DNA of 64,000 nucleotides, from the NCBI GenBank assembly GCA_020848275.1, contig JADLAK010000058.1, positions 56,574 to 120,573 on the forward strand, given 5' to 3'. How positions within the stretch are numbered: position 1 is the first letter of the stretch; each line of letters begins with the position of its first letter. This stretch comes from Planctomycetota bacterium. Lineage in GTDB: Bacteria > Planctomycetota > UBA8742 > UBA2392. Under the pieces are notes generated by a model. The model did no database searches. It was not told the origin of the DNA and saw only the letters and a list, made by a program, of their open reading frames with translations. The position numbers and the translations under genes are program-made. Below are positions 1 through 64,000 of the stretch, one piece after another.

Positions 1-95
1 GGTCTTGGGTCTTGGGTCTTGGGTCTTGGGTCTTGGGTCTTGGGTCGAAAGGCTACCGTTTTTCCCAACACCCAATACCCAAAACCCAACACCCC
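1..95. repeat. 7-bp tandem array (GGGTCTT) facing an inverted, degenerate array of the same period (rc GGGTNTT)
   Basis: GGGTCTT repeated about 6 times at 1-46, then AACACCCAATACCCAAAACCCAACACCC at 67-94, whose reverse complement is GGGTGTT GGGTTTT GGGTATT GGGTGTT. Confidence 0.85.
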
Positions 96-279
96 GATTG
101 GTCTTTGACTGCCAGTTCGGCACCAACAATCGCCGACCGAGACACCGCCTGTCATTGCGACAGCGCACGTATAGGTTTGCAAATACCTCAGCAGCAGTCA
201 TTTGCGACATTTCCCCCACTCAATTCACAGGCAATTTCCTTGGCACCACGCTTGCTATTTTCGCCACAGAGGGTATTTC

Positions 280-651
280 ATGGCCGTCTTTGCGCGCACA
301 GTTTTGCTCGTGGATGACAACCAGAGCCTGCGCGACGGTTTGGCGTGCGTTCTGCGCGACGAAGGCGTCGAGACGTACGAGGCCTCGCGCGGCGATGAAG
401 CCCTGGCGCTTGTTTCGCGCCAGCAGATTCACCTCGCGGTGCTGGATTTGAATCTGCCGGACATGACCGGCGTGGGGATTTACAACGGGCTGTTGCGGCT
501 GTGGCCCAAGCTGCCGTGTATTTTCATGACGGCGGAAGCAAGCAAGCCGCTGGTTGAGGAAGCCTGGCGGCTGGGGCCGTTGGGTCTGCTGCGCAAGCCA
601 TTTGAAGTGCATGTTTTCCGCGACCTGGTGCGACGCGCCATCGCGGTTTAG
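280..651 (+). CDS. Response regulator receiver domain protein
   Basis: MAVFARTVLLVDDNQSLRDGL...LDLNLPDMTG...LLRKPF: DD, phospho-acceptor D and K motifs of a REC domain; start chosen at the ATG at 280. Confidence 0.85.
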   Translation: MAVFARTVLLVDDNQSLRDGLACVLRDEGVETYEASRGDEALALVSRQQIHLAVLDLNLPDMTGVGIYNGLLRLWPKLPCIFMTAEASKPLVEEAWRLGPLGLLRKPFEVHVFRDLVRRAIAV

Positions 652-655
652 TGAT

Positions 656-714
656 GTGGGCGTCTCGCCCGCAATTGAAGTGCGGCCGAGACGGCCGCAA
701 CACATACGACGGAG
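656..714. repeat. Word-hairpin element, family B (GTGGGCGTCTCGCCCGC ... GCGGCCGAGACGGCCGCAACAC)
   Basis: Two adjacent palindromes; same layout recurs at 53948-54016. Confidence 0.8.
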
Positions 715-723
715 AATACAGCA

Positions 724-1014
724 ATGGCGAAGGTTCGACCCCTGAACGACAAGATCCTGATCGAGCGTTCCAAGGCCGATGACAAGACCAAGGGCGGCAT
801 CATCCTGCCCGAAACTTCCAAGGAAAAACCCAAGGAAGGTGTCGTGATCTCGGTTGGCGACGGCCGTATCACCGAACACGGCGAGCGCATCCCCTTCCAG
901 GTCAAAAAAGGCGACCGCGTGATCTTCAAGAGCTACGCCGGCAATGACGTCAAGCTCGACGGCAAGGACTACATCCTGATGTCTGAGGAAGACGTCTTGG
1001 CTGTCATCGAATAA
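724..1014 (+). CDS. groES: Co-chaperonin GroES
   Basis: [41 protein letters not shown]... typical GroES. Confidence 0.98.
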
Positions 1015-1019
1015 AGAAA

Positions 1020-1104
1020 CGAGTCCGGGGTCCGATGTCCGGAGTCCGGAGTCACTTTCCAAAGCTTGCGACGCCGAACTCCGGACCACGGACTTCGGAC
1101 TCGC
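1020..1104. repeat. Word-hairpin element, family C (GAGTCCGGGGTCCG words, inverted)
   Basis: GAGTCCGGGGTCCGATGTCCGGAGTCCGGAGTC vs GAACTCCGGACCACGGACTTCGGACTC (inverted) between groES and groEL. Confidence 0.85.
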
Positions 1105-1131
1105 TGAAAACCGACAACTGGATACCGAACC

Positions 1132-2811
1132 ATGTCCGCAAAAAAACTCATCTTCGAGCAGGATGCTCGCGAACAGATCAAGGCCGGCGTCAAGGGCCTC
1201 GCCAAGGCCGTCAAGATCACGCTGGGCCCGCGCGGCCGCAACGTGGTGATTGAAAAATCCTACGGCGCCCCGACCGTCACCAAGGACGGCGTAACCGTCG
1301 CCAAGGAAATCGAGTTCGAAGATCCGTGGATGAACATGGGCGCGCAGCTCGTGAAGGAAGTCGCGAGTAAGACCAGCGACCTCGCCGGCGACGGCACGAC
1401 CACCGCCACGATCCTCGCTGAGGCCATTCTCGAAGAAGGTCTCAAGAACGTCGCAGCGGGCGCAAACCCCGTGGGCGTGCGCGACGGCATCAACAAGGCC
1501 GTCGAGACGCTCATTAAACAGCTCGAGAAAAAGGCCAAGCCCTGCACGAGCAACAAGGAAATCGAGCAGGTCGGCACGATTGCCGCCAATAACGACAGTG
1601 AAATCGGCAAGATGCTGGCGCAGGCGATGGACAAGGTCGGCAAGGACGGCGTCATCACCGTCGAAGAGGGCAAGAGCCTGACCACGGAAGTCGAGTGGGT
1701 CGAGGGCATGCAGTTCGACAAGGGCTATGCGAGCCCCCACTTCATCACCAATAAGGCCGAGGTGAAGGTCGAACTCGACAACCCCTACATCCTTCTCTAC
1801 GACAAGAAGCTTTCGAGCCTCAAGGACCTCATGCCCTTGCTCGAGCAGATTGCGCGCAGCGGCGACAAGCTGCTCGTGATCGCCGAAGAAGTTGAAGGCG
1901 AAGCACTTGCCACCCTGGTCGTAAACAAGCTTCGCGGAATATTAAATTCGTGCGCCGTGAAGGCGCCTGGCTTTGGCGACCGCCGCAAGGCGATGCTGGA
2001 AGACATCGCGGTGCTGACCGGCGGCAAGCTGATCTCCGAAGATATGGGCATGACGCTCGAGAACATCGACATCGATTCTCTCGGCCGGGCCAAGAAGGTC
2101 ATCATCGACAAGGACAACACGACCATCATCGAGGGTGCGGGCGAAACCGGCGACATCAAGGGCCGCATCGACGCGCTCAACGCGGAAATCGAAAAGACCA
2201 GCAGCGACTACGACCGCGAAAAGCTTCAGGAACGCCTGGCGAAGCTTGCGGGCGGCGTGGCCAAGCTCAAGGTCGGCGCGGCGACGGAAGTTGAAATGAA
2301 GGAAAAGAAGGCCCGCGTCGAGGACGCCCTGCATGCCACGCGCGCGGCGGTCGAAAGCGGCATTCTGCCCGGGGGCGGGGTGGCGCTGCTGCGCCTGTCG
2401 GAAACGCTGGGAAAGGTTGAAGGCAATCACGACGAGAAGGTCGGCATCGACATCGTCAGGCGCGCGCTTTCGGCGCCGATCAAACAGATCGCGCTCAACG
2501 CCGGCCTGGACGGCAGCGTGATCGCCATGAAGGTGCTTGAAAAGGACGACTTCAATTGGGGCTATAACGCCGACACCGAGAAGTTCGAAGACCTCGTGAA
2601 GTCGGGCGTTGTCGACCCCGCGAAGGTCACGATCACGGCGCTGCGTAATGCGGCGAGCGTGGCGACCCTGCTGCTGATCACCAACGTCGCGATCTCCGAC
2701 ATCCCCCAGAAGAACAAGGGCGCTGCGGGCGGCATGCCCGGCGGCGGCATGGGTGGAATGGGAGGCATGGGCGGTATGGGTGGCATGGATATGGGCGGCA
2801 TGGGCATGTAG
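1132..2811 (+). CDS. groEL: Chaperonin GroEL
   Basis: Full-length GroEL motifs ([41 protein letters not shown]) and a GGM-rich C-terminal tail. Confidence 0.99.
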
Positions 2812-2841
2812 AAACTCGCCTGTGGTCATATGAATCAATTC

Positions 2842-2872
2842 ACCAATTGACGGCCTTTGGCCGTCAATTGGT
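2842..2872. terminator. Perfect 14-bp stem / 3-nt loop hairpin downstream of groEL
   Basis: ACCAATTGACGGCC-TTT-GGCCGTCAATTGGT. Confidence 0.6.
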
Positions 2873-2888
2873 TTATCTGGGAGATCCG

Positions 2889-3839
2889 ATGCACTTGGAG
2901 AAGCTGCAGATCGATAACCGAACAGTCGGTACTATCCGAATGGCCGATTCCGTTCGTCGCATTCAAATGTATGCCGCTGTAGATGGCGCGACTATGACCC
3001 TGCCCTACCAATTGTCGTTTGCATTCGCTGGCCCATCTCTCCCCAAACCGATCGAAGGTGAAACCCACCTTAAGCGTGAGGTGTGGGTTGAGGTGGATTT
3101 CACTGCGACAATGCGTGGCCGCCCCCGTGGGCAAGACATCTTCCTCGACCGGTTCTGCGAACGCCGCCGTTACCACGTAACGATGGAAGGCGGAAACGAA
3201 ACAGGTGCTGAGATGAAGTTCCATCTGTCAACAAATTCATTGCTTCGCGCAGAGGAGCTTAGAGGCGAAGACGACATGGAGCTTAACGTTGCTGGCAATC
3301 TCAATTTTGAAGAGCGAGTTTGTCGCAATGATGGAGTGCTACTTTGGTGCAAGAGTTCGTCTGCTTACATAAATCGGTGGGACGTTCAAATTAGTGCGCG
3401 CGAGTGGTTAGGGCACCTGAACCGTGCCGAACTCAAAAAGGCAGTCCTTGTTGAATTCCCGCTTGCAGGAAAACAACCACCGGAATTTGCGAAGTTTGAA
3501 GAACAACTGGAGCGTGCTCAGGCGGCGTACGACCAACACGATTGGAACGAAAGCGCGAGACTCCTCAGAGAAGTCCTACTTACGTGGCGTGCAGTCGATG
3601 AGGCTTCTTGCCCTAAGTGGGATGAAGAACGGAAAAGGCTTGCTGACAAAAAGGTTGAAGAAGTCTCCGCAAAAGAGTGTCTTTGGCTTTTGCGATACTG
3701 GGTGTTGCGCTTGTCGCACAAACTAACCCATCGGGACAACAAAGCCGTTACGAAGACTGAAGCTTCCACGCTGTTAGCCACCACAATCAACTTGGCTAAC
3801 TTGCTGCCGTGGCACGAAGTTGGCGCAGGAGAACAATGA
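2889..3839 (+). CDS. Hypothetical protein
   Basis: Long uninterrupted ORF; ATG at 2889 preceded by GGGAG. Confidence 0.6.
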   Translation: MHLEKLQIDNRTVGTIRMADSVRRIQMYAAVDGATMTLPYQLSFAFAGPSLPKPIEGETHLKREVWVEVDFTATMRGRPRGQDIFLDRFCERRRYHVTMEGGNETGAEMKFHLSTNSLLRAEELRGEDDMELNVAGNLNFEERVCRNDGVLLWCKSSSAYINRWDVQISAREWLGHLNRAELKKAVLVEFPLAGKQPPEFAKFEEQLERAQAAYDQHDWNESARLLREVLLTWRAVDEASCPKWDEERKRLADKKVEEVSAKECLWLLRYWVLRLSHKLTHRDNKAVTKTEASTLLATTINLANLLPWHEVGAGEQ

Positions 3840-3930
3840 ACCAACTCCGACGTTCTAGGATCGGCTTTGTTTATTATTCCTAATCGGCTTGGGTGGGGAA
3901 ACCCAAGCCACGTCTGAGTCACCGGTATTT

Positions 3931-4980
3931 CTACGCCTTGGCTTCCAGCACGATGTTAAACGGCGTCTGCGTTGCGCGGCGGAACTTCGTAAAGCCGCCG
4001 CCCTTCACAACAACGTCTTTCAACTTTGCTTCGCCGGCCTGTGCGCCAAGCGCCGGGCCGTTGTGCGCCAGCGACGCAGGCACGCATACCAGCGTTGAAG
4101 CGCCGTAGTACACTCGACCGACGGGGTTGTGGTTCTTCTCGGCGCTGTCCTCGGCAAAGGGCTCGACGATCATCCACGTGCCGTCCTTGTTCAGCGATTG
4201 CAGCACGTGCCTGGACGCCCCGACAGGGTCGCCCATGTCGTGCAGGCAGTCGAAGCATGCCACCAAATCGTACTTGCCCTTAAAATCCGTCGACTTCGCG
4301 ACCTCGAAGGTGGTGTTGTTCACCCCGGCGGCCTTGGCGCGCTGTTTGGCGGTTTCAACTGACGGCGCGTGGTAGTCGATACCGACAAACTTCGATTTCG
4401 GAAACGCCTTGGCCATCAGGATTGTGCTGGCGCCATGGCCGCAACCGACGTCGGCGACGGCAGCGCCGGCCTTGAGTTTGGTCTCGACGCCTTCGAGCGC
4501 GGGAATCCAGCTCGATATCAGGTGCGCATTGTAGCTCGGGCGGAAGAAACGCTCGGTGCCGTGGAACAGGCACGGGTGATGTTCGCCCCAATCCATGCCC
4601 TTGCCGGTCTTGAAGTTCTCGACGGCCTTGGGCTGCGCCATCCACGCCGCCATCATCACGTCATACGCGCCGGGGAGATAAACCGGGCTGTCCGGGTTGG
4701 CAAGGCAGAACGCGGCCTCCTCGGACATCGTGAACTTCTGCGATTTCGGGTCGTACGAGAGGTAGCCGCTCGCCGCCTGGTTGTTGCACCATTCGCGGAT
4801 GTAGCGTTCGTTCGTTTCGGTCTTCCTGGCGAGTTCCGCCGCCGTCAGCGAACCCTGCGCCAGCGCCTTGTACAGGCCGAGCTGGTCGCCGATCAGCACC
4901 AGTGGCCCGCTGACCGACGCGCCGATGTCTCCCAGTGCCTTGCCAATAAATTCGTTAAGCTTGGTTTCGTCCACTGCCAT
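3931..4980 (-). CDS. SAM-dependent class I methyltransferase with N-terminal winged-helix-like domain
   Basis: AAVADVGCGHGASTILMAKAFPKSKFVGIDYH (SAM motif I); N-terminal LYKALAQGSLTAAELARKTETNERYIREW. Confidence 0.88.
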   Translation of the reverse strand: MAVDETKLNEFIGKALGDIGASVSGPLVLIGDQLGLYKALAQGSLTAAELARKTETNERYIREWCNNQAASGYLSYDPKSQKFTMSEEAAFCLANPDSPVYLPGAYDVMMAAWMAQPKAVENFKTGKGMDWGEHHPCLFHGTERFFRPSYNAHLISSWIPALEGVETKLKAGAAVADVGCGHGASTILMAKAFPKSKFVGIDYHAPSVETAKQRAKAAGVNNTTFEVAKSTDFKGKYDLVACFDCLHDMGDPVGASRHVLQSLNKDGTWMIVEPFAEDSAEKNHNPVGRVYYGASTLVCVPASLAHNGPALGAQAGEAKLKDVVVKGGGFTKFRRATQTPFNIVLEAKA

Positions 4981-5104
4981 GGCCGTCTCCTTGCATAGAG
5001 AAAGTTGTGCGGAAACTTTACGATAGCCCTTGTTTTGGCACAGAATCCGATTTTGAAATCTTTGGTCAAGAAGTTGCCGTCATCCAACCGCACAAGACGC
5101 CCAA

Positions 5105-5800
5105 ATGAAATTTCTTCCCAAAGTTCAGGCGGCGTCGGGGGCGGTGTTCGCCTTCTTTCTCGTCCTGCATCTGGCGACAACCGCGTCCGCCGCAACGGGC
5201 ATCGCCGGTTTCGACAATACACTGATTACCCTGCGCAGTGTTTACCGGCCGAATATCGCCGTCGAACTCATACTCATCGGCGTGCCGCTGGCGGTGCATG
5301 CGGTTTGCGCGCTGGTGCAGATGGGGCGGCGGTTCAAGACGCGGCCCAACCCCAAGCCCCATTGGCACATTCGCGTACATCGCTGGACGGGCTATTACCT
5401 GCTGGTCGTGATCATCGGCCACGTCTTTGCCACGCGCATCATGCCCCTTTTCGGCGCAGGACCGACCGCCACGGGCAGCGCCGATTTTTCGTATCTCGCG
5501 TATTCGTTAGTGCACTGGCCGGCGTTCTTCTACCCCTACTACATCCTGCTGGGATTCTGCGGCGCGGTGCACATGTGCCTTGGAGTGGGCATAGCCGCCC
5601 GCGTGCTCACACCAAAACTGGCCGCCAAGTTGCCCGTGCAGAAGATTTCAACGGCGCTCGCGGCAGTTTGCGGAGTCATCGCGGTCATCGGGGTTTTGTT
5701 CATCCTGAGCAACGCTTGGCACGCCGACCGCTCGCGCTTTGCCGAATACGACGCGGTCTACGACAAGTTCATGCCGTTCATGAAGCCGCTGAATCACTAG
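5105..5800 (+). CDS. Succinate dehydrogenase/fumarate reductase cytochrome b-like membrane protein
   Basis: 231-aa protein with several predicted TM helices and His residues (FLVLHLATT, HWHIRVHRWTGYYLLVVIIGHVFATR). Confidence 0.55.
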   Translation: MKFLPKVQAASGAVFAFFLVLHLATTASAATGIAGFDNTLITLRSVYRPNIAVELILIGVPLAVHAVCALVQMGRRFKTRPNPKPHWHIRVHRWTGYYLLVVIIGHVFATRIMPLFGAGPTATGSADFSYLAYSLVHWPAFFYPYYILLGFCGAVHMCLGVGIAARVLTPKLAAKLPVQKISTALAAVCGVIAVIGVLFILSNAWHADRSRFAEYDAVYDKFMPFMKPLNH

Positions 5801-7749
5801 CGAATGTTGAGGATGCGGCGCAGCGACGCGATCAGGGCGTCGATGTCTTCGCAGGTGTTGTACAGTGCAATCGACGGCCGCACGCTGCTCTCGACGCCGA
5901 AGCGGCGCAGGATCGGCTGGGCGCAGTGATGGCCGGCGCGCACGGCAATGCCGTCTTTGTCGAGCGCGACGCCGATGTCTTCGCTGCGCATGGAACTCGA
6001 CACAAACGAAACCACGCCCGCGCGTTCTTCCGGGTTGCCCAGGATTCTGATGGGCAGCGTGCGCAGACCCTTGAGCAGATAATCCATCAACTCGTGCTCG
6101 TAGCGCGCGATGTTTTCCATGCCGATGCTGTCGAGATAATCGATCGCGGCGCCCAGGCCGACGGCGTCAGCGATGCTGCCGGTGCCCGCCTCGAAGCGGC
6201 CGGGCGCGGGCTGGTAGATCGTGCGGTCAAACGTCACGTCGGCGATCATGTTGCCGCCGCCCTGCCACGGCGGCGCGGCCTCAAGCACTTCCTGCTTGCC
6301 GAACAATACGCCGATACCCGTGGGCGCAAATACCTTGTGGCCCGAGAACACATACCAGTCGCAATCCAGCGCCTGCACGTCCGTGCGCATGTGCTGGATC
6401 GACTGCGCGCCGTCGATCAACACCTTGGCGCCGAAACGATGCGCGATCTCGACCATCTGTGCGGCGGGCGTGACTGTGCCCAGCGCGTTGGAGACTTGCG
6501 TGAACGCGACGAGCTTGGTGCGCGGGCCCATCAGTTGTTCGTAGGCGCTCAGGATGACCTGGCCGCGGTCGTCGACGGGCGCGACCTTGAGTTTGGCGCC
6601 CACCGCCTGGCACAACATCTGCCACGGCACGATGTTGGCGTGATGTTCGAGGTGCGTGACGACGATTTCGTCGTCCTTGCCGACGCGCTGCCTGCCCCAG
6701 CTTTTGGCGACGAGGTTGATCGCTTCGGTCGCGCCGCGCACGAACACAATTTCCTTGGCGCTGCGCGCATTCAAAAATTTGCGCGTCTTCTCGCGCGCGG
6801 CTTCGTAGGCATCGGTCGCGCGGCCGGCCAGTGTGTGGGCGGCGCGATGGATGTTCGAGTTCTCCGTCTCATAGAAGCGCGAAATGCGGTCGATCACGCT
6901 CTGCGGCTTCTGGCTTGTCGCGCCGTTGTCGAGCCACACCAAGCGTTTGCCGTGCACGCGCTGGTTCAAAATCGGGAAGTCGCGGCGTACAGCTTCAACG
7001 TCAAAGGGCGCCAGCGGCAGGTTCAACTTCGGCACGCCGCCATCTTGTTTCTTGGGGTCGACGTCTTCGCGTGCTTGCTTAAAAGCTTCACGAAGCTCGT
7101 CGCCGCCTTTGTTCGCGGCCTTGCGCGTTTCAAGCGAAACGCCCGCGGCGCGGAACGCCTCGTCCATGAAATACAGACCCGCATCGCCCGTACCCGCCGG
7201 CGGGCGCGTGAAATCGTCCAGCGACAGGTCCTGCACCGGCGGCATAGTAAACTTCGAGTTCAAAATCGGCGGATTGGCCGCCGGCGCCTTGTCTTTAACC
7301 GCGACGTTGTCGGTCTTCGGCACTGCCGTCGGCATTTTCGGCATTGCGGGCATGCCCAAGCCGCCCAGGAAGTAAAACGGAGCGTCCGCGTTCATCGCCG
7401 ACGCCTGCGTGAAATCGGGCACGTCAAAGCCCGGCACCTGCGGCAGCGTAAAATGGGGCGCTGTGGTCAGGCCGAAATCCTGCATGCCCGGAACATCGCC
7501 GACTTCAGCAGGCATCGCCGCCGTTTGCGGCATCGCGGGCTGCTTGGGCACGGTGTTCTGCGGGATCGCGCCACTGAAATCCGGCGCCTGCGTGCCCGGC
7601 ATGGCCTGGTAGAACTCGTTGGCCATGCGTTGCAACGTGGCAACATCCGGCATTGCAAAGCCGCTGTTCAGCGACGACGCAGCTTTAGCAGCATCGTCGC
7701 CGTTATCCATGTTCGGTAGCGAATTGAAGTCTGGGCTACTTGTACTCAT
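5797..7749 (-). CDS. sufS: Cysteine desulfurase (SufS-like) with ~240-aa Ala/Pro/Met-rich N-terminal extension; probable family 2A encapsulin cargo
   Basis: C-terminal PLP aminotransferase V domain (VRRDFPILNQRVHGKRLVWLDNGATSQKP, DGAQSIQHMRTDVQALDCDWYVFSGHKVFAPTGIGVLFG, AGHHCAQPILRRFG); long low-complexity N-terminus; start overlaps encapsulin stop. Confidence 0.92.
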   Translation of the reverse strand: MSTSSPDFNSLPNMDNGDDAAKAASSLNSGFAMPDVATLQRMANEFYQAMPGTQAPDFSGAIPQNTVPKQPAMPQTAAMPAEVGDVPGMQDFGLTTAPHFTLPQVPGFDVPDFTQASAMNADAPFYFLGGLGMPAMPKMPTAVPKTDNVAVKDKAPAANPPILNSKFTMPPVQDLSLDDFTRPPAGTGDAGLYFMDEAFRAAGVSLETRKAANKGGDELREAFKQAREDVDPKKQDGGVPKLNLPLAPFDVEAVRRDFPILNQRVHGKRLVWLDNGATSQKPQSVIDRISRFYETENSNIHRAAHTLAGRATDAYEAAREKTRKFLNARSAKEIVFVRGATEAINLVAKSWGRQRVGKDDEIVVTHLEHHANIVPWQMLCQAVGAKLKVAPVDDRGQVILSAYEQLMGPRTKLVAFTQVSNALGTVTPAAQMVEIAHRFGAKVLIDGAQSIQHMRTDVQALDCDWYVFSGHKVFAPTGIGVLFGKQEVLEAAPPWQGGGNMIADVTFDRTIYQPAPGRFEAGTGSIADAVGLGAAIDYLDSIGMENIARYEHELMDYLLKGLRTLPIRILGNPEERAGVVSFVSSSMRSEDIGVALDKDGIAVRAGHHCAQPILRRFGVESSVRPSIALYNTCEDIDALIASLRRILNIR

Positions 7750-8656
7750 GGTAGTTGCCGACCTCGACGCCCTCCAGCACGCCCAGCGCATCGTCCGTCA
7801 GCACCGCCGCCGAGCAATACAGCGTGATCAGGTACGTTGCGACCGCGTCCTGGTTGATGCCCATGAAACGCACCGACAGGCCCGGCGTCTGTTCGCCCTG
7901 CAGGCCGGGCTGATACATGCCGACCACACCCTGCTTTTCCTTACCCACGCGCATCAACAGGATGTTTGTCTTGCCTTCGTCAGCCTTGCCTTTCACATGC
8001 AGCTTGTCGCACGGGACGATCGGCAATCCGCGCCACGTCAGGAACGGCGAGCCGAACAGGTTGACCGTCGGCGGCGGCACGCCACGGCGCGTGCACTCAC
8101 GGCCGAATGCGGCGACGGCGCGCGGGTGGGCCAGGAAGAACGCCGGTTCCTTCCAAACTTTGGCGATCAGCTCGTCCATGTCATCGGGCGTCGGCGGACC
8201 CTTGCGCGGCGAAACGCGCATGGTGCCCGCGGCCTGGTTGAGCAGGCCGTAGGTGATGTTGTTGATCAGCTCGTCTTCCTGGCGTTCCTTCACTACCTCA
8301 ACTGCCAGGCGCAGTTGCTCTTTCACCTGGTCCATTGGGTTGTTGAAGATGTCGCTGACGCGCGTGTGGACGCCAAGCACCGTCGAGATCATGCTGAGCG
8401 TGAGTTCTTTGGGCTTCTCTTCGTAGTCGACGAAGGTCTCGGGCAGCGTTTGCTCGCCCTTGGAACCGCAGACCACTTCAACCGGCGCGGTTTCCTTCAC
8501 GCGGTTGATGCGCAGCGTGCCTGCTTCAACGGGCATCCACTGCATCATCTTCACCAGCCAGCGCGGCGTAATCGCCTGCATCTGCGGCGGCGTCTTGGTC
8601 GTCGTTGCTAGTTGGCGTGCGGCGTTATCGCTCAACGCCTGGCGTTTGTCTGGCAC
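7736..8656 (-). CDS. Family 2A encapsulin nanocompartment shell protein (SrpI-like)
   Basis: SDNAARQLATTTKTPPQMQAITPRWLVKMMQWMPVEAGTLRINRV... resembles SrpI/family 2A encapsulins; GTG start; paired with cysteine desulfurase. Confidence 0.92.
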   Translation of the reverse strand: MPDKRQALSDNAARQLATTTKTPPQMQAITPRWLVKMMQWMPVEAGTLRINRVKETAPVEVVCGSKGEQTLPETFVDYEEKPKELTLSMISTVLGVHTRVSDIFNNPMDQVKEQLRLAVEVVKERQEDELINNITYGLLNQAAGTMRVSPRKGPPTPDDMDELIAKVWKEPAFFLAHPRAVAAFGRECTRRGVPPPTVNLFGSPFLTWRGLPIVPCDKLHVKGKADEGKTNILLMRVGKEKQGVVGMYQPGLQGEQTPGLSVRFMGINQDAVATYLITLYCSAAVLTDDALGVLEGVEVGNYHEYK

Positions 8657-8825
8657 AGGTTTGCCCCCCGGAAGAAGGACCCGTTTTAGCCGCGCGGAGC
8701 CTCAAAGCAAGCCGGTTGGCGACCGGCTTCGCGCGTCTTTCAGACCGCGTGTGTCCGCATTTCGAGGGTATTGACGTGACAAGGGCACCTTGCGCGCGGT
8801 GCGCAACCATCTATCATCGCCGCTG

Positions 8826-8966
8826 ACATCGCTGAGCCCGGGCAAAGTCCGGGGCGGGGGAACCAGGAAACAGGGGCGAATCGTAGACACCTGCCGAATT
8901 TCGGCAGGAGGCACGCAGGGCCAACTCTCGGCCCGAGCCCGTCAGCTAACCTCGTAAGCGTCGCAG
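8826..8966 (+). ncRNA. c-di-AMP (ydaO-yuaA) riboswitch
   Basis: TCGCTGAG...GCGGGGGAACCA...AGGGGCGAATC...GGCCCGAGCCCGTCAGCTAACCTCGTAAGCG matches the conserved ydaO-yuaA core; located just upstream of a KimA-like transporter. Confidence 0.93.
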
Positions 8967-9023
8967 AGGGTCTTCGCCGCATCGCAAGCCCTCATTTCCG
9001 TTGTGAACCCGCTAGGAGCCGGG

Positions 9024-11042
9024 ATGAGTGGCGATTTGCCATTACCCAAGCCAGACCCGATCAAGCCCGAAGACGACGCCGCGGAAAACGGCGGCCTCGG
9101 CCAGTCCCTTAAACACCTGGTGCTTGGCAAGCCCCGTGACCTTGCTGACAAAAAGCTGCTGCACCGTATTTCGCTGATTGCGCTGCTGGCGTGGGTGGGC
9201 CTGGGCGCCGACGGCCTTTCGTCCTCGGCCTACGGCCCGGAAGAAGCCTACCGCGCGCTGGGCGAGCATCACTATCTCGCGCTTGTGCTGGCCGTCGTCG
9301 TGGCAGCCACGGTGTTTCTGATTTCAGCGGCCTACAGCCGCATCATCGAGGAATTTCCCCAAGGCGGCGGCGGTTATCTCGTGGCGTCTGCGCTGCTTGG
9401 CCCCGTGCCCGGCGCGCTTTCCGGCAGCGCTTTGCTGGTCGATTACATCCTGACGATCACGATCTCGATTGCGGCCGCCGGCGACGCGCTGTTCAGCTTC
9501 CTGCCTATCGAGTGGTTGCCTCTCAAGCTTACCGCGGAGGTCATGCTGGTTGCCGGCCTGACAATATTAAACATGCGCGGCGTGAAGGAATCCGTCATCG
9601 CGCTGGCGCCGGTGTTTTTCGTGTTCGTGCTCACGCATGTTGTGTTCATCGTGGGCGGCGTGATCGCAAAATCGGGCGAGTTCCACTTGACGGGTCAACA
9701 GATCACGCAGGAAGTCAACGCCAGCATGCCGACTCTGGGCATCGGCGGATTGCTGATGGTCTTGATCTACGCTTATTCGCTGGGCGGCGGCACGTATACC
9801 GGCATCGAGGCAGTTTCCAACGGCGTGCCGCTGATGCGCGAGCCCCGCGTGCGCACCGCCAAGCACACCATGATCTACATGGCCGTGTCGCTGGCGTTCA
9901 CCGCCGGCGGATTGCTTTGCTGCTACCTGCTGTGGCGCGTCGAACATCGCCCCGGCATGACCCTCAACGCCGCGCTGGTGCAGGACATGGTCCGGAATAT
10001 CCCGGGCGGAACGGCGTTTTGGGTGGTCACGATGCTGTCGGAGGGCGCGCTGCTTGTTGTCGCAGCGCAGGCGGGCTTTCTCGACGGCCCGCGCGTGCTG
10101 GCGAACATGGCGCTCGACAAATGGGTGCCGTCGCGTTTTGCGGCACTGTCCGAACGCCTGACGGGCCAGAACGGCATTTTGCTGATGGGCGGGGCGGCGC
10201 TCGCCGCGTTGATCTACACCAACGGCGATGTGCGCCACATCGTGGTCATGTACAGCATCAACGTGTTCTTGACGTTCTCGCTTTCGATGCTGGGCATGCT
10301 GATTGCGGCGGCGCGAGGCCGGCTGAAATCATCGAGGAAAAAGTCGCGCATCGTGCTGTTCGGCGTCGCGTTTGCCGCCTGCGCCACGATCCTCGGCATC
10401 ACGATCTTCGAGAAATTTTCGCACGGCGGCTGGGTCACACTGGCCGTCACCGGCCTTTGCGTCTGCGTGTGCCTGCTGATTCGCCGGCATTATCGCAACG
10501 TGAGCACCAAGGTGGCGGTGCTGCAAAGCACGCTTGACGCGCTGCCGCAGGGCAAGGACGAGCCGCCGCGTCCGCTCGACCCAAAGGCACCCACCGCCGT
10601 CGTGCTCGTCTCGGCGTTCAACGGCCCGGGCGTGCACACGGTGCTGTCGGTGCTGAAGTTCTTTCCCAACCACTTCAAGAACCTGCTGTTTGTGTCCGTT
10701 GGCATTGCCGACAGCGCCTCGATGCGCGAAGAAAACCCGATCGAGAAATTGCGCGAGCGCACCCAGGCGGGCCTCACGCGCTACGTGCGGCTGGCGCACG
10801 GCCTTGGACTGCCGTCGCGGGCGCATCTGGCGATTGGCACGGACGTGGCCGAGGAAGCGGCGGAACTCTGCCTCGAACTCGCCAAGGAGTTCCCGCACTG
10901 CACGTTCTTCTCGGGCCAACTCGTGTTCAAGCGCGAGTACTGGTTCCAGTCGATATTGCACAACCAGACGGCGTTTGACCTGCAACGCCGCCTGCACCTG
11001 GCAGGCAAACCCGCGATGGTTTTGCCCGTGCGCGTGAACTAG
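9024..11042 (+). CDS. kimA: APC-family potassium transporter, KimA-like
   Basis: ~12 TM protein with GADGLSSSAYGPEEAYRALGEH, FPQGGGGYLVASALLG; downstream of c-di-AMP riboswitch; RBS TAGGAG before ATG 9024. Confidence 0.85.
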   Translation: MSGDLPLPKPDPIKPEDDAAENGGLGQSLKHLVLGKPRDLADKKLLHRISLIALLAWVGLGADGLSSSAYGPEEAYRALGEHHYLALVLAVVVAATVFLISAAYSRIIEEFPQGGGGYLVASALLGPVPGALSGSALLVDYILTITISIAAAGDALFSFLPIEWLPLKLTAEVMLVAGLTILNMRGVKESVIALAPVFFVFVLTHVVFIVGGVIAKSGEFHLTGQQITQEVNASMPTLGIGGLLMVLIYAYSLGGGTYTGIEAVSNGVPLMREPRVRTAKHTMIYMAVSLAFTAGGLLCCYLLWRVEHRPGMTLNAALVQDMVRNIPGGTAFWVVTMLSEGALLVVAAQAGFLDGPRVLANMALDKWVPSRFAALSERLTGQNGILLMGGAALAALIYTNGDVRHIVVMYSINVFLTFSLSMLGMLIAAARGRLKSSRKKSRIVLFGVAFAACATILGITIFEKFSHGGWVTLAVTGLCVCVCLLIRRHYRNVSTKVAVLQSTLDALPQGKDEPPRPLDPKAPTAVVLVSAFNGPGVHTVLSVLKFFPNHFKNLLFVSVGIADSASMREENPIEKLRERTQAGLTRYVRLAHGLGLPSRAHLAIGTDVAEEAAELCLELAKEFPHCTFFSGQLVFKREYWFQSILHNQTAFDLQRRLHLAGKPAMVLPVRVN

Positions 11043-11677
11043 AAATAGAAGCGTATGCCTGCGCTGGCGCCGAAGAACGGCAGCACCGTGCTCACACGGC
11101 TGCCGAAGAACCATATAAACCCGTGCTCCGACTGGACAAAGAAGCGCCAGTGCCGCGCGCCGAACTCGAAACCGCCATGCGTGTTCAGGCCAAATCCGCC
11201 GACACTGCGATGCTTGTCGTTGGTGTCCTCGAATACGCGATCAATGAAGAAATCGCCCGCCGCAAATTTCAAACCCGCGCCGCCATACCAGCTCGAGTGC
11301 GGGCCGCGGTCCCAATAATAGCGCGCGCCGGTTTCAAACAGCGCCCCGCCAAAGAACGTGCTGTATGTGCCCTCGACCCGGCCATAGAGCGACAACTGGC
11401 GCATCAGCGGCGCCGAGAATTCGCCGCCAATGCCGATGCCTGGAAAGAGCAAATACACCGGCGTCATGACCGCGACGCTGAAGCCGCGGTAGGGATAGCC
11501 GCCGCGCCGCGCGCTCTGGCCCTCGAGCATGTCGTCAGGCAAGGGAAAATGCGCGGCAATCGGTTGCGGCCGCGCAGGCCGCGAGACTTCCAGCGGCTGC
11601 TCAAACGTCGAAGCACGCAAAGTTGCGGCGGCAAGCGTGACCAGCAATACGACTGCGAAAGTGCGTGAAGGGTGCAT
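11039..11677 (-). CDS. Hypothetical secreted / outer-membrane beta-barrel-like protein
   Basis: Signal peptide; alternating aromatic residues and C-terminal aromatic ending GIRFYF. Confidence 0.55.
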   Translation of the reverse strand: MHPSRTFAVVLLVTLAAATLRASTFEQPLEVSRPARPQPIAAHFPLPDDMLEGQSARRGGYPYRGFSVAVMTPVYLLFPGIGIGGEFSAPLMRQLSLYGRVEGTYSTFFGGALFETGARYYWDRGPHSSWYGGAGLKFAAGDFFIDRVFEDTNDKHRSVGGFGLNTHGGFEFGARHWRFFVQSEHGFIWFFGSRVSTVLPFFGASAGIRFYF

Positions 11678-11828
11678 AAAGCCTCCTTTGCCCCGCGCGA
11701 TTATAGCTTGCGACGGGAAACGTGGCTTGGCTCCGCGCAGTTTGCGGCGCCAGACCCCGACCCTGCCAGCCCCTACACAGATGGCCGCGCGGGGCTATAA
11801 CAAGCCCCTTCCACAACGGACGACCAAC

Positions 11829-12986
11829 ATGACCGATACCATCGCGCCGCACGGCGGCAAACTCGTGAACTGCGTGTCTCAAGCGGATGAGAATCCGGAG
11901 TTTCTCAAATATCTCGGCACGCTGGTGCGTGTGCCGCTCAATGAGCGCGAGCACAGCGACTTCGAACTCATCGCCATCGGCGCGCTTTCGCCGCTGGACG
12001 GTTTTATGACCGAGGGCGAGCACAAGAGTGTGGTCAACGACATGCGGCTGCCCAACGGGCTGGTCTGGTCGATCCCGGTGAATCTGGCGACTGACACGGC
12101 CACGGGCGACAAGATTAAACTCAACCATGATGTCGCGCTGACCGACGCAACGGGCGCGATCGTGGGCCTGATGCGCGTGACGAGCAAGTACGCCTCGAAC
12201 TGGGAAGAAGAATCGCAGAAGGTCAATCTCACGACCGACGAAAAGCACCCCGGCACGGCCTACATCAAGAACCGCAAGCCCGTCTTGATTGGCGGGCCGA
12301 TCCAGTTGCTGCACATGCGCAAGCCGGAGTTTCCCAGCCGCACGCGCTCGCCCGAGGAAACCCGCGCGCTGTTCCGCGAACTCGGCTGGAAGACGGTCGT
12401 TGCGTTCCAGACGCGCAACCCGATCCACCGCGCCCACGAATTCCTGACCAAGTGCGCGCTGGAACTGGTCGACGGCCTGCTGATTCACCCGTTGGTCGGC
12501 GAGACGAAGTCGGACGACATCCCGGCGCCCGTGCGCATGCGCTGCTATGAGGCGCTGGTAGAAAAATACTACCCGAAGGACCGCGTGGCGCTGACGGTGC
12601 TGCCCGCCGCGATGCGCTATGCGGGTCCGCGCGAGGCCATCCACCACGCGCTCATGCGCAAGAATTACGGCTGCACGCATTTCATCGTCGGCCGCGATCA
12701 CGCGGGCGTGGGTAACTACTACGGCACCTACGACGCGCAGAAGATGTTCGACCGCTTCAAGCCGGAAGAAATCGGGATCACGCCGATGAAGTTCGAGCAC
12801 ACCTTCTGGCACACCGGTTTGAAGGAAATGGTCAGCAACAAGACCAGCCCGGGACCCAAGGAAGCCCACCTGGCGCTGTCAGGCACAAAGGTGCGCGAGA
12901 TGCTGGCAAGCGGCCAGGACCTGCCGCCGGAATTCACCCGCCCCGAAGTCAGCAAAATCCTGATGGAGTTTTACAGAGGCAAGTAG
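11829..12986 (+). CDS. sat: Sulfate adenylyltransferase (ATP sulfurylase)
   Basis: AFQTRNPIHRAHEFLTK, GRDHAGVGNYYG motifs. Confidence 0.97.
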   Translation: MTDTIAPHGGKLVNCVSQADENPEFLKYLGTLVRVPLNEREHSDFELIAIGALSPLDGFMTEGEHKSVVNDMRLPNGLVWSIPVNLATDTATGDKIKLNHDVALTDATGAIVGLMRVTSKYASNWEEESQKVNLTTDEKHPGTAYIKNRKPVLIGGPIQLLHMRKPEFPSRTRSPEETRALFRELGWKTVVAFQTRNPIHRAHEFLTKCALELVDGLLIHPLVGETKSDDIPAPVRMRCYEALVEKYYPKDRVALTVLPAAMRYAGPREAIHHALMRKNYGCTHFIVGRDHAGVGNYYGTYDAQKMFDRFKPEEIGITPMKFEHTFWHTGLKEMVSNKTSPGPKEAHLALSGTKVREMLASGQDLPPEFTRPEVSKILMEFYRGK

Positions 12987-12989
12987 GGG

Positions 12990-13041
12990 CAGGGGACTGT
13001 CCCAGGGCCGAGCCTTTGCGGCCCGTGCGGACTGTCCCCGC
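12990..13041. repeat. Word-hairpin element, family D (GGGGACTGTCCC...GTGCGGACTGTCCCCG)
   Basis: GGGGACTGTCCCAGGGCCGAGCCTTTGCGGCCCGTGCGGACTGTCCCCG; recurs at 14501 and 18583. Confidence 0.85.
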
Positions 13042-13093
13042 AGGCATCTATTGGCAACCCTGTGCCGTCCTCGCCAGAGCCTGAGGCCGAATC

Positions 13094-13381
13094 ATGCCGC
13101 TTGAATTCGAGTGGGACACGGCGAAGGCCGTGGAAAACGCCCGAAAGCACCGAGTTACATTTGCGGAAGCTGCGGCCGTTTTCGCCGACTCAAGATCGAT
13201 CACCGTTCACGATTCGGCCCATTCAGATGAAGAAGATCGCTGGATAATTCTCGGCCTATCGGGGCAAGGCCGCCTGGTTGTCGTGGTATTTGTCGAGCGC
13301 GGCGATAAAATACGTATTGTGTCCGCAAGGCGCGCAACCAAGCGCGAAACCAATGACTACAACGAAGTCCAAGGCAAGTGA
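13094..13381 (+). CDS. brnT: BrnT family toxin
   Basis: LEFEWDTAKAVENARKHRVTFAEAAAVFADSRSI...EEDRWIILGLSGQGRLVVVVFVERGDKIRIVSARRATKRE. Confidence 0.93.
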   Translation: MPLEFEWDTAKAVENARKHRVTFAEAAAVFADSRSITVHDSAHSDEEDRWIILGLSGQGRLVVVVFVERGDKIRIVSARRATKRETNDYNEVQGK

Positions 13382-13382
13382 G

Positions 13383-13571
13383 ATGAAGCCCGAGTACGAC
13401 TTTTCAAAAGGCGTACGAGGCAAGTACGCCAAGCGTTTCGCGCAGGGCACGAATCTTGTTTTGCTCGATCCTGACATTGCAGAGGCGTTCAAGGACTCCG
13501 AATCCATCAACGTCATCCTGCGCGCCTATCTCGTTGGCGCCGCCAAAGGCCGCAAAAAGTCTGGTCGCTAG
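13383..13571 (+). CDS. brnA: BrnA family antitoxin
   Basis: MKPEYDFSKGVRGKYAKRFAQGTNLVLLDPDIAEAFKDSESINVILRAYL; begins 1 nt after the brnT stop codon. Confidence 0.87.
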   Translation: MKPEYDFSKGVRGKYAKRFAQGTNLVLLDPDIAEAFKDSESINVILRAYLVGAAKGRKKSGR

Positions 13572-13578
13572 TCTGAGC

Positions 13579-13646
13579 ACCTGCCGCCGGAATTCACCCA
13601 TCCCGAGGTCAGCAAAATCCTGATGGAGTATTATCGCGGGAAGTAG
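13579..13646 (+). pseudogene. Second copy of the 3' end of sat (LPPEFTHPEVSKILMEYYRGK*)
   Basis: About 60/68 nt identical to 12919-12986, in frame to the TAG, offset exactly 660 bp. Confidence 0.93.
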
Positions 13647-13649
13647 CGG

Positions 13650-13762
13650 CATCGACCTCCAGGTCGATGGGTGTTCGCTTTCAGCGTGGGGCAGGCTTCC
13701 AGCCTGCCCTTCGTTTCTGTGGCCTTCGCCCTTTGGGGCTGCGGCTGAAGCCGCACCTATGT
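13650..13762. repeat. Cluster of short palindromes (CATCGACCTCCAGGTCGATG; GGGCAGGCTTCCAGCCTGCCC; GCGGCTGAAGCCGC)
   Basis: Consecutive perfect or near-perfect hairpins in a non-coding spacer. Confidence 0.8.
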
Positions 13763-13801
13763 TCGCGCCGCGCGCCCGCCAAAAACCCGATGGGCGGCCC
13801 A

Positions 13802-13833
13802 AAAGCCGGTTTTAGCCTTTAGCTTTTGGCTTC
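13802..13833. repeat. Word repeat, family G (TTTTAGCCTTTAGCTTTTGGC)
   Basis: Shared with 19409-19492 and 19944-19975. Confidence 0.75.
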
Positions 13834-13913
13834 CGACGTTGTACACTTAACCCAAGCCCCGGTGCACGTTGCGGCTGCCAACCCCTTCCATTGGCCGCAT
13901 GTGGAGCTTTGAA

Positions 13914-14468
13914 ATGAACCGTTTTCTCATCTTGGTAGCTCTGGCCGGATCTCTGGCCGTGGGCGCGTGTTCCTTCCCGTTTGCCGACGACATGCAGACC
14001 CGCGAGAGCTGGTTTGACGCGCGGCAATACAACTCGGTTGACGACGCCATCCAGTCCGAAATGGAATCCCGTTTCGGCGCGGATAAAGTCTTCCTCTCGA
14101 AGTACCCGGAACGCGAGTTCCACCGCTGGGTCTACGAAGGCCCCGTGCGCTCTGTCGGCCTTGAGAAGTACCGCATGCGCATCGAGGCCTACCCGAAGAA
14201 AGACCGCGACGGCTGGTACATGCCGCTGATTATCGCGCGCCAGGAGGTCTATAACGCGCAATCCATGAGCAACAAGCGCGGCGCGCACAAGGACTTCGAG
14301 AACACCGGCTACGTCGAGATCGGCCGCGACAACAAGCTTGAGGCCGACATCGAAAATTGCGTGCTGGCCCGCCTGCGCAAGGCTGACCGCGAACGCAACC
14401 ACTACGACGACGCCAAGCCCATGGCCGCCGAGAAGCCCGCCGACACCAAGACGGGCGGCGGTAAGTAG
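13914..14468 (+). CDS. Hypothetical lipoprotein
   Basis: MNRFLILVALAGSLAVGACSF lipobox. Confidence 0.65.
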   Translation: MNRFLILVALAGSLAVGACSFPFADDMQTRESWFDARQYNSVDDAIQSEMESRFGADKVFLSKYPEREFHRWVYEGPVRSVGLEKYRMRIEAYPKKDRDGWYMPLIIARQEVYNAQSMSNKRGAHKDFENTGYVEIGRDNKLEADIENCVLARLRKADRERNHYDDAKPMAAEKPADTKTGGGK

Positions 14469-14470
14469 CC

Positions 14471-16522
14471 GTGTTGCCTATAGCATCGAGCAAGATCAGC
14501 GGGACAGTCCGCATGTGCGGACTGTCCCTCATTCTGTTGGTGCTGCTGGCCGCACCGCTGCGCGCCGACAGCCCGGCCTCGGAAGCCACAACCGACCGCA
14601 CGCTGGCTGAGGCCCGCGTGGCGCTTAGCCGCGGCCTGACGGGTGCGGCGCTCGAGCGTTCGACCGCCGCGCTCAAACGCGCGCCGCTAGGCGCGCCTGA
14701 GAACTTACAGATGGCGCTGACGCTGTGGTGGGTCGGCCAATTCGACGACGCCGCGCGTTACCTGCGCCGCGCGCTCGCCGACAACCCGGAAATCCTGGGC
14801 AACGAGCCGAAACTGCGTGAGCGTGTGCCAAGCGCGCAGGTCAATGACAAGATTCTCGCCGTGGCAAAACTCGCCGACCAAAGCGCCGAGCTTTGTTTCC
14901 TCACGGGCACGTTACTGCTGATCGACCGCGACCAGGGCCGCGCCATGCCGTTTCTGGTGCGGTCTGAGGAACTCGCGGGCACCGACGGCCAGGCCAGCAC
15001 GCTGATTGGAGCCATCGACGCCTCGCCGCGCCCCGACCGCAACCTGACGCGTGGCCTGCGCGAAATGCAGGAGGGCGACCTCGACCGCGCGCAACGTTCG
15101 TTCGCGTTCGCGGCGCTCGACCGTCCGCAACTCTGCGAGGCTTACGCGGGCTGGACGCTGGCGCTGGTCGCCGCCGCACAAGACGCCGAGGCCCTGCGCA
15201 TGGCCGACACGATGCAGGCGCGCTGCCCGCCGCAGAAACTGCTCAACTGGCTTGCGGGCGGCAAACTCGCGGCCTTGAGTGACGCCGGAACGCGCCTCGA
15301 AAAGGCCGCCGATGCTGTTGCCGCGCCCGTGCCGCACTTGCGGCTGGCGATGATCTGCTTTTTCGCCGCGGGTTATTACGGCAGCGCCCAGCGTTGCGGC
15401 GTCTCGCTGCTTGTCCAGGACAAGCTCGACGACTACACGCTGCAAGCTCTCGATTACATGTCGGCGCGCAAACTCAACGACGACCCGTTCAAGGCAGCGC
15501 CGGATCGGCCCCTGCCGACCAACCCCGACAAGCCGCCAGTCGTGCCGCCGACGCAGACGCCGACCGAGGCCGCCCGTGCGGCGATGAAGAAAGCCGATTA
15601 CGCCACGGCGATGCAGTTGCTGGAACCACAAGTCGACGGCGCCAACACGCCCGTAGTGGTGCTGCACCTGTTGTTCGTGTGTCTCGTCGGCCGTGGCGAA
15701 CTGATCGACGCCGGCAGCGCCTTCCAGGCGTGGTGGAGTCGCGCGAGCGACGATGAGCGCACCCGCACCAACGCCGTGCGCGAAATTTTCGCCAAGGGCG
15801 CCGATTACGACGCATGGCTGAAGCAGCTCACGAATGCGCGCGACGCCGACCTTTCCGCGGCGCTGCCGCGCATGCTGATCGCCTACACGGAAATCTGCGA
15901 CGGCAAGTATGAATCCGCGCGTGTGAGCCTTTCGGTCGCGCTGCGCGCCGAAAACAAAAACTTCACGCTGCAGTCGATGGACCGGCTGATGGCGCAGCCG
16001 AAATTCGCCGCCGACACCGGCCGGCCGAAGGTTGAGGACACGCCCGACCCGATCCAGCTCATGGCGCGCGGCGAGCAGCAATTCAAGGACCGCAAATATC
16101 CCGAGGCGCTGGCGTCGTTCCTGGCCGCCGCCGAACGCGACCGCAAGCTCAAGGGGATCGGCGCGGCGCTGCTCAAGGCGATGTTCGCCGCGGGCCAATA
16201 CGACGACGCCGCCAACCACCTGTTGCGGCTGTTTGACGACCTCGATGTCGCCAACAAGGGCGCCGATGCGTTCACGGTTTCGGTTTTCGCGGGCTATCTC
16301 GACAGCGCCGAGTTCGACAAGCACCTTGCGGCGCTGCGGCAGACCTGCGACGCGCGCAAACTCGCCAGCGCGCCGTGGCTGGTGCTGGGCGCGGTGCTGT
16401 ACGGCAAGCACGACTACAATGGCGCGCGCGACGCGTTGCAGGTCTACCGCGAAAACGAGCGCGGCAAGCCGAACAAGGCCGCTGTGATGCTGCTCGAATC
16501 CGCAAAAAAACAAGCCCGGTAG
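14471..16522 (+). CDS. TPR-like secreted protein (start uncertain: GTG 14471 or ATG 14513)
   Basis: Signal peptide MCGLSLILLVLLAAPLRA; repeated helical pairs. Confidence 0.7.
   Translation: MLPIASSKISGTVRMCGLSLILLVLLAAPLRADSPASEATTDRTLAEARVALSRGLTGAALERSTAALKRAPLGAPENLQMALTLWWVGQFDDAARYLRRALADNPEILGNEPKLRERVPSAQVNDKILAVAKLADQSAELCFLTGTLLLIDRDQGRAMPFLVRSEELAGTDGQASTLIGAIDASPRPDRNLTRGLREMQEGDLDRAQRSFAFAALDRPQLCEAYAGWTLALVAAAQDAEALRMADTMQARCPPQKLLNWLAGGKLAALSDAGTRLEKAADAVAAPVPHLRLAMICFFAAGYYGSAQRCGVSLLVQDKLDDYTLQALDYMSARKLNDDPFKAAPDRPLPTNPDKPPVVPPTQTPTEAARAAMKKADYATAMQLLEPQVDGANTPVVVLHLLFVCLVGRGELIDAGSAFQAWWSRASDDERTRTNAVREIFAKGADYDAWLKQLTNARDADLSAALPRMLIAYTEICDGKYESARVSLSVALRAENKNFTLQSMDRLMAQPKFAADTGRPKVEDTPDPIQLMARGEQQFKDRKYPEALASFLAAAERDRKLKGIGAALLKAMFAAGQYDDAANHLLRLFDDLDVANKGADAFTVSVFAGYLDSAEFDKHLAALRQTCDARKLASAPWLVLGAVLYGKHDYNGARDALQVYRENERGKPNKAAVMLLESAKKQAR
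14501..14528. repeat. Perfect 13-bp palindrome of family D overlapping a candidate start codon
   Basis: GGGACAGTCCGCA-TG-TGCGGACTGTCCC. Confidence 0.95.
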
Positions 16523-16585
16523 GGACACGCGGCAGCGTGTCCGCAAAACCATCGTAATCACCGGACACGCTGCCGCGTGTCCTTA
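16520..16585. repeat. Word-hairpin element, family F (TAGGGACACGCGGCAGCGTGTCCG ... inverted)
   Basis: Perfect 21-nt inverted repeat 16523-16543 / 16562-16582. Confidence 0.97.
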
Positions 16586-16613
16586 CGCGACGCCTCATGG
16601 TAAACACTTGGCC

Positions 16614-17855
16614 ATGAAGCTTCGTCAGGTTCCCAGCGATTTCATTGTTACCGAGCACAGTTCGTTCACGCCGCAAGCGACGGGGAGATATTTCGTCTAT
16701 CGCCTCGACAAGCGCAGCCTCTCCACGCTCGAGGCGCTCTCGATCATCGCCAAGCGAGCGGGCCTGCGGCCCAAGCAGTTGTCCGCCAGCGGCCTGAAGG
16801 ACAAACACGCCGAGGCCAGCCAGCTTTTCAGCGCCGATCGCCCGCTGCCCGGCGAGATCAAGGACGACCGCTTCACGGTCACGTTCGTGGGCAAATCCGA
16901 TCGCCCGCTGACCGCCGCATTCATCGACGCCAACAGTTTCAAGCTCGTGCTTCGCGGCCTCACGCCCGAGGAATGCGCCGTGATCGCGCAGAACACCGCC
17001 GAGATCCGCGATTGCGGCGTGCCGAACTACTACGACAACCAGCGTTTTGGCTCCAACGTGCACGGGCAGGGATTTATCTCCAAGGCGCTGGTGCAGGGTC
17101 GCTTTGAAGAGGCGATGCGGCTGCACATGGCGGTGCCGCACCGCAAGCAAAGCCTGCGCGACAAAAACAACCGGCGCGCGGCGCAAGAACTCTGGGGCAA
17201 ATGGCAGGAACTGCGCAAGCGCATGACCAAATCGCCCGAGCAGGCGCTGGTCGCGTTTTTGTGCACCACGACCTACCGCGCCGGCGCCGAGCCGCTTGTC
17301 GCCGACGAAGCCATGTTCGCCGCGTGCTTTGAGCGCATCACGCCGTCACTGCGCATCATGTACGTCGCGGCCTACCAAAGCCTGATTTTCAATGAAACGC
17401 TGCGGCGCTTCCTCGAGGCCGAGCGCGATCAACAACGCGTCGACCTCGTGCAGTTGCAGAACCGCGGCGGCTTCATCCCGATGCACCGTTTCCTCGCGCC
17501 CGCGCAATTGCGCGAGTGGCGCGATCTCGAATTCCCACTGGTTGCGGCAAGCACCAAACTCGATGAATTCCCGCGCGCCAGGGAACACGTCGAGGCCGTG
17601 CTCGCCGCTGAAGGCATCACGCTCGAGCAGCTGCGGCTGAAACCGCTGCCGCGCACGCGTTTTAAGGCCGCCAAGCGCAAAATATTGATGTTCGCCAAGG
17701 ACCTGAAGGTCTCGGATGTCCTCGAGGACGACCTGAACCCCGGCCGCTACAAAGTCGAAACGTCGTTTACCCTTCCCCGCGGCAGTTTCGCCACAATCGT
17801 CGCCCGCCGCCTGGCCCTGGGCGCGGGCACCAAAGACGAACAAGATGATTCGTGA
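16614..17855 (+). CDS. truD: tRNA pseudouridine(13) synthase TruD
   Basis: TruD-like: FVYRLDKRSLSTLEALSIIAKRAGL..., SGLKDKHAEASQ, NYYDNQRFGS. Confidence 0.93.
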   Translation: MKLRQVPSDFIVTEHSSFTPQATGRYFVYRLDKRSLSTLEALSIIAKRAGLRPKQLSASGLKDKHAEASQLFSADRPLPGEIKDDRFTVTFVGKSDRPLTAAFIDANSFKLVLRGLTPEECAVIAQNTAEIRDCGVPNYYDNQRFGSNVHGQGFISKALVQGRFEEAMRLHMAVPHRKQSLRDKNNRRAAQELWGKWQELRKRMTKSPEQALVAFLCTTTYRAGAEPLVADEAMFAACFERITPSLRIMYVAAYQSLIFNETLRRFLEAERDQQRVDLVQLQNRGGFIPMHRFLAPAQLREWRDLEFPLVAASTKLDEFPRAREHVEAVLAAEGITLEQLRLKPLPRTRFKAAKRKILMFAKDLKVSDVLEDDLNPGRYKVETSFTLPRGSFATIVARRLALGAGTKDEQDDS

Positions 17856-17865
17856 CTGCATTTTC

Positions 17866-17933
17866 ACCGCGGAGTCGCGGAGCCGCAGTGAGCCGCTTGT
17901 TTTCTCCGCGTCCCCGCGTCCCCGCGGTTAAAT
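17866..17933. repeat. Word-hairpin element, family N (CCGCGGAGTCGCGGAG ... CTCCGCGTCCCCGCGTCCCCGCGG)
   Basis: Inverted CGCGGAG words between two genes. Confidence 0.85.
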
Positions 17934-17949
17934 TGTTAGCCTTAAACGC

Positions 17950-18582
17950 ATGCCGGAACTGACGCCAAAACCGCTTACCTGCCCGTGCTGCAAGCGCGCG
18001 TTTGAATCGCAGCTCGTGGTCGGCTTCAGCATCGGCGAAAAAGAATCCGACTTCTGCCCGCGTTATCTCGACGGCAACCCGTTGCCGAACTTCATGCACG
18101 TCTGCCCCGGTTGCGGTTTTGTCGGCTACGAGGCCGATTACCGCAACCTCACCGACGAGCGCAAAATTGAAAAGATCAAACGACTGCTCGTCGGCCTGCT
18201 GTGGGAAGAAGGCAAGAAACTCGGCGGCGCGGAACGTTATCGCCGTGCGGCGCTGATCGCGCTCTACCTCGGCAAACGCAGCGCCGAAGTCGCGGACCTG
18301 TACCTGCAGGCGACGTGGTGCTCGCGCATGGAAGGCGAATCGGACGAGGAAGAAAAACAGGCGCGTCGCAAAGCGGTGAAGTACTTTGAACTCGGCCTGG
18401 CCGCCGACGAATTCGCGCCCGAGGACCAGCCTGTGGTGCATTATCTCGTCGGCGAACTCTCGCGTCGCCTGGGCGAAATCAAAAAAGCGCGCAAGCACTT
18501 TGCGATGATCGACGAATTGCCCCACGTCGAGCCCTGGCTCAAGGAATGGCGCGACAAACAAAAGAAGATGCTGGAAAGTTAG
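17950..18582 (+). CDS. DUF2225-like protein
   Basis: Cys pairs CPCCKRAF...FCPRYLDGNPLP...VCPGCGFVGYEADY. Confidence 0.75.
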   Translation: MPELTPKPLTCPCCKRAFESQLVVGFSIGEKESDFCPRYLDGNPLPNFMHVCPGCGFVGYEADYRNLTDERKIEKIKRLLVGLLWEEGKKLGGAERYRRAALIALYLGKRSAEVADLYLQATWCSRMEGESDEEEKQARRKAVKYFELGLAADEFAPEDQPVVHYLVGELSRRLGEIKKARKHFAMIDELPHVEPWLKEWRDKQKKMLES

Positions 18583-18710
18583 GGGGCTGTCCCAGCGAGT
18601 CCTGAGCTTGCGAAGGACGAGCGTGCGGACTGTCCCCGACCTGGCCGGTAACCGGGGACAGTCCACACACGCCGATGGCGGCAAGCCGCCATCGGCGCTG
18701 GGACAGTCCT
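18583..18710. repeat. Large composite inverted repeat: two mirrored family D units with different internal palindromes
   Basis: GGGGGCTGTCCCAGCG...CGCTGGGACAGTCC outer arms; GTGCGGACTGTCCCCG...CCGGGGACAGTCCACAC inner arms; GCCGATGGCGGCAAGCCGCCATCGGC perfect stem. Confidence 0.9.
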
Positions 18711-18711
18711 T

Positions 18712-19401
18712 TTAATTCACCGGCGGTTCCGCGTCAGGGTCAATCGGTTGCGGCAGTTGCGGGATCATGCGGTTTTCGAGTTCGCTGATCGCGTGCGCCG
18801 CGCGACCCAGCACGTTCACGTTCGACAACTGCGCCAGCTTGAAACCAATCTCGAACGGCAGGTATGCGCTGACAAGGTCCACCAGCACTGCCAGGTCGCG
18901 CTGGCCGCCCAGCAGCGTGCGGAACTGGTCAGAGTTGTCGCGCACCGCCGCAAGCGCCAGCGCCTTGAGCTCGACCGCCAGCCCGCCCTGCATGCCGCCG
19001 CCGCCGTCGGGCGCAATATCGAACATCCATTCGGCCTCAAAGCGGCGATACTGGCGGTCGCCTTCAACCTCGCGTTTGAGTTCGACGCGACCGATGCCCT
19101 TGAGCACGATCATGTAGCGCCCGTCGGGCAGCTTGCTGTATTCGACCAGCCGGCCCACGCCCGCAACCTTGTGCACCGGCGGCGTTCCGAGCGTGTCCTT
19201 GCTTTCCTTCTGCATCAGCGTGCCCATGGCAAAGCAACGCTCGGCCTCGGGCAGCTTGAGGGTGTCTTCGATCAACTGGCGGTAGCGCGGCTCGAAAATG
19301 TGCAACGGCATGATCGCGTGCGGGAACAACGTAAAATCCGGCAGCGGAAAGACCGCCAGCGGCTTGGCCGCAAGGTCCGGCAACTCGAAGACTTCACGCA
19401 T
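18712..19401 (-). CDS. LON substrate-binding domain protein
   Basis: LAVFPLPDFTLFPHAIMPLHIFEPRYRQLIEDTL. Confidence 0.9.
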   Translation of the reverse strand: MREVFELPDLAAKPLAVFPLPDFTLFPHAIMPLHIFEPRYRQLIEDTLKLPEAERCFAMGTLMQKESKDTLGTPPVHKVAGVGRLVEYSKLPDGRYMIVLKGIGRVELKREVEGDRQYRRFEAEWMFDIAPDGGGGMQGGLAVELKALALAAVRDNSDQFRTLLGGQRDLAVLVDLVSAYLPFEIGFKLAQLSNVNVLGRAAHAISELENRMIPQLPQPIDPDAEPPVN

Positions 19402-19408
19402 TTGAAAC

Positions 19409-19492
19409 TCAGGCTAAAAGCTAAAGGCTAAAATTTGCTCAATCAGCCCGGTTAGCTACACCTCAAATTTTAGCTTTTAGCCTTCAGCTTCA
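19409..19492. repeat. Word-hairpin element, family G (GGCTAAAAGCTAAAGGCTAAAATTTG ... inverted)
   Basis: Inverted AGCTAAAAG words with perfect GCTAAAATTTG/CAAATTTTAGC ends. Confidence 0.9.
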
Positions 19493-19509
19493 CCAATGGA
19501 CTACGGGTG

Positions 19510-19935
19510 TTAGGAGGCTGACGATTGGCCGGAACCCGTCTTCCGTTTGATGTAGAGCGTCCGGCCCTTCTTGTAGACCTCGCAGAGGCCGAGCTTTTCG
19601 AGCAGCGGCGGGAAATAGCTCGCCAGGTTGCCGGCGGTGCTGAAGCTGCGCAGGAATTCCTCGAGCGTGTCGGGATCGGGGAACGACTCCTGGCGCACGG
19701 GGCCGAGTTTCACCTCGCCCAGCCGGTCGATGAACGCGACAGTCTCGCGCAATACGCGGTCGCGCTCCCAGAAAATCACGTTGGCTTCTTCCTCAAAGTT
19801 CTTCCACTTGTTGCGGAAGCCCACGAAGCAGTGGATGTCGTTGTCGCGTTCCTCGACGTGGAAAGGCTTTTTCATGCCGCAGGTGACGTAGTCGCCCCCC
19901 AGCGGCTGTTTGATGATGGCATCGATGTCGGTCAT
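19510..19935 (-). CDS. Hypothetical protein
   Basis: 141-aa ORF with plausible start, no family recognised. Confidence 0.55.
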   Translation of the reverse strand: MTDIDAIIKQPLGGDYVTCGMKKPFHVEERDNDIHCFVGFRNKWKNFEEEANVIFWERDRVLRETVAFIDRLGEVKLGPVRQESFPDPDTLEEFLRSFSTAGNLASYFPPLLEKLGLCEVYKKGRTLYIKRKTGSGQSSAS

Positions 19936-19943
19936 GGCGGCTC

Positions 19944-19975
19944 CAAAATTTAGCCTTTAGCTTTTAGCCTTTGGC
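19944..19975. repeat. Word repeat, family G (AAAATTTAGCCTTTAGCTTTTAGCCTTTGGCG)
   Basis: Same words as 13802 and 19409. Confidence 0.8.
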
Positions 19976-20013
19976 GTAATTCGCGCTATTGTCGGCCCGT
20001 TCGCTCCGAGGAA

Positions 20014-21192
20014 ATGATCATGCGCAATACACTGCTACTGGCAGCGATTATCGCAACCGTCACGATTACGGCTGCGGCGTGCAAATCCGACATCGGTCCG
20101 GGCTTCACCAACGACAAGGTCACTCTGGGACTATTTGTCAGCACCTCGGGCGATATCGCGACTTTTGGCCAGGACACAAAAAATGGCGCAGAACTTGCCG
20201 TCGAGGAAATCAACAAGGCCGGCGGCATCTCCAAACACTTGATCGACCTGCGCTTCCAGGATTGCGCCAGCGAACCCGCCCAGGGCGGCAACGCCGCCAC
20301 AAAGCTGATTACGCAAGACGGCGTTTTGATCGGCATGGGCGAGGTCGCCTCGGGCATCAGCCTGGCCGCCGCGCCGATTTTCCAGAAGTACGGCGTGCCG
20401 ATGATTTCTCCCTCAAGCACCAATCCCACGGTAACGCAGCAAGGCGACATGATTTTCCGTATCTGCTACCTGGACGATTTCCAGGGCGCGGCTTGTGCGC
20501 TGTTTGCGAACCAGAACCTCAATTGCAAGACCGCCGCGATCCTGATGAACCAGGACGACGCCTACAGCACAGGCCTGGGAAAGTTTTTCAGGTTCAAGTT
20601 CGAGAAGCTGGGCGGGAAAATCGTCGCCGAGGAAACCTTCAAGAAGGGCGCAAGCGACTTCAATACGCAACTGACAAACATCAAGGGCAAGAATCCTGAC
20701 GTGATCTTCGCGCCCGTGTATTACCAGGACATCCCCTTGATCGCAAAGCAGGCGCGCGGCCAGGGCATCGACAAGCCCCTGCTTGGCGGCGATGGCTGGG
20801 AAAGCGACGACCTGTTGCCCAAGGCCGACGGCAAGCTCGACAACTGCTATTTCGCCAACCACTACGCGACGGCCGACGATGCGCCGATCGTGGCGAACTT
20901 CGTCAAGGCCTACAACGCCAAGTACGGGTCCAACCCCACCAGCCTGGCAGCACTTGGATACGACGTGGTTTACGTCGCCAAGAAAGCCATCGAAAGCGCC
21001 GGCGGCATCAACGAGAAGCTTACGCGCAAGGCTGTGGCCGACGCCCTTCGCGGGCTGAAAGATTTCGAGGGCGTCACGGGGACATTCAGCATCGACAAAA
21101 ATCGCGACGCGCGCAAACCCATCCAGATGCTCAAGATCAAGGACGGCAAGGTACTGCCCGACCGCCGCATCAGGCCCGAAGAAGTTGAGTAA
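20014..21192 (+). CDS. livJ: Branched-chain amino-acid ABC transporter substrate-binding protein
   Basis: VTLGLFVSTSGDIATFGQDTKNGAELAVEEINKAGGI; start of liv operon. Confidence 0.92.
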   Translation: MIMRNTLLLAAIIATVTITAAACKSDIGPGFTNDKVTLGLFVSTSGDIATFGQDTKNGAELAVEEINKAGGISKHLIDLRFQDCASEPAQGGNAATKLITQDGVLIGMGEVASGISLAAAPIFQKYGVPMISPSSTNPTVTQQGDMIFRICYLDDFQGAACALFANQNLNCKTAAILMNQDDAYSTGLGKFFRFKFEKLGGKIVAEETFKKGASDFNTQLTNIKGKNPDVIFAPVYYQDIPLIAKQARGQGIDKPLLGGDGWESDDLLPKADGKLDNCYFANHYATADDAPIVANFVKAYNAKYGSNPTSLAALGYDVVYVAKKAIESAGGINEKLTRKAVADALRGLKDFEGVTGTFSIDKNRDARKPIQMLKIKDGKVLPDRRIRPEEVE

Positions 21193-21216
21193 ATCGCCTG
21201 CACCTGGAGCTGTCTT

Positions 21217-22161
21217 TTGACGCCGATTGCAACGATGCTTGCGGTCAACGAACTTCTGCAGCAGGTGGCCAACGGCCTGGCCAAGGGAAGCGTGTACGCC
21301 CTAATCGCCGTGGGTTACACGATGGTCTATGGCGTACTTGAACTGATCAACTTCGCCCACGGCGAAGTCTTCATGCTCGGCGCTTATTTTGGCTACTGGC
21401 CCGCGCGCTGGCTGGGTTACATGCCCGACAGCGGCGAAAAGCCGCAGGTTCCCGCGCCTGTTGCCCTGCTACTGACGTTTGGCGCGATGGCGGCCTGCGC
21501 GCTGATTGGCGTGTTGGTCGAGCGCCTCGCCTATCGCCCGTTGCGCAACGCCGGCCGCCTGTCGGCGCTGATTACCGCCATCGGCATCTCCGTGCTGATG
21601 CAAAATCTCGCGCTGGTGGTATTTCACGCCGATTCAAAGGACTTCCCGCGCATGATCGATCAGCAATCGGTCGTCCTGGGCCCCGTCGAACTTCCCAACA
21701 CCAAGCTGCTGATCATCGGGGTCACCGCCCTGATGATGGCGGGGCTGTTCTGGATGGTGCGCTACACGCGCACAGGCGCCGCCATGCGCGCGTGCTCGCA
21801 CAGCATGAAGACCGCAAGCCTGATGGGCGTCAACGTCAACCGCATTATCTCGCTCACGTTTGCCATCGGCAGCGCCATGGCCGCCGTCGCGGGCGTGCTG
21901 ATTTCCCTGGACCAGCCGCGTCTGACGCCGCTGATGGGCTTAATGCCCGGGCTGAAGGCCTTTGTGGCGGCGGTGCTGGGCGGCATCGGGTCCATCCCCG
22001 GTGCGGTGGCCGGCGGTATCCTTTTAGGCGTCGTGGAATCGGTCGTAGGCGGCGTCGCGGGCACGACCTATTCCGAAGCCGTCGCTTTTGTGCTGCTGAT
22101 ATTGATCCTGCTCGTGCGGCCCTCGGGGTTGTTCGGCAAATCAGGCCGGGAGAAGGTCTGA
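21217..22161 (+). CDS. livH: Branched-chain amino-acid ABC permease LivH
   Basis: GLAKGSVYALIAVGYTMVYGVLELINFAHGEVFMLGAY. Confidence 0.95.
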   Translation: MTPIATMLAVNELLQQVANGLAKGSVYALIAVGYTMVYGVLELINFAHGEVFMLGAYFGYWPARWLGYMPDSGEKPQVPAPVALLLTFGAMAACALIGVLVERLAYRPLRNAGRLSALITAIGISVLMQNLALVVFHADSKDFPRMIDQQSVVLGPVELPNTKLLIIGVTALMMAGLFWMVRYTRTGAAMRACSHSMKTASLMGVNVNRIISLTFAIGSAMAAVAGVLISLDQPRLTPLMGLMPGLKAFVAAVLGGIGSIPGAVAGGILLGVVESVVGGVAGTTYSEAVAFVLLILILLVRPSGLFGKSGREKV

Positions 22162-23273
22162 TGCTGCGAACCCTCGGGATTCTCGCGCTCATTTGCGCCG
22201 CGGCTTTTGGGCTGCACCTGGTGCTGGACTCCATTGACGCCTATTGGGCCCGCATCGCCAACCTGTGCGGCATCTCGATCCTGCTGGCCGTCAGCCTGAA
22301 CGTCATCAACGGGCTGTGCGGCCAGTTCAGCCTCGGCCACGCAGGGTTCATGGCAATCGGCGCCTATGTTTCGGCCTTCTTCACCACCACGCTGCGCTAC
22401 TTTGACGACGCGGCCGGACAATACGTGACGGTCCTTCCGCTGCTCGACCAAAGCTGGGGCTTTGTCCCAGCGCTGCTGTTGGGCGGGTTTGCGGCGGCGG
22501 CGGCGGGGCTCGTGATCGGCATCCCGACCTTGAGATTGCGCGGCGACTACCTGGCCATCGCGACCCTGGGCTTTGGCGAAATCGTCACGATCATGATCAC
22601 GAATTTCTCGAAGGTCGGCGGCGCCAATGGCCTCTCCGGCATCCCGGCCTACAGCAACGGGTTTTGGATTTTCACCTTCGCCGGCATCTGTGTGCTTTTC
22701 ACATTGCATCTGCAGCGCAGTACTTTTGGCCGGGCGCTGATCGCGATTCGCGAAAACGAACTCGCGGCCGAGGTCATGGGCATTCGCACGGCGCGCATCA
22801 AGATCGCCGCATTTGTTTACGGCGCATTCTTTGCGGGCATCGCCGGAGGGTTGCTTGGACACTTTTTGCAGACCATTAGCCCGGCAACATTCGGCTTTAT
22901 GAAATCCATCGAGGTCATTGTCATGCTGGTGCTTGGCGGGCTGGGCAGCCTGACAGGCGCGATCATCGGCGCAGTGACGCTGACGGTGCTGCCTGAGCTT
23001 CTGCGAGACGTCGAAACATCAACGGGCATGCCGGGCATTCGCATGGTGGTGTATTCGCTGGTGCTGATCCTCCTGATGTTGTTCCGGCCGCAGGGGATTT
23101 TCGGCCAGCGCGAACTTTCGTTGCGGCTGCTTCGCTCGTTGCTGCCCGGCCGACGCAAAGAAGGTGCGCCGTCGGCGCCCGCCGCATTTACCGCGCAGCA
23201 ATCAGTTGAGGCCAAGACATTTTTTGCGCGCGCGCCGCAGACGCTGCCGCCCCAGAACGAGGGCAAGAAATGA
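22161..23273 (+). CDS. livM: Branched-chain amino-acid ABC permease LivM
   Basis: LAVSLNVINGLCGQFSLGHAGFMAIGAYVSA; ATGA overlap with livH stop. Confidence 0.93.
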   Translation: MLRTLGILALICAAAFGLHLVLDSIDAYWARIANLCGISILLAVSLNVINGLCGQFSLGHAGFMAIGAYVSAFFTTTLRYFDDAAGQYVTVLPLLDQSWGFVPALLLGGFAAAAAGLVIGIPTLRLRGDYLAIATLGFGEIVTIMITNFSKVGGANGLSGIPAYSNGFWIFTFAGICVLFTLHLQRSTFGRALIAIRENELAAEVMGIRTARIKIAAFVYGAFFAGIAGGLLGHFLQTISPATFGFMKSIEVIVMLVLGGLGSLTGAIIGAVTLTVLPELLRDVETSTGMPGIRMVVYSLVLILLMLFRPQGIFGQRELSLRLLRSLLPGRRKEGAPSAPAAFTAQQSVEAKTFFARAPQTLPPQNEGKK

Positions 23274-24064
23274 CGGCGCTGCTCGAAACCCGCGATCTTG
23301 CCATGCGCTTTGGCGGCCTGACGGCCGTCGAGAAGTTCTGTTGCAGCATCGAAAAGGGCGAACTCTTCGGCCTGATCGGCCCTAACGGCGCCGGCAAAAC
23401 GACCGTCTTCAATATGCTCACGGGCGTTTACAAACCGTCCGAGGGCGAAATCGTTTTAGACGGGACCCCCACCACCGGCCTCGCGCCGGCCGACATCTCG
23501 GCGCGCGGCGTCTCGCGCACGTTCCAGAACATCCGGCTCTTCGATGAACTCAGCGTGCTCGAAAACGTCATGGCCGGCGCGCACCAGCACGCGAAGATTA
23601 ATCTTCTTGACGCGCTCCTGCGCACGGGCCGCTACCGCCGCGAAGAGGAAAGCCAGCGCGAGCAGGCGATGCGGCTGCTCGATTTCGTCGGGCTCGGCGA
23701 TCGCGCCGGCTTGCCCGCTCGCGCGCTGGCCTACGGCCACCGCCGCAAACTTGAAATCGCGCGGGCGCTGGCGACGCAGCCGCGGCTGCTGTGCCTCGAC
23801 GAACCCGGCGCCGGCATGAACCACGCCGAGAAACTCGAACTCTCGGCGCTGATACGGCGCATCCGCGACGAACTCGGCATCACCATCCTGCTGATTGAGC
23901 ACGACATGAAACTCGTGATGGGCCTGTGCGAACGCATCCAGGTGCTCGACCACGGCCAGACTATCTGCTGCGGCGCGCCCGCCGAAGTGCAATGCAACGA
24001 TGCCGTGATCGAGGCCTATTTGGGTGCGGGCGAAAGCGGCCGCAAGAAGACGGCGGATCACTGA
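23270..24064 (+). CDS. livG: Branched-chain amino-acid ABC ATPase LivG
   Basis: GPNGAGKTTVFNMLTG Walker A; LivG-like length. Confidence 0.95.
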   Translation: MTALLETRDLAMRFGGLTAVEKFCCSIEKGELFGLIGPNGAGKTTVFNMLTGVYKPSEGEIVLDGTPTTGLAPADISARGVSRTFQNIRLFDELSVLENVMAGAHQHAKINLLDALLRTGRYRREEESQREQAMRLLDFVGLGDRAGLPARALAYGHRRKLEIARALATQPRLLCLDEPGAGMNHAEKLELSALIRRIRDELGITILLIEHDMKLVMGLCERIQVLDHGQTICCGAPAEVQCNDAVIEAYLGAGESGRKKTADH

Positions 24065-24774
24065 TGGCATTGCTCGAGATCGAACACGTCGATGTTTTCT
24101 ACGGCGCCGTCCAGGCGCTGCGCAGCGTCAGCCTGCGCGTCGAGCAAGGCGAAGTCGTCTCGTTGGTCGGCAGCAACGGCGCGGGCAAGACGACCACGCT
24201 CAACGCGATCTGCGGGCTGGTGCGGCCACGCGCGGGCGACGTGCGCTTCGACGGCCAGAGTATCGCGCGCGTGCCGACACACGAACTTGTACGGCGGGGG
24301 CTGGTCATGGCGCCCGAAGGCCGCGGAATTTTCCCCAATCTCACCGTCGCGGAAAATCTCGACCTCGGCGCCTACTCGCGACGCGATCACGGAGCGGTCA
24401 AAACCGACCTCGACCGCGTACTGGCGCTGTTTCCGCGCTTGAACGAACGAATGCGCCAAAAGGGCGGCACGTTGTCCGGCGGCGAGCAGCAAATGCTGGC
24501 CATTGGACGCGCGCTGATGTCTCGTCCGAAGCTTCTGTTGCTAGACGAACCGTCGCTGGGCCTTGCGCCGCTTCTGGTGAAAGTCATTTTCGACACGATC
24601 GACGCGATCAACCGCGAAGGCGTGACGGTGCTGCTGGTTGAACAAAATGCCAACGCGGCATTAAAACACAGCAAGCGCGCGTATGTGCTGGAAAGCGGCT
24701 CGATCGCGCTGGAGGGCGACGCGAGTCAACTTCGCGACGACCCGGCCGTCAAAGCGGCGTATCTGGGGGAGTAA
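24064..24774 (+). CDS. livF: Branched-chain amino-acid ABC ATPase LivF
   Basis: GSNGAGKTTTLNAICG, LSGGEQQMLAIGRALMSRPKLLLLDEPSLGLAP. Confidence 0.95.
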   Translation: MALLEIEHVDVFYGAVQALRSVSLRVEQGEVVSLVGSNGAGKTTTLNAICGLVRPRAGDVRFDGQSIARVPTHELVRRGLVMAPEGRGIFPNLTVAENLDLGAYSRRDHGAVKTDLDRVLALFPRLNERMRQKGGTLSGGEQQMLAIGRALMSRPKLLLLDEPSLGLAPLLVKVIFDTIDAINREGVTVLLVEQNANAALKHSKRAYVLESGSIALEGDASQLRDDPAVKAAYLGE

Positions 24775-24775
24775 C

Positions 24776-24845
24776 AGGTTGAGGTGCAGGTTCAGATAAA
24801 TCAGCGTGAATGCAGTTCTGAACCTGAACCTAGACCTGAACCTCG
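24776..24845. repeat. Word-hairpin element, family I (CAGGTTGAGGTGCAGGTTCAG ... CTGAACCTGAACCTAGACCTGAACCTCGA)
   Basis: Inverted GGTTCAGGT words; recurs at 55514-55585. Confidence 0.9.
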
Positions 24846-24866
24846 AAATAGAAGTGAGCATTAACA

Positions 24867-25568
24867 GTGACAAAGCGTTCAAGAAAGAAATCCGCAATCA
24901 TCCTCGTCTCCGGCGGCCTCGACAGCGCCGTGGCGCTGGCATGCGCGCGCCGCGACGGTTTCACTTGCCACGCGTTGTCCTTCGACTATGGACAGCGCCA
25001 CAAGGTTGAACTCAAGGCCGCGCAACGCGTCTGCAGGGCTCAGGGCGTGGCCTCGCACCGCGTCATCAAACTGGACCTTCGCGCCATCGGCGGTAGCGCG
25101 CTGACATCCGACGTGGAGGTGCCCAAGGACCGCGACGAAAGCCAAATGACGGGCAACATCCCCGTCACCTATGTACCCGCGCGCAACACGTTGTTTCTCA
25201 GCTTCGCGTTGGCGCTGGCCGAAGTAACCGGCGCGCGCGACATCTTCATCGGCGTCAACGCCGTCGATTATTCGGGTTATCCCGATTGCCGGCCGGAGTT
25301 CATAGCCGCATTCGAGAAACTCGCGCGACTGGCGACCAAGGCCGGCGACCAGGGCGCGCATTTCAAGGTCCGCACGCCGCTGATCAAGCTCAGCAAGGCG
25401 GGAATCGTGCGCCTGGGCGCCAAGCTGGGCGTCGACTTTTCGCTCACCCACAGTTGCTACGACCCCGTGCGCGGCAAGGCCTGCGGGCGCTGTGACTCCT
25501 GCCGCCTGCGGCTCAGAGGCTTTGTGAACGCGTTTCTGACAGACCCAATTCCGTACGCTAAGCCTTGA
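24867..25568 (+). CDS. queC: 7-cyano-7-deazaguanine synthase QueC
   Basis: [37 protein letters not shown], CxxCxxC near C-terminus. Confidence 0.96.
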
Positions 25569-25627
25569 TCGCTTCGCGAGCCAAGTTAGCTTGCCCCTCG
25601 CAGCAATTTTGCTCACGGAGCTCCCCG

Positions 25628-26071
25628 ATGCCGCGCACGATGGTTTCTATCAATATTGACCGGCTGGCTGACGCGCTGGTCGACCTCAAGACGCCGCATT
25701 ATTGGGACGTCAAGAAGCACAAGGTGCTGGCCGGCGAAGACGGCGAATCCACACGCACGGTGCTGATCGACACGCTCAACACACGCAAGCTTCGCAAGCT
25801 CGTGACTGATTTTTCCAAGCTGCTGGACACCACCGACGCCAAGTCGGTGCAGGAGATAATCAAGACCGGGCTCGACAAGTTCCCGAAGCTGCTGGAGAAA
25901 TCGCCCAAACTTGAGCCGATGTGGATGAAGTTCGCCGGCCAGGAGCTCGCCAAGGCGGCGGTCTCCTGGCTCGAACTCCAGGGTATCGAGAAATATTTCC
26001 CGACGGGCAACCTGGCCAAGCACATTTCCAAGCGCACGGGCAAAATCCGCCACGGCGACGAAGAAGAGTGA
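25628..26071 (+). CDS. Hypothetical protein
   Basis: 147-aa ORF. Confidence 0.6.
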   Translation: MPRTMVSINIDRLADALVDLKTPHYWDVKKHKVLAGEDGESTRTVLIDTLNTRKLRKLVTDFSKLLDTTDAKSVQEIIKTGLDKFPKLLEKSPKLEPMWMKFAGQELAKAAVSWLELQGIEKYFPTGNLAKHISKRTGKIRHGDEEE

Positions 26072-26097
26072 AGGGATGAGAAGGCCAAGTAATCAAC

Positions 26098-26119
26098 CGG
26101 GGCGCCTGATGGCGCCCCG
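26098..26119. terminator. Hairpin CGGGGCGCC-TGAT-GGCGCCCCG
   Basis: Perfect 9-bp stem in convergent spacer. Confidence 0.6.
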
Positions 26120-26148
26120 AATAATTACAGCTCTTCTCCAGCCGGCTC

Positions 26149-26173
26149 GCGGACGCGCTGCCGCGTGTCCCTA
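26149..26173. repeat. Family F half-element (GCGGACGCGCTGCCGCGTGTCCCTA)
   Basis: Matches the right arm of 16562-16585; supplies the TAG stop of the minus-strand gene. Confidence 0.85.
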
Positions 26174-26907
26174 CTTGCGCTTTCTTTTCGCCGCAACCGG
26201 GTCCATCACTTCCTTCGTTTCGACCTCGGCCTCGTGGAAGCGCGGCATGCAATCGCGCGCGTAACGCACCAGTTCATCGGGTGCGTTGTCCGAAAAGCGC
26301 AGGCTGCCGCGTTTGGTCGCGGTGAGTGAGCAGCGGCCGTCGGGCAGCTTGAACGACACCGTGACCGATTCGACCTGGTCGGTGTATTTCTCGACGATCT
26401 TTTCCGACTCGCGCGTGTCGAGCACCTTGAAACTCGCGTTGCCAAGCATCGGCTCGCGCGCCTGGTAATCCTTGATGCGCAGGGCGCGGATTTCATTCTT
26501 GTTGAAGGCCGACTGCAACTCGAACACGTAATCCTTCAGGTTCAGGTTCAGATCCTCGAAGTTCACGTGCACGTCGGGCATAGCGTCGAGTTGCTCGAAC
26601 AGCACATTAAGCTCGCCGCGCCGGTCCTCGCTCGCGACCAGGCCGTGTTCCTGGTCGACCTCGAACTTGCACTCCGTCAGCGTCTCGGCCTTGGTCTCCA
26701 TCTGCTTGAGATCCTTGGGGTTGATCGACTTGACGTTGGTGGTCTTGATGTAATACAGCTTGCCCTTGATGCGGTTCTGGCCCGCACTCTCATCGAGCAC
26801 AAAACCGCGGCGGTTGCGCGCCTCAAAGGGCAGCGCGGCCATCGCCTTGCGCATCGCCCTGAAACTGTCCTGGCTAGACCCGACAAGCTTGAAGTGGAAT
26901 GACGGCA
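26171..26907 (-). CDS. Hypothetical protein
   Basis: MPSFHFKLVGSSQDSFRAMRKAMAALPFE... 245 aa. Confidence 0.6.
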
Positions 26908-26916
26908 TGGTGTCCT

Positions 26917-26988
26917 TTCGTGTCACGTGTTTCGTGTTACGTGCGACGGAAAAGCCGCAGCACGGAGCACGTAACACGCAGCACGAGC
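26917..26988. repeat. Word-hairpin element, family J (TCGTGTCACGTGTTTCGTGTTACGTG ... GCACGTAACACGCAGCACGA)
   Basis: Inverted CGTGTTACGTG words. Confidence 0.88.
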
Positions 26989-27059
26989 CCCCCGTCAAGC
27001 ATCGAGCTTTCAAAGATTTCTCGACACACACGATTGTGGAAAACAGCCACGCCTGCGGC

Positions 27060-29669
27060 CTAGCGTGCAGAGCCGGGCTTGAGGCGTCTGCGAATATCGG
27101 CACGCAGGTTTTCTGACAGCGACGGCAAGTTAGCAAGATCGTCAAGCATGCCGCGCGCCGTGACTACTTTGTCCTTCATCGCGTCAAACAGCGCCTCGGC
27201 CAGCACGCGGCGCGCGTGTTCGACGTCGGCGTCTTTTTCGCCCAGCCTGTCGCGCCTGGCAAGCGCCGACATGGTTTCGAGAATCTGGCGGCGCTCGACC
27301 ATCTCGGGCTCGGTTTCACCCGACAGCCGTTTCACCAGTTCGTTGAAGGCGTGGCCGGCGACCTTGTTCATGCGTGCGCTCTTGGGATTCAGCAGCGCCA
27401 GCCGCGACAGCACCTGCATCACGGGCAGCAGTGCGATGCGCCGCAGCAGCAGTTCCGCGATCTCGTCGACCGTCGTCTCCGGGTAGCGGCCGGAAAGGCC
27501 GATGTCGCCCAGCAGCCGCGCCAGTGTAATCACCGCCGTCGGCGCCCAGATCACGCGGTAATCCGCGATGTCGCGCCAGATGTCGGACATTTCCGTCACG
27601 ATGCGTTCGTGCAGCGCCTTGGGCGTGCTGCCGGCCTCAAGCATGCGCCCAAGGCCCTCAAGCACGCGCGGGATCATGTCGGTATACGCCGTGGTCTCAC
27701 GCCCAAAGTGCAGCACGGCTTCGCCCGCGGGATTTTTCTTCACCACCCCGGTGATGCGCGGCAGGCCCTTGCGTAGATAGCCGATCAGCCTATGCCCGAT
27801 TTCGACGCGCGCGTTGCCATCGAGGCTGCGGCCCGCGCCGAGGTAACCCAGCGCCTCGATCACGTCGTAAACCGCGCTCGATGTGCCTAAATGTTCGCCC
27901 AACAGCGTCGCCGCACCTTGCGCGACATCGGCGGGCGTGCGCGCATGGCCCGCGATGCGGCCAAGCGCAATGTACAGCGGCCCGCGGTCGGGAAAATCCT
28001 GCGCGTCGCCCTCGATCATGCCGCGCAACTGTGTGACGAGATCGCCGAGGTCGCGCGCCGAAATCTCGGCGTTGCCCTCGAGGATATCCGGCAGCAACCG
28101 CGCCGCCGTCAGGCGCGTGATGTCGTGCGCGGATTCGGCAATCGCGACCGTGAGCGCCTTGAGCGCCGCAGCGCCGCAGCGGCGCAGGGCGTTCTGCAAA
28201 AGTTCAAGCTGGCGCTCGAAGCGAAAGACGTGCAGGTCGTCGACAAACATGCGCGCGGCGCTCGCGCGTTCGTCGACGCCGAGGAAGCGCGGTTCGTAGA
28301 AGCCCGTCTCAAGCAATTTCACGCGAAGGCCGCCGGATGCCGACTCGTAACACTCAAGGCACGCGTGGGCGACCTGCGTGGTTGCGGCGGCGCTGAGAGT
28401 TCCCGCGCGCAACAACTGGCCAAGTTGGTCGGCGACGCGCTCGCGGCCGGTCTCGGACACTTTGGTGTCGCGCAGGGCTTCGGCCAGCGGCGCTACGCTC
28501 GCGTCACCCAACGAAGTCAGCGCGCCGGCGCAGGCCAGGAAGTTGCGGTCGATTTCGCTGCCCTCCTGCAGGCCCAGCACCATGCGGCGCAATACACGCG
28601 GCTGCGCGGCGGCTTCAAGATCATGGCGGCAGATCAGGCTAAGCGCAAAATATTGCAGCGGCTTCTGCGAAACTTCGGTGATCGATTCCGCCAACAGGCG
28701 CGAGGTTGCGGCGCGCTCGACGTCGTACATCGCGGCGTAAACGCCTTGCGCGGCGTCTTCGTAGGTCGCCTGCTTAACTTGCAAAAGTTCGATCAATTGT
28801 TTGTGCAGGCCAAACAGCAGGTCGTCTGCCTCGCCGGGGCCCAGCCGCGCCAGTGTCGTTGCAAGCAGCCCGAGCGCCGCCTTCACGGCCTGCTCGTCTT
28901 CCGACGGCACGATAAATCCCATGACCACGGCCAGCGCGAGCTTGCGCTGCGGCGCTTCCAGGCGCTCGAACAATTGGCCGAGGTTTGCGATCGCTACGAT
29001 GCGCTCGGCGACCAGGCCGCTCGAGGCGCGCGCGAGGTTTTCCGTCAGAGCGCCATCGAGGCCGAGCCCGCCCAGCCCGCGCGCGGCCTCGGCGCGCACG
29101 CCGGGGTCCTTGTCGCGCAGCGCCGCCAGGAACAGCCGCGATTTTTCGGCGGGCGCGAGATCCGACAACCAGATTTTACGCACGGCCTCAAGGCGCTTGC
29201 CGACATCGGACGACGTAATCAAGTCAAGCTTCAGGCGCGAGACTTCATCTCTGTCGAGCAGCTTGGCCGCTTCGTCGCGCGCAATCAGCGACATGCCCGT
29301 CCCTTGCGCAGGCAACGCCAGCCCGCGCGCGCTGGTCGCCGACGATTGCTCCTCCTCAGCAAGACAGATTACACGGCGGTCGCCCTGCTTCGCGAGCGCA
29401 AGCGGGCTTTCCTTCAACAGGGCTTTGACCGTCGCGCCAAGCGCCTTTTTCAGCGCGGCGGTGTCGGCGATTTTTTCGGCGGCGTCGAGAAAGGCCTTGG
29501 ATGTCAATGCGGCGGCAAGCGCCTTGCCTTCTTTGTCGGCGGCGATTTCCGCGACCGACTCCGTCACGAACAAGCCCGCCCGGGCAAGCGCGCCTAGCCG
29601 CGTGGCAAGGCGGCGCGTGACGCCGAATTTCTCGACCAACCCGTCGAAGTCTGAGTCAACAATGCGCAC
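27060..29669 (-). CDS. Large HEAT-like alpha-helical repeat protein
   Basis: 869 aa, periodic helical repeats, GTG start. Confidence 0.65.
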   Translation of the reverse strand: MRIVDSDFDGLVEKFGVTRRLATRLGALARAGLFVTESVAEIAADKEGKALAAALTSKAFLDAAEKIADTAALKKALGATVKALLKESPLALAKQGDRRVICLAEEEQSSATSARGLALPAQGTGMSLIARDEAAKLLDRDEVSRLKLDLITSSDVGKRLEAVRKIWLSDLAPAEKSRLFLAALRDKDPGVRAEAARGLGGLGLDGALTENLARASSGLVAERIVAIANLGQLFERLEAPQRKLALAVVMGFIVPSEDEQAVKAALGLLATTLARLGPGEADDLLFGLHKQLIELLQVKQATYEDAAQGVYAAMYDVERAATSRLLAESITEVSQKPLQYFALSLICRHDLEAAAQPRVLRRMVLGLQEGSEIDRNFLACAGALTSLGDASVAPLAEALRDTKVSETGRERVADQLGQLLRAGTLSAAATTQVAHACLECYESASGGLRVKLLETGFYEPRFLGVDERASAARMFVDDLHVFRFERQLELLQNALRRCGAAALKALTVAIAESAHDITRLTAARLLPDILEGNAEISARDLGDLVTQLRGMIEGDAQDFPDRGPLYIALGRIAGHARTPADVAQGAATLLGEHLGTSSAVYDVIEALGYLGAGRSLDGNARVEIGHRLIGYLRKGLPRITGVVKKNPAGEAVLHFGRETTAYTDMIPRVLEGLGRMLEAGSTPKALHERIVTEMSDIWRDIADYRVIWAPTAVITLARLLGDIGLSGRYPETTVDEIAELLLRRIALLPVMQVLSRLALLNPKSARMNKVAGHAFNELVKRLSGETEPEMVERRQILETMSALARRDRLGEKDADVEHARRVLAEALFDAMKDKVVTARGMLDDLANLPSLSENLRADIRRRLKPGSAR

Positions 29670-29699
29670 GGAGCCGCTTCCTAGGCTATACTCGCGCGA

Positions 29700-30779
29700 A
29701 TGCTACGCGACTGGCTCGATTGCCGCAATGTGGTGGTGCGTGCGCCCAACGCACTGGGCGATATCATCATGGCCACGGGCGCGTTCGCGCGGCTTGCGGC
29801 GCATTTCGGCAAGGACCGGCTCAGCCTTATTTGCTCGCCTGCCGCCGCGTCGCTGCTGGGTGGTAACACGTGGTTCAAGGAAGTCATTGCCTACGACCGC
29901 GGCGGCGCGCACAAAGGCATCTCCGGCGGGCGGCGCTTCATCAAGCAACTGCGCGAACGCAAGTTCGACCTCGCGGTGATCTTCCCGAACAGCTTTTCCA
30001 GTGCGTGGCAGATGATGCGCGCAGGCGTACGCAAGCGCCTCGGTTATTTCAAGGAAGGCCGCGGACTGCTGCTTGGCGCCGGCCGCAAGCGCGACGAGGA
30101 CGCCGACGGCCACTTCGTACCGAAGTACACCGGCCAGTACTTCATGGACTTGCTCGACGTGATCGGCCTGCCGCCGGGCAGCCTGTCGCCGCAGCTGCCC
30201 GTTTCGGATGAGGAGCGCGGGAATGCAGCGGCGTTTTTGGCCGACAACAAGCTTGAGGGCGGGCCGCTGGTGATCATCGCGCCGGGCGCGGCGTTTGGCC
30301 CAAGCAAACTCTGGCCAGCGGAACGTTTTGCCGAGGTCGCCCGTGCGTTGCGCGAGGGCGGCGCGCGCGTGATGCTGAGCTACGCGCCGGGCGAAGAAGA
30401 CACCGTCGCGCGCGTGCAGACCGGGCTGAAATCGCCATTGGTAACCAGCCGCGGGCTCAATCTTGGCGTCCTCAAGGCGCTAGTGGCGCGCGCGAGCCTC
30501 GTGATCAGCAATGACACCGGCCCGCGGCATCTCGCAGTCGCGCTGGGGCGGCCGGTGCTGTGCCTGATGGGGCCCAACGACCCCCGTTACTCGGAGCTTG
30601 CAGGCGCGGCGCACGACCACGTGATTGTCGAAAAGGTCGATTGCTCGCCCTACGCGCAGCCCTGCCAGCTCAAGCAATGCCCCATCGACCACCGCTGCAT
30701 GAAGGGAATCAGCGTCGAACGGGTGTTAAAGGAAGCAAAAAAGACCGTGGCCGCGCCCTCCGTGGCCCAGCACGAATGA
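29700..30779 (+). CDS. Glycosyltransferase family 9 (LPS heptosyltransferase-like)
   Basis: VVVRAPNALGDIIMATGAFARLAAHF, VISNDTGPRHLAVALGRPVLCLMGP. Confidence 0.9.
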   Translation: MLRDWLDCRNVVVRAPNALGDIIMATGAFARLAAHFGKDRLSLICSPAAASLLGGNTWFKEVIAYDRGGAHKGISGGRRFIKQLRERKFDLAVIFPNSFSSAWQMMRAGVRKRLGYFKEGRGLLLGAGRKRDEDADGHFVPKYTGQYFMDLLDVIGLPPGSLSPQLPVSDEERGNAAAFLADNKLEGGPLVIIAPGAAFGPSKLWPAERFAEVARALREGGARVMLSYAPGEEDTVARVQTGLKSPLVTSRGLNLGVLKALVARASLVISNDTGPRHLAVALGRPVLCLMGPNDPRYSELAGAAHDHVIVEKVDCSPYAQPCQLKQCPIDHRCMKGISVERVLKEAKKTVAAPSVAQHE

Positions 30780-30818
30780 TGTTGGAATTTCGCATTGGGG
30801 CACGGAGGCCCCAGCCAC
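30747..30818. repeat. Word-hairpin element, family O (GTGGCCGCGCCCTCCGTGGCCCAG ... TTGGGGCACGGAGGCCCCAGCCAC)
   Basis: Left arm is coding (3' end of the glycosyltransferase), right arm abuts the MerR stop; recurs at 35654. Confidence 0.82.
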
Positions 30819-30819
30819 A

Positions 30820-31101
30820 TTACTCTTCTTCGGCTGGTTTATTTTCGTCCGGCGCCGCGGGCTTAGCGGCGTCTTCGGCCAGAAGCAGCTCGCGGATTTC
30901 ATTGAGCGTGCGGTGGCGCTTGAGCATCTCGATCTTGCGGATACGGTCGAAAACTTCTTCGCCATACAGGCGATGGCCGGATTCCGTGCGTTCGTCGGCA
31001 TGGATCAAACCCAGCATCGTGTAATTGTGGATGGTCTGGCGCGACAGGCTGGTGTGGCGCATGATTTCGCCCACCTTGTAGAGCTTTTTTGGCGCCGCCA
31101 T
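30820..31101 (-). CDS. MerR-family helix-turn-helix regulator
   Basis: YKVGEIMRHTSLSRQTIHNYTMLGLIHADERTESGHRLYGEEVFDRIRKIEMLKR. Confidence 0.9.
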   Translation of the reverse strand: MAAPKKLYKVGEIMRHTSLSRQTIHNYTMLGLIHADERTESGHRLYGEEVFDRIRKIEMLKRHRTLNEIRELLLAEDAAKPAAPDENKPAEEE

Positions 31102-31147
31102 ATCGAGACCTCAAGTGCTCGGTTTGGGCTTGGATACCACAAACTCG

Positions 31148-31239
31148 TAAAATGCAAAATTCAAATTGTAAAATTCAAAGCGTCAGTACCCGCCTATGCT
31201 GCGCCAATTTTGCGTTTTGAATTCTAAATATTGAATTGC
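31148..31239. repeat. Word-hairpin element, family K (TAAAATGCAAAATTCAAATTGTAAAATTCAAA ... TTTTGCGTTTTGAATTCTAAATATTGAATTG)
   Basis: AT-rich inverted words in a high-GC genome. Confidence 0.82.
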
Positions 31240-31242
31240 CGC

Positions 31243-32361
31243 TTAACGGGCGATAAGGCGTTCGGGCACGATCACCGCGCGCTTGAGTAGCGTCGACTGC
31301 ACCTTGGTCATGTTCTCGTCGAGCTTCTTGCCGCGCAGGCTTTCGGTAATGGCGCCCTGCACCTTGGGATCGTCGAAGCGGCGCGAGGAGCCCTCAACCT
31401 TCGAGTACAACTTGATGAACTGGTAGCCCTCGAACTCGTTGCCCGCTTCGTCGCTTTCGACCACGGCGCTGAACTCCGCCACGCCGCCTTCCCTGGGCAC
31501 CGAGATCACCATCTTGTAGACCAGCGGCGTGAGTTTGCTGTCGTCAGCCGCGGTTTCGCGCTTGCCGACCACGAGCTTCAAGCCCGCCACCGGCATGCCC
31601 TCAATCAGCGTCTTCAGGCCGTCCATGGCCGCCTCAACGCCTTCGCCCTTCTTAATGCGGCTATGGGCGTCCTGCAGCACTGACACGAGCTTCTTGCGGT
31701 CATCCAGCATCGTGTTGCGCGGGAAAATCAGCTTCACAAGCTGGTAGTCGATCTTGGTCGCGATCTTGTAGCGGTCGCGTTCCTTGTCAAACGCTGCTTT
31801 GATCTCCCTGGGCGTGACGCTCATCGGCACGTAGACCGAAATCGGGTACTGCGACGGCACCGGGCCTTGCGCGCCCGCGCACAGGTACAGTATCTGGTTC
31901 TGGCGTATTTCCTCGCGGCGGCGCTCGCGATATTCGCTGGGCGTGCAGCCGAATTTCTGCTGGGTGTAGTTCGCCCAGGCGGTTTCGTCGCCTTCGGCGA
32001 TGTTCAGCAAGGTACGTTCGCGCGCGATCTGGGCGCGCAGGTCGTTATCGGACACCAAAAAGCCGATGCGCTCGGCCTCGGCCGTCAGCAGGCGCTTGAC
32101 GATAAACGTCTCGAGCTGGCCGTAGACCAGTTCGTGCTCAAGTTCCGAATCAGTCACGCTGTCGGGAATGCGCCGCACCTCGCGCAGCGTGCGGATTTCC
32201 GCGGCGAGGTCGAGGCGGCCGACGATCTGCTGGTACGTGATCGGCTCACCGTCAATGATGGCGAGGATTTCGTTTTTGCCGTGCGCGATTTTTGGCGTTT
32301 GCTGGGCGTGCGACACAGTCAGGAGCAACAGCAACGCGAAAATGACGACCATCCATCTCAT
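31243..32361 (-). CDS. SurA-like periplasmic chaperone / peptidyl-prolyl isomerase-like protein
   Basis: Signal peptide then NEILAIIDGEPITYQQIVGRL SurA-N-like region. Confidence 0.65.
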   Translation of the reverse strand: MRWMVVIFALLLLLTVSHAQQTPKIAHGKNEILAIIDGEPITYQQIVGRLDLAAEIRTLREVRRIPDSVTDSELEHELVYGQLETFIVKRLLTAEAERIGFLVSDNDLRAQIARERTLLNIAEGDETAWANYTQQKFGCTPSEYRERRREEIRQNQILYLCAGAQGPVPSQYPISVYVPMSVTPREIKAAFDKERDRYKIATKIDYQLVKLIFPRNTMLDDRKKLVSVLQDAHSRIKKGEGVEAAMDGLKTLIEGMPVAGLKLVVGKRETAADDSKLTPLVYKMVISVPREGGVAEFSAVVESDEAGNEFEGYQFIKLYSKVEGSSRRFDDPKVQGAITESLRGKKLDENMTKVQSTLLKRAVIVPERLIAR

Positions 32362-32368
32362 GCCCGCA

Positions 32369-32439
32369 TTGTGGATTGTGGATTGTGGATTGTGGATTGA
32401 ATTCTTGCTCATTTCCCGACCAATCCGAAATCCACAATC
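32369..32439. repeat. Word-hairpin element, family H (GGATTGT tandem x4, inverted partner)
   Basis: ATTGTGGATTGTGGATTGTGGATTGTGGATTGA ... CCAATCCGAAATCCACAATCG; recurs at 36457. Confidence 0.92.
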
Positions 32440-32455
32440 GTGCGGCTTTGACACC

Positions 32456-35400
32456 TTACTTGGCGACATCGTCCGGGGGCCTTTCCTCCTCGAGCACTCC
32501 TTTACACGACAACATCTGCAGCAAGTTCGACAAAAATCGCAATTGGTCGAGCGGCGTTTCCAGCCCTTTGCGCAGCGGCAGCGCCAGCGTTTGTTCGTCC
32601 AGCACGCGAAAACTGCCGCTGCCCGCGCTCAGCTTTTTCTGCGTCAGCGGCGCCGCGACGCTGCGCAGCCGCAAATAGCCGTCGGCCACCGCGATGCTCA
32701 GCACCCCCAGCGCCGACAGTCGCGCGCGCACCAGCGCCGCCATCAACATCGTGTCGATGACGCCCGGGGGCTGGCCGAAACGGTCCGTCAGTTCGCGCTT
32801 GAGGTCTTCGGCCTGTTGCGGCGTGCGGATACGCGCGAGTTTGCGGTGAACTTCGAGGCGCTGGCGCGGAGCGGCGACGTATTTCTGCGGCAATTGCAGG
32901 TCGAGGCCGAGTTCGAGCGACGTGTCGATATCCGGCCCGACGGGCTGGTTCTTGAGCTTGCGCACCGAGCGCTCGAGCAGCCGGCAATAAAGGTCGTAGC
33001 CGATGCTCGCGATATGCCCTGATTGCTCGGGGCCCAGCAGGTTGCCCGCGCCGCGCAATTCGAGGTCGCGCATGGCGATCTTGAACCCAGCGCCGAGCGC
33101 GCTGTGCTGCAATATGGCCTTGAGGCGCTTCTGCGCGAGTTCCGGCACGCTGACGTCGGCGGGCACAAGCAGGTAGCAAAACGCCTGGTTGTGGAAGCGC
33201 CCGACGCGGCCGCGGAGCTGGTGCAGGTCGGCCAGGCCGTACATATGCGCGTCGTCGATGAACATCGTGTTGGCGGCGCGCACGTCGATGCCGCTTTCGA
33301 TGATCGTCGTGCAGACAAGCACGTCGACCTTGCCCTGCATGAAGCGCAGCATCACCTGCTCAAGGTCGTCCTCGTGCATCTGGCCGTGGCCGATTTCGAC
33401 GCGCGCGTCGGGCGCAAGCAAACGCACGCGGTCGGCGACCTTTTCGATGTCATACACACGGTTGTGGACGAAAAACACCTGCCCGTCGCGGGCGAGTTCA
33501 CGCTTGATCGCTTCCCCCACCACCTTGTCGTCCCAGTGCATGAGTTTGGTCTGCACGGGGATGCGCTCTTGCGGCGGCGTGGTCAAATTCGAGATGTCGC
33601 GCACGCCCAGCATCGCCTGGTGCAGCGTGCGCGGGATCGGCGTGGCCGAAAGCGTCAGCAAATCGACGGTGCGGCGCAGCGTCTTCAGCTTTTCCTTGGC
33701 CTCGACGCCAAAACGCTGCTCTTCGTCAATGATGACCAGCCCGAGGTCCCTGAACTGTACGTCGTTCGACAGCAAGCGGTGTGTGCCGATCGCGACGTCG
33801 AGCTTGCCCTCGGCAAGCTGCGTGATCGTCTTGCGAATCTGCGCGTCGGTGCGGAAGCGCGAGAGCATGCCGACCATCACCGCGCTTTCGGACATGCGCT
33901 CGGAAAAGGTCATGAAGTGCTGCTGCGCGAGCACCGTCGTCGGCACCAGCACCGCGACCTGCTTGCCTTCCTGCACCATTTTGACCGCCGCGCGCATCGC
34001 GACTTCGGTTTTGCCGTAGCCCACGTCGCCGCAAAGCAGTCGGTCCATGGGGCGGCGCGATTCCATGTCACGCTTGATTTCGCGCGTGCTGCGGGCCTGG
34101 TCGGGCGTGTCGCGAAACGGGCAGGCGGCCTCGAACTCGGCCTGTTCGGGCGTATCGGGCCTGCACTGGTGGCCCGCTTCCTGCGCGCGCAGGGCCTGGA
34201 GTTCAAGCAAATCGGTCGCAAGCTTCAGCACCGACTGCTGCGCGCGGATTTTCTTCTCGGACCACGCGGCGGTGTTGTACTTCGACAGTCTCGGCGCTTC
34301 GCCGCGCGAGCCGATGTATTTTTGAACGACATTCGCGTTGGCGACCGGCACGTGCAACATCAGGCCTTCGTCGAATTCCAGCGCGAGGAATTCGCCGCGC
34401 TTGCCATCGCGCTCGAGCGTCTCCATGCCGCGGTAACGCGCGATGCCGTGGCTCAGGTGCACGACGTAATCGCCGGCCTCGAGCTCGAGGAAATCATCCA
34501 TCACGTCGCCGAGTTCGCGCGGTTTGTCGTCAGAGGTGAATACACGGCGGCGCGCACGACCCAGCAGTTCGTGCAGGCTCAGCATCGCCACGCCCTGGCC
34601 CGCGAACACGCGCCCGCCGCCAAGGTCGCCGGTGAGATATTCAAGGTCGGCCCCGGCCTTCAGCCCGCAACCCTTGAGGCCTTCCGTGGCGAGGCGAATC
34701 TCCGCCTCGTTGCCGCAAAACAGCGCTACGCGCCGCCCGGATTGGCGCATCGCGGTAATTAAACCCGCGACACCCTGGTAGCCCTCGCCCAGCGCCACGG
34801 GCGCGGCGAGTTCCAGGTTGATGGCTTGCGGCCCCGGCGAAAGCTGAAACGCCCCAGCCACCGCCGCGCGCACGCCCTTGATCGCGCCAGTGACGGTATC
34901 GTCGTGCGCAAAGCCGCCCAGCACCGAGAGGCGCTCGACGATGCGGTCGTAGTCGACGGCGGTGATGGAATCCTTCGCGTCGAGATAGGCCAGCAGGTTT
35001 GACTTGGTCTCGGATTTCGCGCTGGGCAAAAGCAGCGCGATGCTTTCGAGCGTCTCGAGGCTGCGCTGGCTCAGCACGTCGAAGCCCCGGATGCTTTCGA
35101 TTTCGTCGCCCATCAACTCGATGCGCAGCGGCGAGTTGCGGCCGATGGGAAACACGTCGACGATGCCGCCGCGCCGGGCAAATTGTCCTTCCTCGCCCAC
35201 CTGGTCCTGCCGCGTCATGCCGGATTCGACCAGGCGCTTAAACAGGCCGTCGACGTCGAGGTTCTTGCCGGTCTTCAGGTTGATCGTGTCGGTTTCAAGC
35301 TGGCCCGGTGCGGGCAGCGCCTCGAGCATTGCTGCGGCAGGCGCGACGATGATCGCGGTCTTTTCTTCGTCGATTGCGGCAAGCAGCGACACCCATTCGC

Positions 35401-35653
35401 TGCGCGCACCTTCGCCCGCCACGGGGGTCTGCAGTATTTTGCGGCCCGTCGCCAGCGCCTGCAGGTCGAGCGCGACATCCAGCGCGCCTTCGGGCCCCGG
35501 CGTGACGACCAGAAGCCGGCCTTTGACCGGCAACGCCGCTGCGGCAACGGCGTAGCCGCAGCCGGACATGCCGCCGAGCTTGCGGCTGTCGACGATAACT
35601 TTGCGTACATCCGCGATCAGCTTGCTGACTAACATCGAAATCCTTAACGACAT
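32456..35653 (-). CDS. mfd: Transcription-repair coupling factor Mfd
   Basis: RMDRLLCGDVGYGKTEVAMRAAVKMV, DEEQRFGVEAKEKLKTLR, LRGRVGRFHNQAFCYLL. Confidence 0.96.
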   Translation of the reverse strand: MSLRISMLVSKLIADVRKVIVDSRKLGGMSGCGYAVAAAALPVKGRLLVVTPGPEGALDVALDLQALATGRKILQTPVAGEGARSEWVSLLAAIDEEKTAIIVAPAAAMLEALPAPGQLETDTINLKTGKNLDVDGLFKRLVESGMTRQDQVGEEGQFARRGGIVDVFPIGRNSPLRIELMGDEIESIRGFDVLSQRSLETLESIALLLPSAKSETKSNLLAYLDAKDSITAVDYDRIVERLSVLGGFAHDDTVTGAIKGVRAAVAGAFQLSPGPQAINLELAAPVALGEGYQGVAGLITAMRQSGRRVALFCGNEAEIRLATEGLKGCGLKAGADLEYLTGDLGGGRVFAGQGVAMLSLHELLGRARRRVFTSDDKPRELGDVMDDFLELEAGDYVVHLSHGIARYRGMETLERDGKRGEFLALEFDEGLMLHVPVANANVVQKYIGSRGEAPRLSKYNTAAWSEKKIRAQQSVLKLATDLLELQALRAQEAGHQCRPDTPEQAEFEAACPFRDTPDQARSTREIKRDMESRRPMDRLLCGDVGYGKTEVAMRAAVKMVQEGKQVAVLVPTTVLAQQHFMTFSERMSESAVMVGMLSRFRTDAQIRKTITQLAEGKLDVAIGTHRLLSNDVQFRDLGLVIIDEEQRFGVEAKEKLKTLRRTVDLLTLSATPIPRTLHQAMLGVRDISNLTTPPQERIPVQTKLMHWDDKVVGEAIKRELARDGQVFFVHNRVYDIEKVADRVRLLAPDARVEIGHGQMHEDDLEQVMLRFMQGKVDVLVCTTIIESGIDVRAANTMFIDDAHMYGLADLHQLRGRVGRFHNQAFCYLLVPADVSVPELAQKRLKAILQHSALGAGFKIAMRDLELRGAGNLLGPEQSGHIASIGYDLYCRLLERSVRKLKNQPVGPDIDTSLELGLDLQLPQKYVAAPRQRLEVHRKLARIRTPQQAEDLKRELTDRFGQPPGVIDTMLMAALVRARLSALGVLSIAVADGYLRLRSVAAPLTQKKLSAGSGSFRVLDEQTLALPLRKGLETPLDQLRFLSNLLQMLSCKGVLEEERPPDDVAK

Positions 35654-35721
35654 GTGGCTGGGGCCTCCGTGCCCCAGCTCAAGGACGTTTGACAATGCCA
35701 CTGCGTGCTGCCCCCAGCCAC
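35654..35721. repeat. Word-hairpin element, family O (GTGGCTGGGGCCTCCGTGCCCCAG ... CTGCCCCCAGCCAC)
   Basis: Same words as 30747-30818; directly abuts the Mfd ATG. Confidence 0.88.
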
Positions 35722-35731
35722 AACACAAAAG

Positions 35732-36436
35732 TCATGCCGCAGAAATCAACGGCGCGTCCTGGATGCGCGCGCAACTGGGACAGCGCATGATTTCGTTGCG
35801 GCCCTTCACCTGAACGATGTGCTGCAACGTCAGTTCGTCGCCGCAACCGATGCACTGGCGGTCCTTGATGCGGCAAAGCGCACTACCGGGGTTGCCGCGG
35901 TTGGCGGACTCGTAACTGTCCATGACCGCCGGCGCCACGGGCGCCGCGGTGGCAGCGCGCAACTGACGCAACGAATCGGCCACGGCTTTGAGGTTCTTGA
36001 GCAGGCTGTCCGTGACGCTTTGCGCGGCGGCGAGTTCACTTCTCGCGGCGTCCTGCAGATGCCGCGCCTTGAGTTCGTCGGCCTCGGAACGCTGGATGCC
36101 CTCGAGCAATTCCAAGCCCCTTGTTTCAAGGTCGTCGACAACCTTGCGTTCTTTCTCCAGCGCCTCGCCGCTGTGTTTGATCTCGCCGGATTCGAGGCGC
36201 TTGATGCGGTCCTCGTGCTGCTTCATGTCCTGCTCGGCGGATTTCTGGTCGGCCCGCGCCTTGTTGAGCGCGGCCTGCGCCGCAATGTGGGTTTTGTGGG
36301 CCGCCGCAACCTTGGCTTCGACTTTGGCGAGATCGCCGCGGGCTTTAGCCTCGTCCTGCGCATTGCGCACAAGCTGGGCATCGAGGTCGACCAGCTTCCA
36401 CAACGTGTCCATGGTTTCTGGATGGGTAAGCGCCAT
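35732..36436 (-). CDS. Coiled-coil protein with C-terminal C4 zinc ribbon (CT398-like)
   Basis: Long coiled coil, then CRIKDRQCIGCGDELT...RCPSCARI. Confidence 0.8.
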   Translation of the reverse strand: MALTHPETMDTLWKLVDLDAQLVRNAQDEAKARGDLAKVEAKVAAAHKTHIAAQAALNKARADQKSAEQDMKQHEDRIKRLESGEIKHSGEALEKERKVVDDLETRGLELLEGIQRSEADELKARHLQDAARSELAAAQSVTDSLLKNLKAVADSLRQLRAATAAPVAPAVMDSYESANRGNPGSALCRIKDRQCIGCGDELTLQHIVQVKGRNEIMRCPSCARIQDAPLISAA

Positions 36437-36456
36437 GCGAGCCTCGGTTCAGAAAC

Positions 36457-36541
36457 GATTGTGGATTTTCGATTGTGAATTGTGGATTGAAAACAACTCA
36501 ACCCAGTCGAATCCACAATCCAAAATCCACAATCCACAATC
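36457..36541. repeat. Word-hairpin element, family H
   Basis: GATTGTGGATTTTCGATTGTGAATTGTGGATTGA ... AATCCACAATCCAAAATCCACAATCCACAATC. Confidence 0.93.
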
Positions 36542-36548
36542 TCCAGAA

Positions 36549-38519
<1,971 letters not shown>

Positions 38520-38570
38520 CTTTTTTCAATTTCCTCTTCAGTAATAACGCAGAGTCGTGCTTCAAATTTC

Positions 38571-40388
38571 CTACGAAAGTGATTTTCGAGCCCGTTTCCC
38601 CTTCGATTGCCGCAATTTCTGCAGGGCGTCGCCCTTCTGGTCGCCCCCATGATGCCGGGAAGCCAGCGTCCGGATTTCAGCCTGCAGCACCTGTTCCGCG
38701 TCGGCGCGGGCGGCCTGGTTCGATGTCACCTCGACCAGCTCCATGATTTCCGCAAGTTCGGCCCGGGCAGCTTCGCCCATGTGCGAAATCAGGTCCGCCG
38801 CGTGGCACTCGCCGCGTTCGTCCCAGGCGTTGAGCATTTCGCGGTAAATTTCGCGGGCAGCGTCGCGGCTCAGGGCCTCGGGCGGCAGGCTTTCGGCGCA
38901 AACACCCAGGGCGCGCGGGTGCTGAAGCAGCCGGCGCAGAAAATCGCGTTCGTAGTCCCTCGCCGCACCTTCGCGCGCCGAGGCAGGGCCGTTTTTCGTT
39001 TCTGCGACCACGCTGCCGACCACGCTGTCGCGTGTCGCCGCATTCTCGGCTCGGCCCTGGTCGCGGTCGGCGTTCACGCGCTGCTTGCCGTGCGCGGCCT
39101 CGACCGCGGCAAGCACGTTGCGTTCGCGCAGGCCAAGCGCCGCCGCGGCTTTGCGCGCATATAGTTCGCGCAGCGTGGCACTCGGCGCGCGCGCAATCGT
39201 CTCAGCCAGTTCGCCAAGCGCGGCTTCGGCCTCGACGGGCCGGTTGAAATCGTGTCGACCGCGCAGCAGCGTAAGCTTGAAATCAAAGGCGTCTTGCGGC
39301 TTCTCGAGCAGCTTGCCAAACGCCTCGGGGCCCTTGGCGCGGATCAAATCGAACGGGTCCATTTCGTCGGGGATCACGACCACGTTTGCATCGGCGCCCG
39401 CCTCGAGAACAAGATTCAGCGCCCGTTCGGCGCCCTTTAAACCCGCTGCATCGCCGTCAAGAACGATCGTGATGCCCTCGCAATAACGTTTAAGCAGGTG
39501 GACTTGATCAATGGTCAGCGCGGTGCCCAGCGGCGCGACGGCGTTATCAAAGCCCGCCTCATGCGCGGCGATGACATCCGTATAGCCCTCCATGATCAGC
39601 GCCCGGCCGGTTTCCTTGGCGCGTTTGCTGGTCGAAAGTTTGTCGAGCGCATAGAGCAGCTTAGATTTCGAAAACAGCGGGCCTTCCGCCGAGTTCAGGT
39701 ACTTCTGCGCTTTGGCGTCAGGGTCGAGCAAACGCGCGCCAAAGCCGACCACGCGCCCGCGCGCATCTTTGATCGGGAACGTCACGCGGCCGCGGAAGAA
39801 ATCGAACCAGCGGCCCTGGTCGTTCTTCTTGACCGCGCCACTGGCCTCCATCGCCGCGTCGTCGCGGAAACGGTCGCGCAGCACGTCGGTCAGGCGCTGC
39901 CATTCGTCGGGCGCATATCCGATGCCCCAGCGCTCGGCGACGTCGCCGTCGAGCTGCCGGTCGTGCAGATACTTTTTCGCGGGCTCGCAGCGGCCAAGTT
40001 CGTAGCGAAAGAACTTCTGCGCGGTCTCAAGCATCGCCAGTGCGCGGTCCTTGACGTCGCGTTCCTGCTTGCTCGGACCTCCGCCTTCGTAGCGCAGCTT
40101 CACGCCGTAGCGGCCGGCGAGCTTTTCAGCAGCTTCGGGGAAGCTGAGTTTTTCGTACTGCGTCAAAAACGAAATCGCGTTGCCGTAGGCGCCGCAACCG
40201 AAACATTTAAAAGTCTGGCGTTGGGGCGAGACCTGGAACGACGGCGTCTTTTCCTGGTGGAATGGGCAACAGGCCCAGTAGGCCGCGCCGGTTTTCTTGA
40301 GCGGCACGAGCTGGGAAATCACTTCGACGATGTCGGCGGCGCGACGCACCTCTTCGATGCTGTCGCGGGAAATCAGGCCCAAGTCCAA
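38571..40388 (-). CDS. dnaG: DNA primase DnaG
   Basis: CPFHQEKTPSFQVSPQRQTFKCFGCGAYGNAISFL zinc finger, TOPRIM GYTDVIAAHEAG. Confidence 0.97.
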   Translation of the reverse strand: MDLGLISRDSIEEVRRAADIVEVISQLVPLKKTGAAYWACCPFHQEKTPSFQVSPQRQTFKCFGCGAYGNAISFLTQYEKLSFPEAAEKLAGRYGVKLRYEGGGPSKQERDVKDRALAMLETAQKFFRYELGRCEPAKKYLHDRQLDGDVAERWGIGYAPDEWQRLTDVLRDRFRDDAAMEASGAVKKNDQGRWFDFFRGRVTFPIKDARGRVVGFGARLLDPDAKAQKYLNSAEGPLFSKSKLLYALDKLSTSKRAKETGRALIMEGYTDVIAAHEAGFDNAVAPLGTALTIDQVHLLKRYCEGITIVLDGDAAGLKGAERALNLVLEAGADANVVVIPDEMDPFDLIRAKGPEAFGKLLEKPQDAFDFKLTLLRGRHDFNRPVEAEAALGELAETIARAPSATLRELYARKAAAALGLRERNVLAAVEAAHGKQRVNADRDQGRAENAATRDSVVGSVVAETKNGPASAREGAARDYERDFLRRLLQHPRALGVCAESLPPEALSRDAAREIYREMLNAWDERGECHAADLISHMGEAARAELAEIMELVEVTSNQAARADAEQVLQAEIRTLASRHHGGDQKGDALQKLRQSKGKRARKSLS

Positions 40389-40745
40389 CTCCAGTCAATA
40401 CTTCAAGTCGTCCGTACACTGCCCGGTAAACGCAAACCGAGCCGATGACTGCGGCCCGGTTTCTAGGCGCGTTGCGCAAGCACCATGGAAAATACCACAC
40501 GCTTGTCAAGTCGTCAAACCGAGGAAGTCAAGGGATATAGAAGTGCTGCGGTGTAAGTCATGGTCTCTTATCAATTTACAACGACTGCGTTGTCAAGTAT
40601 TCTGAGTCGGATTGTCAATAGATAGCGCGTTTTTGCAATGATCGCCGCCGCGACGGGTTTCCGCCGCTTGACCCTCACCCCTGCCTTGTTACTTTGCTCC
40701 CCCGCTGTGGCGCAAGCCGCAGCCAAATTTTCCACGGGGCCAAGC

Positions 40746-40821
40746 GCCCCTATCGTCTAGAGGCCCAGGACGGGGCCCTCTCAAGGCCCAGACACCGGTT
40801 CGAATCCGGTTAGGGGTACCA
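40746..40821 (+). tRNA. tRNA-Glu(CTC), CCA encoded
   Basis: Cloverleaf: GCCCCTA acceptor, anticodon stem-loop GGGCC-CTCTCAA-GGCCC, T-arm ACCGG-TTCGAAT-CCGGT, TAGGGGT-A-CCA. Confidence 0.95.
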
Positions 40822-40840
40822 GACTCCGGGGAAAATCGAA

Positions 40841-40872
40841 AAGGGCACGCCTGACGGCGTGCCCTTCTTCTT
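40841..40872 (+). terminator. Intrinsic terminator after tRNA-Glu
   Basis: AAGGGCACGCC-TGAC-GGCGTGCCCTT followed by CTTCTT. Confidence 0.75.
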
Positions 40873-40883
40873 GATCACGTCGA

Positions 40884-41615
40884 CTACTTCAGTTCGATTT
40901 CCTGGGCGAAGTCGAAGTGGATTTTCTCCGCCGGGGCGTCCTTGACCTTCTCACTGCGGAACTCGACATAGAGGCGGATGGTCTCGCCCACTTTGGGCTT
41001 GCCGGAAAACTCGACGATCGTTTCTTTGCCGATGTTCATCAGGTTCATGGGGCTGAGCGACGTCAGGTTATGGAAGCCGAAAAACCAGTTCTCGACACCT
41101 TTCATCCCCAGGCTCGTCGTGCCCTCTTCAAGCACGAACGACAGGATCACGTGCGGCGTCTCGCCCTCCAGCGCGTCGCCGTTGCGCAACTGCTTGATCT
41201 TGTCCGCGGGAATGGCCTCGGTTGAGGCAACAAAGCGCACGCTGTGGTTGGTTTCGTCCCACAGCGCCATCACGTGCTTGAAGTCGGTGACTTTGCCCTC
41301 GATGTCGGTGCGCGCCATGGCGGTTTCGAATTTCTTGCCAGTGCCCGTGCCCGAGCCGCCGTCTTTGCCGCTGCCCGACCCGCTGTCCTTGCCAACGCTT
41401 GACCCGCCGCCGTCTTTACCCGTCGCGCCTCCGCCGTCGGTTTTTCCCGTCGAGCCGGAGCCGGAATCCTTGCCGCTTCCCGAATCGCGCGAATCGCCGA
41501 TGCCGCGGCCGGAGTCACGCGAACCGGAGTCGTCGCCGCGGTTCTTCGTCGGTTCGGGGTCGTTGCTGCAGGCGGCAACCAGCAGAAGCATCATGCAAGC
41601 AAGAGCGTAGCGCAT
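40884..41615 (-). CDS. Lipoprotein with Gly/Ser/Asp/Lys low-complexity linker
   Basis: MRYALACMMLLLVAACSN lipobox; DSGSGKDSGSGSTGKTDGGG linker. Confidence 0.72.
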   Translation of the reverse strand: MRYALACMMLLLVAACSNDPEPTKNRGDDSGSRDSGRGIGDSRDSGSGKDSGSGSTGKTDGGGATGKDGGGSSVGKDSGSGSGKDGGSGTGTGKKFETAMARTDIEGKVTDFKHVMALWDETNHSVRFVASTEAIPADKIKQLRNGDALEGETPHVILSFVLEEGTTSLGMKGVENWFFGFHNLTSLSPMNLMNIGKETIVEFSGKPKVGETIRLYVEFRSEKVKDAPAEKIHFDFAQEIELK

Positions 41616-41895
41616 CGGTGTCTCCATGAATGAGGTCGCGCGATACTCGCCCGCGCACAGCGCAGGTGCAAGCAAATCTGCGCAAAAACGAAGCATGAGC
41701 GAGGTCGTCGCTCATGCTTTTTGTGCATTCGACTAGCACTGCATGACTTTGAATTCAGGGGTGCACGGTTTTGGCGACCGCGGGTTTCATCAGGCCGGAC
41801 CATCACTCCGCACGCGCCCTGTCGGGCTTCTGCTTCGCTCGGTCGCGGAAGAAACTCACAACATCCGCCAACCCCAAATCGTCCGTCACGGACCC

Positions 41896-42600
41896 CTAGC
41901 GCCGCGAATTTTCGCGGTCAATCGGCAGCGAGGACTTTTGCGGCAGGCCGCGCAGGGTGCGCAGCTTCGCGGCGTCGGCGCTGATGGCGCCGATTTCGCG
42001 TTGCTGGATGCTGCGGTCAATCGACGCCTTGCGGCTACGCGAGACTTGGCCGCTGAAGATGTTAAGGCGGCTGGCTTCGCGCCCCGCGCCCTTGGCCGAA
42101 AACACGTCACTGATGGCCTTGCTGGCCATGTTCTCCTTCAATGGAACGTTGTCGCCGCTGCGTTGGGCTTGCTGCATCTCCTTCTTGGATGACTTCTTGA
42201 GCTCGCTGCGCGCGGCCTTGGACTTGGCGTGTTTGCTCATCAGGCGCTTACGGACACTGGCCGTCTTGCGACCCGCGCTGCGACGGGGCTTCGACTCGTA
42301 CTCAGAGCGGTGGCTCTTGCCGAGTTCGGCGCTTTCCTGCGCCTCGCGGACAATCGCCGTCTCGCGCTGGCCCGGCGAAGACAGCTTGGTCTTGGTCGCC
42401 GCCTTGCCGGGACTTCCGGCTTCCTGGCGGTCGTAAGCGTCGCCGCGCGGCTTCAATGTGCGGCGGCTGCCGGGACCCGACGAACGGGAGGTGGATTTCA
42501 GGGACGCACGTTTTCTTGAGGCGGACTTCGACGACGCGCGCCTGAGTGACTTGCGCGATGACGGCTTGCGCGACTTCGGTTTTGACTTGAGGGCTCGCAT
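41896..42600 (-). CDS. Lys/Arg/Ser-rich histone-like protein
   Basis: MRALKSKPKSRKPSSRKSLRRASSKSASRKRASLKS...; GGAG SD before ATG 42600. Confidence 0.65.
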   Translation of the reverse strand: MRALKSKPKSRKPSSRKSLRRASSKSASRKRASLKSTSRSSGPGSRRTLKPRGDAYDRQEAGSPGKAATKTKLSSPGQRETAIVREAQESAELGKSHRSEYESKPRRSAGRKTASVRKRLMSKHAKSKAARSELKKSSKKEMQQAQRSGDNVPLKENMASKAISDVFSAKGAGREASRLNIFSGQVSRSRKASIDRSIQQREIGAISADAAKLRTLRGLPQKSSLPIDRENSRR

Positions 42601-42633
42601 GGTGTTCTCCACAACTGCCCCGCCCGGTGCGCA

Positions 42634-42852
42634 CTAGTTCTTTTTCTTGCCGGCTTTCATCGCCTCGGAGTGGGCAATGGCCTTGGCTTGCGCGGCGCTG
42701 GTGACTTTCTTGCCGCTCTTGCCGCTATGCAGCCTGCCCTTGTAAGCCTCGCGCATGACCTTGGCGAATTTGCGTTTGTACGCGGCGGTCTTGCGCTTGG
42801 GGCTGCTTGAGTGATGTTTGGGCTTCTTCGTGGTCTCGGTCAGCGTGGCCAT
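42634..42852 (-). CDS. Small basic protein, DUF6496-like
   Basis: YKRKFAKVMREAYKGRLHSGKSGKKVTSAAQAKAIAHSEAMKAGKKKN. Confidence 0.65.
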   Translation of the reverse strand: MATLTETTKKPKHHSSSPKRKTAAYKRKFAKVMREAYKGRLHSGKSGKKVTSAAQAKAIAHSEAMKAGKKKN

Positions 42853-42884
42853 AGCGGTTCTCCTCGCGCCCCGCCCGGATCGTT

Positions 42885-43055
42885 TCATGCGCCGCCCAGT
42901 TGCGAGAAATCGCCATAGGACGCGCGGCGCGTGATATTGCGCGCGACCTCGAGTGATTCCGTGTCCAGGCGGGCGGGATTAATGACAGCGGCGCGCCTTA
43001 CGCGCGCCGTCTTTTTGCGGGATTTGATGCTCGGGCGTTTGCTTTTTTGCGGCAT
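42885..43055 (-). CDS. Small basic protein
   Basis: MPQKSKRPSIKSRKKTARVRRAAVINPARLDTESLEVARNITRRASYGDFSQLGGA. Confidence 0.55.
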   Translation of the reverse strand: MPQKSKRPSIKSRKKTARVRRAAVINPARLDTESLEVARNITRRASYGDFSQLGGA

Positions 43056-43158
43056 GGCAATCTCCAACATCGAGATACGCCCCGCCCGGGTGCTACGCCT
43101 CTATGATAACGCTTTGCCCCGCGGCATTCAAACTTACTTAACCATGCGCAGGCCGCAG

Positions 43159-46122
43159 CTACTTCACTACGCCGCCTTCGCGAGGCTTGCCCGTGACCGG
43201 CGGCTCGCCCGTCTCCGCGGGCTTGCCGGTGACCGTGGGCTTGGCTTCGTCGGGTTTGCCGCCGCTCGCGATCATTTTCTTGATCGCCGCCGCAACGCGC
43301 GCCGCGGGGATGGCAAATGTACGTGTGCGGTCGCTGCGGGCGATGTTGAGACCCACGATGTTGCCCTTGAGGTCGACGACGGGGCTGCCTTGCTGATAGG
43401 GCATAACGACGCCGTCGTGCTGGATGACGTTGCCGAACTTGTCGCAGCGGTCGTTGATGGGCCCGCGGACGTTGGGCTGGCCCGCGGCGGGCGGCGCCAG
43501 CGGCTTGTCGGCCTCGGCAAGTTCGACCTCGAGATCGACTTCCTTGTCGCCCTGTTTGAGCTTGAGCTTGACGGTGTTGCCGGGCTTCTTGAGCTTCAGG
43601 ATGTCGGCGATGCCCTGATTGCCGGCGACGCGCTGTCCATCGACCGTCAGCAGGATATCGCCGGCCTTGATGCCCGCGAGGTCCGCGGGTGAACCTTCGA
43701 TGACCCCGTTAATCTTCACGCCGTCGTCCTTGGCCAGCGTCACGTCGGTGATGCCGAGGTAGGGAATGCCGGTGCCGGGTTTTTCGGCGTCGGGTTGCGG
43801 CTCCTTGCCGCCGTAGGCTTCGCGGCGCGAGATCAGCTTGATGTCGAGTTCAACGGCCTTGCCCGCGCGGTCGACCACAACCTTGATCGTCTCGCCGGGG
43901 CTGTAGCCGGACAGCGCAGCCTTCAGCTCGTCGGGCGCCCTGATCTCCTTGTCGCCGATCTTCTTGATCAGGTCGCCGATCTTGACGCCCGCTTTCTCGG
44001 CGGGGCCGTCCTTGGTAAGCGCAATCACCTTTACGCCCGCGGCGGGCTTGTCGATGTCCGGCGTCACGCCCATCACGGCGTCATCGAGGCTCGGGCCCGC
44101 TTGTGCGTCGGAGTTGTAGCCCGGCAGCGCGACAAAGCCGTGCGCGAGCGCGTGGCCGCGCGCGTCGAGCGTCGCAATAAACGTGCCTACCGCGGGAACT
44201 TCGCCGGTCGCGGATTTGGCGGCGTCCTCAAATTTCACAAACAACTTCAGCGGCGCTTCGACCTTAAGCAACGCGAGGTCGAGCTTGTTGTCGCGGCCCG
44301 CGACCTTGGCAAACGTTTCCTTGCCTTCGTCGTCGAGCAGCACAATGGCCTCGGTAGTGTCGAGTTCGCTGGCCTTGGTCACGAGGTAGTTGGCGTCAAC
44401 CGCCGTCGCAAAGGCCGCCTGCCGGCCCTTTTGCTTGACGACAAACACCGCCGCCGCTTGCGGCGCCAGCAATTTGTCCCACAACTTCAGCAGGTTGTCG
44501 CCCTGCTTCTGGTCGGCGCGGCGCAGCCAGCCCGCGGTGAATTCCTCTACGCCCTCAAACTGGAACTTGATCACCATCTTCTCGGGGCCGCGCTTGATGG
44601 CGATCGCGGTTTCGCTATCGCCGTCGATGCAGAGCAGCGCGTTGGCGAACTCGATGATGTTGGCAACCTTGTTTTTGCCGACCATCGTGATCACGTCGTC
44701 CTTCTTGAAGCCGGCCTTGTAGGCCGGCGAGTTCTCGGCAATTTCCATCACTTGCACGCCGCCGTACGTGGCGACGCGCGCGCCAAAGGCCGGGACCTTG
44801 AGCTTCAACTTCAGTTTCTTGGCGCCGCGCGTGACGGCGAATTCCTCCTCTGCGCCGTTCTGGACCACATTGGCTATCCAGTCGGTGCCGTCGGCGATTT
44901 TCCGGCCGCCGATGTGCGTGATGGTGTCGCCCTTTTCGAAGCCGGCCTTGGCCGCGGGCGAATCGCTCTTCACGTCCGACACTTTGATGCCCTGCGACGA
45001 CTTGACGACGATGCCGACGGCGGCCTTGATGCCCGCGGTTTCGCAAAGTACCTCAAAGGCCGCAAAATCCTTGCGTTTGCGCAGCGGGTCGAGGTCCTTG
45101 TCGCCGCGCGCGAGCTCGACATCGGCCCAGCCCGCCTTGACGCTGCGGCTGAGCAAATCGACGGCGATTTTTTGCAGGTCGTCCTTTTCCCGGGCCTGTT
45201 TGGTTTCAGACAACAGCGAAGCCACGCAAGCCGCGTTGTAAAGCACCACCGCCGGGCAACCGGCCTTCTTGGTCAGGGGCTCGATCAGCTTCCAGGCCTC
45301 GTCGAACTTCTTGGCCATGTGTTCCTGCATGGCGCGCTCGTATGTCATGGTCTCAGCGTCGGTCAACACCTGGCGCTCGCGGCCGCGGCCAAGGGTCCGG
45401 TCCATGCCGAGCTGCTCGCCCTTCTTCATGCGGTCCAGCGCCTCGACCAGCGTCGCCACGGGCGTGACGTTGTTGATGCTCACGGCGTTGGTCTGGATAG
45501 ACTGGTTGATCGCGATCAGCTTGCCGTTGAGGTCGAATACGGGCCCGCCGGAATCGCCCGAGATCACCGGCGCGTCCATGACGATCATCGAAAACGGATT
45601 TTTGGGCACGAGCACGCGGCCCGCACGCACCACGGCGTCACGCTTGCTCTCGACGCCCAGCGGGTGGCCCATAGCGATCACCCATTGGCCGACGCTGACT
45701 TTGTTCGAGTCGCCGAACTGGACAAACGGGACTTTCTTGCCCTTGGTGTCGGCTTTGACGAGCCCCTGGTCCATTGACTGGTAGTAGCCCGCGACGGTGC
45801 CCTCGAACTCGTCGCCGCCGTAAGTGATGACCTTGCATTTGACGCCGGCGCGCGAGTTGCTCACGTGGCCCGCGGTCGCGATCCAGCCGTCTTCAGAGAT
45901 GAAACTGCCCGAACCCGAAGACCCGCCCATGCGCAGGCCGACAACGGCAGGGCGGTTCTTTTTGGCGACTTCCTGGATCTTCGCCTGCAACTTCGCGAAG
46001 TCCTCCAGCGACGCGACGGGAATATCCGGCGCCGACTGCGCCTGCGGCGTATTGAGCGACGCCAGCGCAAGTGAGACCAGCAGCAGCGTCGAAAGGGCAA
46101 GTCGGGATAGCAACTTGGTCAT
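43159..46122 (-). CDS. HtrA-like trypsin/PDZ protein, multi-PDZ with a second degenerate protease-like region
   Basis: Signal peptide; GDSGGPVFDLNGKLIAINQ protease motif; at least four PDZ-like GF/GVKxGDxI segments. Confidence 0.88.
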   Translation of the reverse strand: MTKLLSRLALSTLLLVSLALASLNTPQAQSAPDIPVASLEDFAKLQAKIQEVAKKNRPAVVGLRMGGSSGSGSFISEDGWIATAGHVSNSRAGVKCKVITYGGDEFEGTVAGYYQSMDQGLVKADTKGKKVPFVQFGDSNKVSVGQWVIAMGHPLGVESKRDAVVRAGRVLVPKNPFSMIVMDAPVISGDSGGPVFDLNGKLIAINQSIQTNAVSINNVTPVATLVEALDRMKKGEQLGMDRTLGRGRERQVLTDAETMTYERAMQEHMAKKFDEAWKLIEPLTKKAGCPAVVLYNAACVASLLSETKQAREKDDLQKIAVDLLSRSVKAGWADVELARGDKDLDPLRKRKDFAAFEVLCETAGIKAAVGIVVKSSQGIKVSDVKSDSPAAKAGFEKGDTITHIGGRKIADGTDWIANVVQNGAEEEFAVTRGAKKLKLKLKVPAFGARVATYGGVQVMEIAENSPAYKAGFKKDDVITMVGKNKVANIIEFANALLCIDGDSETAIAIKRGPEKMVIKFQFEGVEEFTAGWLRRADQKQGDNLLKLWDKLLAPQAAAVFVVKQKGRQAAFATAVDANYLVTKASELDTTEAIVLLDDEGKETFAKVAGRDNKLDLALLKVEAPLKLFVKFEDAAKSATGEVPAVGTFIATLDARGHALAHGFVALPGYNSDAQAGPSLDDAVMGVTPDIDKPAAGVKVIALTKDGPAEKAGVKIGDLIKKIGDKEIRAPDELKAALSGYSPGETIKVVVDRAGKAVELDIKLISRREAYGGKEPQPDAEKPGTGIPYLGITDVTLAKDDGVKINGVIEGSPADLAGIKAGDILLTVDGQRVAGNQGIADILKLKKPGNTVKLKLKQGDKEVDLEVELAEADKPLAPPAAGQPNVRGPINDRCDKFGNVIQHDGVVMPYQQGSPVVDLKGNIVGLNIARSDRTRTFAIPAARVAAAIKKMIASGGKPDEAKPTVTGKPAETGEPPVTGKPREGGVVK

Positions 46123-46263
46123 GATTACCCTCGATAATTCCGCGCAGGCATTAAACAAACCTGCTGCAAGCGCCCATAGGTCCTACGTATAAATGTGGCG
46201 GAAAAGGCAGTTAGAGCACCACTTCCCGCGCGCGGCGCAAACTTTTACACAGGGTTGATAACC

Positions 46264-46695
46264 ATGCCGACCTACCTTTTATTGCGCCACGCCGACGCCG
46301 GGGACCGCGCTGACTGGCACGGCGACGACAAGCAGCGCCCGCTGACCGACAAGGGCCGCAAGCAGGCCCAGAAAATGGCCAAGCTGCTGAAGAAGCACGA
46401 AATTGACGAGGTACGCAGCTCACCCGCTGCGCGCTGCATCCAGACCGCCGAACCCGTCGCCGCCGAGATGGGTTTAAGAGTAGTCTCGGACGAGGGCTTG
46501 TTCGAGGGCAGTGCAATCAAGCTTGGCAAGGCCAAGGGCACGTACCTGATCTGCGCCCACGGTGACAACATCCCTGAAACGCTGGATCGGCTGGGCGTGA
46601 AGTGGGAAAAGTGCGCCAAGGGATCGTGCTGGCGGCTGAAAATCAGCGACAAAGGCGAGGTCAATGAAGCCGAGTACATCCCGCCGCAGGCATAG
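46264..46695 (+). CDS. sixA: Phosphohistidine phosphatase SixA-like
   Basis: YLLLRHADAGDRADWHGDDKQRPLTDKGRKQAQKMAKLL. Confidence 0.9.
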   Translation: MPTYLLLRHADAGDRADWHGDDKQRPLTDKGRKQAQKMAKLLKKHEIDEVRSSPAARCIQTAEPVAAEMGLRVVSDEGLFEGSAIKLGKAKGTYLICAHGDNIPETLDRLGVKWEKCAKGSCWRLKISDKGEVNEAEYIPPQA

Positions 46696-47235
46696 CTATT
46701 CAGCGGAATTCGGCGACTTTGCCTTTCCCGACGGCATTTGCGGCGGCTCGGGGATCACGAACCCCAGCGCGTAGGTCCCCGGGATCGTAAATTCGGCGGC
46801 AAAATAGCGCGTGGCGCCCGAGGTTTTGTCCGTGAGCTCCGCCTTTGACAATACCCACTTACCGTCCTCCAGTTTTGCCAGCGCGGGCTTTGCGGGGTGC
46901 TTCCATACACCCGAAACGGCGTCGCCCTGAAAGTTCAGCGTGAACGGGTGGCTGAATGCCTTGCCCTCCTTGGGCGCAACGCGGTAAGCCACCAGCGGGC
47001 GGAACGAGTCGGCGAAAGCCGCCAATTCTTTCAATATCTCGAAATCAATCTCTGCGGGCGCAAGTTTCTCCTCCTTATGGATCACCAGCGGCGCGGGCGG
47101 GCTCTCGCCGCGCAACGATGGATACACCGTCGCAAACACCAACACACCCGCCGCGGCCATCAGCAGCCACGGCATGGGCTTGAGGATGCGCCACTCGCGC
47201 GCCAGAATACCGCCTGCGTTCACCTGGTCTGACAT
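46696..47235 (-). CDS. Hypothetical membrane-anchored protein
   Basis: Single N-terminal TM (WLLMAAAGVLVFATV); start overlaps divergent gene start. Confidence 0.55.
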   Translation of the reverse strand: MSDQVNAGGILAREWRILKPMPWLLMAAAGVLVFATVYPSLRGESPPAPLVIHKEEKLAPAEIDFEILKELAAFADSFRPLVAYRVAPKEGKAFSHPFTLNFQGDAVSGVWKHPAKPALAKLEDGKWVLSKAELTDKTSGATRYFAAEFTIPGTYALGFVIPEPPQMPSGKAKSPNSAE

Positions 47236-48022
47236 GCCCGATCCCCACATCACCGTCCGCAACGAAAACCGCGTAACGCGCATTATCCTGCATTGCCCCC
47301 CGCTGAACATCCTCACGGCCGGGCTGCAAACCAAGCTACGCGCCGAGGTCGAGGCCGCGTCGCGCCGTAACGATGTTAACTTGCTGATTCTGCAAAGCGG
47401 CATTCCCGGTTGTTTTTCCGGCGGCGCTGACGTCGCCGAACACCTCGGCCGCGACAAAGTGCAGGCGATGCTCGCCGCAGCACACGGCCTGATCGAGGCC
47501 TTGCTGCGCTGCCCCGTACCGACGCTTTGCGCCGTCAACGGCACGTGTCTTGGCGGCGCGTTTGAACTTGCGCTGGCCTGCGACATGCAACTGGTCGCGA
47601 CCGAGGCCAAGCTCGGCCTGCCCGAGATCACGCTTGGCGCCTATCCGCCCGCGGCGCTGGTGCTGGCGCCCCAGAAGCTGCCGCCCGCGCTGGCAGCCGA
47701 ACTCATCACCGGCGGCGTGATCTACCCCGCACATCAACTGGCCCAACGCGGCGCGGGTTTCAGCCTCGTGGTCAGTGCAGCCCTGGACGCCGAGGTCGAG
47801 GCCGTCGCCTCTCGCTACTCCGGCCTACCCCGGGGCCCGCTGGTGGAAGCCACCTGCCTGCTTCGCAGCGGCGCAGCCGAGCGTTTTCGTGCGGCTGTGG
47901 GCCCGATGGAGCAGAACTACCTTGAACGGTTGTTGGCCATTGATGACGCAGTCGAGGGGTCCAAAGCCTTCCTTGAGAAGCGCAAACCGGCTTGGTCACA
48001 CAAAGGCCATGATCGTGCCTGA
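47234..48022 (+). CDS. Enoyl-CoA hydratase/isomerase family protein
   Basis: ITRIILHCPPLNILTAGL..., GGADVAEHL, NGTCLGGAFELALACDMQLVATEAKLGLPEITLGAYP. Confidence 0.88.
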   Translation: MPDPHITVRNENRVTRIILHCPPLNILTAGLQTKLRAEVEAASRRNDVNLLILQSGIPGCFSGGADVAEHLGRDKVQAMLAAAHGLIEALLRCPVPTLCAVNGTCLGGAFELALACDMQLVATEAKLGLPEITLGAYPPAALVLAPQKLPPALAAELITGGVIYPAHQLAQRGAGFSLVVSAALDAEVEAVASRYSGLPRGPLVEATCLLRSGAAERFRAAVGPMEQNYLERLLAIDDAVEGSKAFLEKRKPAWSHKGHDRA

Positions 48023-48279
48023 ATTCAGGCACATCAAATTTGGGCGTAAGGTTTCGATATACTCCGCGTTCTAAGAGCTTGTTTAATAAGCCTGAGCCCA
48101 GGAAATGCGCCGTGCCGACCAAGCAGATCAAGAAGGGCGAGCGATGCATGGCTGGAGGTCATGTGAAGCGAGCACGACGCAGAGATGCGACGGTCGCCGC
48201 AAGCAGTTCCTGGCGAACGGGTTTTTAAACATGCTCGAGCTGCGATAATCGTAGAAACACTGGCCCAGACGGGGATTCC

Positions 48280-49911
48280 ATGAAGCGCAGCGCGTTCATT
48301 CTTTTTGCCGGTTTGCTTGTTGGCCTGGTGTGCACGCATTTCGTCAACGCCGCCAAGGTCGACAAGCGCGCGCTCGCCAAAGCCTGGGGCCCGGCTGAAC
48401 GCCTGTTGAAGGAAGCCAAGGACGTCGCCGCGCAAGTGGACGCCGTCAAGGCGCTCAACGGCCTGCTCGACAAAGACACGGCGCTGGAGCTGCTGAAATT
48501 CTACGAGCCCAATGACAAAGTCGGCGACCCGCCGCCCAAAGGCAAGCCGCCCGCCAAGCCCGACACGCGCCCGAAGGATTCCCACAAAGTCGCAACGGCA
48601 ATCCTGCGCGCCGTGGCGTCGATGACCGACCCCGATGAAGCTTTGCAGTTCAAGGACCAGGTTAACGCCCGCGACACGTGGCCGTTGCGTGTGCGCATGT
48701 CGATGCTCGATGCCGTCGGCGGTTGCGCCGCCGAGTCGACGAACTGCCTGAACCTGCTGATAGACCTGGGCAAGACCTGCCCGGACACCGACATGCGCGT
48801 GCTGTCGATCGACCACCTCAAGCGTTTCGCGAAAAACGATGTGGTGCGCGAAACCGTGTTCAACCTGCTTGGCGACCGCTCCTGGCGCGTGCGCGACGTC
48901 GCCATCGACGCCGCCGTCGAGTGCGCGGGCATCGAGCGCGACCGTTTCCTGCTTGCGCTGATCAACCGGCTCTACCACGAAGAAGGCAAGCTGCGCAAAA
49001 ATCTCGCCGATGCGCTGCAGAAAATCACCGGCGAAAACCTCGGCACCAGTTGCGACAACTGGTGCGACTGGTGGACCTTCAAATACAAGAGCGACAAGGG
49101 CCTGCCGCCGCACAAGGCCGACAAGGGCGCGACCTCGGCGCGGCGCATCTTCGAGACCGAGACGTTCTCCAACCGTTTTATTTTCCTGATCGACTCCTCG
49201 GTCTCGATGACGGAAAAAATCTCGCCCGAGGAACGCGAGCGCCTGAAGAAGTCGTTCACACGCGGGCCGGGCGAAAACAAGGACCCCGACCGCGAGCCTG
49301 ATGGGCGCAGAAAACTCGACTGGAACAAGATCACCTGCAAGCTCGACCTCGCGCGCGAGGAACTCATCCGCAGCCTGGAAGTCATGGACCCGGCCAAGAC
49401 CGTATTCACGATCATCGCGTTCTCCGACGACTGCAAATTCTGGAAGGAAGAACTCGTGCCCACCGACGCCAAGAATCGCGGCGAGGCCGAGAACTGGCTG
49501 CGCGGCCTCAAGGGCAAGAACCTGACCAACGTTTACGGCGCGCTCGACGAGGCCTACGACTTCTGCGAGAAACTCGCGGGCATCGACCCCAAAAAGAGTG
49601 AAAAGGGCGGCAAGGTCGTCACGGGCCCGCACCCCGACGAATACATCCCTGATACGATTTACATCTACACCGACGGCTACGCGACCGTGGGCAAGTATTG
49701 CGGCGACAAGAAAGAGTCCGACAAAGTCGGCGCCGAGAAGTACGCGCCGGTCTACGCCGAGATCATGGTGAACATGGTCAACGAGGTAGTCGACCGCAAC
49801 CGCGTCTGCCGCATGCAGATCAACAGCGTGGGCGTAGGCCGCCAGGACAAGCGCACGCTGGGCAATCTGGCGCGCATGAACAAGGGCGTCTACGTCGCCC
49901 TCGGCCAGTAA
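48280..49911 (+). CDS. VWA-domain protein with N-terminal HEAT-like region
   Basis: FLIDSSVSMTEK (MIDAS DxSxS) and VYGALDEAYDF. Confidence 0.78.
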   Translation: MKRSAFILFAGLLVGLVCTHFVNAAKVDKRALAKAWGPAERLLKEAKDVAAQVDAVKALNGLLDKDTALELLKFYEPNDKVGDPPPKGKPPAKPDTRPKDSHKVATAILRAVASMTDPDEALQFKDQVNARDTWPLRVRMSMLDAVGGCAAESTNCLNLLIDLGKTCPDTDMRVLSIDHLKRFAKNDVVRETVFNLLGDRSWRVRDVAIDAAVECAGIERDRFLLALINRLYHEEGKLRKNLADALQKITGENLGTSCDNWCDWWTFKYKSDKGLPPHKADKGATSARRIFETETFSNRFIFLIDSSVSMTEKISPEERERLKKSFTRGPGENKDPDREPDGRRKLDWNKITCKLDLAREELIRSLEVMDPAKTVFTIIAFSDDCKFWKEELVPTDAKNRGEAENWLRGLKGKNLTNVYGALDEAYDFCEKLAGIDPKKSEKGGKVVTGPHPDEYIPDTIYIYTDGYATVGKYCGDKKESDKVGAEKYAPVYAEIMVNMVNEVVDRNRVCRMQINSVGVGRQDKRTLGNLARMNKGVYVALGQ

Positions 49912-49923
49912 ATTTCTTTTTTA

Positions 49924-50366
49924 CCACGGAGAACACGGAAAAACGCGGAGGTGTTCGTGGGCAAGCTATTGCTCGAAGAAGAAACGTACGCAATTCGCGG
50001 CGCTGCCATCGAAGTGCACAAGACAATGGGCCACGGATTCCTTGAAGCTGTGTATCAGGAAACCCTTGAAATAGAGCTTGGAGACCGAAATGTCCCGTTC
50101 GAAGCTCAAAAGGCTTTGAACATCACGTGCATAGGCCGCCTTCTTAAGAAACAGTACATCGCGGATCTAGTTTGCTTTGGAAGCGTGCTGGTAGAGATCA
50201 AATGCATTGCCAAAATCGGCGACGTCGAGCGTGCCCAGCTGCTCAATTACCTTGCGGCAACCGGGATCAAAGTTGGCCTGATCATCAATTTTGGAAGCCG
50301 AGGAAAGCTCGAAGTCGAGCGATTAGTGGTCTGACCTCACTCCGTGTGACTCCGTGTTCTCCGTGG
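49924..50366. mobile_element. Candidate cassette: GxxExxY gene bounded by perfect 16-nt inverted repeats CCACGGAGAACACGGA
   Basis: 49924-49939 CCACGGAGAACACGGA and 50351-50366 TCCGTGTTCTCCGTGG; nothing but the gene lies between. Confidence 0.75.
49951..50334 (+). CDS. GxxExxY family protein (PD-(D/E)XK nuclease-like)
   Basis: LGHGF-type motif GFLEAVYQ = GxxExxY; DLVCFGSVLVEIKCIAKI (D...ExK); GTG start. Confidence 0.9.
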   Translation: MFVGKLLLEEETYAIRGAAIEVHKTMGHGFLEAVYQETLEIELGDRNVPFEAQKALNITCIGRLLKKQYIADLVCFGSVLVEIKCIAKIGDVERAQLLNYLAATGIKVGLIINFGSRGKLEVERLVV

Positions 50367-50477
50367 CTAAAATTAGTGTTATGCGATTTTGTGCAATTCC
50401 GCCGCATAGGCGCATTTCATGGGGTAGAATCTCATTGGCGCGCTTCACTGACAATCTTGCATCAAAGGAGTGCGCCT

Positions 50478-51041
50478 ATGGGCACCGTCCAGATATTAAA
50501 TTCGCCGCGCGCCACCCGTCGCGTGGAAAAACCTCAAGAACCCATGCTTAGGCGCATTCATCTGGACTCCCGCAAGTTGCGGCTGTTCGGCGGCATCGCG
50601 TTGCTGATCGGGGCGTTCTTCCTTCTGTTGTGGTGGCGCGGGGTGTTTACGCCGCCGGACAGCGAAGAAGGCCTGATTCGCCGCCTCACCCTGACTTTCA
50701 AGGAGCGCGTCTCGGCGCACGACTGGCCGGGCGTGGCGGAACTCTGCGACATGACGCCGCAACGCGCCGAGCAATGGATCAAGTCGGTGCAGGTCGGCCC
50801 GGCCAACGCCATTGTCGTCGACGACGTGCAGTTCCCTGTGGGCTTTGCTGTGCCGACCGACGCGCAGAGCTATGAGTTGCAGGTGACGGTGTTTGCGCAC
50901 GGCCAGGCGGGGCCCTTCAGCTTCACGGATTCGCGGCCGCGAACGGGCATCGTGAACTACGTGCGCGTGAACGGAAAGTGGCGCGTGGACATCGAGAAGT
51001 CGGCTGCGGCGTTTGGCGTACCGATACCACCGAAACGGTAG
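50478..51041 (+). CDS. Hypothetical membrane-anchored protein
   Basis: N-terminal TM LFGGIALLIGAFFLLLWW; SD AAAGGAG upstream. Confidence 0.6.
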   Translation: MGTVQILNSPRATRRVEKPQEPMLRRIHLDSRKLRLFGGIALLIGAFFLLLWWRGVFTPPDSEEGLIRRLTLTFKERVSAHDWPGVAELCDMTPQRAEQWIKSVQVGPANAIVVDDVQFPVGFAVPTDAQSYELQVTVFAHGQAGPFSFTDSRPRTGIVNYVRVNGKWRVDIEKSAAAFGVPIPPKR

Positions 51042-51045
51042 CAAC

Positions 51046-52272
51046 TTACGGTTTTGAGACGACGACGGCATCCGGCACAACGCGCGTTTGCGTCGCCGTG
51101 GGTTCGGCACTGGGCGTCGAGGGCCGAATCATCGTCGCGCTGAGCGCCAGCGCGATCATCGCGCAGGCAATCGCGGCGCCGATGAAATGCCGCGTTACTT
51201 TGGTTTCGTGCCAGCCGCTGAATTGGAAGTGATGGTGCAGCGGCGCGCACTTGAAGATGCGCTTGCCCTTGGTCGCCTTGAAGTAGCCAACTTGCAGCAT
51301 GACCGACAGCGCTTCGACGACAAACACGCCGCCCGCGACTGCGAGAATCAGCTCAAGGCCGGACATCACCGCGATAAAACCCATCAACGCGCCGAGGCTC
51401 AGGCTGCCCGTGTCGCCCATGAAGACCCGCGCCGGATGCTTGTTCCAGAACAGGAACCCTGCCAACGCCCCCGATGCCGCGAAGCCGGTGATCACCGTGC
51501 CCATCTGCACGCCTGCGAAGCCGGGCTGGCCCAACAAGCAAAGCAGGAGCGCGCAGCCGCCAAGCGCCAAGAATGCCACGCTACCCGTTCCCCCCGCGAG
51601 GCCATCCAGGCCGTCCGAAAGATTGAAGGCGTTGCCGGCTCCGACAATTACGAACGTCCCGATCGGGACCATCCACCAGCCAAGCGGCAGCGTTGCAAAC
51701 GGCAGGTGCAGCGAAAACGCTTCCGGCCCCATGGCCAATACGGCTCCGATGCACGCAAGAACCGCGATCAACGTCTGAACAGCAAGCTTTGCCCGTCCCG
51801 AAATGCCGTCCTTGCCGAGCTTCTTGAGCTTGCGGTAGTCGTCGACAAAGCCGAGTGTGGCGTTGCTAAGCAACACGAGTCCCGCCAGCACGGCGAACAC
51901 GCAGACATTCATCCCTTGCTGACGGTTCTGATGCAATATCAGGCTGTATTCGTCCTTATTCAAGCCGAAGGACAAATTCAATGGAAACCGGACCATGAAC
52001 TCTGCGGCAATGGCAATACCGAGGCACAGCGAAGCGAGAATCACGGGCACAATAAAAGCGCCGCCCATCGTCGGCGTGTTTTTCTTGGTGCCGTGAAGCA
52101 TCGCTAGATATTCGCTGGCCTTACGGTTCTCCCCGTCGTTGATCTTCTGTTTCACCAGCCACGGGATGACGAGGCGACCGGCGATGACGCTGCCCAGCAC
52201 CGCAAACAGCCAAACGCCGACAACTGGTGCGACCCACGGCAACATCAGTTCAAGTTGCACTGTTCCAAGCAT
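51046..52272 (-). CDS. mraY: Phospho-N-acetylmuramoyl-pentapeptide-transferase MraY
   Basis: KKNTPTMGGAFI, NAFNLSDGLDGLAGG, HHHFQFSGWHETKV. Confidence 0.96.
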   Translation of the reverse strand: MLGTVQLELMLPWVAPVVGVWLFAVLGSVIAGRLVIPWLVKQKINDGENRKASEYLAMLHGTKKNTPTMGGAFIVPVILASLCLGIAIAAEFMVRFPLNLSFGLNKDEYSLILHQNRQQGMNVCVFAVLAGLVLLSNATLGFVDDYRKLKKLGKDGISGRAKLAVQTLIAVLACIGAVLAMGPEAFSLHLPFATLPLGWWMVPIGTFVIVGAGNAFNLSDGLDGLAGGTGSVAFLALGGCALLLCLLGQPGFAGVQMGTVITGFAASGALAGFLFWNKHPARVFMGDTGSLSLGALMGFIAVMSGLELILAVAGGVFVVEALSVMLQVGYFKATKGKRIFKCAPLHHHFQFSGWHETKVTRHFIGAAIACAMIALALSATMIRPSTPSAEPTATQTRVVPDAVVVSKP

Positions 52273-52343
52273 GATTCGTCCTCGGTTTCGGGTGAAACCC
52301 CCACCCTTCATCGGCATTTCGCGTATCAAAACCAAAGACGTTT

Positions 52344-52430
52344 TGACCACAGATAGAGACGGATAGAACGGATGGCGTGGGCAAGCTTCGCCCCTATCCG
52401 TTGTTATCTGTGTCCATCTGTGGTCAACAG
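52344..52430. repeat. Word-hairpin element, family L (TTGACCACAGATAGAGACGGATAGAACGGATGG ... CTATCCGTTGTTATCTGTGTCCATCTGTGGTCAA)
   Basis: Long inverted CACAGAT/ACGGAT words. Confidence 0.94.
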
Positions 52431-52439
52431 TTGTTGCTG

Positions 52440-53933
52440 TTACCCCGCTTGCTTGGCAACCGCATGATAGATGCGGCTGGGAAGCGGATCGCCCACCGGC
52501 ATTTCGCGCAGCGTCGGGCGCAGCGGTTTGATCGATCGCACGGGCGCGAACTTCACGCGGATCGCCTCGGTCACGCGGTTCATCGCCATGCCGTGGCTGC
52601 CCTTAACAAGCACCAGGTCATTCGGTTTCAATTCCCGTAGAAGATCAGCCGCGGCGTCCGCCGCATCGCGGTAGCGCCATACCGAGCCGGGCCGGCCGGC
52701 GAGAAAGCTTTCTTCAACGATATCGCCAAGCGCCTGCATCTCGCGGCCGACGGCGACAATCAAATCGACGTTGCGCAGGCCCGCGAGGTAGGCGCCGACT
52801 TCGAGGTGCAGGCGTTCACTCGATGCGCCGAGTTCCAGCATGTCGCCGAGCACCGCCACGCGCTGGCCCTTGCACTCGAAATTCGCAAGCACGCTCAGCG
52901 CCGCACAGGTGCTGGCCGGGTTGGCGTTATAGCTGTCGTCGAGCACGCCAACGCCGCCGAAATTGTGGTAATTCAGGCGGCGAAGCACGGGCTCAACTTC
53001 CATCAGCACGCGCTGCATGTCCGAGATATCGATGCCGCTGATCCAGCCCGCCGAAATCGCGGCCAGCGCGTTGTGAACGTTATGTTTGCCGAACAGCGGC
53101 AGCGTGAACTCGTGCCGGCCATTGAGCAAAAAGTGCGTGCCGTGTTCGTTCATGCGGATGTCGCTCGCGAACAACTCGCAGCGCCTGTCCGTCCCGTAGC
53201 TGACGACGCGGCAGCTCGCGCGTTGCGCGGCGCGCACGCAGCGCGGGTCGTCGAAGTTCACGATCGCGATGCCGTCGCGCGGCAGCGCCGTAAGCAGTGC
53301 CGCTTCTTCGTTGAGCACGCCTTCGATGCTGCCCAGGCCCTCAAGGTGTTCTTCGCTGATGCTGGTCAGCACGGCGCACTTCGGACGCACGACGTCGGCC
53401 AGGCGCGCGACTTCGCCCGGCGCGTTGGTGCCCATTTCGACAATCGCGAAATCGTGACGCTCGTGCATGCGCAGCAGCGTCTGCGGCACGCCAACCAGGT
53501 TGTTTTCGTTCGCGGGATTCTGCAGCACGCAAAAGCGCGAGCCCAAAATCGCCGTCATTAGTTCGCGCGTGGTTGTTTTGCCGTTGCTGCCGCCAATGCC
53601 GATAATGCAGCCGCGCAGGCCCGAGGCGTTCAGGCGCGCGATGCGGCCAAGCGCCGTGAGCGTGTCCGGCACCACGATCACGGGCACCTTCGCGCTGAAA
53701 TTCTCCGGCAGGCTCGAGGTAATCAGAGCCGCGGCGCCAAGGTCCTGGGCGACGGCGAGAAACTTCGCGCCGTCAAAATTCGGCCCCTTGAGCGCGACGA
53801 AAAGGTCGCCGACGATCATCGAACGCGTATCGGTGCTGACCGCGCGCACGACAACGTCGCTGCGGTCGCCCGGCGGCGTTACCCAGTCGCCGCCGATGGT
53901 CATTTTGATTTCGCCCAGCGTGAGATCGCGCAT
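52440..53933 (-). CDS. murF: UDP-MurNAc-tripeptide--D-Ala-D-Ala ligase MurF
   Basis: IGIGGSNGKTTTRELMTAILGSRF, Mur ligase fold, dcw context. Confidence 0.95.
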   Translation of the reverse strand: MRDLTLGEIKMTIGGDWVTPPGDRSDVVVRAVSTDTRSMIVGDLFVALKGPNFDGAKFLAVAQDLGAAALITSSLPENFSAKVPVIVVPDTLTALGRIARLNASGLRGCIIGIGGSNGKTTTRELMTAILGSRFCVLQNPANENNLVGVPQTLLRMHERHDFAIVEMGTNAPGEVARLADVVRPKCAVLTSISEEHLEGLGSIEGVLNEEAALLTALPRDGIAIVNFDDPRCVRAAQRASCRVVSYGTDRRCELFASDIRMNEHGTHFLLNGRHEFTLPLFGKHNVHNALAAISAGWISGIDISDMQRVLMEVEPVLRRLNYHNFGGVGVLDDSYNANPASTCAALSVLANFECKGQRVAVLGDMLELGASSERLHLEVGAYLAGLRNVDLIVAVGREMQALGDIVEESFLAGRPGSVWRYRDAADAAADLLRELKPNDLVLVKGSHGMAMNRVTEAIRVKFAPVRSIKPLRPTLREMPVGDPLPSRIYHAVAKQAG

Positions 53934-53947
53934 GTTTGCTCCGTGTC

Positions 53948-54016
53948 GTGGGCGTCTCGCCCGCGGCGGCACGCCGTGCGTGCCGCGAAAACTATGCAGC
54001 CGGGACGGCCGCAACA
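53948..54016. repeat. Word-hairpin element, family B (GTGGGCGTCTCGCCCGC ... CAGCCGGGACGGCCGCAACAC)
   Basis: Same layout as 656-714; right arm is coding for the C-terminus of MurE. Confidence 0.88.
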
Positions 54017-55503
54017 CTACGAACGCCGCGCCAGTACAGCTTCAGCGCCGCGGCGGCTTCTTCGCGGTCATCGAAATGCACCGTGCGATCCTTGAAAATC
54101 TGGTAGTCCTCATGGCCCTTGCCCGCGATCACAATGACTTCGTCGGGCCTGGCCTCGCGGATGGCGAGTTCGATCGCCTCGCGGCGGTCCACGATCTGCT
54201 CGACCGGCAGCTTTTGCGCCGGGATGCCGCCGACAATCTCGGCGATGATCGCGTGCGCGTCTTCTGTACGCGGATTGTCCGACGTCACGATCACGCGGCC
54301 GGCGATATTGGCTGCAATCGCGCCCATCTTCGGGCGCTTGGTGCGGTCGCGGTCGCCGCCGCAACCAAAGATGCAGGTCAGCCGACGGCCAACGCAGATT
54401 TCGCGAACGGTCTGCAGCACTTGCTCGAGAGCATCGGGCGCGTGGGCGTAATCGACGAACACCGTCGGCCCCGCGTTGCTCTGCACGCGTTCAAGGCGTC
54501 CCGGCGCGCCGCGGAAAGCCGCGACCGCTTCGCGCATGACCTGCAGCGGCATGCCCAGCGCGCGGCCAAGCACGATCACTTCGGCAATGTTCATGGCGTT
54601 GAAGCGGCCCGTCAGGCTGGTTTCAAAGCGCACCGTCACGTCGGGCCAGCGAATGGCGAACTTCATCCCGTCTACGCCGAGTTCAATGTCGTGGATCAGC
54701 ACATCGGCGCCGTCCTGCGTGCCGACGCGCAGCGCACGGCCGTTGGCCTTGCCCGCCATGCGTTCGCCAAAGCTGTTGTCGAGATTGACCACGCCGGTGC
54801 CGTCGGCGGCAAGCAGTTCAAACAGCCGCGCCTTGGCCGTGAAATAGGACTCCATATCTTTGTGATAGTCGAGGTGTTCGTGCGTCAGGTTGGTGAACAC
54901 CGCGCCCTCGAAGCTCAGCGCCGCGCAGCGGTCCTGGTCGAGCGCGTGGCTCGACACTTCCATCGCGCATGCTTTCAGCCCGTTGTCGCGCATGGTCGCC
55001 AACAGACGCTGAATCTCAATTGCGCCGGGCGTGGTCATGTGGGCTTCCTGGCCCTTTTGCTCGCTCCCTGTGATGTTGAAAACCGTGCCGATCAGGCCGC
55101 AGGGCACGCCGACGTGCTGCATCAGGTGGCGCATCAAAAACGCAGAAGTCGTCTTGCCCTTGGTGCCGGTCACCGCCACTAGCCGCAAGTCCAGCGCAGG
55201 CTCGCCGAAGAATGCCGCCGCAACCAGGCTCAGTGTGCGCCGAACGTGCGGCGAGACGATCTGCGGCAGTTCGAACTCGGGCATTTCGCGGCTGACGAGC
55301 AGCGCCTTGGCGCCGCGCACGATTGCTTCCTTTATGTACTGCGTGCCGTCTTGCTTGGTGCCGGAAACCGCCGCAAACAGCGCGCCCGGTTTGACATTGC
55401 GGCTGTCGTCGCAGATGTCGGTGACGGTGAAAGGCCGGCGCGCTGTGACGCGCACTTCGGGGTCCATTTCACGCAGGCGACGGGCAAGGGAGTCAAAGCG
55501 CAT
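53992..55503 (-). CDS. murE: UDP-MurNAc-L-Ala-D-Glu--meso-DAP (or Lys) ligase MurE
   Basis: VTGTKGKTTSAFLMRHLMQHVG, MEVSSHALDQDR, SDNPRTEDAHAI (DNPR DAP-type motif). Confidence 0.95.
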   Translation of the reverse strand: MRFDSLARRLREMDPEVRVTARRPFTVTDICDDSRNVKPGALFAAVSGTKQDGTQYIKEAIVRGAKALLVSREMPEFELPQIVSPHVRRTLSLVAAAFFGEPALDLRLVAVTGTKGKTTSAFLMRHLMQHVGVPCGLIGTVFNITGSEQKGQEAHMTTPGAIEIQRLLATMRDNGLKACAMEVSSHALDQDRCAALSFEGAVFTNLTHEHLDYHKDMESYFTAKARLFELLAADGTGVVNLDNSFGERMAGKANGRALRVGTQDGADVLIHDIELGVDGMKFAIRWPDVTVRFETSLTGRFNAMNIAEVIVLGRALGMPLQVMREAVAAFRGAPGRLERVQSNAGPTVFVDYAHAPDALEQVLQTVREICVGRRLTCIFGCGGDRDRTKRPKMGAIAANIAGRVIVTSDNPRTEDAHAIIAEIVGGIPAQKLPVEQIVDRREAIELAIREARPDEVIVIAGKGHEDYQIFKDRTVHFDDREEAAAALKLYWRGVRSVAAVPAA

Positions 55504-55513
55504 GGGTTTCTCC

Positions 55514-55585
55514 GAGGTTCAGGTGCAGGTTCAGGTCCAGAAAAGGCCACTCAACAATCGTCGTTTCTGAACCGGGACCTGAACC
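55514..55585. repeat. Word-hairpin element, family I (CGAGGTTCAGGTGCAGGTTCAGGTCCAGAAA ... TTTCTGAACCGGGACCTGAACCG)
   Basis: Same words as 24776-24845. Confidence 0.92.
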
Positions 55586-55590
55586 GACAG

Positions 55591-57468
55591 TTAGTCCTTC
55601 TTCACCACCACCGGCGCCGATTCGGCCACGCCCAGATGTTTCAGCGTTCTCAAAGTGATTTGCGACATCGTGGGTGCGGCGACGGTGCCGCCGAAGTGCT
55701 GGATGGGCCAGCCATAGCGGTTGAGCACCTTCGCCCGCGCCTCGTTGACCGTGACAATCACCGTGATCTGCGGGTTGTCGGCAGGCGCATAGCCGACAAA
55801 CGAGCAGATCTTGTCGTCGCTGTACTGCCCATTCTTGACCTTGTTTGCGGTGCCGGTCTTGCCGGCGATCACGTATTCCTCGAGTTTGGCGCCGCGCGCC
55901 GTGCCTTCGGCGCTGACAACGCGTTTGAGGGTTTCGTTCATCTGTTCGCGGGTGACCTTGGCCGAGAGGCCCGTGGCTTTGAGGACTTCCGGCGCGCGAT
56001 CGAGGAGCACCGTGCCGTCGGACGCGGTTACCTTCTTGATCACGTAGGGGCGATAGACCGTGCCGCCGGTGGCAATGGCGTTGAAGCAGTTGGCCATCTG
56101 CAGCGGCGTGACCTGCACTTCGTAGCCCATGGTGACCGACGGGATCGAACTGCCGGTCGTCCACTGTTTCAGCGGGCGCAGGTAGCCGCGGCTTTCGCCA
56201 AAGGCGCTGCCGCCAAGGTCAAAACCCGTGTGCTGGCCGAAGCAGACCGATTGAAGGAAAGGTTGCAGGCGCTCACAGCCCAGCAGCAGGCCGATGCGGC
56301 ACATGGCGGTGTTGCTCGACTTGACCAGCGCGACATCAACTCGGGCCCCCCACCGCCCATTGTCCATCAGTTCAAGGCAGTCTCGCGGAATCGGGTGGGT
56401 TCCGTCGCTGACCTGCTTCTTGCGGCCGGGCACCGACAGCGTCGGCGTGTACTCGATTACGCTGTCGGGCGTCAGAAGTCCCATCTGGTACGCGCCGCAG
56501 ACGATCAGCGGTTTGAACATGGAGCCCGGCTCGAACGCGTCAGTGATCGCCATGTTGCGGCGGCAGCTCGCGTCCAGGCCCGGTTCGTTCGGGTCGTAAT
56601 TCGGATAATTCGAGAGGCCGAGCACCGCGCCGGTGTGCGTTTCCAGCACCACCACAGAGACGCTCACCGGGTCCCAGGTCTTCACGCACTCGGCGAGTTC
56701 TTCCTCTACTATGGCCTGGATCGCCGCATTGATGGTCAGTTCGACCGTCGCGCCGGCAACCGGGTCGGTCACATCATCGCCAACGCCCTGCAAAGGCCTT
56801 GCCAGCGCATCCACGGCTACGATTCTTTTGCCAGGAGTCGCACGCAGCCATTTGTCGAGCGCGCGTTCAACGCCTTCCTGGCCCACGCCGTCACGCCCGG
56901 CAAACCCGACAATATGGCTGGCGAAATTGCCCAGCGGGTAATCGCGCGTCTCGATCGCCCGGATTTCAACGCCCGGCAGCTCGCCACGCTTGATCGCTTC
57001 GCGAAGGGGCCCCGCCGAGGCTTCCGGCGTCTCGCGCATTATGCTGTAGAAGTACTTGTCCTGACGCTTAATAAGCTCGAGTTCAAGTTTAACAGCGTAG
57101 TCGTGGTCGCGGCCGAGCAGCGCCGCAAGACGACCGGCCACAACCGTTCGCTGGTCGGCGGGCACTGCACGGGGATTAACTATTAAGGAAGCGCCGGAGA
57201 AAGTCGTGCGTGCCAACGCGATGCCATCGCTGGTCAGGATCGCGCCGCGCTCGCCGGGCAGCGCCAGCGTGCGGGTGCTGTTGCGGTCGCGCACAGCCAG
57301 GTAATGGTCGTGGTGCATGACCTGCAGGCTGTAGAGCCGTCCGATCAGGCCCGCAAACACCACGACAATCAGCCCAAGCACGATCAGCGCGCGCTTGCGC
57401 GGGCTTGCGGTGCGCGATGAGGGCGCCAGGAACCAATCCAGCGCGCGGCGTGTTTTAAAGGCGATCAC
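55591..57468 (-). CDS. ftsI: Penicillin-binding protein, FtsI/PBP3-like transpeptidase
   Basis: FEPGSMFKPLIVCGAYQ (SxxK), VKSSNTAM (SxN), AGKTGTANKV (KTG). Confidence 0.95.
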   Translation of the reverse strand: MIAFKTRRALDWFLAPSSRTASPRKRALIVLGLIVVVFAGLIGRLYSLQVMHHDHYLAVRDRNSTRTLALPGERGAILTSDGIALARTTFSGASLIVNPRAVPADQRTVVAGRLAALLGRDHDYAVKLELELIKRQDKYFYSIMRETPEASAGPLREAIKRGELPGVEIRAIETRDYPLGNFASHIVGFAGRDGVGQEGVERALDKWLRATPGKRIVAVDALARPLQGVGDDVTDPVAGATVELTINAAIQAIVEEELAECVKTWDPVSVSVVVLETHTGAVLGLSNYPNYDPNEPGLDASCRRNMAITDAFEPGSMFKPLIVCGAYQMGLLTPDSVIEYTPTLSVPGRKKQVSDGTHPIPRDCLELMDNGRWGARVDVALVKSSNTAMCRIGLLLGCERLQPFLQSVCFGQHTGFDLGGSAFGESRGYLRPLKQWTTGSSIPSVTMGYEVQVTPLQMANCFNAIATGGTVYRPYVIKKVTASDGTVLLDRAPEVLKATGLSAKVTREQMNETLKRVVSAEGTARGAKLEEYVIAGKTGTANKVKNGQYSDDKICSFVGYAPADNPQITVIVTVNEARAKVLNRYGWPIQHFGGTVAAPTMSQITLRTLKHLGVAESAPVVVKKD

Positions 57469-57782
57469 TTGCGGCTCCCGACCTTGGACTTCTCGGGCTT
57501 CTTGACCACGGGCTTTTCCGGCTTGGGCGGCGGCGGGTCTTTTTCGTCGGGCGCGAGCAACGGCGCCTTCATGTCGCGGGCACGCTCAAACAGGCGCTTG
57601 GGGTCGCGTTCGCGCGCCAGCTTGAGTTTAAGGACGCGCAGGTCTTCCTCGGATTTACGAAGCTCCTTGTCCGATACACCCGCCTGGTAGCGCTGGCTGC
57701 GGATGTCGAGCTGCTGGGCGACGACAATACCGCCCAGGCCGACAAAGAAGACAATCGCGATCAGAGGAGTGGATAGATTCAT
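57465..57782 (-). CDS. ftsL: FtsL-like small membrane protein
   Basis: N-terminal TM, coiled coil, between rsmH and ftsI; stop overlaps the ftsI start. Confidence 0.6.
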   Translation of the reverse strand: MNLSTPLIAIVFFVGLGGIVVAQQLDIRSQRYQAGVSDKELRKSEEDLRVLKLKLARERDPKRLFERARDMKAPLLAPDEKDPPPPKPEKPVVKKPEKSKVGSRK

Positions 57783-57790
57783 AAACGGCC

Positions 57791-57870
57791 TACACGGATG
57801 AACAGGATGGTCAGGATAAGGGGCTGAAAACGCTGCTGGTTTTGATCATGTTCATCCTGTCCATCCGTGA
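57791..57870. repeat. Word-hairpin element, family M (ACACGGATGAACAGGATGGTCAGGAT ... ATGTTCATCCTGTCCATCCGTGA)
   Basis: Inverted GGATGAACAGGAT words. Confidence 0.93.
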
Positions 57871-57882
57871 ATGCTGTTGCTG

Positions 57883-58809
57883 TTAGCGTGCCTTACGCCA
57901 GGCTTTCTTCTCGATCCGGCCCGGCGCTTCGCCCCAAAACAGCACACGCAGCTTGGCGCTGCGGGCGCGGGGATTCGAAGCGCACTCGGTTTCATCGGCG
58001 ATTATCGGCTTGCGCTTGAGCATTCTCGCCAAGCCTTCCTTCTCCCAGCGCACAAAAGCGTGCTTGACCATGCGGTCTTCGAGCGAGTGAAAGCTGATGA
58101 TCGCGACCACGCCGCCTTTCTCGAGGCCCTCGGGAATGCCGGCCAGCGCACGTTCGAGCTCGCCAAGTTCGTCGTTGACCGCCATGCGCAGCGCCTGGAA
58201 CGTCCGCGTCGCCGGGTCGATACGCTGGTAGCCGCGCGGATAAACCCGGCGGCAGATCTCGGCAAGTTGCCAGGTAGTCTTGGGCGGATCGCGTTCGACG
58301 GCGCCCGCGATCTTCCAGGCCAGGCGTTCCTCGCCAAAGTCGCGCAGGATCTTGGTGAATTCCTCGCGCGGCAGCCGCGCAATCAATTGAGCGGCGGTCT
58401 CGCCCTGGCTCGTGTCCATGCGCATATCGAGCGGCGCATCGGCGCGGAAAGAGAAGCCGCGCGAGGCTTCGTCGAGTTGCGGGCTGGAGACGCCGAGGTC
58501 GAGAAGCAACCCGTTTACGCGTTGCAGGCCCAATGCGCGGGCTTGCTCGAGCCAATGGCCAAAGCGCGCGTGAAGGACAACGGCACGTCCTCCGTATCCG
58601 GCGAGAGCACCAGATGCACGACCCAGCGCGGTTGCGTCACGGTCAAGCCCGATGACCCGGAGGCCTCGCTGGAGCAGTAGGGACGCATGGCCGCCAAGTC
58701 CGACGGTACCGTCCACGACAGACGCGCCGGCTGGAAGAGTTGAAAATGCGTCTGTAACTGCGGCAGCAAGAACGGGAGTGTGTTCGGCCACGGGGCGTTC
58801 AAGCCGCAC
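57883..58809 (-). CDS. rsmH: 16S rRNA (cytosine(1402)-N4)-methyltransferase RsmH
   Basis: VRLERPVAEHTPVLAAAV...VVDGTVGLGGHASLLL, LLLDLGVSSPQLDEASRGFSF, SFHSLEDRMVKHAF; GTG start overlapping upstream ORF. Confidence 0.96.
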   Translation of the reverse strand: MRLERPVAEHTPVLAAAVTDAFSTLPAGASVVDGTVGLGGHASLLLQRGLRVIGLDRDATALGRASGALAGYGGRAVVLHARFGHWLEQARALGLQRVNGLLLDLGVSSPQLDEASRGFSFRADAPLDMRMDTSQGETAAQLIARLPREEFTKILRDFGEERLAWKIAGAVERDPPKTTWQLAEICRRVYPRGYQRIDPATRTFQALRMAVNDELGELERALAGIPEGLEKGGVVAIISFHSLEDRMVKHAFVRWEKEGLARMLKRKPIIADETECASNPRARSAKLRVLFWGEAPGRIEKKAWRKAR

Positions 58810-59068
58810 CTGCCACCGCCAGCATGCGGGCGCTCTCGCGCTCGTGGCGGTCAAGGACCTGGAGCATTCCCATCACCTCTTCAGAAAAGGCAATCGCGGG
58901 CGCAAAACGCTGGACGCGCTTGAGCAGCGCCTCGACGCGCCGCAGTTCAGGCGCGCGTTCGACGATCCGCTGCCCGAAGTCGCGGGAGTCCTGGTGCTCC
59001 AGAAGCTCCTGCACCGCTGTCAGGCCGTGCGGGTCGTCCTGCTGAGTTGTGTTTAACAGGTCAGACAT
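58799..59068 (-). CDS. Hypothetical 89-aa protein between mraZ and rsmH
   Basis: MSDLLNTTQQDDPHGLTAVQELLEHQDSRDFGQRIVERAPELRRVEALLKRVQRF...; overlaps rsmH start. Confidence 0.6.
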   Translation of the reverse strand: MSDLLNTTQQDDPHGLTAVQELLEHQDSRDFGQRIVERAPELRRVEALLKRVQRFAPAIAFSEEVMGMLQVLDRHERESARMLAVAGAA

Positions 59069-59327
59069 GAATGCCCCCAACATGAGCACGTGCACGAGGC
59101 GCGGGCTCGGGAAACGCTCTACGGGTCGCGGAATCGCGCCGCCGCCAAGCGAAGAAATTCTGATGGCAAAAAGTGCTGCTTCAGTTTGCGCCTGAAGCGC
59201 GGCGATCGGGCATATCGCGGCCGATGAGCGCCCGGTTTTGCACCGGGAGGTCCGAGTCTTCCCGCTTATCGGCAAGCGAGGGACTGCGGGTGTAACGGTA
59301 ATGCGTGCTGCGGTGGAAAAGTTGCGG

Positions 59328-59852
59328 CTACTGAGGCTTCTTCAAAGCTGTGTCGTACAACTTGCCGATGTTCGACGGGTCCAGCTCGTCGATATCGGCC
59401 AAAGCGTCGGCGGCCTTGGCTTCGGCTGCCGTGTAAAGCTGCATGTGGTCTCCCGCGCCGGCGACAATCACCGCACCGCTAAGGCGCGCCCACTCGACAT
59501 GTTTGCGCGGCAGAAGGATGCGGCCCTGACGGTCGCACTCCACCTGCTCAAGAGTCTTGAGCAGGTTCTGCCTCGAGCGTTGCGTCGCGTCGGGAAGTCC
59601 CGTCGCGCCGGTCAACGCGTTCACGCGCTCCATGCCGCTTTCACTGTCAAAGAGATCGAGATGGCGGAATTCCGCGCCCGGCACGACGAACAAAAGGATC
59701 GGACCATCAGGCGAGGCCGGCAGCTTTCCGCGGAACTTCGCGGGCAGCGTGATTCGGTTCTTCGCGTCGATGGTTGTCTCGGCTTGTCCGAAATAACGGG
59801 GTGCACCAGGCAAATCCGCCCTCCGCAGGGAAAGTACACCACTTTCACCCAC
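59328..59852 (-). CDS. mraZ: Transcriptional regulator MraZ
   Basis: FGQAETTIDAKNRITLPAKFRGKL; first gene of the dcw cluster. Confidence 0.93.
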   Translation of the reverse strand: MGESGVLSLRRADLPGAPRYFGQAETTIDAKNRITLPAKFRGKLPASPDGPILLFVVPGAEFRHLDLFDSESGMERVNALTGATGLPDATQRSRQNLLKTLEQVECDRQGRILLPRKHVEWARLSGAVIVAGAGDHMQLYTAAEAKAADALADIDELDPSNIGKLYDTALKKPQ

Positions 59853-60030
59853 TTTGCAAATCGAACGTCCGGAATTTTGCAGAAAATTTTGCTTTTCAAT
59901 TTCAACGTAAGCCCTTTTGTTGCCATGCGATAAATAGGAGCGGCGCTAACAAAACTGCACAACAGGTGGTATGTCCAAACCGCCGCCATACTAGGCATTT
60001 TTAGGTCATTATTCGCCACTTTCACCCACC
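59839..60030 (-). promoter_or_regulatory. Putative MraZ operators: two copies of GTGGGTGAAAGTGG
   Basis: Minus strand GTGGGTGAAAGTGG at about 59839-59852 and 60015-60028; GTGGG/GTGG spaced 10 nt as in known MraZ boxes. Confidence 0.6.
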
Positions 60031-60033
60031 ATC

Positions 60034-60106
60034 TGAGCGCGGAGCCGGAAGGCCCAGGAAAATTTTGCTCTTAACTCCGCTCTCCTCTCTCCGATCTCCG
60101 CGCTAA
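60034..60106. repeat. Word-hairpin element, family N-like (GCGCGGAG ... CTCCGCTCTCCTCTCTCCGATCTCCGCGC)
   Basis: Inverted GCGCGGAG ends immediately upstream of pyrF. Confidence 0.7.
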
Positions 60107-60116
60107 ACTTCGCACC

Positions 60117-61073
60117 ATGCCCAATTTCGCCGATCGACTTCTCGCCGCAATCGACGCCAAGGGCGCGCCCATCTGCGTCGGCATCGACCCGCGCCCGGAC
60201 TGGATTCCCAACTCGTTCTTCGACGTCGCCTTCAAGCGCCACGGCAAGACGCCGGCCGCTGTGCGCGACGCCGTGCGCGCGTTTTGCATCGCGGTCCTCG
60301 ATGTGACGGCCGCCTACACGCCCGCTTGCAAGCCGCAGGTCGCGTTCTTCGAGGCGCTGGGGCCCGAGGGCATGCTCGATTTCGCCGCGATCTGCGCCCA
60401 CGCGCGCAAACTTGGCCTGATCGTCATCGCTGACGTCAAACGCGGGGACATCGGCAGCACAGCCGAAGCCTATGCGCAGGGCCTGTTTGGCGGAGCCGTC
60501 GCCAAGGGCATTGCGATGAATTCGCTCGAGGTCGATTGTGCGACGATCAATCCCTATCTCGGTCACGACGGCGTCGAGCCCTTCATCAAGGGCGCGCGCC
60601 AAGGCGGCGGCGGGCTGTTCGTGCTCGCGCGAACCTCCAACACCGGCAGCGCGGAGTTCCAGGAATTGCCCCTGGCGCAGGGCGGCACGACCGTCGAGGA
60701 GGTCGCCCGCAAGATCGCCGAATGGGGCAAAGACGGCATCGGCGAGCGCGGCTACAGCGACGTCGGCGCGGTCGTCGGCGCGACGCACAAGGACGCCGCC
60801 GTGCGCATGCGCCAGTTGATGCCCAATACCCTGTTCCTGGTGCCGGGTTACGGCGCGCAGGGCGGCGCGCTCGAGACCATCAAGGCCTGCTTCAGCGAAG
60901 GTCGCGGCCCTTCGGCTTCGCTCAGGACAGGCGCCATTGTCAACTCCAGCCGCGGCGTGATGCACGCCTACGCGCAGGGCCCGCTGCAGAAGTACGGCGA
61001 GGCGCGCTGGCGCGACGCCGTGGTCGAGGCCGCCAGGGATTTTAATAACGAAATTGGCCGCCTCGTGCACTGA
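60117..61073 (+). CDS. pyrF: Orotidine 5'-phosphate decarboxylase (PyrF, type 2)
   Basis: ICVGIDPRPDWIPN, IADVKRGDIGSTAEAYA, FLVPGYGAQGG, IVNSSRGVMHAY. Confidence 0.96.
   Translation: MPNFADRLLAAIDAKGAPICVGIDPRPDWIPNSFFDVAFKRHGKTPAAVRDAVRAFCIAVLDVTAAYTPACKPQVAFFEALGPEGMLDFAAICAHARKLGLIVIADVKRGDIGSTAEAYAQGLFGGAVAKGIAMNSLEVDCATINPYLGHDGVEPFIKGARQGGGGLFVLARTSNTGSAEFQELPLAQGGTTVEEVARKIAEWGKDGIGERGYSDVGAVVGATHKDAAVRMRQLMPNTLFLVPGYGAQGGALETIKACFSEGRGPSASLRTGAIVNSSRGVMHAYAQGPLQKYGEARWRDAVVEAARDFNNEIGRLVH
60909..60932. repeat. In-frame repeat insertion within pyrF (CCTTCGGCTTCGCTCAGGACAGGC = PSASLRTG)
   Basis: Related words at 63414-63438 and 18599-18616. Confidence 0.88.
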
Positions 61074-61185
61074 ACCAGGCCGGCGCCCCGCCGTTAGAAG
61101 TGACGGGGCGCTGGGCGCTTTACACTTAGCCGTTAACTCGGCACACTTGGCGTTCCTCCAAGCCAGAGAAATTGACGGAGTTCCT

Positions 61186-62289
61186 ATGAGAATCATGGCA
61201 GTCCTGTTGTTGTGCGGCGCGGTGTTTGCCCCGGCGCTGTTGGCCGACGAAGTGCGCTTCCGCACCAACGAAGGCTTGGTCGAATCGGTGGCGTGCGAAG
61301 TGACGGGCTGGTCCTGGAAGGAAGTCCAGTACAAGTCCGCCAAGGGCAGCGCCAAGGTCGCGCGCAAGGATCTTGTGGCCGTCCAGCGCACCTCCGAAAA
61401 CGGCACGCTCAGCGACAAGCTGTCCGCCGCGCAGAGCGCCATGGCGACCGACCTCGCCAAGGCGCGCACGCTGCTCGAGGGCGAACTCAAGGACGCTTCG
61501 TCAACGGCGGTCAACAAGGAAGAAGCTACCTACCTGCTCGCCGACCTCGCGCTGATCGAAGCCGGCAGCGACGGTCGCCGCCGCCCCACGGCGATTGCCG
61601 CGTTCAAGAACTACATCAACTCCTACAAAGAGGGTTACTTCGCCAGGCAGGCCTACACGTCGCTGGCCGGCCTCCAGCGCGCGAGCAAAGACGTCAGCGG
61701 CGCGCGCGAGACCTTCAAGAACATGGCAAAGGTCGGCTCGGGCCTCGACCTGATCGGCTCGCAACTCCTGGGCGAATTCGAGCTCGATGAAAAGCAGTGG
61801 CAGGCCGCGGTGGTGGCCTTCAAGGACGCCGCGAAGTTCGCAGGATCCGACAAAGCCGCGCGCTACAAGGCCAACGCGATGCAAGCCCGCGCGCTTAAGG
61901 GCGGCGGCGACACCGCCACGGCGCAAAGCATGCTTGAAGAAATCAAGAAGGACGAATTCTTCAACGACCCGACGACGGCCGAGGGCGACGAAGTGCTGAG
62001 CATCGTCTATGGCACGCTGGCGGACATCCTCTACGACAAGAAAGCCTACCAGGAAGCCTACGAGGCCTGCATGACCGCGGCGTTTTATTGCTGGTGGCTG
62101 CAGAGCAAGGGCGAAGGCGACTTCCTCGCCAAGGCCTTCGTCAGCGCGCGCAAAACCAGCGTAGGCGCCGACAACTGGAAGACCCGCGGCGACAAGCTTG
62201 AGGAAGTGCTGGCCGGCTCACACAGCAAGGAACTCAAGGCCGCCCGCGAAATCCTCGAGAAAGACAAGCCGTCGGACACGCCCAAGTAA
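61186..62289 (+). CDS. Hypothetical secreted protein (TPR-like)
   Basis: Signal peptide MRIMAVLLLCGAVFAPALLA. Confidence 0.65.
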   Translation: MRIMAVLLLCGAVFAPALLADEVRFRTNEGLVESVACEVTGWSWKEVQYKSAKGSAKVARKDLVAVQRTSENGTLSDKLSAAQSAMATDLAKARTLLEGELKDASSTAVNKEEATYLLADLALIEAGSDGRRRPTAIAAFKNYINSYKEGYFARQAYTSLAGLQRASKDVSGARETFKNMAKVGSGLDLIGSQLLGEFELDEKQWQAAVVAFKDAAKFAGSDKAARYKANAMQARALKGGGDTATAQSMLEEIKKDEFFNDPTTAEGDEVLSIVYGTLADILYDKKAYQEAYEACMTAAFYCWWLQSKGEGDFLAKAFVSARKTSVGADNWKTRGDKLEEVLAGSHSKELKAAREILEKDKPSDTPK

Positions 62290-62312
62290 TGAAGTGCGGC
62301 TCGAATTCACAG

Positions 62313-62344
62313 ACGGGACAGGCGATTGCCTGTCCCGTTTTCGT
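62313..62344 (+). terminator. Intrinsic terminator ACGGGACAGGC-GATT-GCCTGTCCCGT-TTTCGTT
   Basis: Perfect 11-bp stem plus T-rich tail between convergent genes. Confidence 0.85.
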
Positions 62345-62350
62345 TGCCAT

Positions 62351-63370
62351 CTACTTCTGCAGGCCCGAGTTCTCGCCGATCAGCTCGATCGTCGTCGTTT
62401 CGCTGCCGTTGTCGATCACCTGGCGGACAATCAGGCCGAAGTCCGTGATCCAGGTCGAGGTCTTGACCAGGTATTCGGAGCTTTCCGTGGCCTTGCGTTC
62501 CTCGCTCTTGACCAGCTTGCAACTGTAGGTGACGGCGCCAACCACGATCTTCTCGATCTTGGGCTTGCCGTTATCCAGTTCCGGCTTCGAGTAAGGCTTG
62601 GTCAGGTCGTGGGAGTCCTTGGTGACCGTCACGACTTTCGACGCCACAACGCCCTCGCCCTTTTTGTCGCAGGGCGCTTCGGTGTACACCACACGGTCTT
62701 CCTTGTCGTCGACCTTGGTGATCTCCATGACGCGATAAGTCGCGGGCTCGGCGTCGCGGGTCGCGGCCTTCTTGACTTCGCTGTACAGCGCCTTGTGGCC
62801 GACCTTCTTGTAGAACTTCGGCAAGTCCACCTTGCGCAGGCCCGCTTCTTTGCCCGAGGAACCCCACTTCGTCAGCCAGATGCGCTCCTGGCCGCTGGTC
62901 ACGACACACACCACGCCGCCGCAAGGCACTGATTTGCTGTAGTAAACGGTGTTGGAGGTGCTGCCGACGGTCCAGCTAACGATATCACACTCGACTTCGT
63001 CGGTGCCGACGCTGCGCTTCTGCTTGGCCGCCGTCCAGTCGGCGTCCGTAGGCACCTTGCCGCTGATCATGCTGACTTTCTTCCACTCCTGCGGCTTGCC
63101 CTCCTGCACCACGGGTTTGCCGCCGTCAGCCGGATACAGCGTCGACTTCACGGTCAGTTGCCCGCCGCTTGCCGCCGAGACCTCGAAACGCTTCACGAAT
63201 CCCGCCGAGAACTTGTACTCGACCCAGTCGCCCTTTTTTGCTTCTTCCCAGGTGTTCCAGCCGTCCTTGAACTCCTTGGCCGCGGCCTGGGCGGATACCG
63301 TAACGGTATTGGTTGCCAGCACGCCACAAACCAGCGCGAAAAGCGCTGCCCAAAGCAGGTAAGTCCGCAT
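62351..63370 (-). CDS. Hypothetical secreted protein, paralog of the next ORF
   Basis: MRTYLLWAALFALVCGVLA signal peptide; VPCGGVVCVVTSGQERIWLTKWGSSGKEAG. Confidence 0.65.
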   Translation of the reverse strand: MRTYLLWAALFALVCGVLATNTVTVSAQAAAKEFKDGWNTWEEAKKGDWVEYKFSAGFVKRFEVSAASGGQLTVKSTLYPADGGKPVVQEGKPQEWKKVSMISGKVPTDADWTAAKQKRSVGTDEVECDIVSWTVGSTSNTVYYSKSVPCGGVVCVVTSGQERIWLTKWGSSGKEAGLRKVDLPKFYKKVGHKALYSEVKKAATRDAEPATYRVMEITKVDDKEDRVVYTEAPCDKKGEGVVASKVVTVTKDSHDLTKPYSKPELDNGKPKIEKIVVGAVTYSCKLVKSEERKATESSEYLVKTSTWITDFGLIVRQVIDNGSETTTIELIGENSGLQK

Positions 63371-63411
63371 TTTGTTAGTCCTCGTACCCCATGCCAGAAC
63401 GTGCAAAAGAC

Positions 63412-63440
63412 GTGCCCTTCGACTCCGCCCAGGACAGGCC
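63412..63440. repeat. CCTTCGACTCCGCCCAGGACAGGCC repeat (family S)
   Basis: Same word as the pyrF insertion. Confidence 0.8.
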
Positions 63441-63442
63441 TG

Positions 63443-64000
63443 TTACTTCAAATTCGTTTCCCACAACTCCGACTGGCTGTCGATCTCCGCGCCCTGGGCG
63501 ATGCTGCGCACCACAATGCCCTTCCACGTCCACATCGTTGATTTCAGCCCCGCGCCCGCGATGTCCGAACGCGCGGCCTTGACGCGGCCAAGGGCCTTGC
63601 ACTCGACGTCTTCCTGCGCCTGGCCGGCGGCCTCTGGCGCGCCCGCGTCGCCGCGCAGGCTGATCTTCAGGCCGTCGCGCCGCGCGGTCTCTTTCATGTC
63701 CTTGTCGAAGGTAAGAATCATGTAGCTTGCTTCGTCGTCCTTGAAGTCGACGACTTCGGTGCGGGTGTAGGTCTCTTTGGCGGCGGGCTTGGTCGAGGTC
63801 GTCTTGACCACCCAGAAGTTGCCCTTGGCCCGCCAGCGCTGGTGCGGGTCGTCCACGGGCTTGGCCGTGATTTCGGGGGCCACCGTGTTCTCGCGCGTTT
63901 TCTCGATGCGGCCGCCTTCTTTGCCGTCGCGGCCCCAGGCACTGAGCCAGATAGTCTCTTTGCCGTTGGACGAGGCGCTGACCACGCCGCCGCAGGGCAC
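63443..64000 (-). CDS. Hypothetical protein, truncated by the window edge; paralog of 62351-63370
   Basis: MPCGGVVSASSNGKETIWLSAWGRDGKEGG matches the paralog. Confidence 0.6.
   Translation of the reverse strand: MPCGGVVSASSNGKETIWLSAWGRDGKEGGRIEKTRENTVAPEITAKPVDDPHQRWRAKGNFWVVKTTSTKPAAKETYTRTEVVDFKDDEASYMILTFDKDMKETARRDGLKISLRGDAGAPEAAGQAQEDVECKALGRVKAARSDIAGAGLKSTMWTWKGIVVRSIAQGAEIDSQSELWETNLK

Follow-up and report, generated by a model that had tools for sequence, protein, structure and literature searches.

A probable REPIN-like inverted repeat pair with a constant frame and changing hairpin cores in a Planctomycetota genome

The element at positions 18583-18710 of the window (the whole 64,000-nucleotide stretch of Planctomycetota DNA analysed here) consists of two hairpins in inverted orientation, built on one common frame around two unrelated cores. 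We put the probability at roughly 0.8 that this is a REPIN-like, non-autonomous element of the TIRYT/RAYT class which is spread on single-stranded DNA by a Y1 (HUH) transposase of the RAYT/TIRYT type. The element is of a known kind, in an unusual variant.

The 128 bp of the element occupy the gap between the stop codons of two convergent genes: a DUF2225 gene (17950-18582, + strand), whose stop codon abuts the element, and a LON substrate-binding domain gene (18712-19401, - strand), whose stop codon lies one base away. Read at these positions, both arms have the frame GGACTGTCCCAGCG...CGTGYGGACTGTCCCCG. The left arm (18583-18638, + strand) reads GGGGCTGTCCCAGCGA-GTCCTGAGCTTGCGAAGGAC-GAGCGTGCGGACTGTCCCCG, with an S-type core, GTCCTGAGCTTGCGAAGGAC, at 18599-18618. 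A spacer (18639-18652) separates it from the right arm (18653-18710, - strand), which on that strand reads AGGACTGTCCCAGCG-CCGATGGCGGC-TT-GCCGCCATCGG-CGTGTGTGGACTGTCCCCG and carries a perfect hairpin as its core (18672-18695). An earlier note on this DNA had described a common frame with differing internal palindromes, and its letters and coordinates were correct when we re-read the sequence. Compared with dinucleotide shuffles, folding is stronger for both arms (z = -2.0 for the left and -8.6 for the right) and for the whole element (130 nt, z = -8.1). The fold predicted for each arm pairs its two GGACTGTCCC words with a T-T mismatch in mid-stem, and conserved unpaired bases are found at the inner foot of the frame. 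A REPIN is made up of two closely spaced REPs in inverted orientation, which is the arrangement at 18583-18710. The canonical REP trait of GT[AG]G at the 5' foot is missing, and only the copy on contig C8 has GTAG among the listed elements.

The frame word is a repeat in the window and throughout the genome. With at most one mismatch, GGACTGTCCC has 9 matches in the window against 0.66 expected, a count reached by none of 100 shuffles, and the window's genome holds 58 exact copies versus 0 for a reversed-pattern control. Further inverted groups in this genome were found at C73:14461-14546 and C42:18190-18289. The distribution inside the Planctomycetota family is patchy: four relatives have 213 (G007), 139 (G014), 143 (G015) and 50 (G012) exact copies, and the remaining family members have 2-9, five of these being congeneric with a high-copy genome. 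G012 matches records of Planctomycetota bacterium SJ383 without a difference over 1000 bases, placing the family in this phylum. Of the 61 genomes searched, only the window's own contains the exact long frame; the 60 relatives have none. Similar long frames (GGGGACTGTCCCAAGC...GCGTGGACTGTCCCC) were identified in Omnitrophota, Hydrogenedentota, Auribacterota, Sphingomonadales and others. We also observed the paired GGACTGTCCC hairpin or related pairs in four IMG/VR viral contigs (L336-L339). A literature search for the frame and S words as letter strings returned no relevant match.

Comparison of the orthologous site in the genomes where both flanking genes were found shows that the element is an addition, since DUF2225 and LON nearly abut in five relatives and are 136 bp apart here. 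Measured between the ends of the gene matches, the distance is 9 bp in both G001 and G010, 13 bp in G002, 26 bp in G009 and 31 bp in G005. In G007 it is 180 bp, and an inverted pair of the short form occupies this position. The filled sites of the window's genome and G007 are compatible with one old insertion as well as with two separate ones.

The link to a transposase comes from the relatives. Y1_Tnp genes are common in this Planctomycetota family, and in G007, G014, G015 and G012 one Y1_Tnp gene each, among those examined, is bracketed by inverted short-form GGACTGTCCC repeats. These are 28-40 nt long (40 nt with one mismatch in G007), have their starts 39-85 bp upstream of the matched coding sequence and 12-50 bp downstream of it, and show the short form (core CGCAGTTG and similar) rather than the window's long frame. 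The bracketed proteins of G007 and G012, the two that were tested, pass the NCBIfam cut-off for NF047646 (REP-associated tyrosine transposase) and, judged by eye, retain the HUH motif (HFH) and the tyrosine region, while the bracketed copy of G014 has an internal stop. The four bracketed RAYTs form one clade (support 100/98) among 51 relatives, and most other RAYTs examined have their own, different inverted repeats of the GGGAC type, in keeping with the account of TIRYTs by Di Nocera et al. (PMC3733652). A search of three bracketed proteins for a C-terminal HTH or Bac_DnaA_C domain at E-values up to 1 found none with confidence, and we do not claim TnpA-Y1 subclass 2.1 because Y1_Tnp is the only confident domain in them.

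In the window's own assembly, none of the 11 Y1_Tnp matches lies near a GGACTGTCCC repeat, and a protein search for the cognate RAYT gave a best identity of 27-28% to the bracketed RAYTs. Given that this assembly is 88% complete and that several repeat copies end contigs, the RAYT gene may be missing from it or may have been lost. Contig ends beside the repeats, read for a hidden mobile gene, held ordinary genes and strain-variant joints and no transposase. Likewise, no RAYT was found next to the long frame in the genomes of other phyla that carry it, where the RAYTs have other GGGAC-type inverted repeats. Other Y1_Tnp genes of the window's genome (L026, L035) were observed near a different repeat, GGCGCGGACATTCCTGTCCGCGCC.

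Among known systems, the closest comparisons are with TIRYTs and with the REPIN/RAYT system of Pseudomonas. TIRYTs are Y1 genes with TIR repeats (TIRtrons) of the consensus GGGGWSAS (Di Nocera et al. 2013, PMC3733652), and GGGGACAG, which fits this consensus, is present in the element at 18583-18710 and also at the bracketed RAYT genes of the relatives. As in TIRYTs, a Y1 gene is bracketed by GGGGWSAS inverted repeats (here GGGGACAG, in the relatives), and the repeats are dispersed as singles, dimers and clusters, some of them self-complementary (PMC3733652). Unlike in TIRYTs, the repeat here surrounds a hairpin core that varies among 18 long-frame copies, and the window's 88%-complete assembly yielded no bracketed gene. 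A further difference is from subclass 2.1, to which most TIRYTs belong (PMC6006769), as its C-terminal HTH/DnaA-like domain was undetected in the relatives' proteins. With Pseudomonas REPIN/RAYT (PMC3116915) the element shares an intergenic inverted pair of short palindromic repeats, a patchy distribution and a tie, seen here in the relatives, to one transposase clade, but the GT[AG]G foot is missing here and the cores of the two arms differ strongly.

The difference between cores extends well beyond this pair. The earlier note had proposed a constant frame with very different cores, and we find this pattern genome-wide: across 18 distinct long-frame elements (the C75 copy included, the C110 copy counted together with that of C10), pairwise core identity has a median of 0.56 and a mean of 0.57 versus a shuffled mean of 0.50, and the cores fall into 9 groups at 70% identity. 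Eleven of the 18, the left core included, have one architecture in which the stems are interrupted by facing tandem G·A pairs (GA/GA). In these cores the GA pairs and the GC beside the loop are conserved, and stem letters are exchanged between copies with complementarity kept (GTCCT/AGGAC, ACCT/AGGT, GCCG/CGGC, GCCC/GGGC and GCGAACCT/AGGTTCGC). The remaining 7 cores, the right core among them, are plain hairpins. Each of the 11 tandem-GA cores is individually improbable against shuffles (p = 0.0005 for the left core), and the pairing of all 18 gives a combined p of 5e-9 with Watson-Crick pairs only and of 4e-21 with tandem GA counted as pairs, values that are approximate as the GA motif was picked post hoc, the copies were taken as independent and the shuffles were of single letters. 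REP heterodimers with alternative stems are on record, namely GTAG-24 of P. aeruginosa, CGTC-2 and CGTC-3 (PMC3733652), and these are likewise dimers of units with different stems; here, by contrast, nearly every copy has its own stem, mostly around the conserved tandem G-A pairs.

Our preferred reading would account for this diversity as follows. Two copies of a REP/TIR hairpin would have been inserted in inverted orientation between the convergent DUF2225 and LON genes, and the GGACTGTCCC family would be spread by a RAYT/TIRYT-type Y1 (HUH) transposase that works on single-stranded DNA. The constant part, two paired GGACTGTCCC words, would be what the enzyme reads and cuts beside, and the upper stem would serve as a clamp only, its letters free to change while the hairpin forms. 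Cores would then diversify by compensatory change, by exchange between copies and by occasional replacement with another hairpin. Binding and cleavage by E. coli TnpA-REP persist when the loop or upper stem is swapped to its complement, while the bulge and irregular stem bases are essential (PMC8266576). Were this tolerance to carry over, it could explain why the frame is constant and the upper stem free, with no need for a cassette mechanism. The work on E. coli TnpA-REP with REP y/z1/z2 is a precedent for both the swapped loop or upper stem and the need for irregular stem bases (PMC8266576), although the E. coli system depends on a GTAG foot. Four observations weigh against our preferred reading: the window's 88%-complete assembly yielded no cognate RAYT, the RAYT genes of the relatives are bracketed by the short form and not by the long frame, the long frame of other phyla had no RAYT beside it, and the GT[AG]G foot of canonical REPs is missing.

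The main competitor, which we regard as possible but distinctly less probable, is modular assembly: the two GGACTGTCCC words would be termini able to capture or take in independent hairpins, for example those of the S type, and the cores would be inserted cargo. In its favor, the left core can count as a family S word, as the earlier note had it, in the sense that CTGAGCN3-5CGAAG hairpins are over-represented genome-wide (31 versus 6 in a reversed control), with 4 in frames and 27 of the 31 elsewhere; at 11 of the 26 out-of-frame places inspected the stem has 2 or more additional pairs. Under a strict pattern, the window shows no excess of other S words over chance. The right core, CCGATGGCGGC-TT-GCCGCCATCGG, has no second copy in the genome, so its independent existence fails. 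For the two core types searched by pattern, then, the idea that cores also occur alone is borne out for the left-core type, at its 27 out-of-frame places, and not for the right core. That unrelated cores can occupy both arms of one pair also favors modular assembly, as does one locus found on contigs C10, C52 and C110 (L252, L253, L254), whose copies have common flanks and which has the core hairpin in C10 and C110 and none in C52. This locus suggests that cores come and go, although its three states sit at contig ends of an apparent metagenome assembly, where strain variation and assembly error are inseparable. Against modular assembly, the frame's inner foot merges into the core with no joint, and 11 of the 18 cores have one architecture with exchanged stems. 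The earlier idea of swappable cores is right in that different cores occupy one frame, but the shared architecture is the outcome to be expected from compensatory drift in a single hairpin, and for nested insertion, also proposed there, neither an insertion joint nor a duplication was seen. A stronger version, in which the two GGACTGTCCC ends form a single-stranded DNA hairpin cassette that acquires and exchanges unrelated hairpins and a RAYT-type enzyme works on composites with exchangeable cargo, seems to us rather unlikely; it would bear a partial likeness to an integron integrase acting on folded attC sites.

Less probable still is a role as transcription terminators or mRNA-protecting 3' hairpins, for which the copies would be retained with no tie to a transposase. 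Two of the three window sites do lie directly 3' of stop codons, and one of the two separates convergent genes, but a near-identical frame recurs at many sites in one genome, is missing at the orthologous site in five relatives, and shares its repeat word with the repeats that bracket transposase genes. We dropped the terminator-only reading on the patchy copy number and the bracketed transposase genes; a side role as terminator is possible for these hairpins. Regulator binding sites with the short, near-palindromic GGGACTGTCCC as operator word are very improbable, as most copies in the window follow genes and belong to hairpins whose frame is fixed and whose cores vary, and the word count ranges from 2 to 213 among genomes of one family.

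TIRYT repeats have been described before and hardly studied. Here a single repeat family can be matched to a clear transposase clade in four Planctomycetota relatives, and both a filled and a near-empty orthologous site are available. The 18 natural variants, with their constant frame and changing stem, amount to a natural selection experiment on which hairpin letters matter, and as a set they allow the enzyme's recognition requirements to be tested directly.

The window has two other sites of the repeat. A single arm at 12992-13040 (+ strand), just after the ATP sulfurylase gene, encloses the core GGGCCGAGCCTTTGCGGCCC (13005-13024) and folds with z = -4.6. The earlier note had listed this copy, at 12990, as the same frame with a third core; frame and third core are there, but the inner foot GCG is not kept, its place being taken by the core itself (CCCA-GGGCCGAGCCTTTGCGGCCC-GTGCGG). 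The fourth site, absent from that note, was found by word match at 14501-14528 near the start of a TPR gene and consists of two coreless right halves of the frame set head to head (GGGACAGTCCGCATGTGCGGACTGTCCC), forming a hairpin with 12-bp arms (fold z = -6.2). Repeats of other kinds were also observed. Between the TPR gene and TruD, a second inverted pair at 16519-16586 has GTAG at its foot (GTAGGGACACGCGGCAGCGTGTCCG) and resembles canonical REP pairs of the GTAG type, distinct from the GGACTGTCCC repeat family. The 3' end of the ATP sulfurylase gene (12916-12991) is repeated with 87% identity 660 bp downstream at 13576-13651, perhaps as a gene remnant. Finally, short intergenic repeats of the type TTTAGCCTTTAGCTTTTAGCC were seen at 13810-13839, 19411-19497 and 19944-19977.

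Follow-up and report, generated by a model that had tools for sequence, protein, structure and literature searches.

REP/RAYT systems and REPINs combine a gene bracketed by inverted palindromic repeats with many gene-less palindromes. The intervening sequences (IVSs) of 23S rRNA are sporadic and are thought to be selfish and horizontally moved; the Coxiella IVS is 428 nt long, has a 28-bp terminal inverted repeat and contains a small ORF (PMC4990558). The nearest described word repeats are the TAACTGA heptamers of Beggiatoaceae, intergenic tandem repeats near gene starts that are scattered across phyla (PMC4679880). Here we describe a cassette in which a gene of the GxxExxY family, a common family of ‘function unknown’, lies between inverted arrays of short words. 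The cassette offers this family a concrete, testable role.

The cassette (49,918–50,372) was found in a planctomycete window, meaning the whole stretch of 64,000 nt that was analyzed. It does not lie inside 23S rRNA but is flanked by the gene of a VWA/HEAT protein and by a small gene, and is composed as follows.

49918 to 49950, + strand: left arm, an array of three tandem words
49951 to 50334, + strand: gene of a GxxExxY protein of 127 aa, with a GTG start
50340 to 50372, − strand: right arm, the inverted array, containing CACGGAG three times

The words of the left arm are CACGGAG (49925–49931), CACGGAA (49934–49940) and CGCGGAG (49944–49950), in the layout CACGGAG aa CACGGAA aaa CGCGGAG. An earlier, sequence-only reading of this DNA had reported a perfect 16-nt inverted repeat around one tightly bracketed, PD-(D/E)XK-like GxxExxY gene, and both observations hold. 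The core CCACGGAGAACACGGA is exact at 49924–49939 (+) and 50351–50366 (−), and the single ORF between the tightly flanking arms matches the family profiles and carries the invariant D..ExK residues (see below). Beyond this core, the full arms reach 33 nt each and are 82% complementary. They represent terminal inverted repeats, a feature of DNA transposons and MITEs, and the cassette encodes no transposase, integrase or reverse transcriptase, the matched ORF being PF13366 only. Counts in the window's own 4.4-Mb genome were obtained from pattern searches, which gave 68 occurrences of the 16-mer with at most two mismatches and 0 of the reversed control pattern; the repeat is thus not a product of chance. 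Taken by itself, the CACGGAG 7-mer shows no enrichment in the window (13 vs. 10.7 expected), and a search of the arms for known RNA families gave no match above the gathering score.

The window protein matches TIGR04256 (GxxExxY; 4e-38, 130.4 bits at a cut-off of 35) and PF13366 (PDDEXK_3; 8.7e-37, 126.5 bits at a cut-off of 22). Residues G27, G29, E32, Y35, D72, E82, K84, and Y100 are invariant in an alignment of 20 diverse family members. The AlphaFold model (mean pLDDT 95) has Cas4 SSO0001 (4ic1; E 1.5e-4) as its best PDB match, followed by LHK-Exo and lambda exonuclease. By its D..ExK site and modeled fold, the protein is a predicted Cas4/lambda-exonuclease-like PD-(D/E)XK nuclease. A T7 endonuclease I-like resolvase was rejected, as its match by sequence was no better than E 0.77 and the Cas4/lambda exonuclease assignment fits the fold better.

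The genome that contains the window (G000) has 15 matches to the GxxExxY family. Inverted arrays flank almost all of these copies, each time with a word of their own, including CACAGAG, CGCAGAT, CACGGAA, ACGAAGG, CGCAAAA, CGCGAAG, CGCCAAG, CGCAAAG, CACGAAA, and others. A first set, taken from G000 and its relatives, comprised 120 loci for which both flanks were available; they were compared by the best inverted-repeat (IR) score between their 200-nt flanks. A score of at least 20 was reached by 75% of the GxxExxY loci and by 3.2% of mispaired flanks. At a score of at least 18, 94 of the 120 loci contrast with 28 of 386 neighboring ORFs (Fisher p = 5e-52), and at a score of at least 25 the counts are 55/120 and 0/386. 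A separate set of 76 loci was taken from the GTDB genome collection (genome_contigs set), spanning Bacteroidota, Verrucomicrobiota, Planctomycetota, Acidobacteriota, Chloroflexota, Cyanobacteriota, Pseudomonadota, and more. Inverted flanks are present at 64 of these loci vs. 10 of 149 ORFs. The enrichment of inverted words around GxxExxY genes, which the sequence-only reading had put forward as a check, is therefore found in both sets, and the comparison shows that gene and inverted arrays are paired across many phyla. In cultured Bacteroides finegoldii, too, TTCACCACAGAGGACGCAGAGGACACGGAG and its inverse surround a GxxExxY gene adjoining radA. The flank inverted repeats of two GxxExxY loci, L296 and L280, are very long (scores 96 and 60) compared to the usual 30-nt arms. 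One copy in G000 (L003) has a direct instead of an inverted flank repeat of about 35 nt (gttatccgttttta...ccatctgtggtcaa).

Among close relatives the cassette comes and goes. At the window site, it is absent in at least six of them (G001, G004, G009, G011, G014, and G015), and in these cassette-free relatives the VWA gene found to the left of the window element is directly followed by the next small gene. A second site is occupied in G007, G013, and G006 by a gene with CGCGAAG-type words, is cleanly empty in the congeners G011 and G002, and in G014 is taken by a hairpin that lacks a gene and has another word (CACGAAA). Empty sites in close relatives, also named beforehand as a check, were thus found at both the window site and the second site, and they are precise. 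A third site contains a GxxExxY gene in G014 and remnants with 7-nt words, typical of a second cassette kind described below, in G007 and G015 (L329 3106–3270 and L338 1380–1540), so that insertion hot spots are common to the two kinds of cassette. A possible target-site duplication (CATGA) is seen at the second site only, the other sites being too diverged. Decayed copies in G000 keep their arrays; these include L013, which has no GxxExxY motif, L015, of which only a C-terminal piece is left, and the frameshifted L012 and L014. Recent transposition is not visible because the aligned G000 copies are just 25–52% identical to the window protein, and no near-identical copies occur within the genome.

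We consider it probable that these loci represent a selfish nuclease cassette of about 455 nt (the median cassette length), in which the nuclease recognizes its own words and from which the gene-less hairpins derive. The nuclease would read its words in DNA and introduce a cut in the arrays or next to them, possibly at a palindrome that is extruded or in single-stranded form, much as Cas4-like nucleases have single-stranded overhangs as their substrates. Through repair of this cut, the cassette would be gained, lost or copied. Hairpins that carry this type of word but no gene would be non-autonomous copies that arose by internal deletion, and/or would serve as landing sites. We infer that the nuclease mobilizes the cassette.

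The words follow the 7-nt consensus CRCNRAD (C-R-C-N-R-A-G/T/A), with about three words per arm at a spacing of 8–10 nt. Words are present in both arms at 95 loci, compared to 0 of 600 shuffles, and the two arms have the same letter at 3.77 of 4 variable word positions, compared to 1.88 with arms permuted. Facing words differ by 0.455 mismatches and non-facing words by 0.508 (p = 0.38); the value for words of the same arm is 0.535. Since facing words are no more alike than non-facing ones, the arms are not kept as a base-paired stem, and the conserved feature is word identity, shared by both arms and specific to the locus. Such conservation of a repeatedly read word points to recognition of the arrays by a protein.

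In the same genomes, genes of the four-helix-bundle family TIGR02436, to which the 23S rRNA intervening-sequence proteins belong, also lie between inverted tandem words that are specific to each locus; their period is 7 nt instead of the 8–10 nt of GxxExxY. An IR score of at least 18 is reached by 75% of these genes vs. 4.5%, and the loci in relatives (L155–L184) have words such as GCAGGAG, GTGTCTG, GGTGGCT, and AGTTGAT. Judging by this shared layout, they are a sister system to the GxxExxY cassettes, and the 23S rRNA IVSs, the origin of which has been open for decades, gain a second protein family of the same architecture. The analogous four-helix-bundle cassettes also lend some weight to an RNA-level cassette like the IVS, which we regard as rather unlikely. 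Such a cassette would be read with the operon, its arms would fold in the transcript, and the words would be processing sites cut by RNase III or the nuclease itself, so that the insertion is harmless to the neighboring genes. In its favor, the median length of 455 nt is nearly matched by the 428 nt of the Coxiella IVS (PMC4990558), the GxxExxY gene is mostly co-directional with its neighbors (27:3 upstream, 24:5 downstream), and the predicted folds of gene-less hairpins are very stable. However, word changes in one arm have no compensating change in the other, the words repeat inside one arm, which is needless for pairing, and the best matches of the protein among solved structures are DNA nucleases. 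The RNA-level reading can be compatible with a selfish nuclease cassette, as the way in which insertions are tolerated.

Word distance and protein distance are correlated (Mantel r = 0.23 for all loci and 0.36 for the multi-phylum set; no value this high in 2000 permutations). Mapped on the protein tree, the words show 12 changes at position 7 and 15 at position 5, each vs. 31 when shuffled, and the host phylum is distributed near randomly (20 changes vs. 23.4). Word change thus tracks the phylogeny of the nuclease and not that of the host. At orthologous loci, gene and arms stay together and the letters of the words drift; the covariation may partly be plain co-inheritance of gene and arms. 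The proposal that one GxxExxY protein serves all word hairpins in the window is unlikely, as the words are specific to each copy and co-vary with the protein. For residues 20 and 30 of the protein, a correlation with word position 7 makes them candidate specificity residues, but as a lead only, because shared ancestry was not removed from this correlation. If the nuclease does read its own word, the natural word variants would form a ready specificity series for a nuclease of about 127 residues.

Arrays also depend on the active site. They occur at 93 of 111 homologs with D..ExK and at 0 of 8 without it (L011, L148–L154; an antisense frame match in L002 is left out of this count), so that loss of the catalytic residues goes with loss of the arrays. 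Several of the D..ExK-less homologs have orthologous flanks between genomes and for this reason look vertically inherited; together they apparently form a domesticated, non-catalytic branch. This branch bears on a further explanation, namely that the nuclease serves the host in defense, repair or replication and that the arrays are operators or genome-wide signals. The conserved catalytic residues, the weak matches of Cas4 models to two family members and the many arrays per genome would fit such a role, but we hold it to be improbable: it is precisely the vertically inherited homologs that lack arrays and active site, the arrays stand on both sides of the gene, family f1 occurs as sporadic copies (2–15 per genome) with differing words, and insertions come and go between congeners. 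In addition, the family hardly occurs in collections of phages and viruses, with no match in 50,697 phage records and one distant match in 2.9 million viral contigs. PADLOC gave no match for the window protein either, and a phage-borne or defense gene was ruled out on these grounds.

The cassettes would account for families of puzzling intergenic palindromes. In the window, the following were recognized.

17865 to 17929: gene-less hairpin with the word CGCGGAG, a putative non-autonomous relative
52346 to 52424: gene-less hairpin with the words CACAGAT / CGGAT

The first, with its related word, had been reported at 17866, together with another at 60034 that is weak and was not counted. The hairpin at 52346–52424 (CACAGAT) is a better example than the latter and was absent from the sequence-only reading. 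Gene-less hairpins are numerous mainly in gene-carrying genomes (rho 0.61; median excess arrays 11 vs. 2). Array-rich genomes without a detected gene are G051, G044, and G057, all incomplete assemblies; G051 (L209–L216) has 73 CACCGAA-type arrays and no GxxExxY gene at E ≤ 0.001, and the assembly may lack its partner gene, or this gene may belong to another family. Some hairpins of G000 (L026, L031, L034, L036, L037, and L041; around 1490–1720) are nested, with a word-A array, a word-B array, a loop, inverse B and inverse A.

The view of an autonomous element with MITE-like copies is supported in part. It agrees with the deleted copies that keep their arrays, but not with the multi-copy CACAGAG hairpin of G023 (L217–L220). 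At least this one hairpin family is nested in an ordinary IS-like MITE with its own terminal repeats (ends AGAGCYTGTTTAAA) and was spread by it, which rules out its copies as proof of autonomous spread. One of the G023 copies shows a tandem expansion of a 9-nt unit. A hairpin family traveling in this way, and intergenic sites that host different elements in different species, would also be expected if the palindromic word arrays were hot spots in which small genes land by other means as passive cargo. We find this very improbable, given that the grammar depends on the enclosed gene (8–10 nt for GxxExxY, 7 nt for the four-helix bundle) and that the words follow the protein tree. Chance or an assembly artefact, for which we found no supporting point, can practically be dismissed, as the pattern is replicated in independent genomes, many phyla and cultured B. 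finegoldii.

A search of a library of 5.4 million papers yielded no description of GxxExxY word-array cassettes; two papers name GxxExxY and one names PF13366, with passing mentions of the family. Like REP/RAYT, the GxxExxY gene is flanked by inverted palindromes and accompanied by dispersed gene-less palindromes, but it encodes a PD-(D/E)XK nuclease and not a Y1 HUH tyrosine transposase, and its arrays consist of three tandem words that differ per locus. Like the 23S rRNA IVS, the cassette has one small ORF, a size of about 430–450 nt and terminal inverted repeats of about 30 nt; unlike the IVS with its S23/four-helix-bundle ORF, it encodes a PF13366 protein with a nuclease fold, lies between protein genes, and has tandem locus-specific words and gene-less relatives. 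The TAACTGA repeats are one fixed word in direct repeats upstream of genes (PMC4679880), show no link to a particular gene family that they flank, and resemble the 7-nt grammar of the four-helix-bundle cassettes, not that of GxxExxY. The protein shares its predicted fold with Cas4 (SSO0001 as best match) and lambda/RecB-type exonucleases, but has roughly 60% of their length and lacks the conserved iron-sulfur cysteines of Cas4, with no invariant cysteine in the 20-sequence alignment. Like homing endonuclease genes, the cassette would be a nuclease-only selfish gene without a transposase, but it is found in intergenic gaps between its own arrays instead of in a conserved target gene, intron or intein. 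There is, in our judgement, an even chance that GxxExxY and four-helix-bundle cassettes together form an unrecognized class of minimal mobile elements in many phyla, in which a small nucleic-acid-binding protein and its two inverted arrays are matched and co-evolve; if true, this class would be a natural collection of many nuclease-word pairs. We rate the GxxExxY cassettes as outside each known class tested because they lack a defining feature of each, with an outline as in REP/RAYT and IVS elements.
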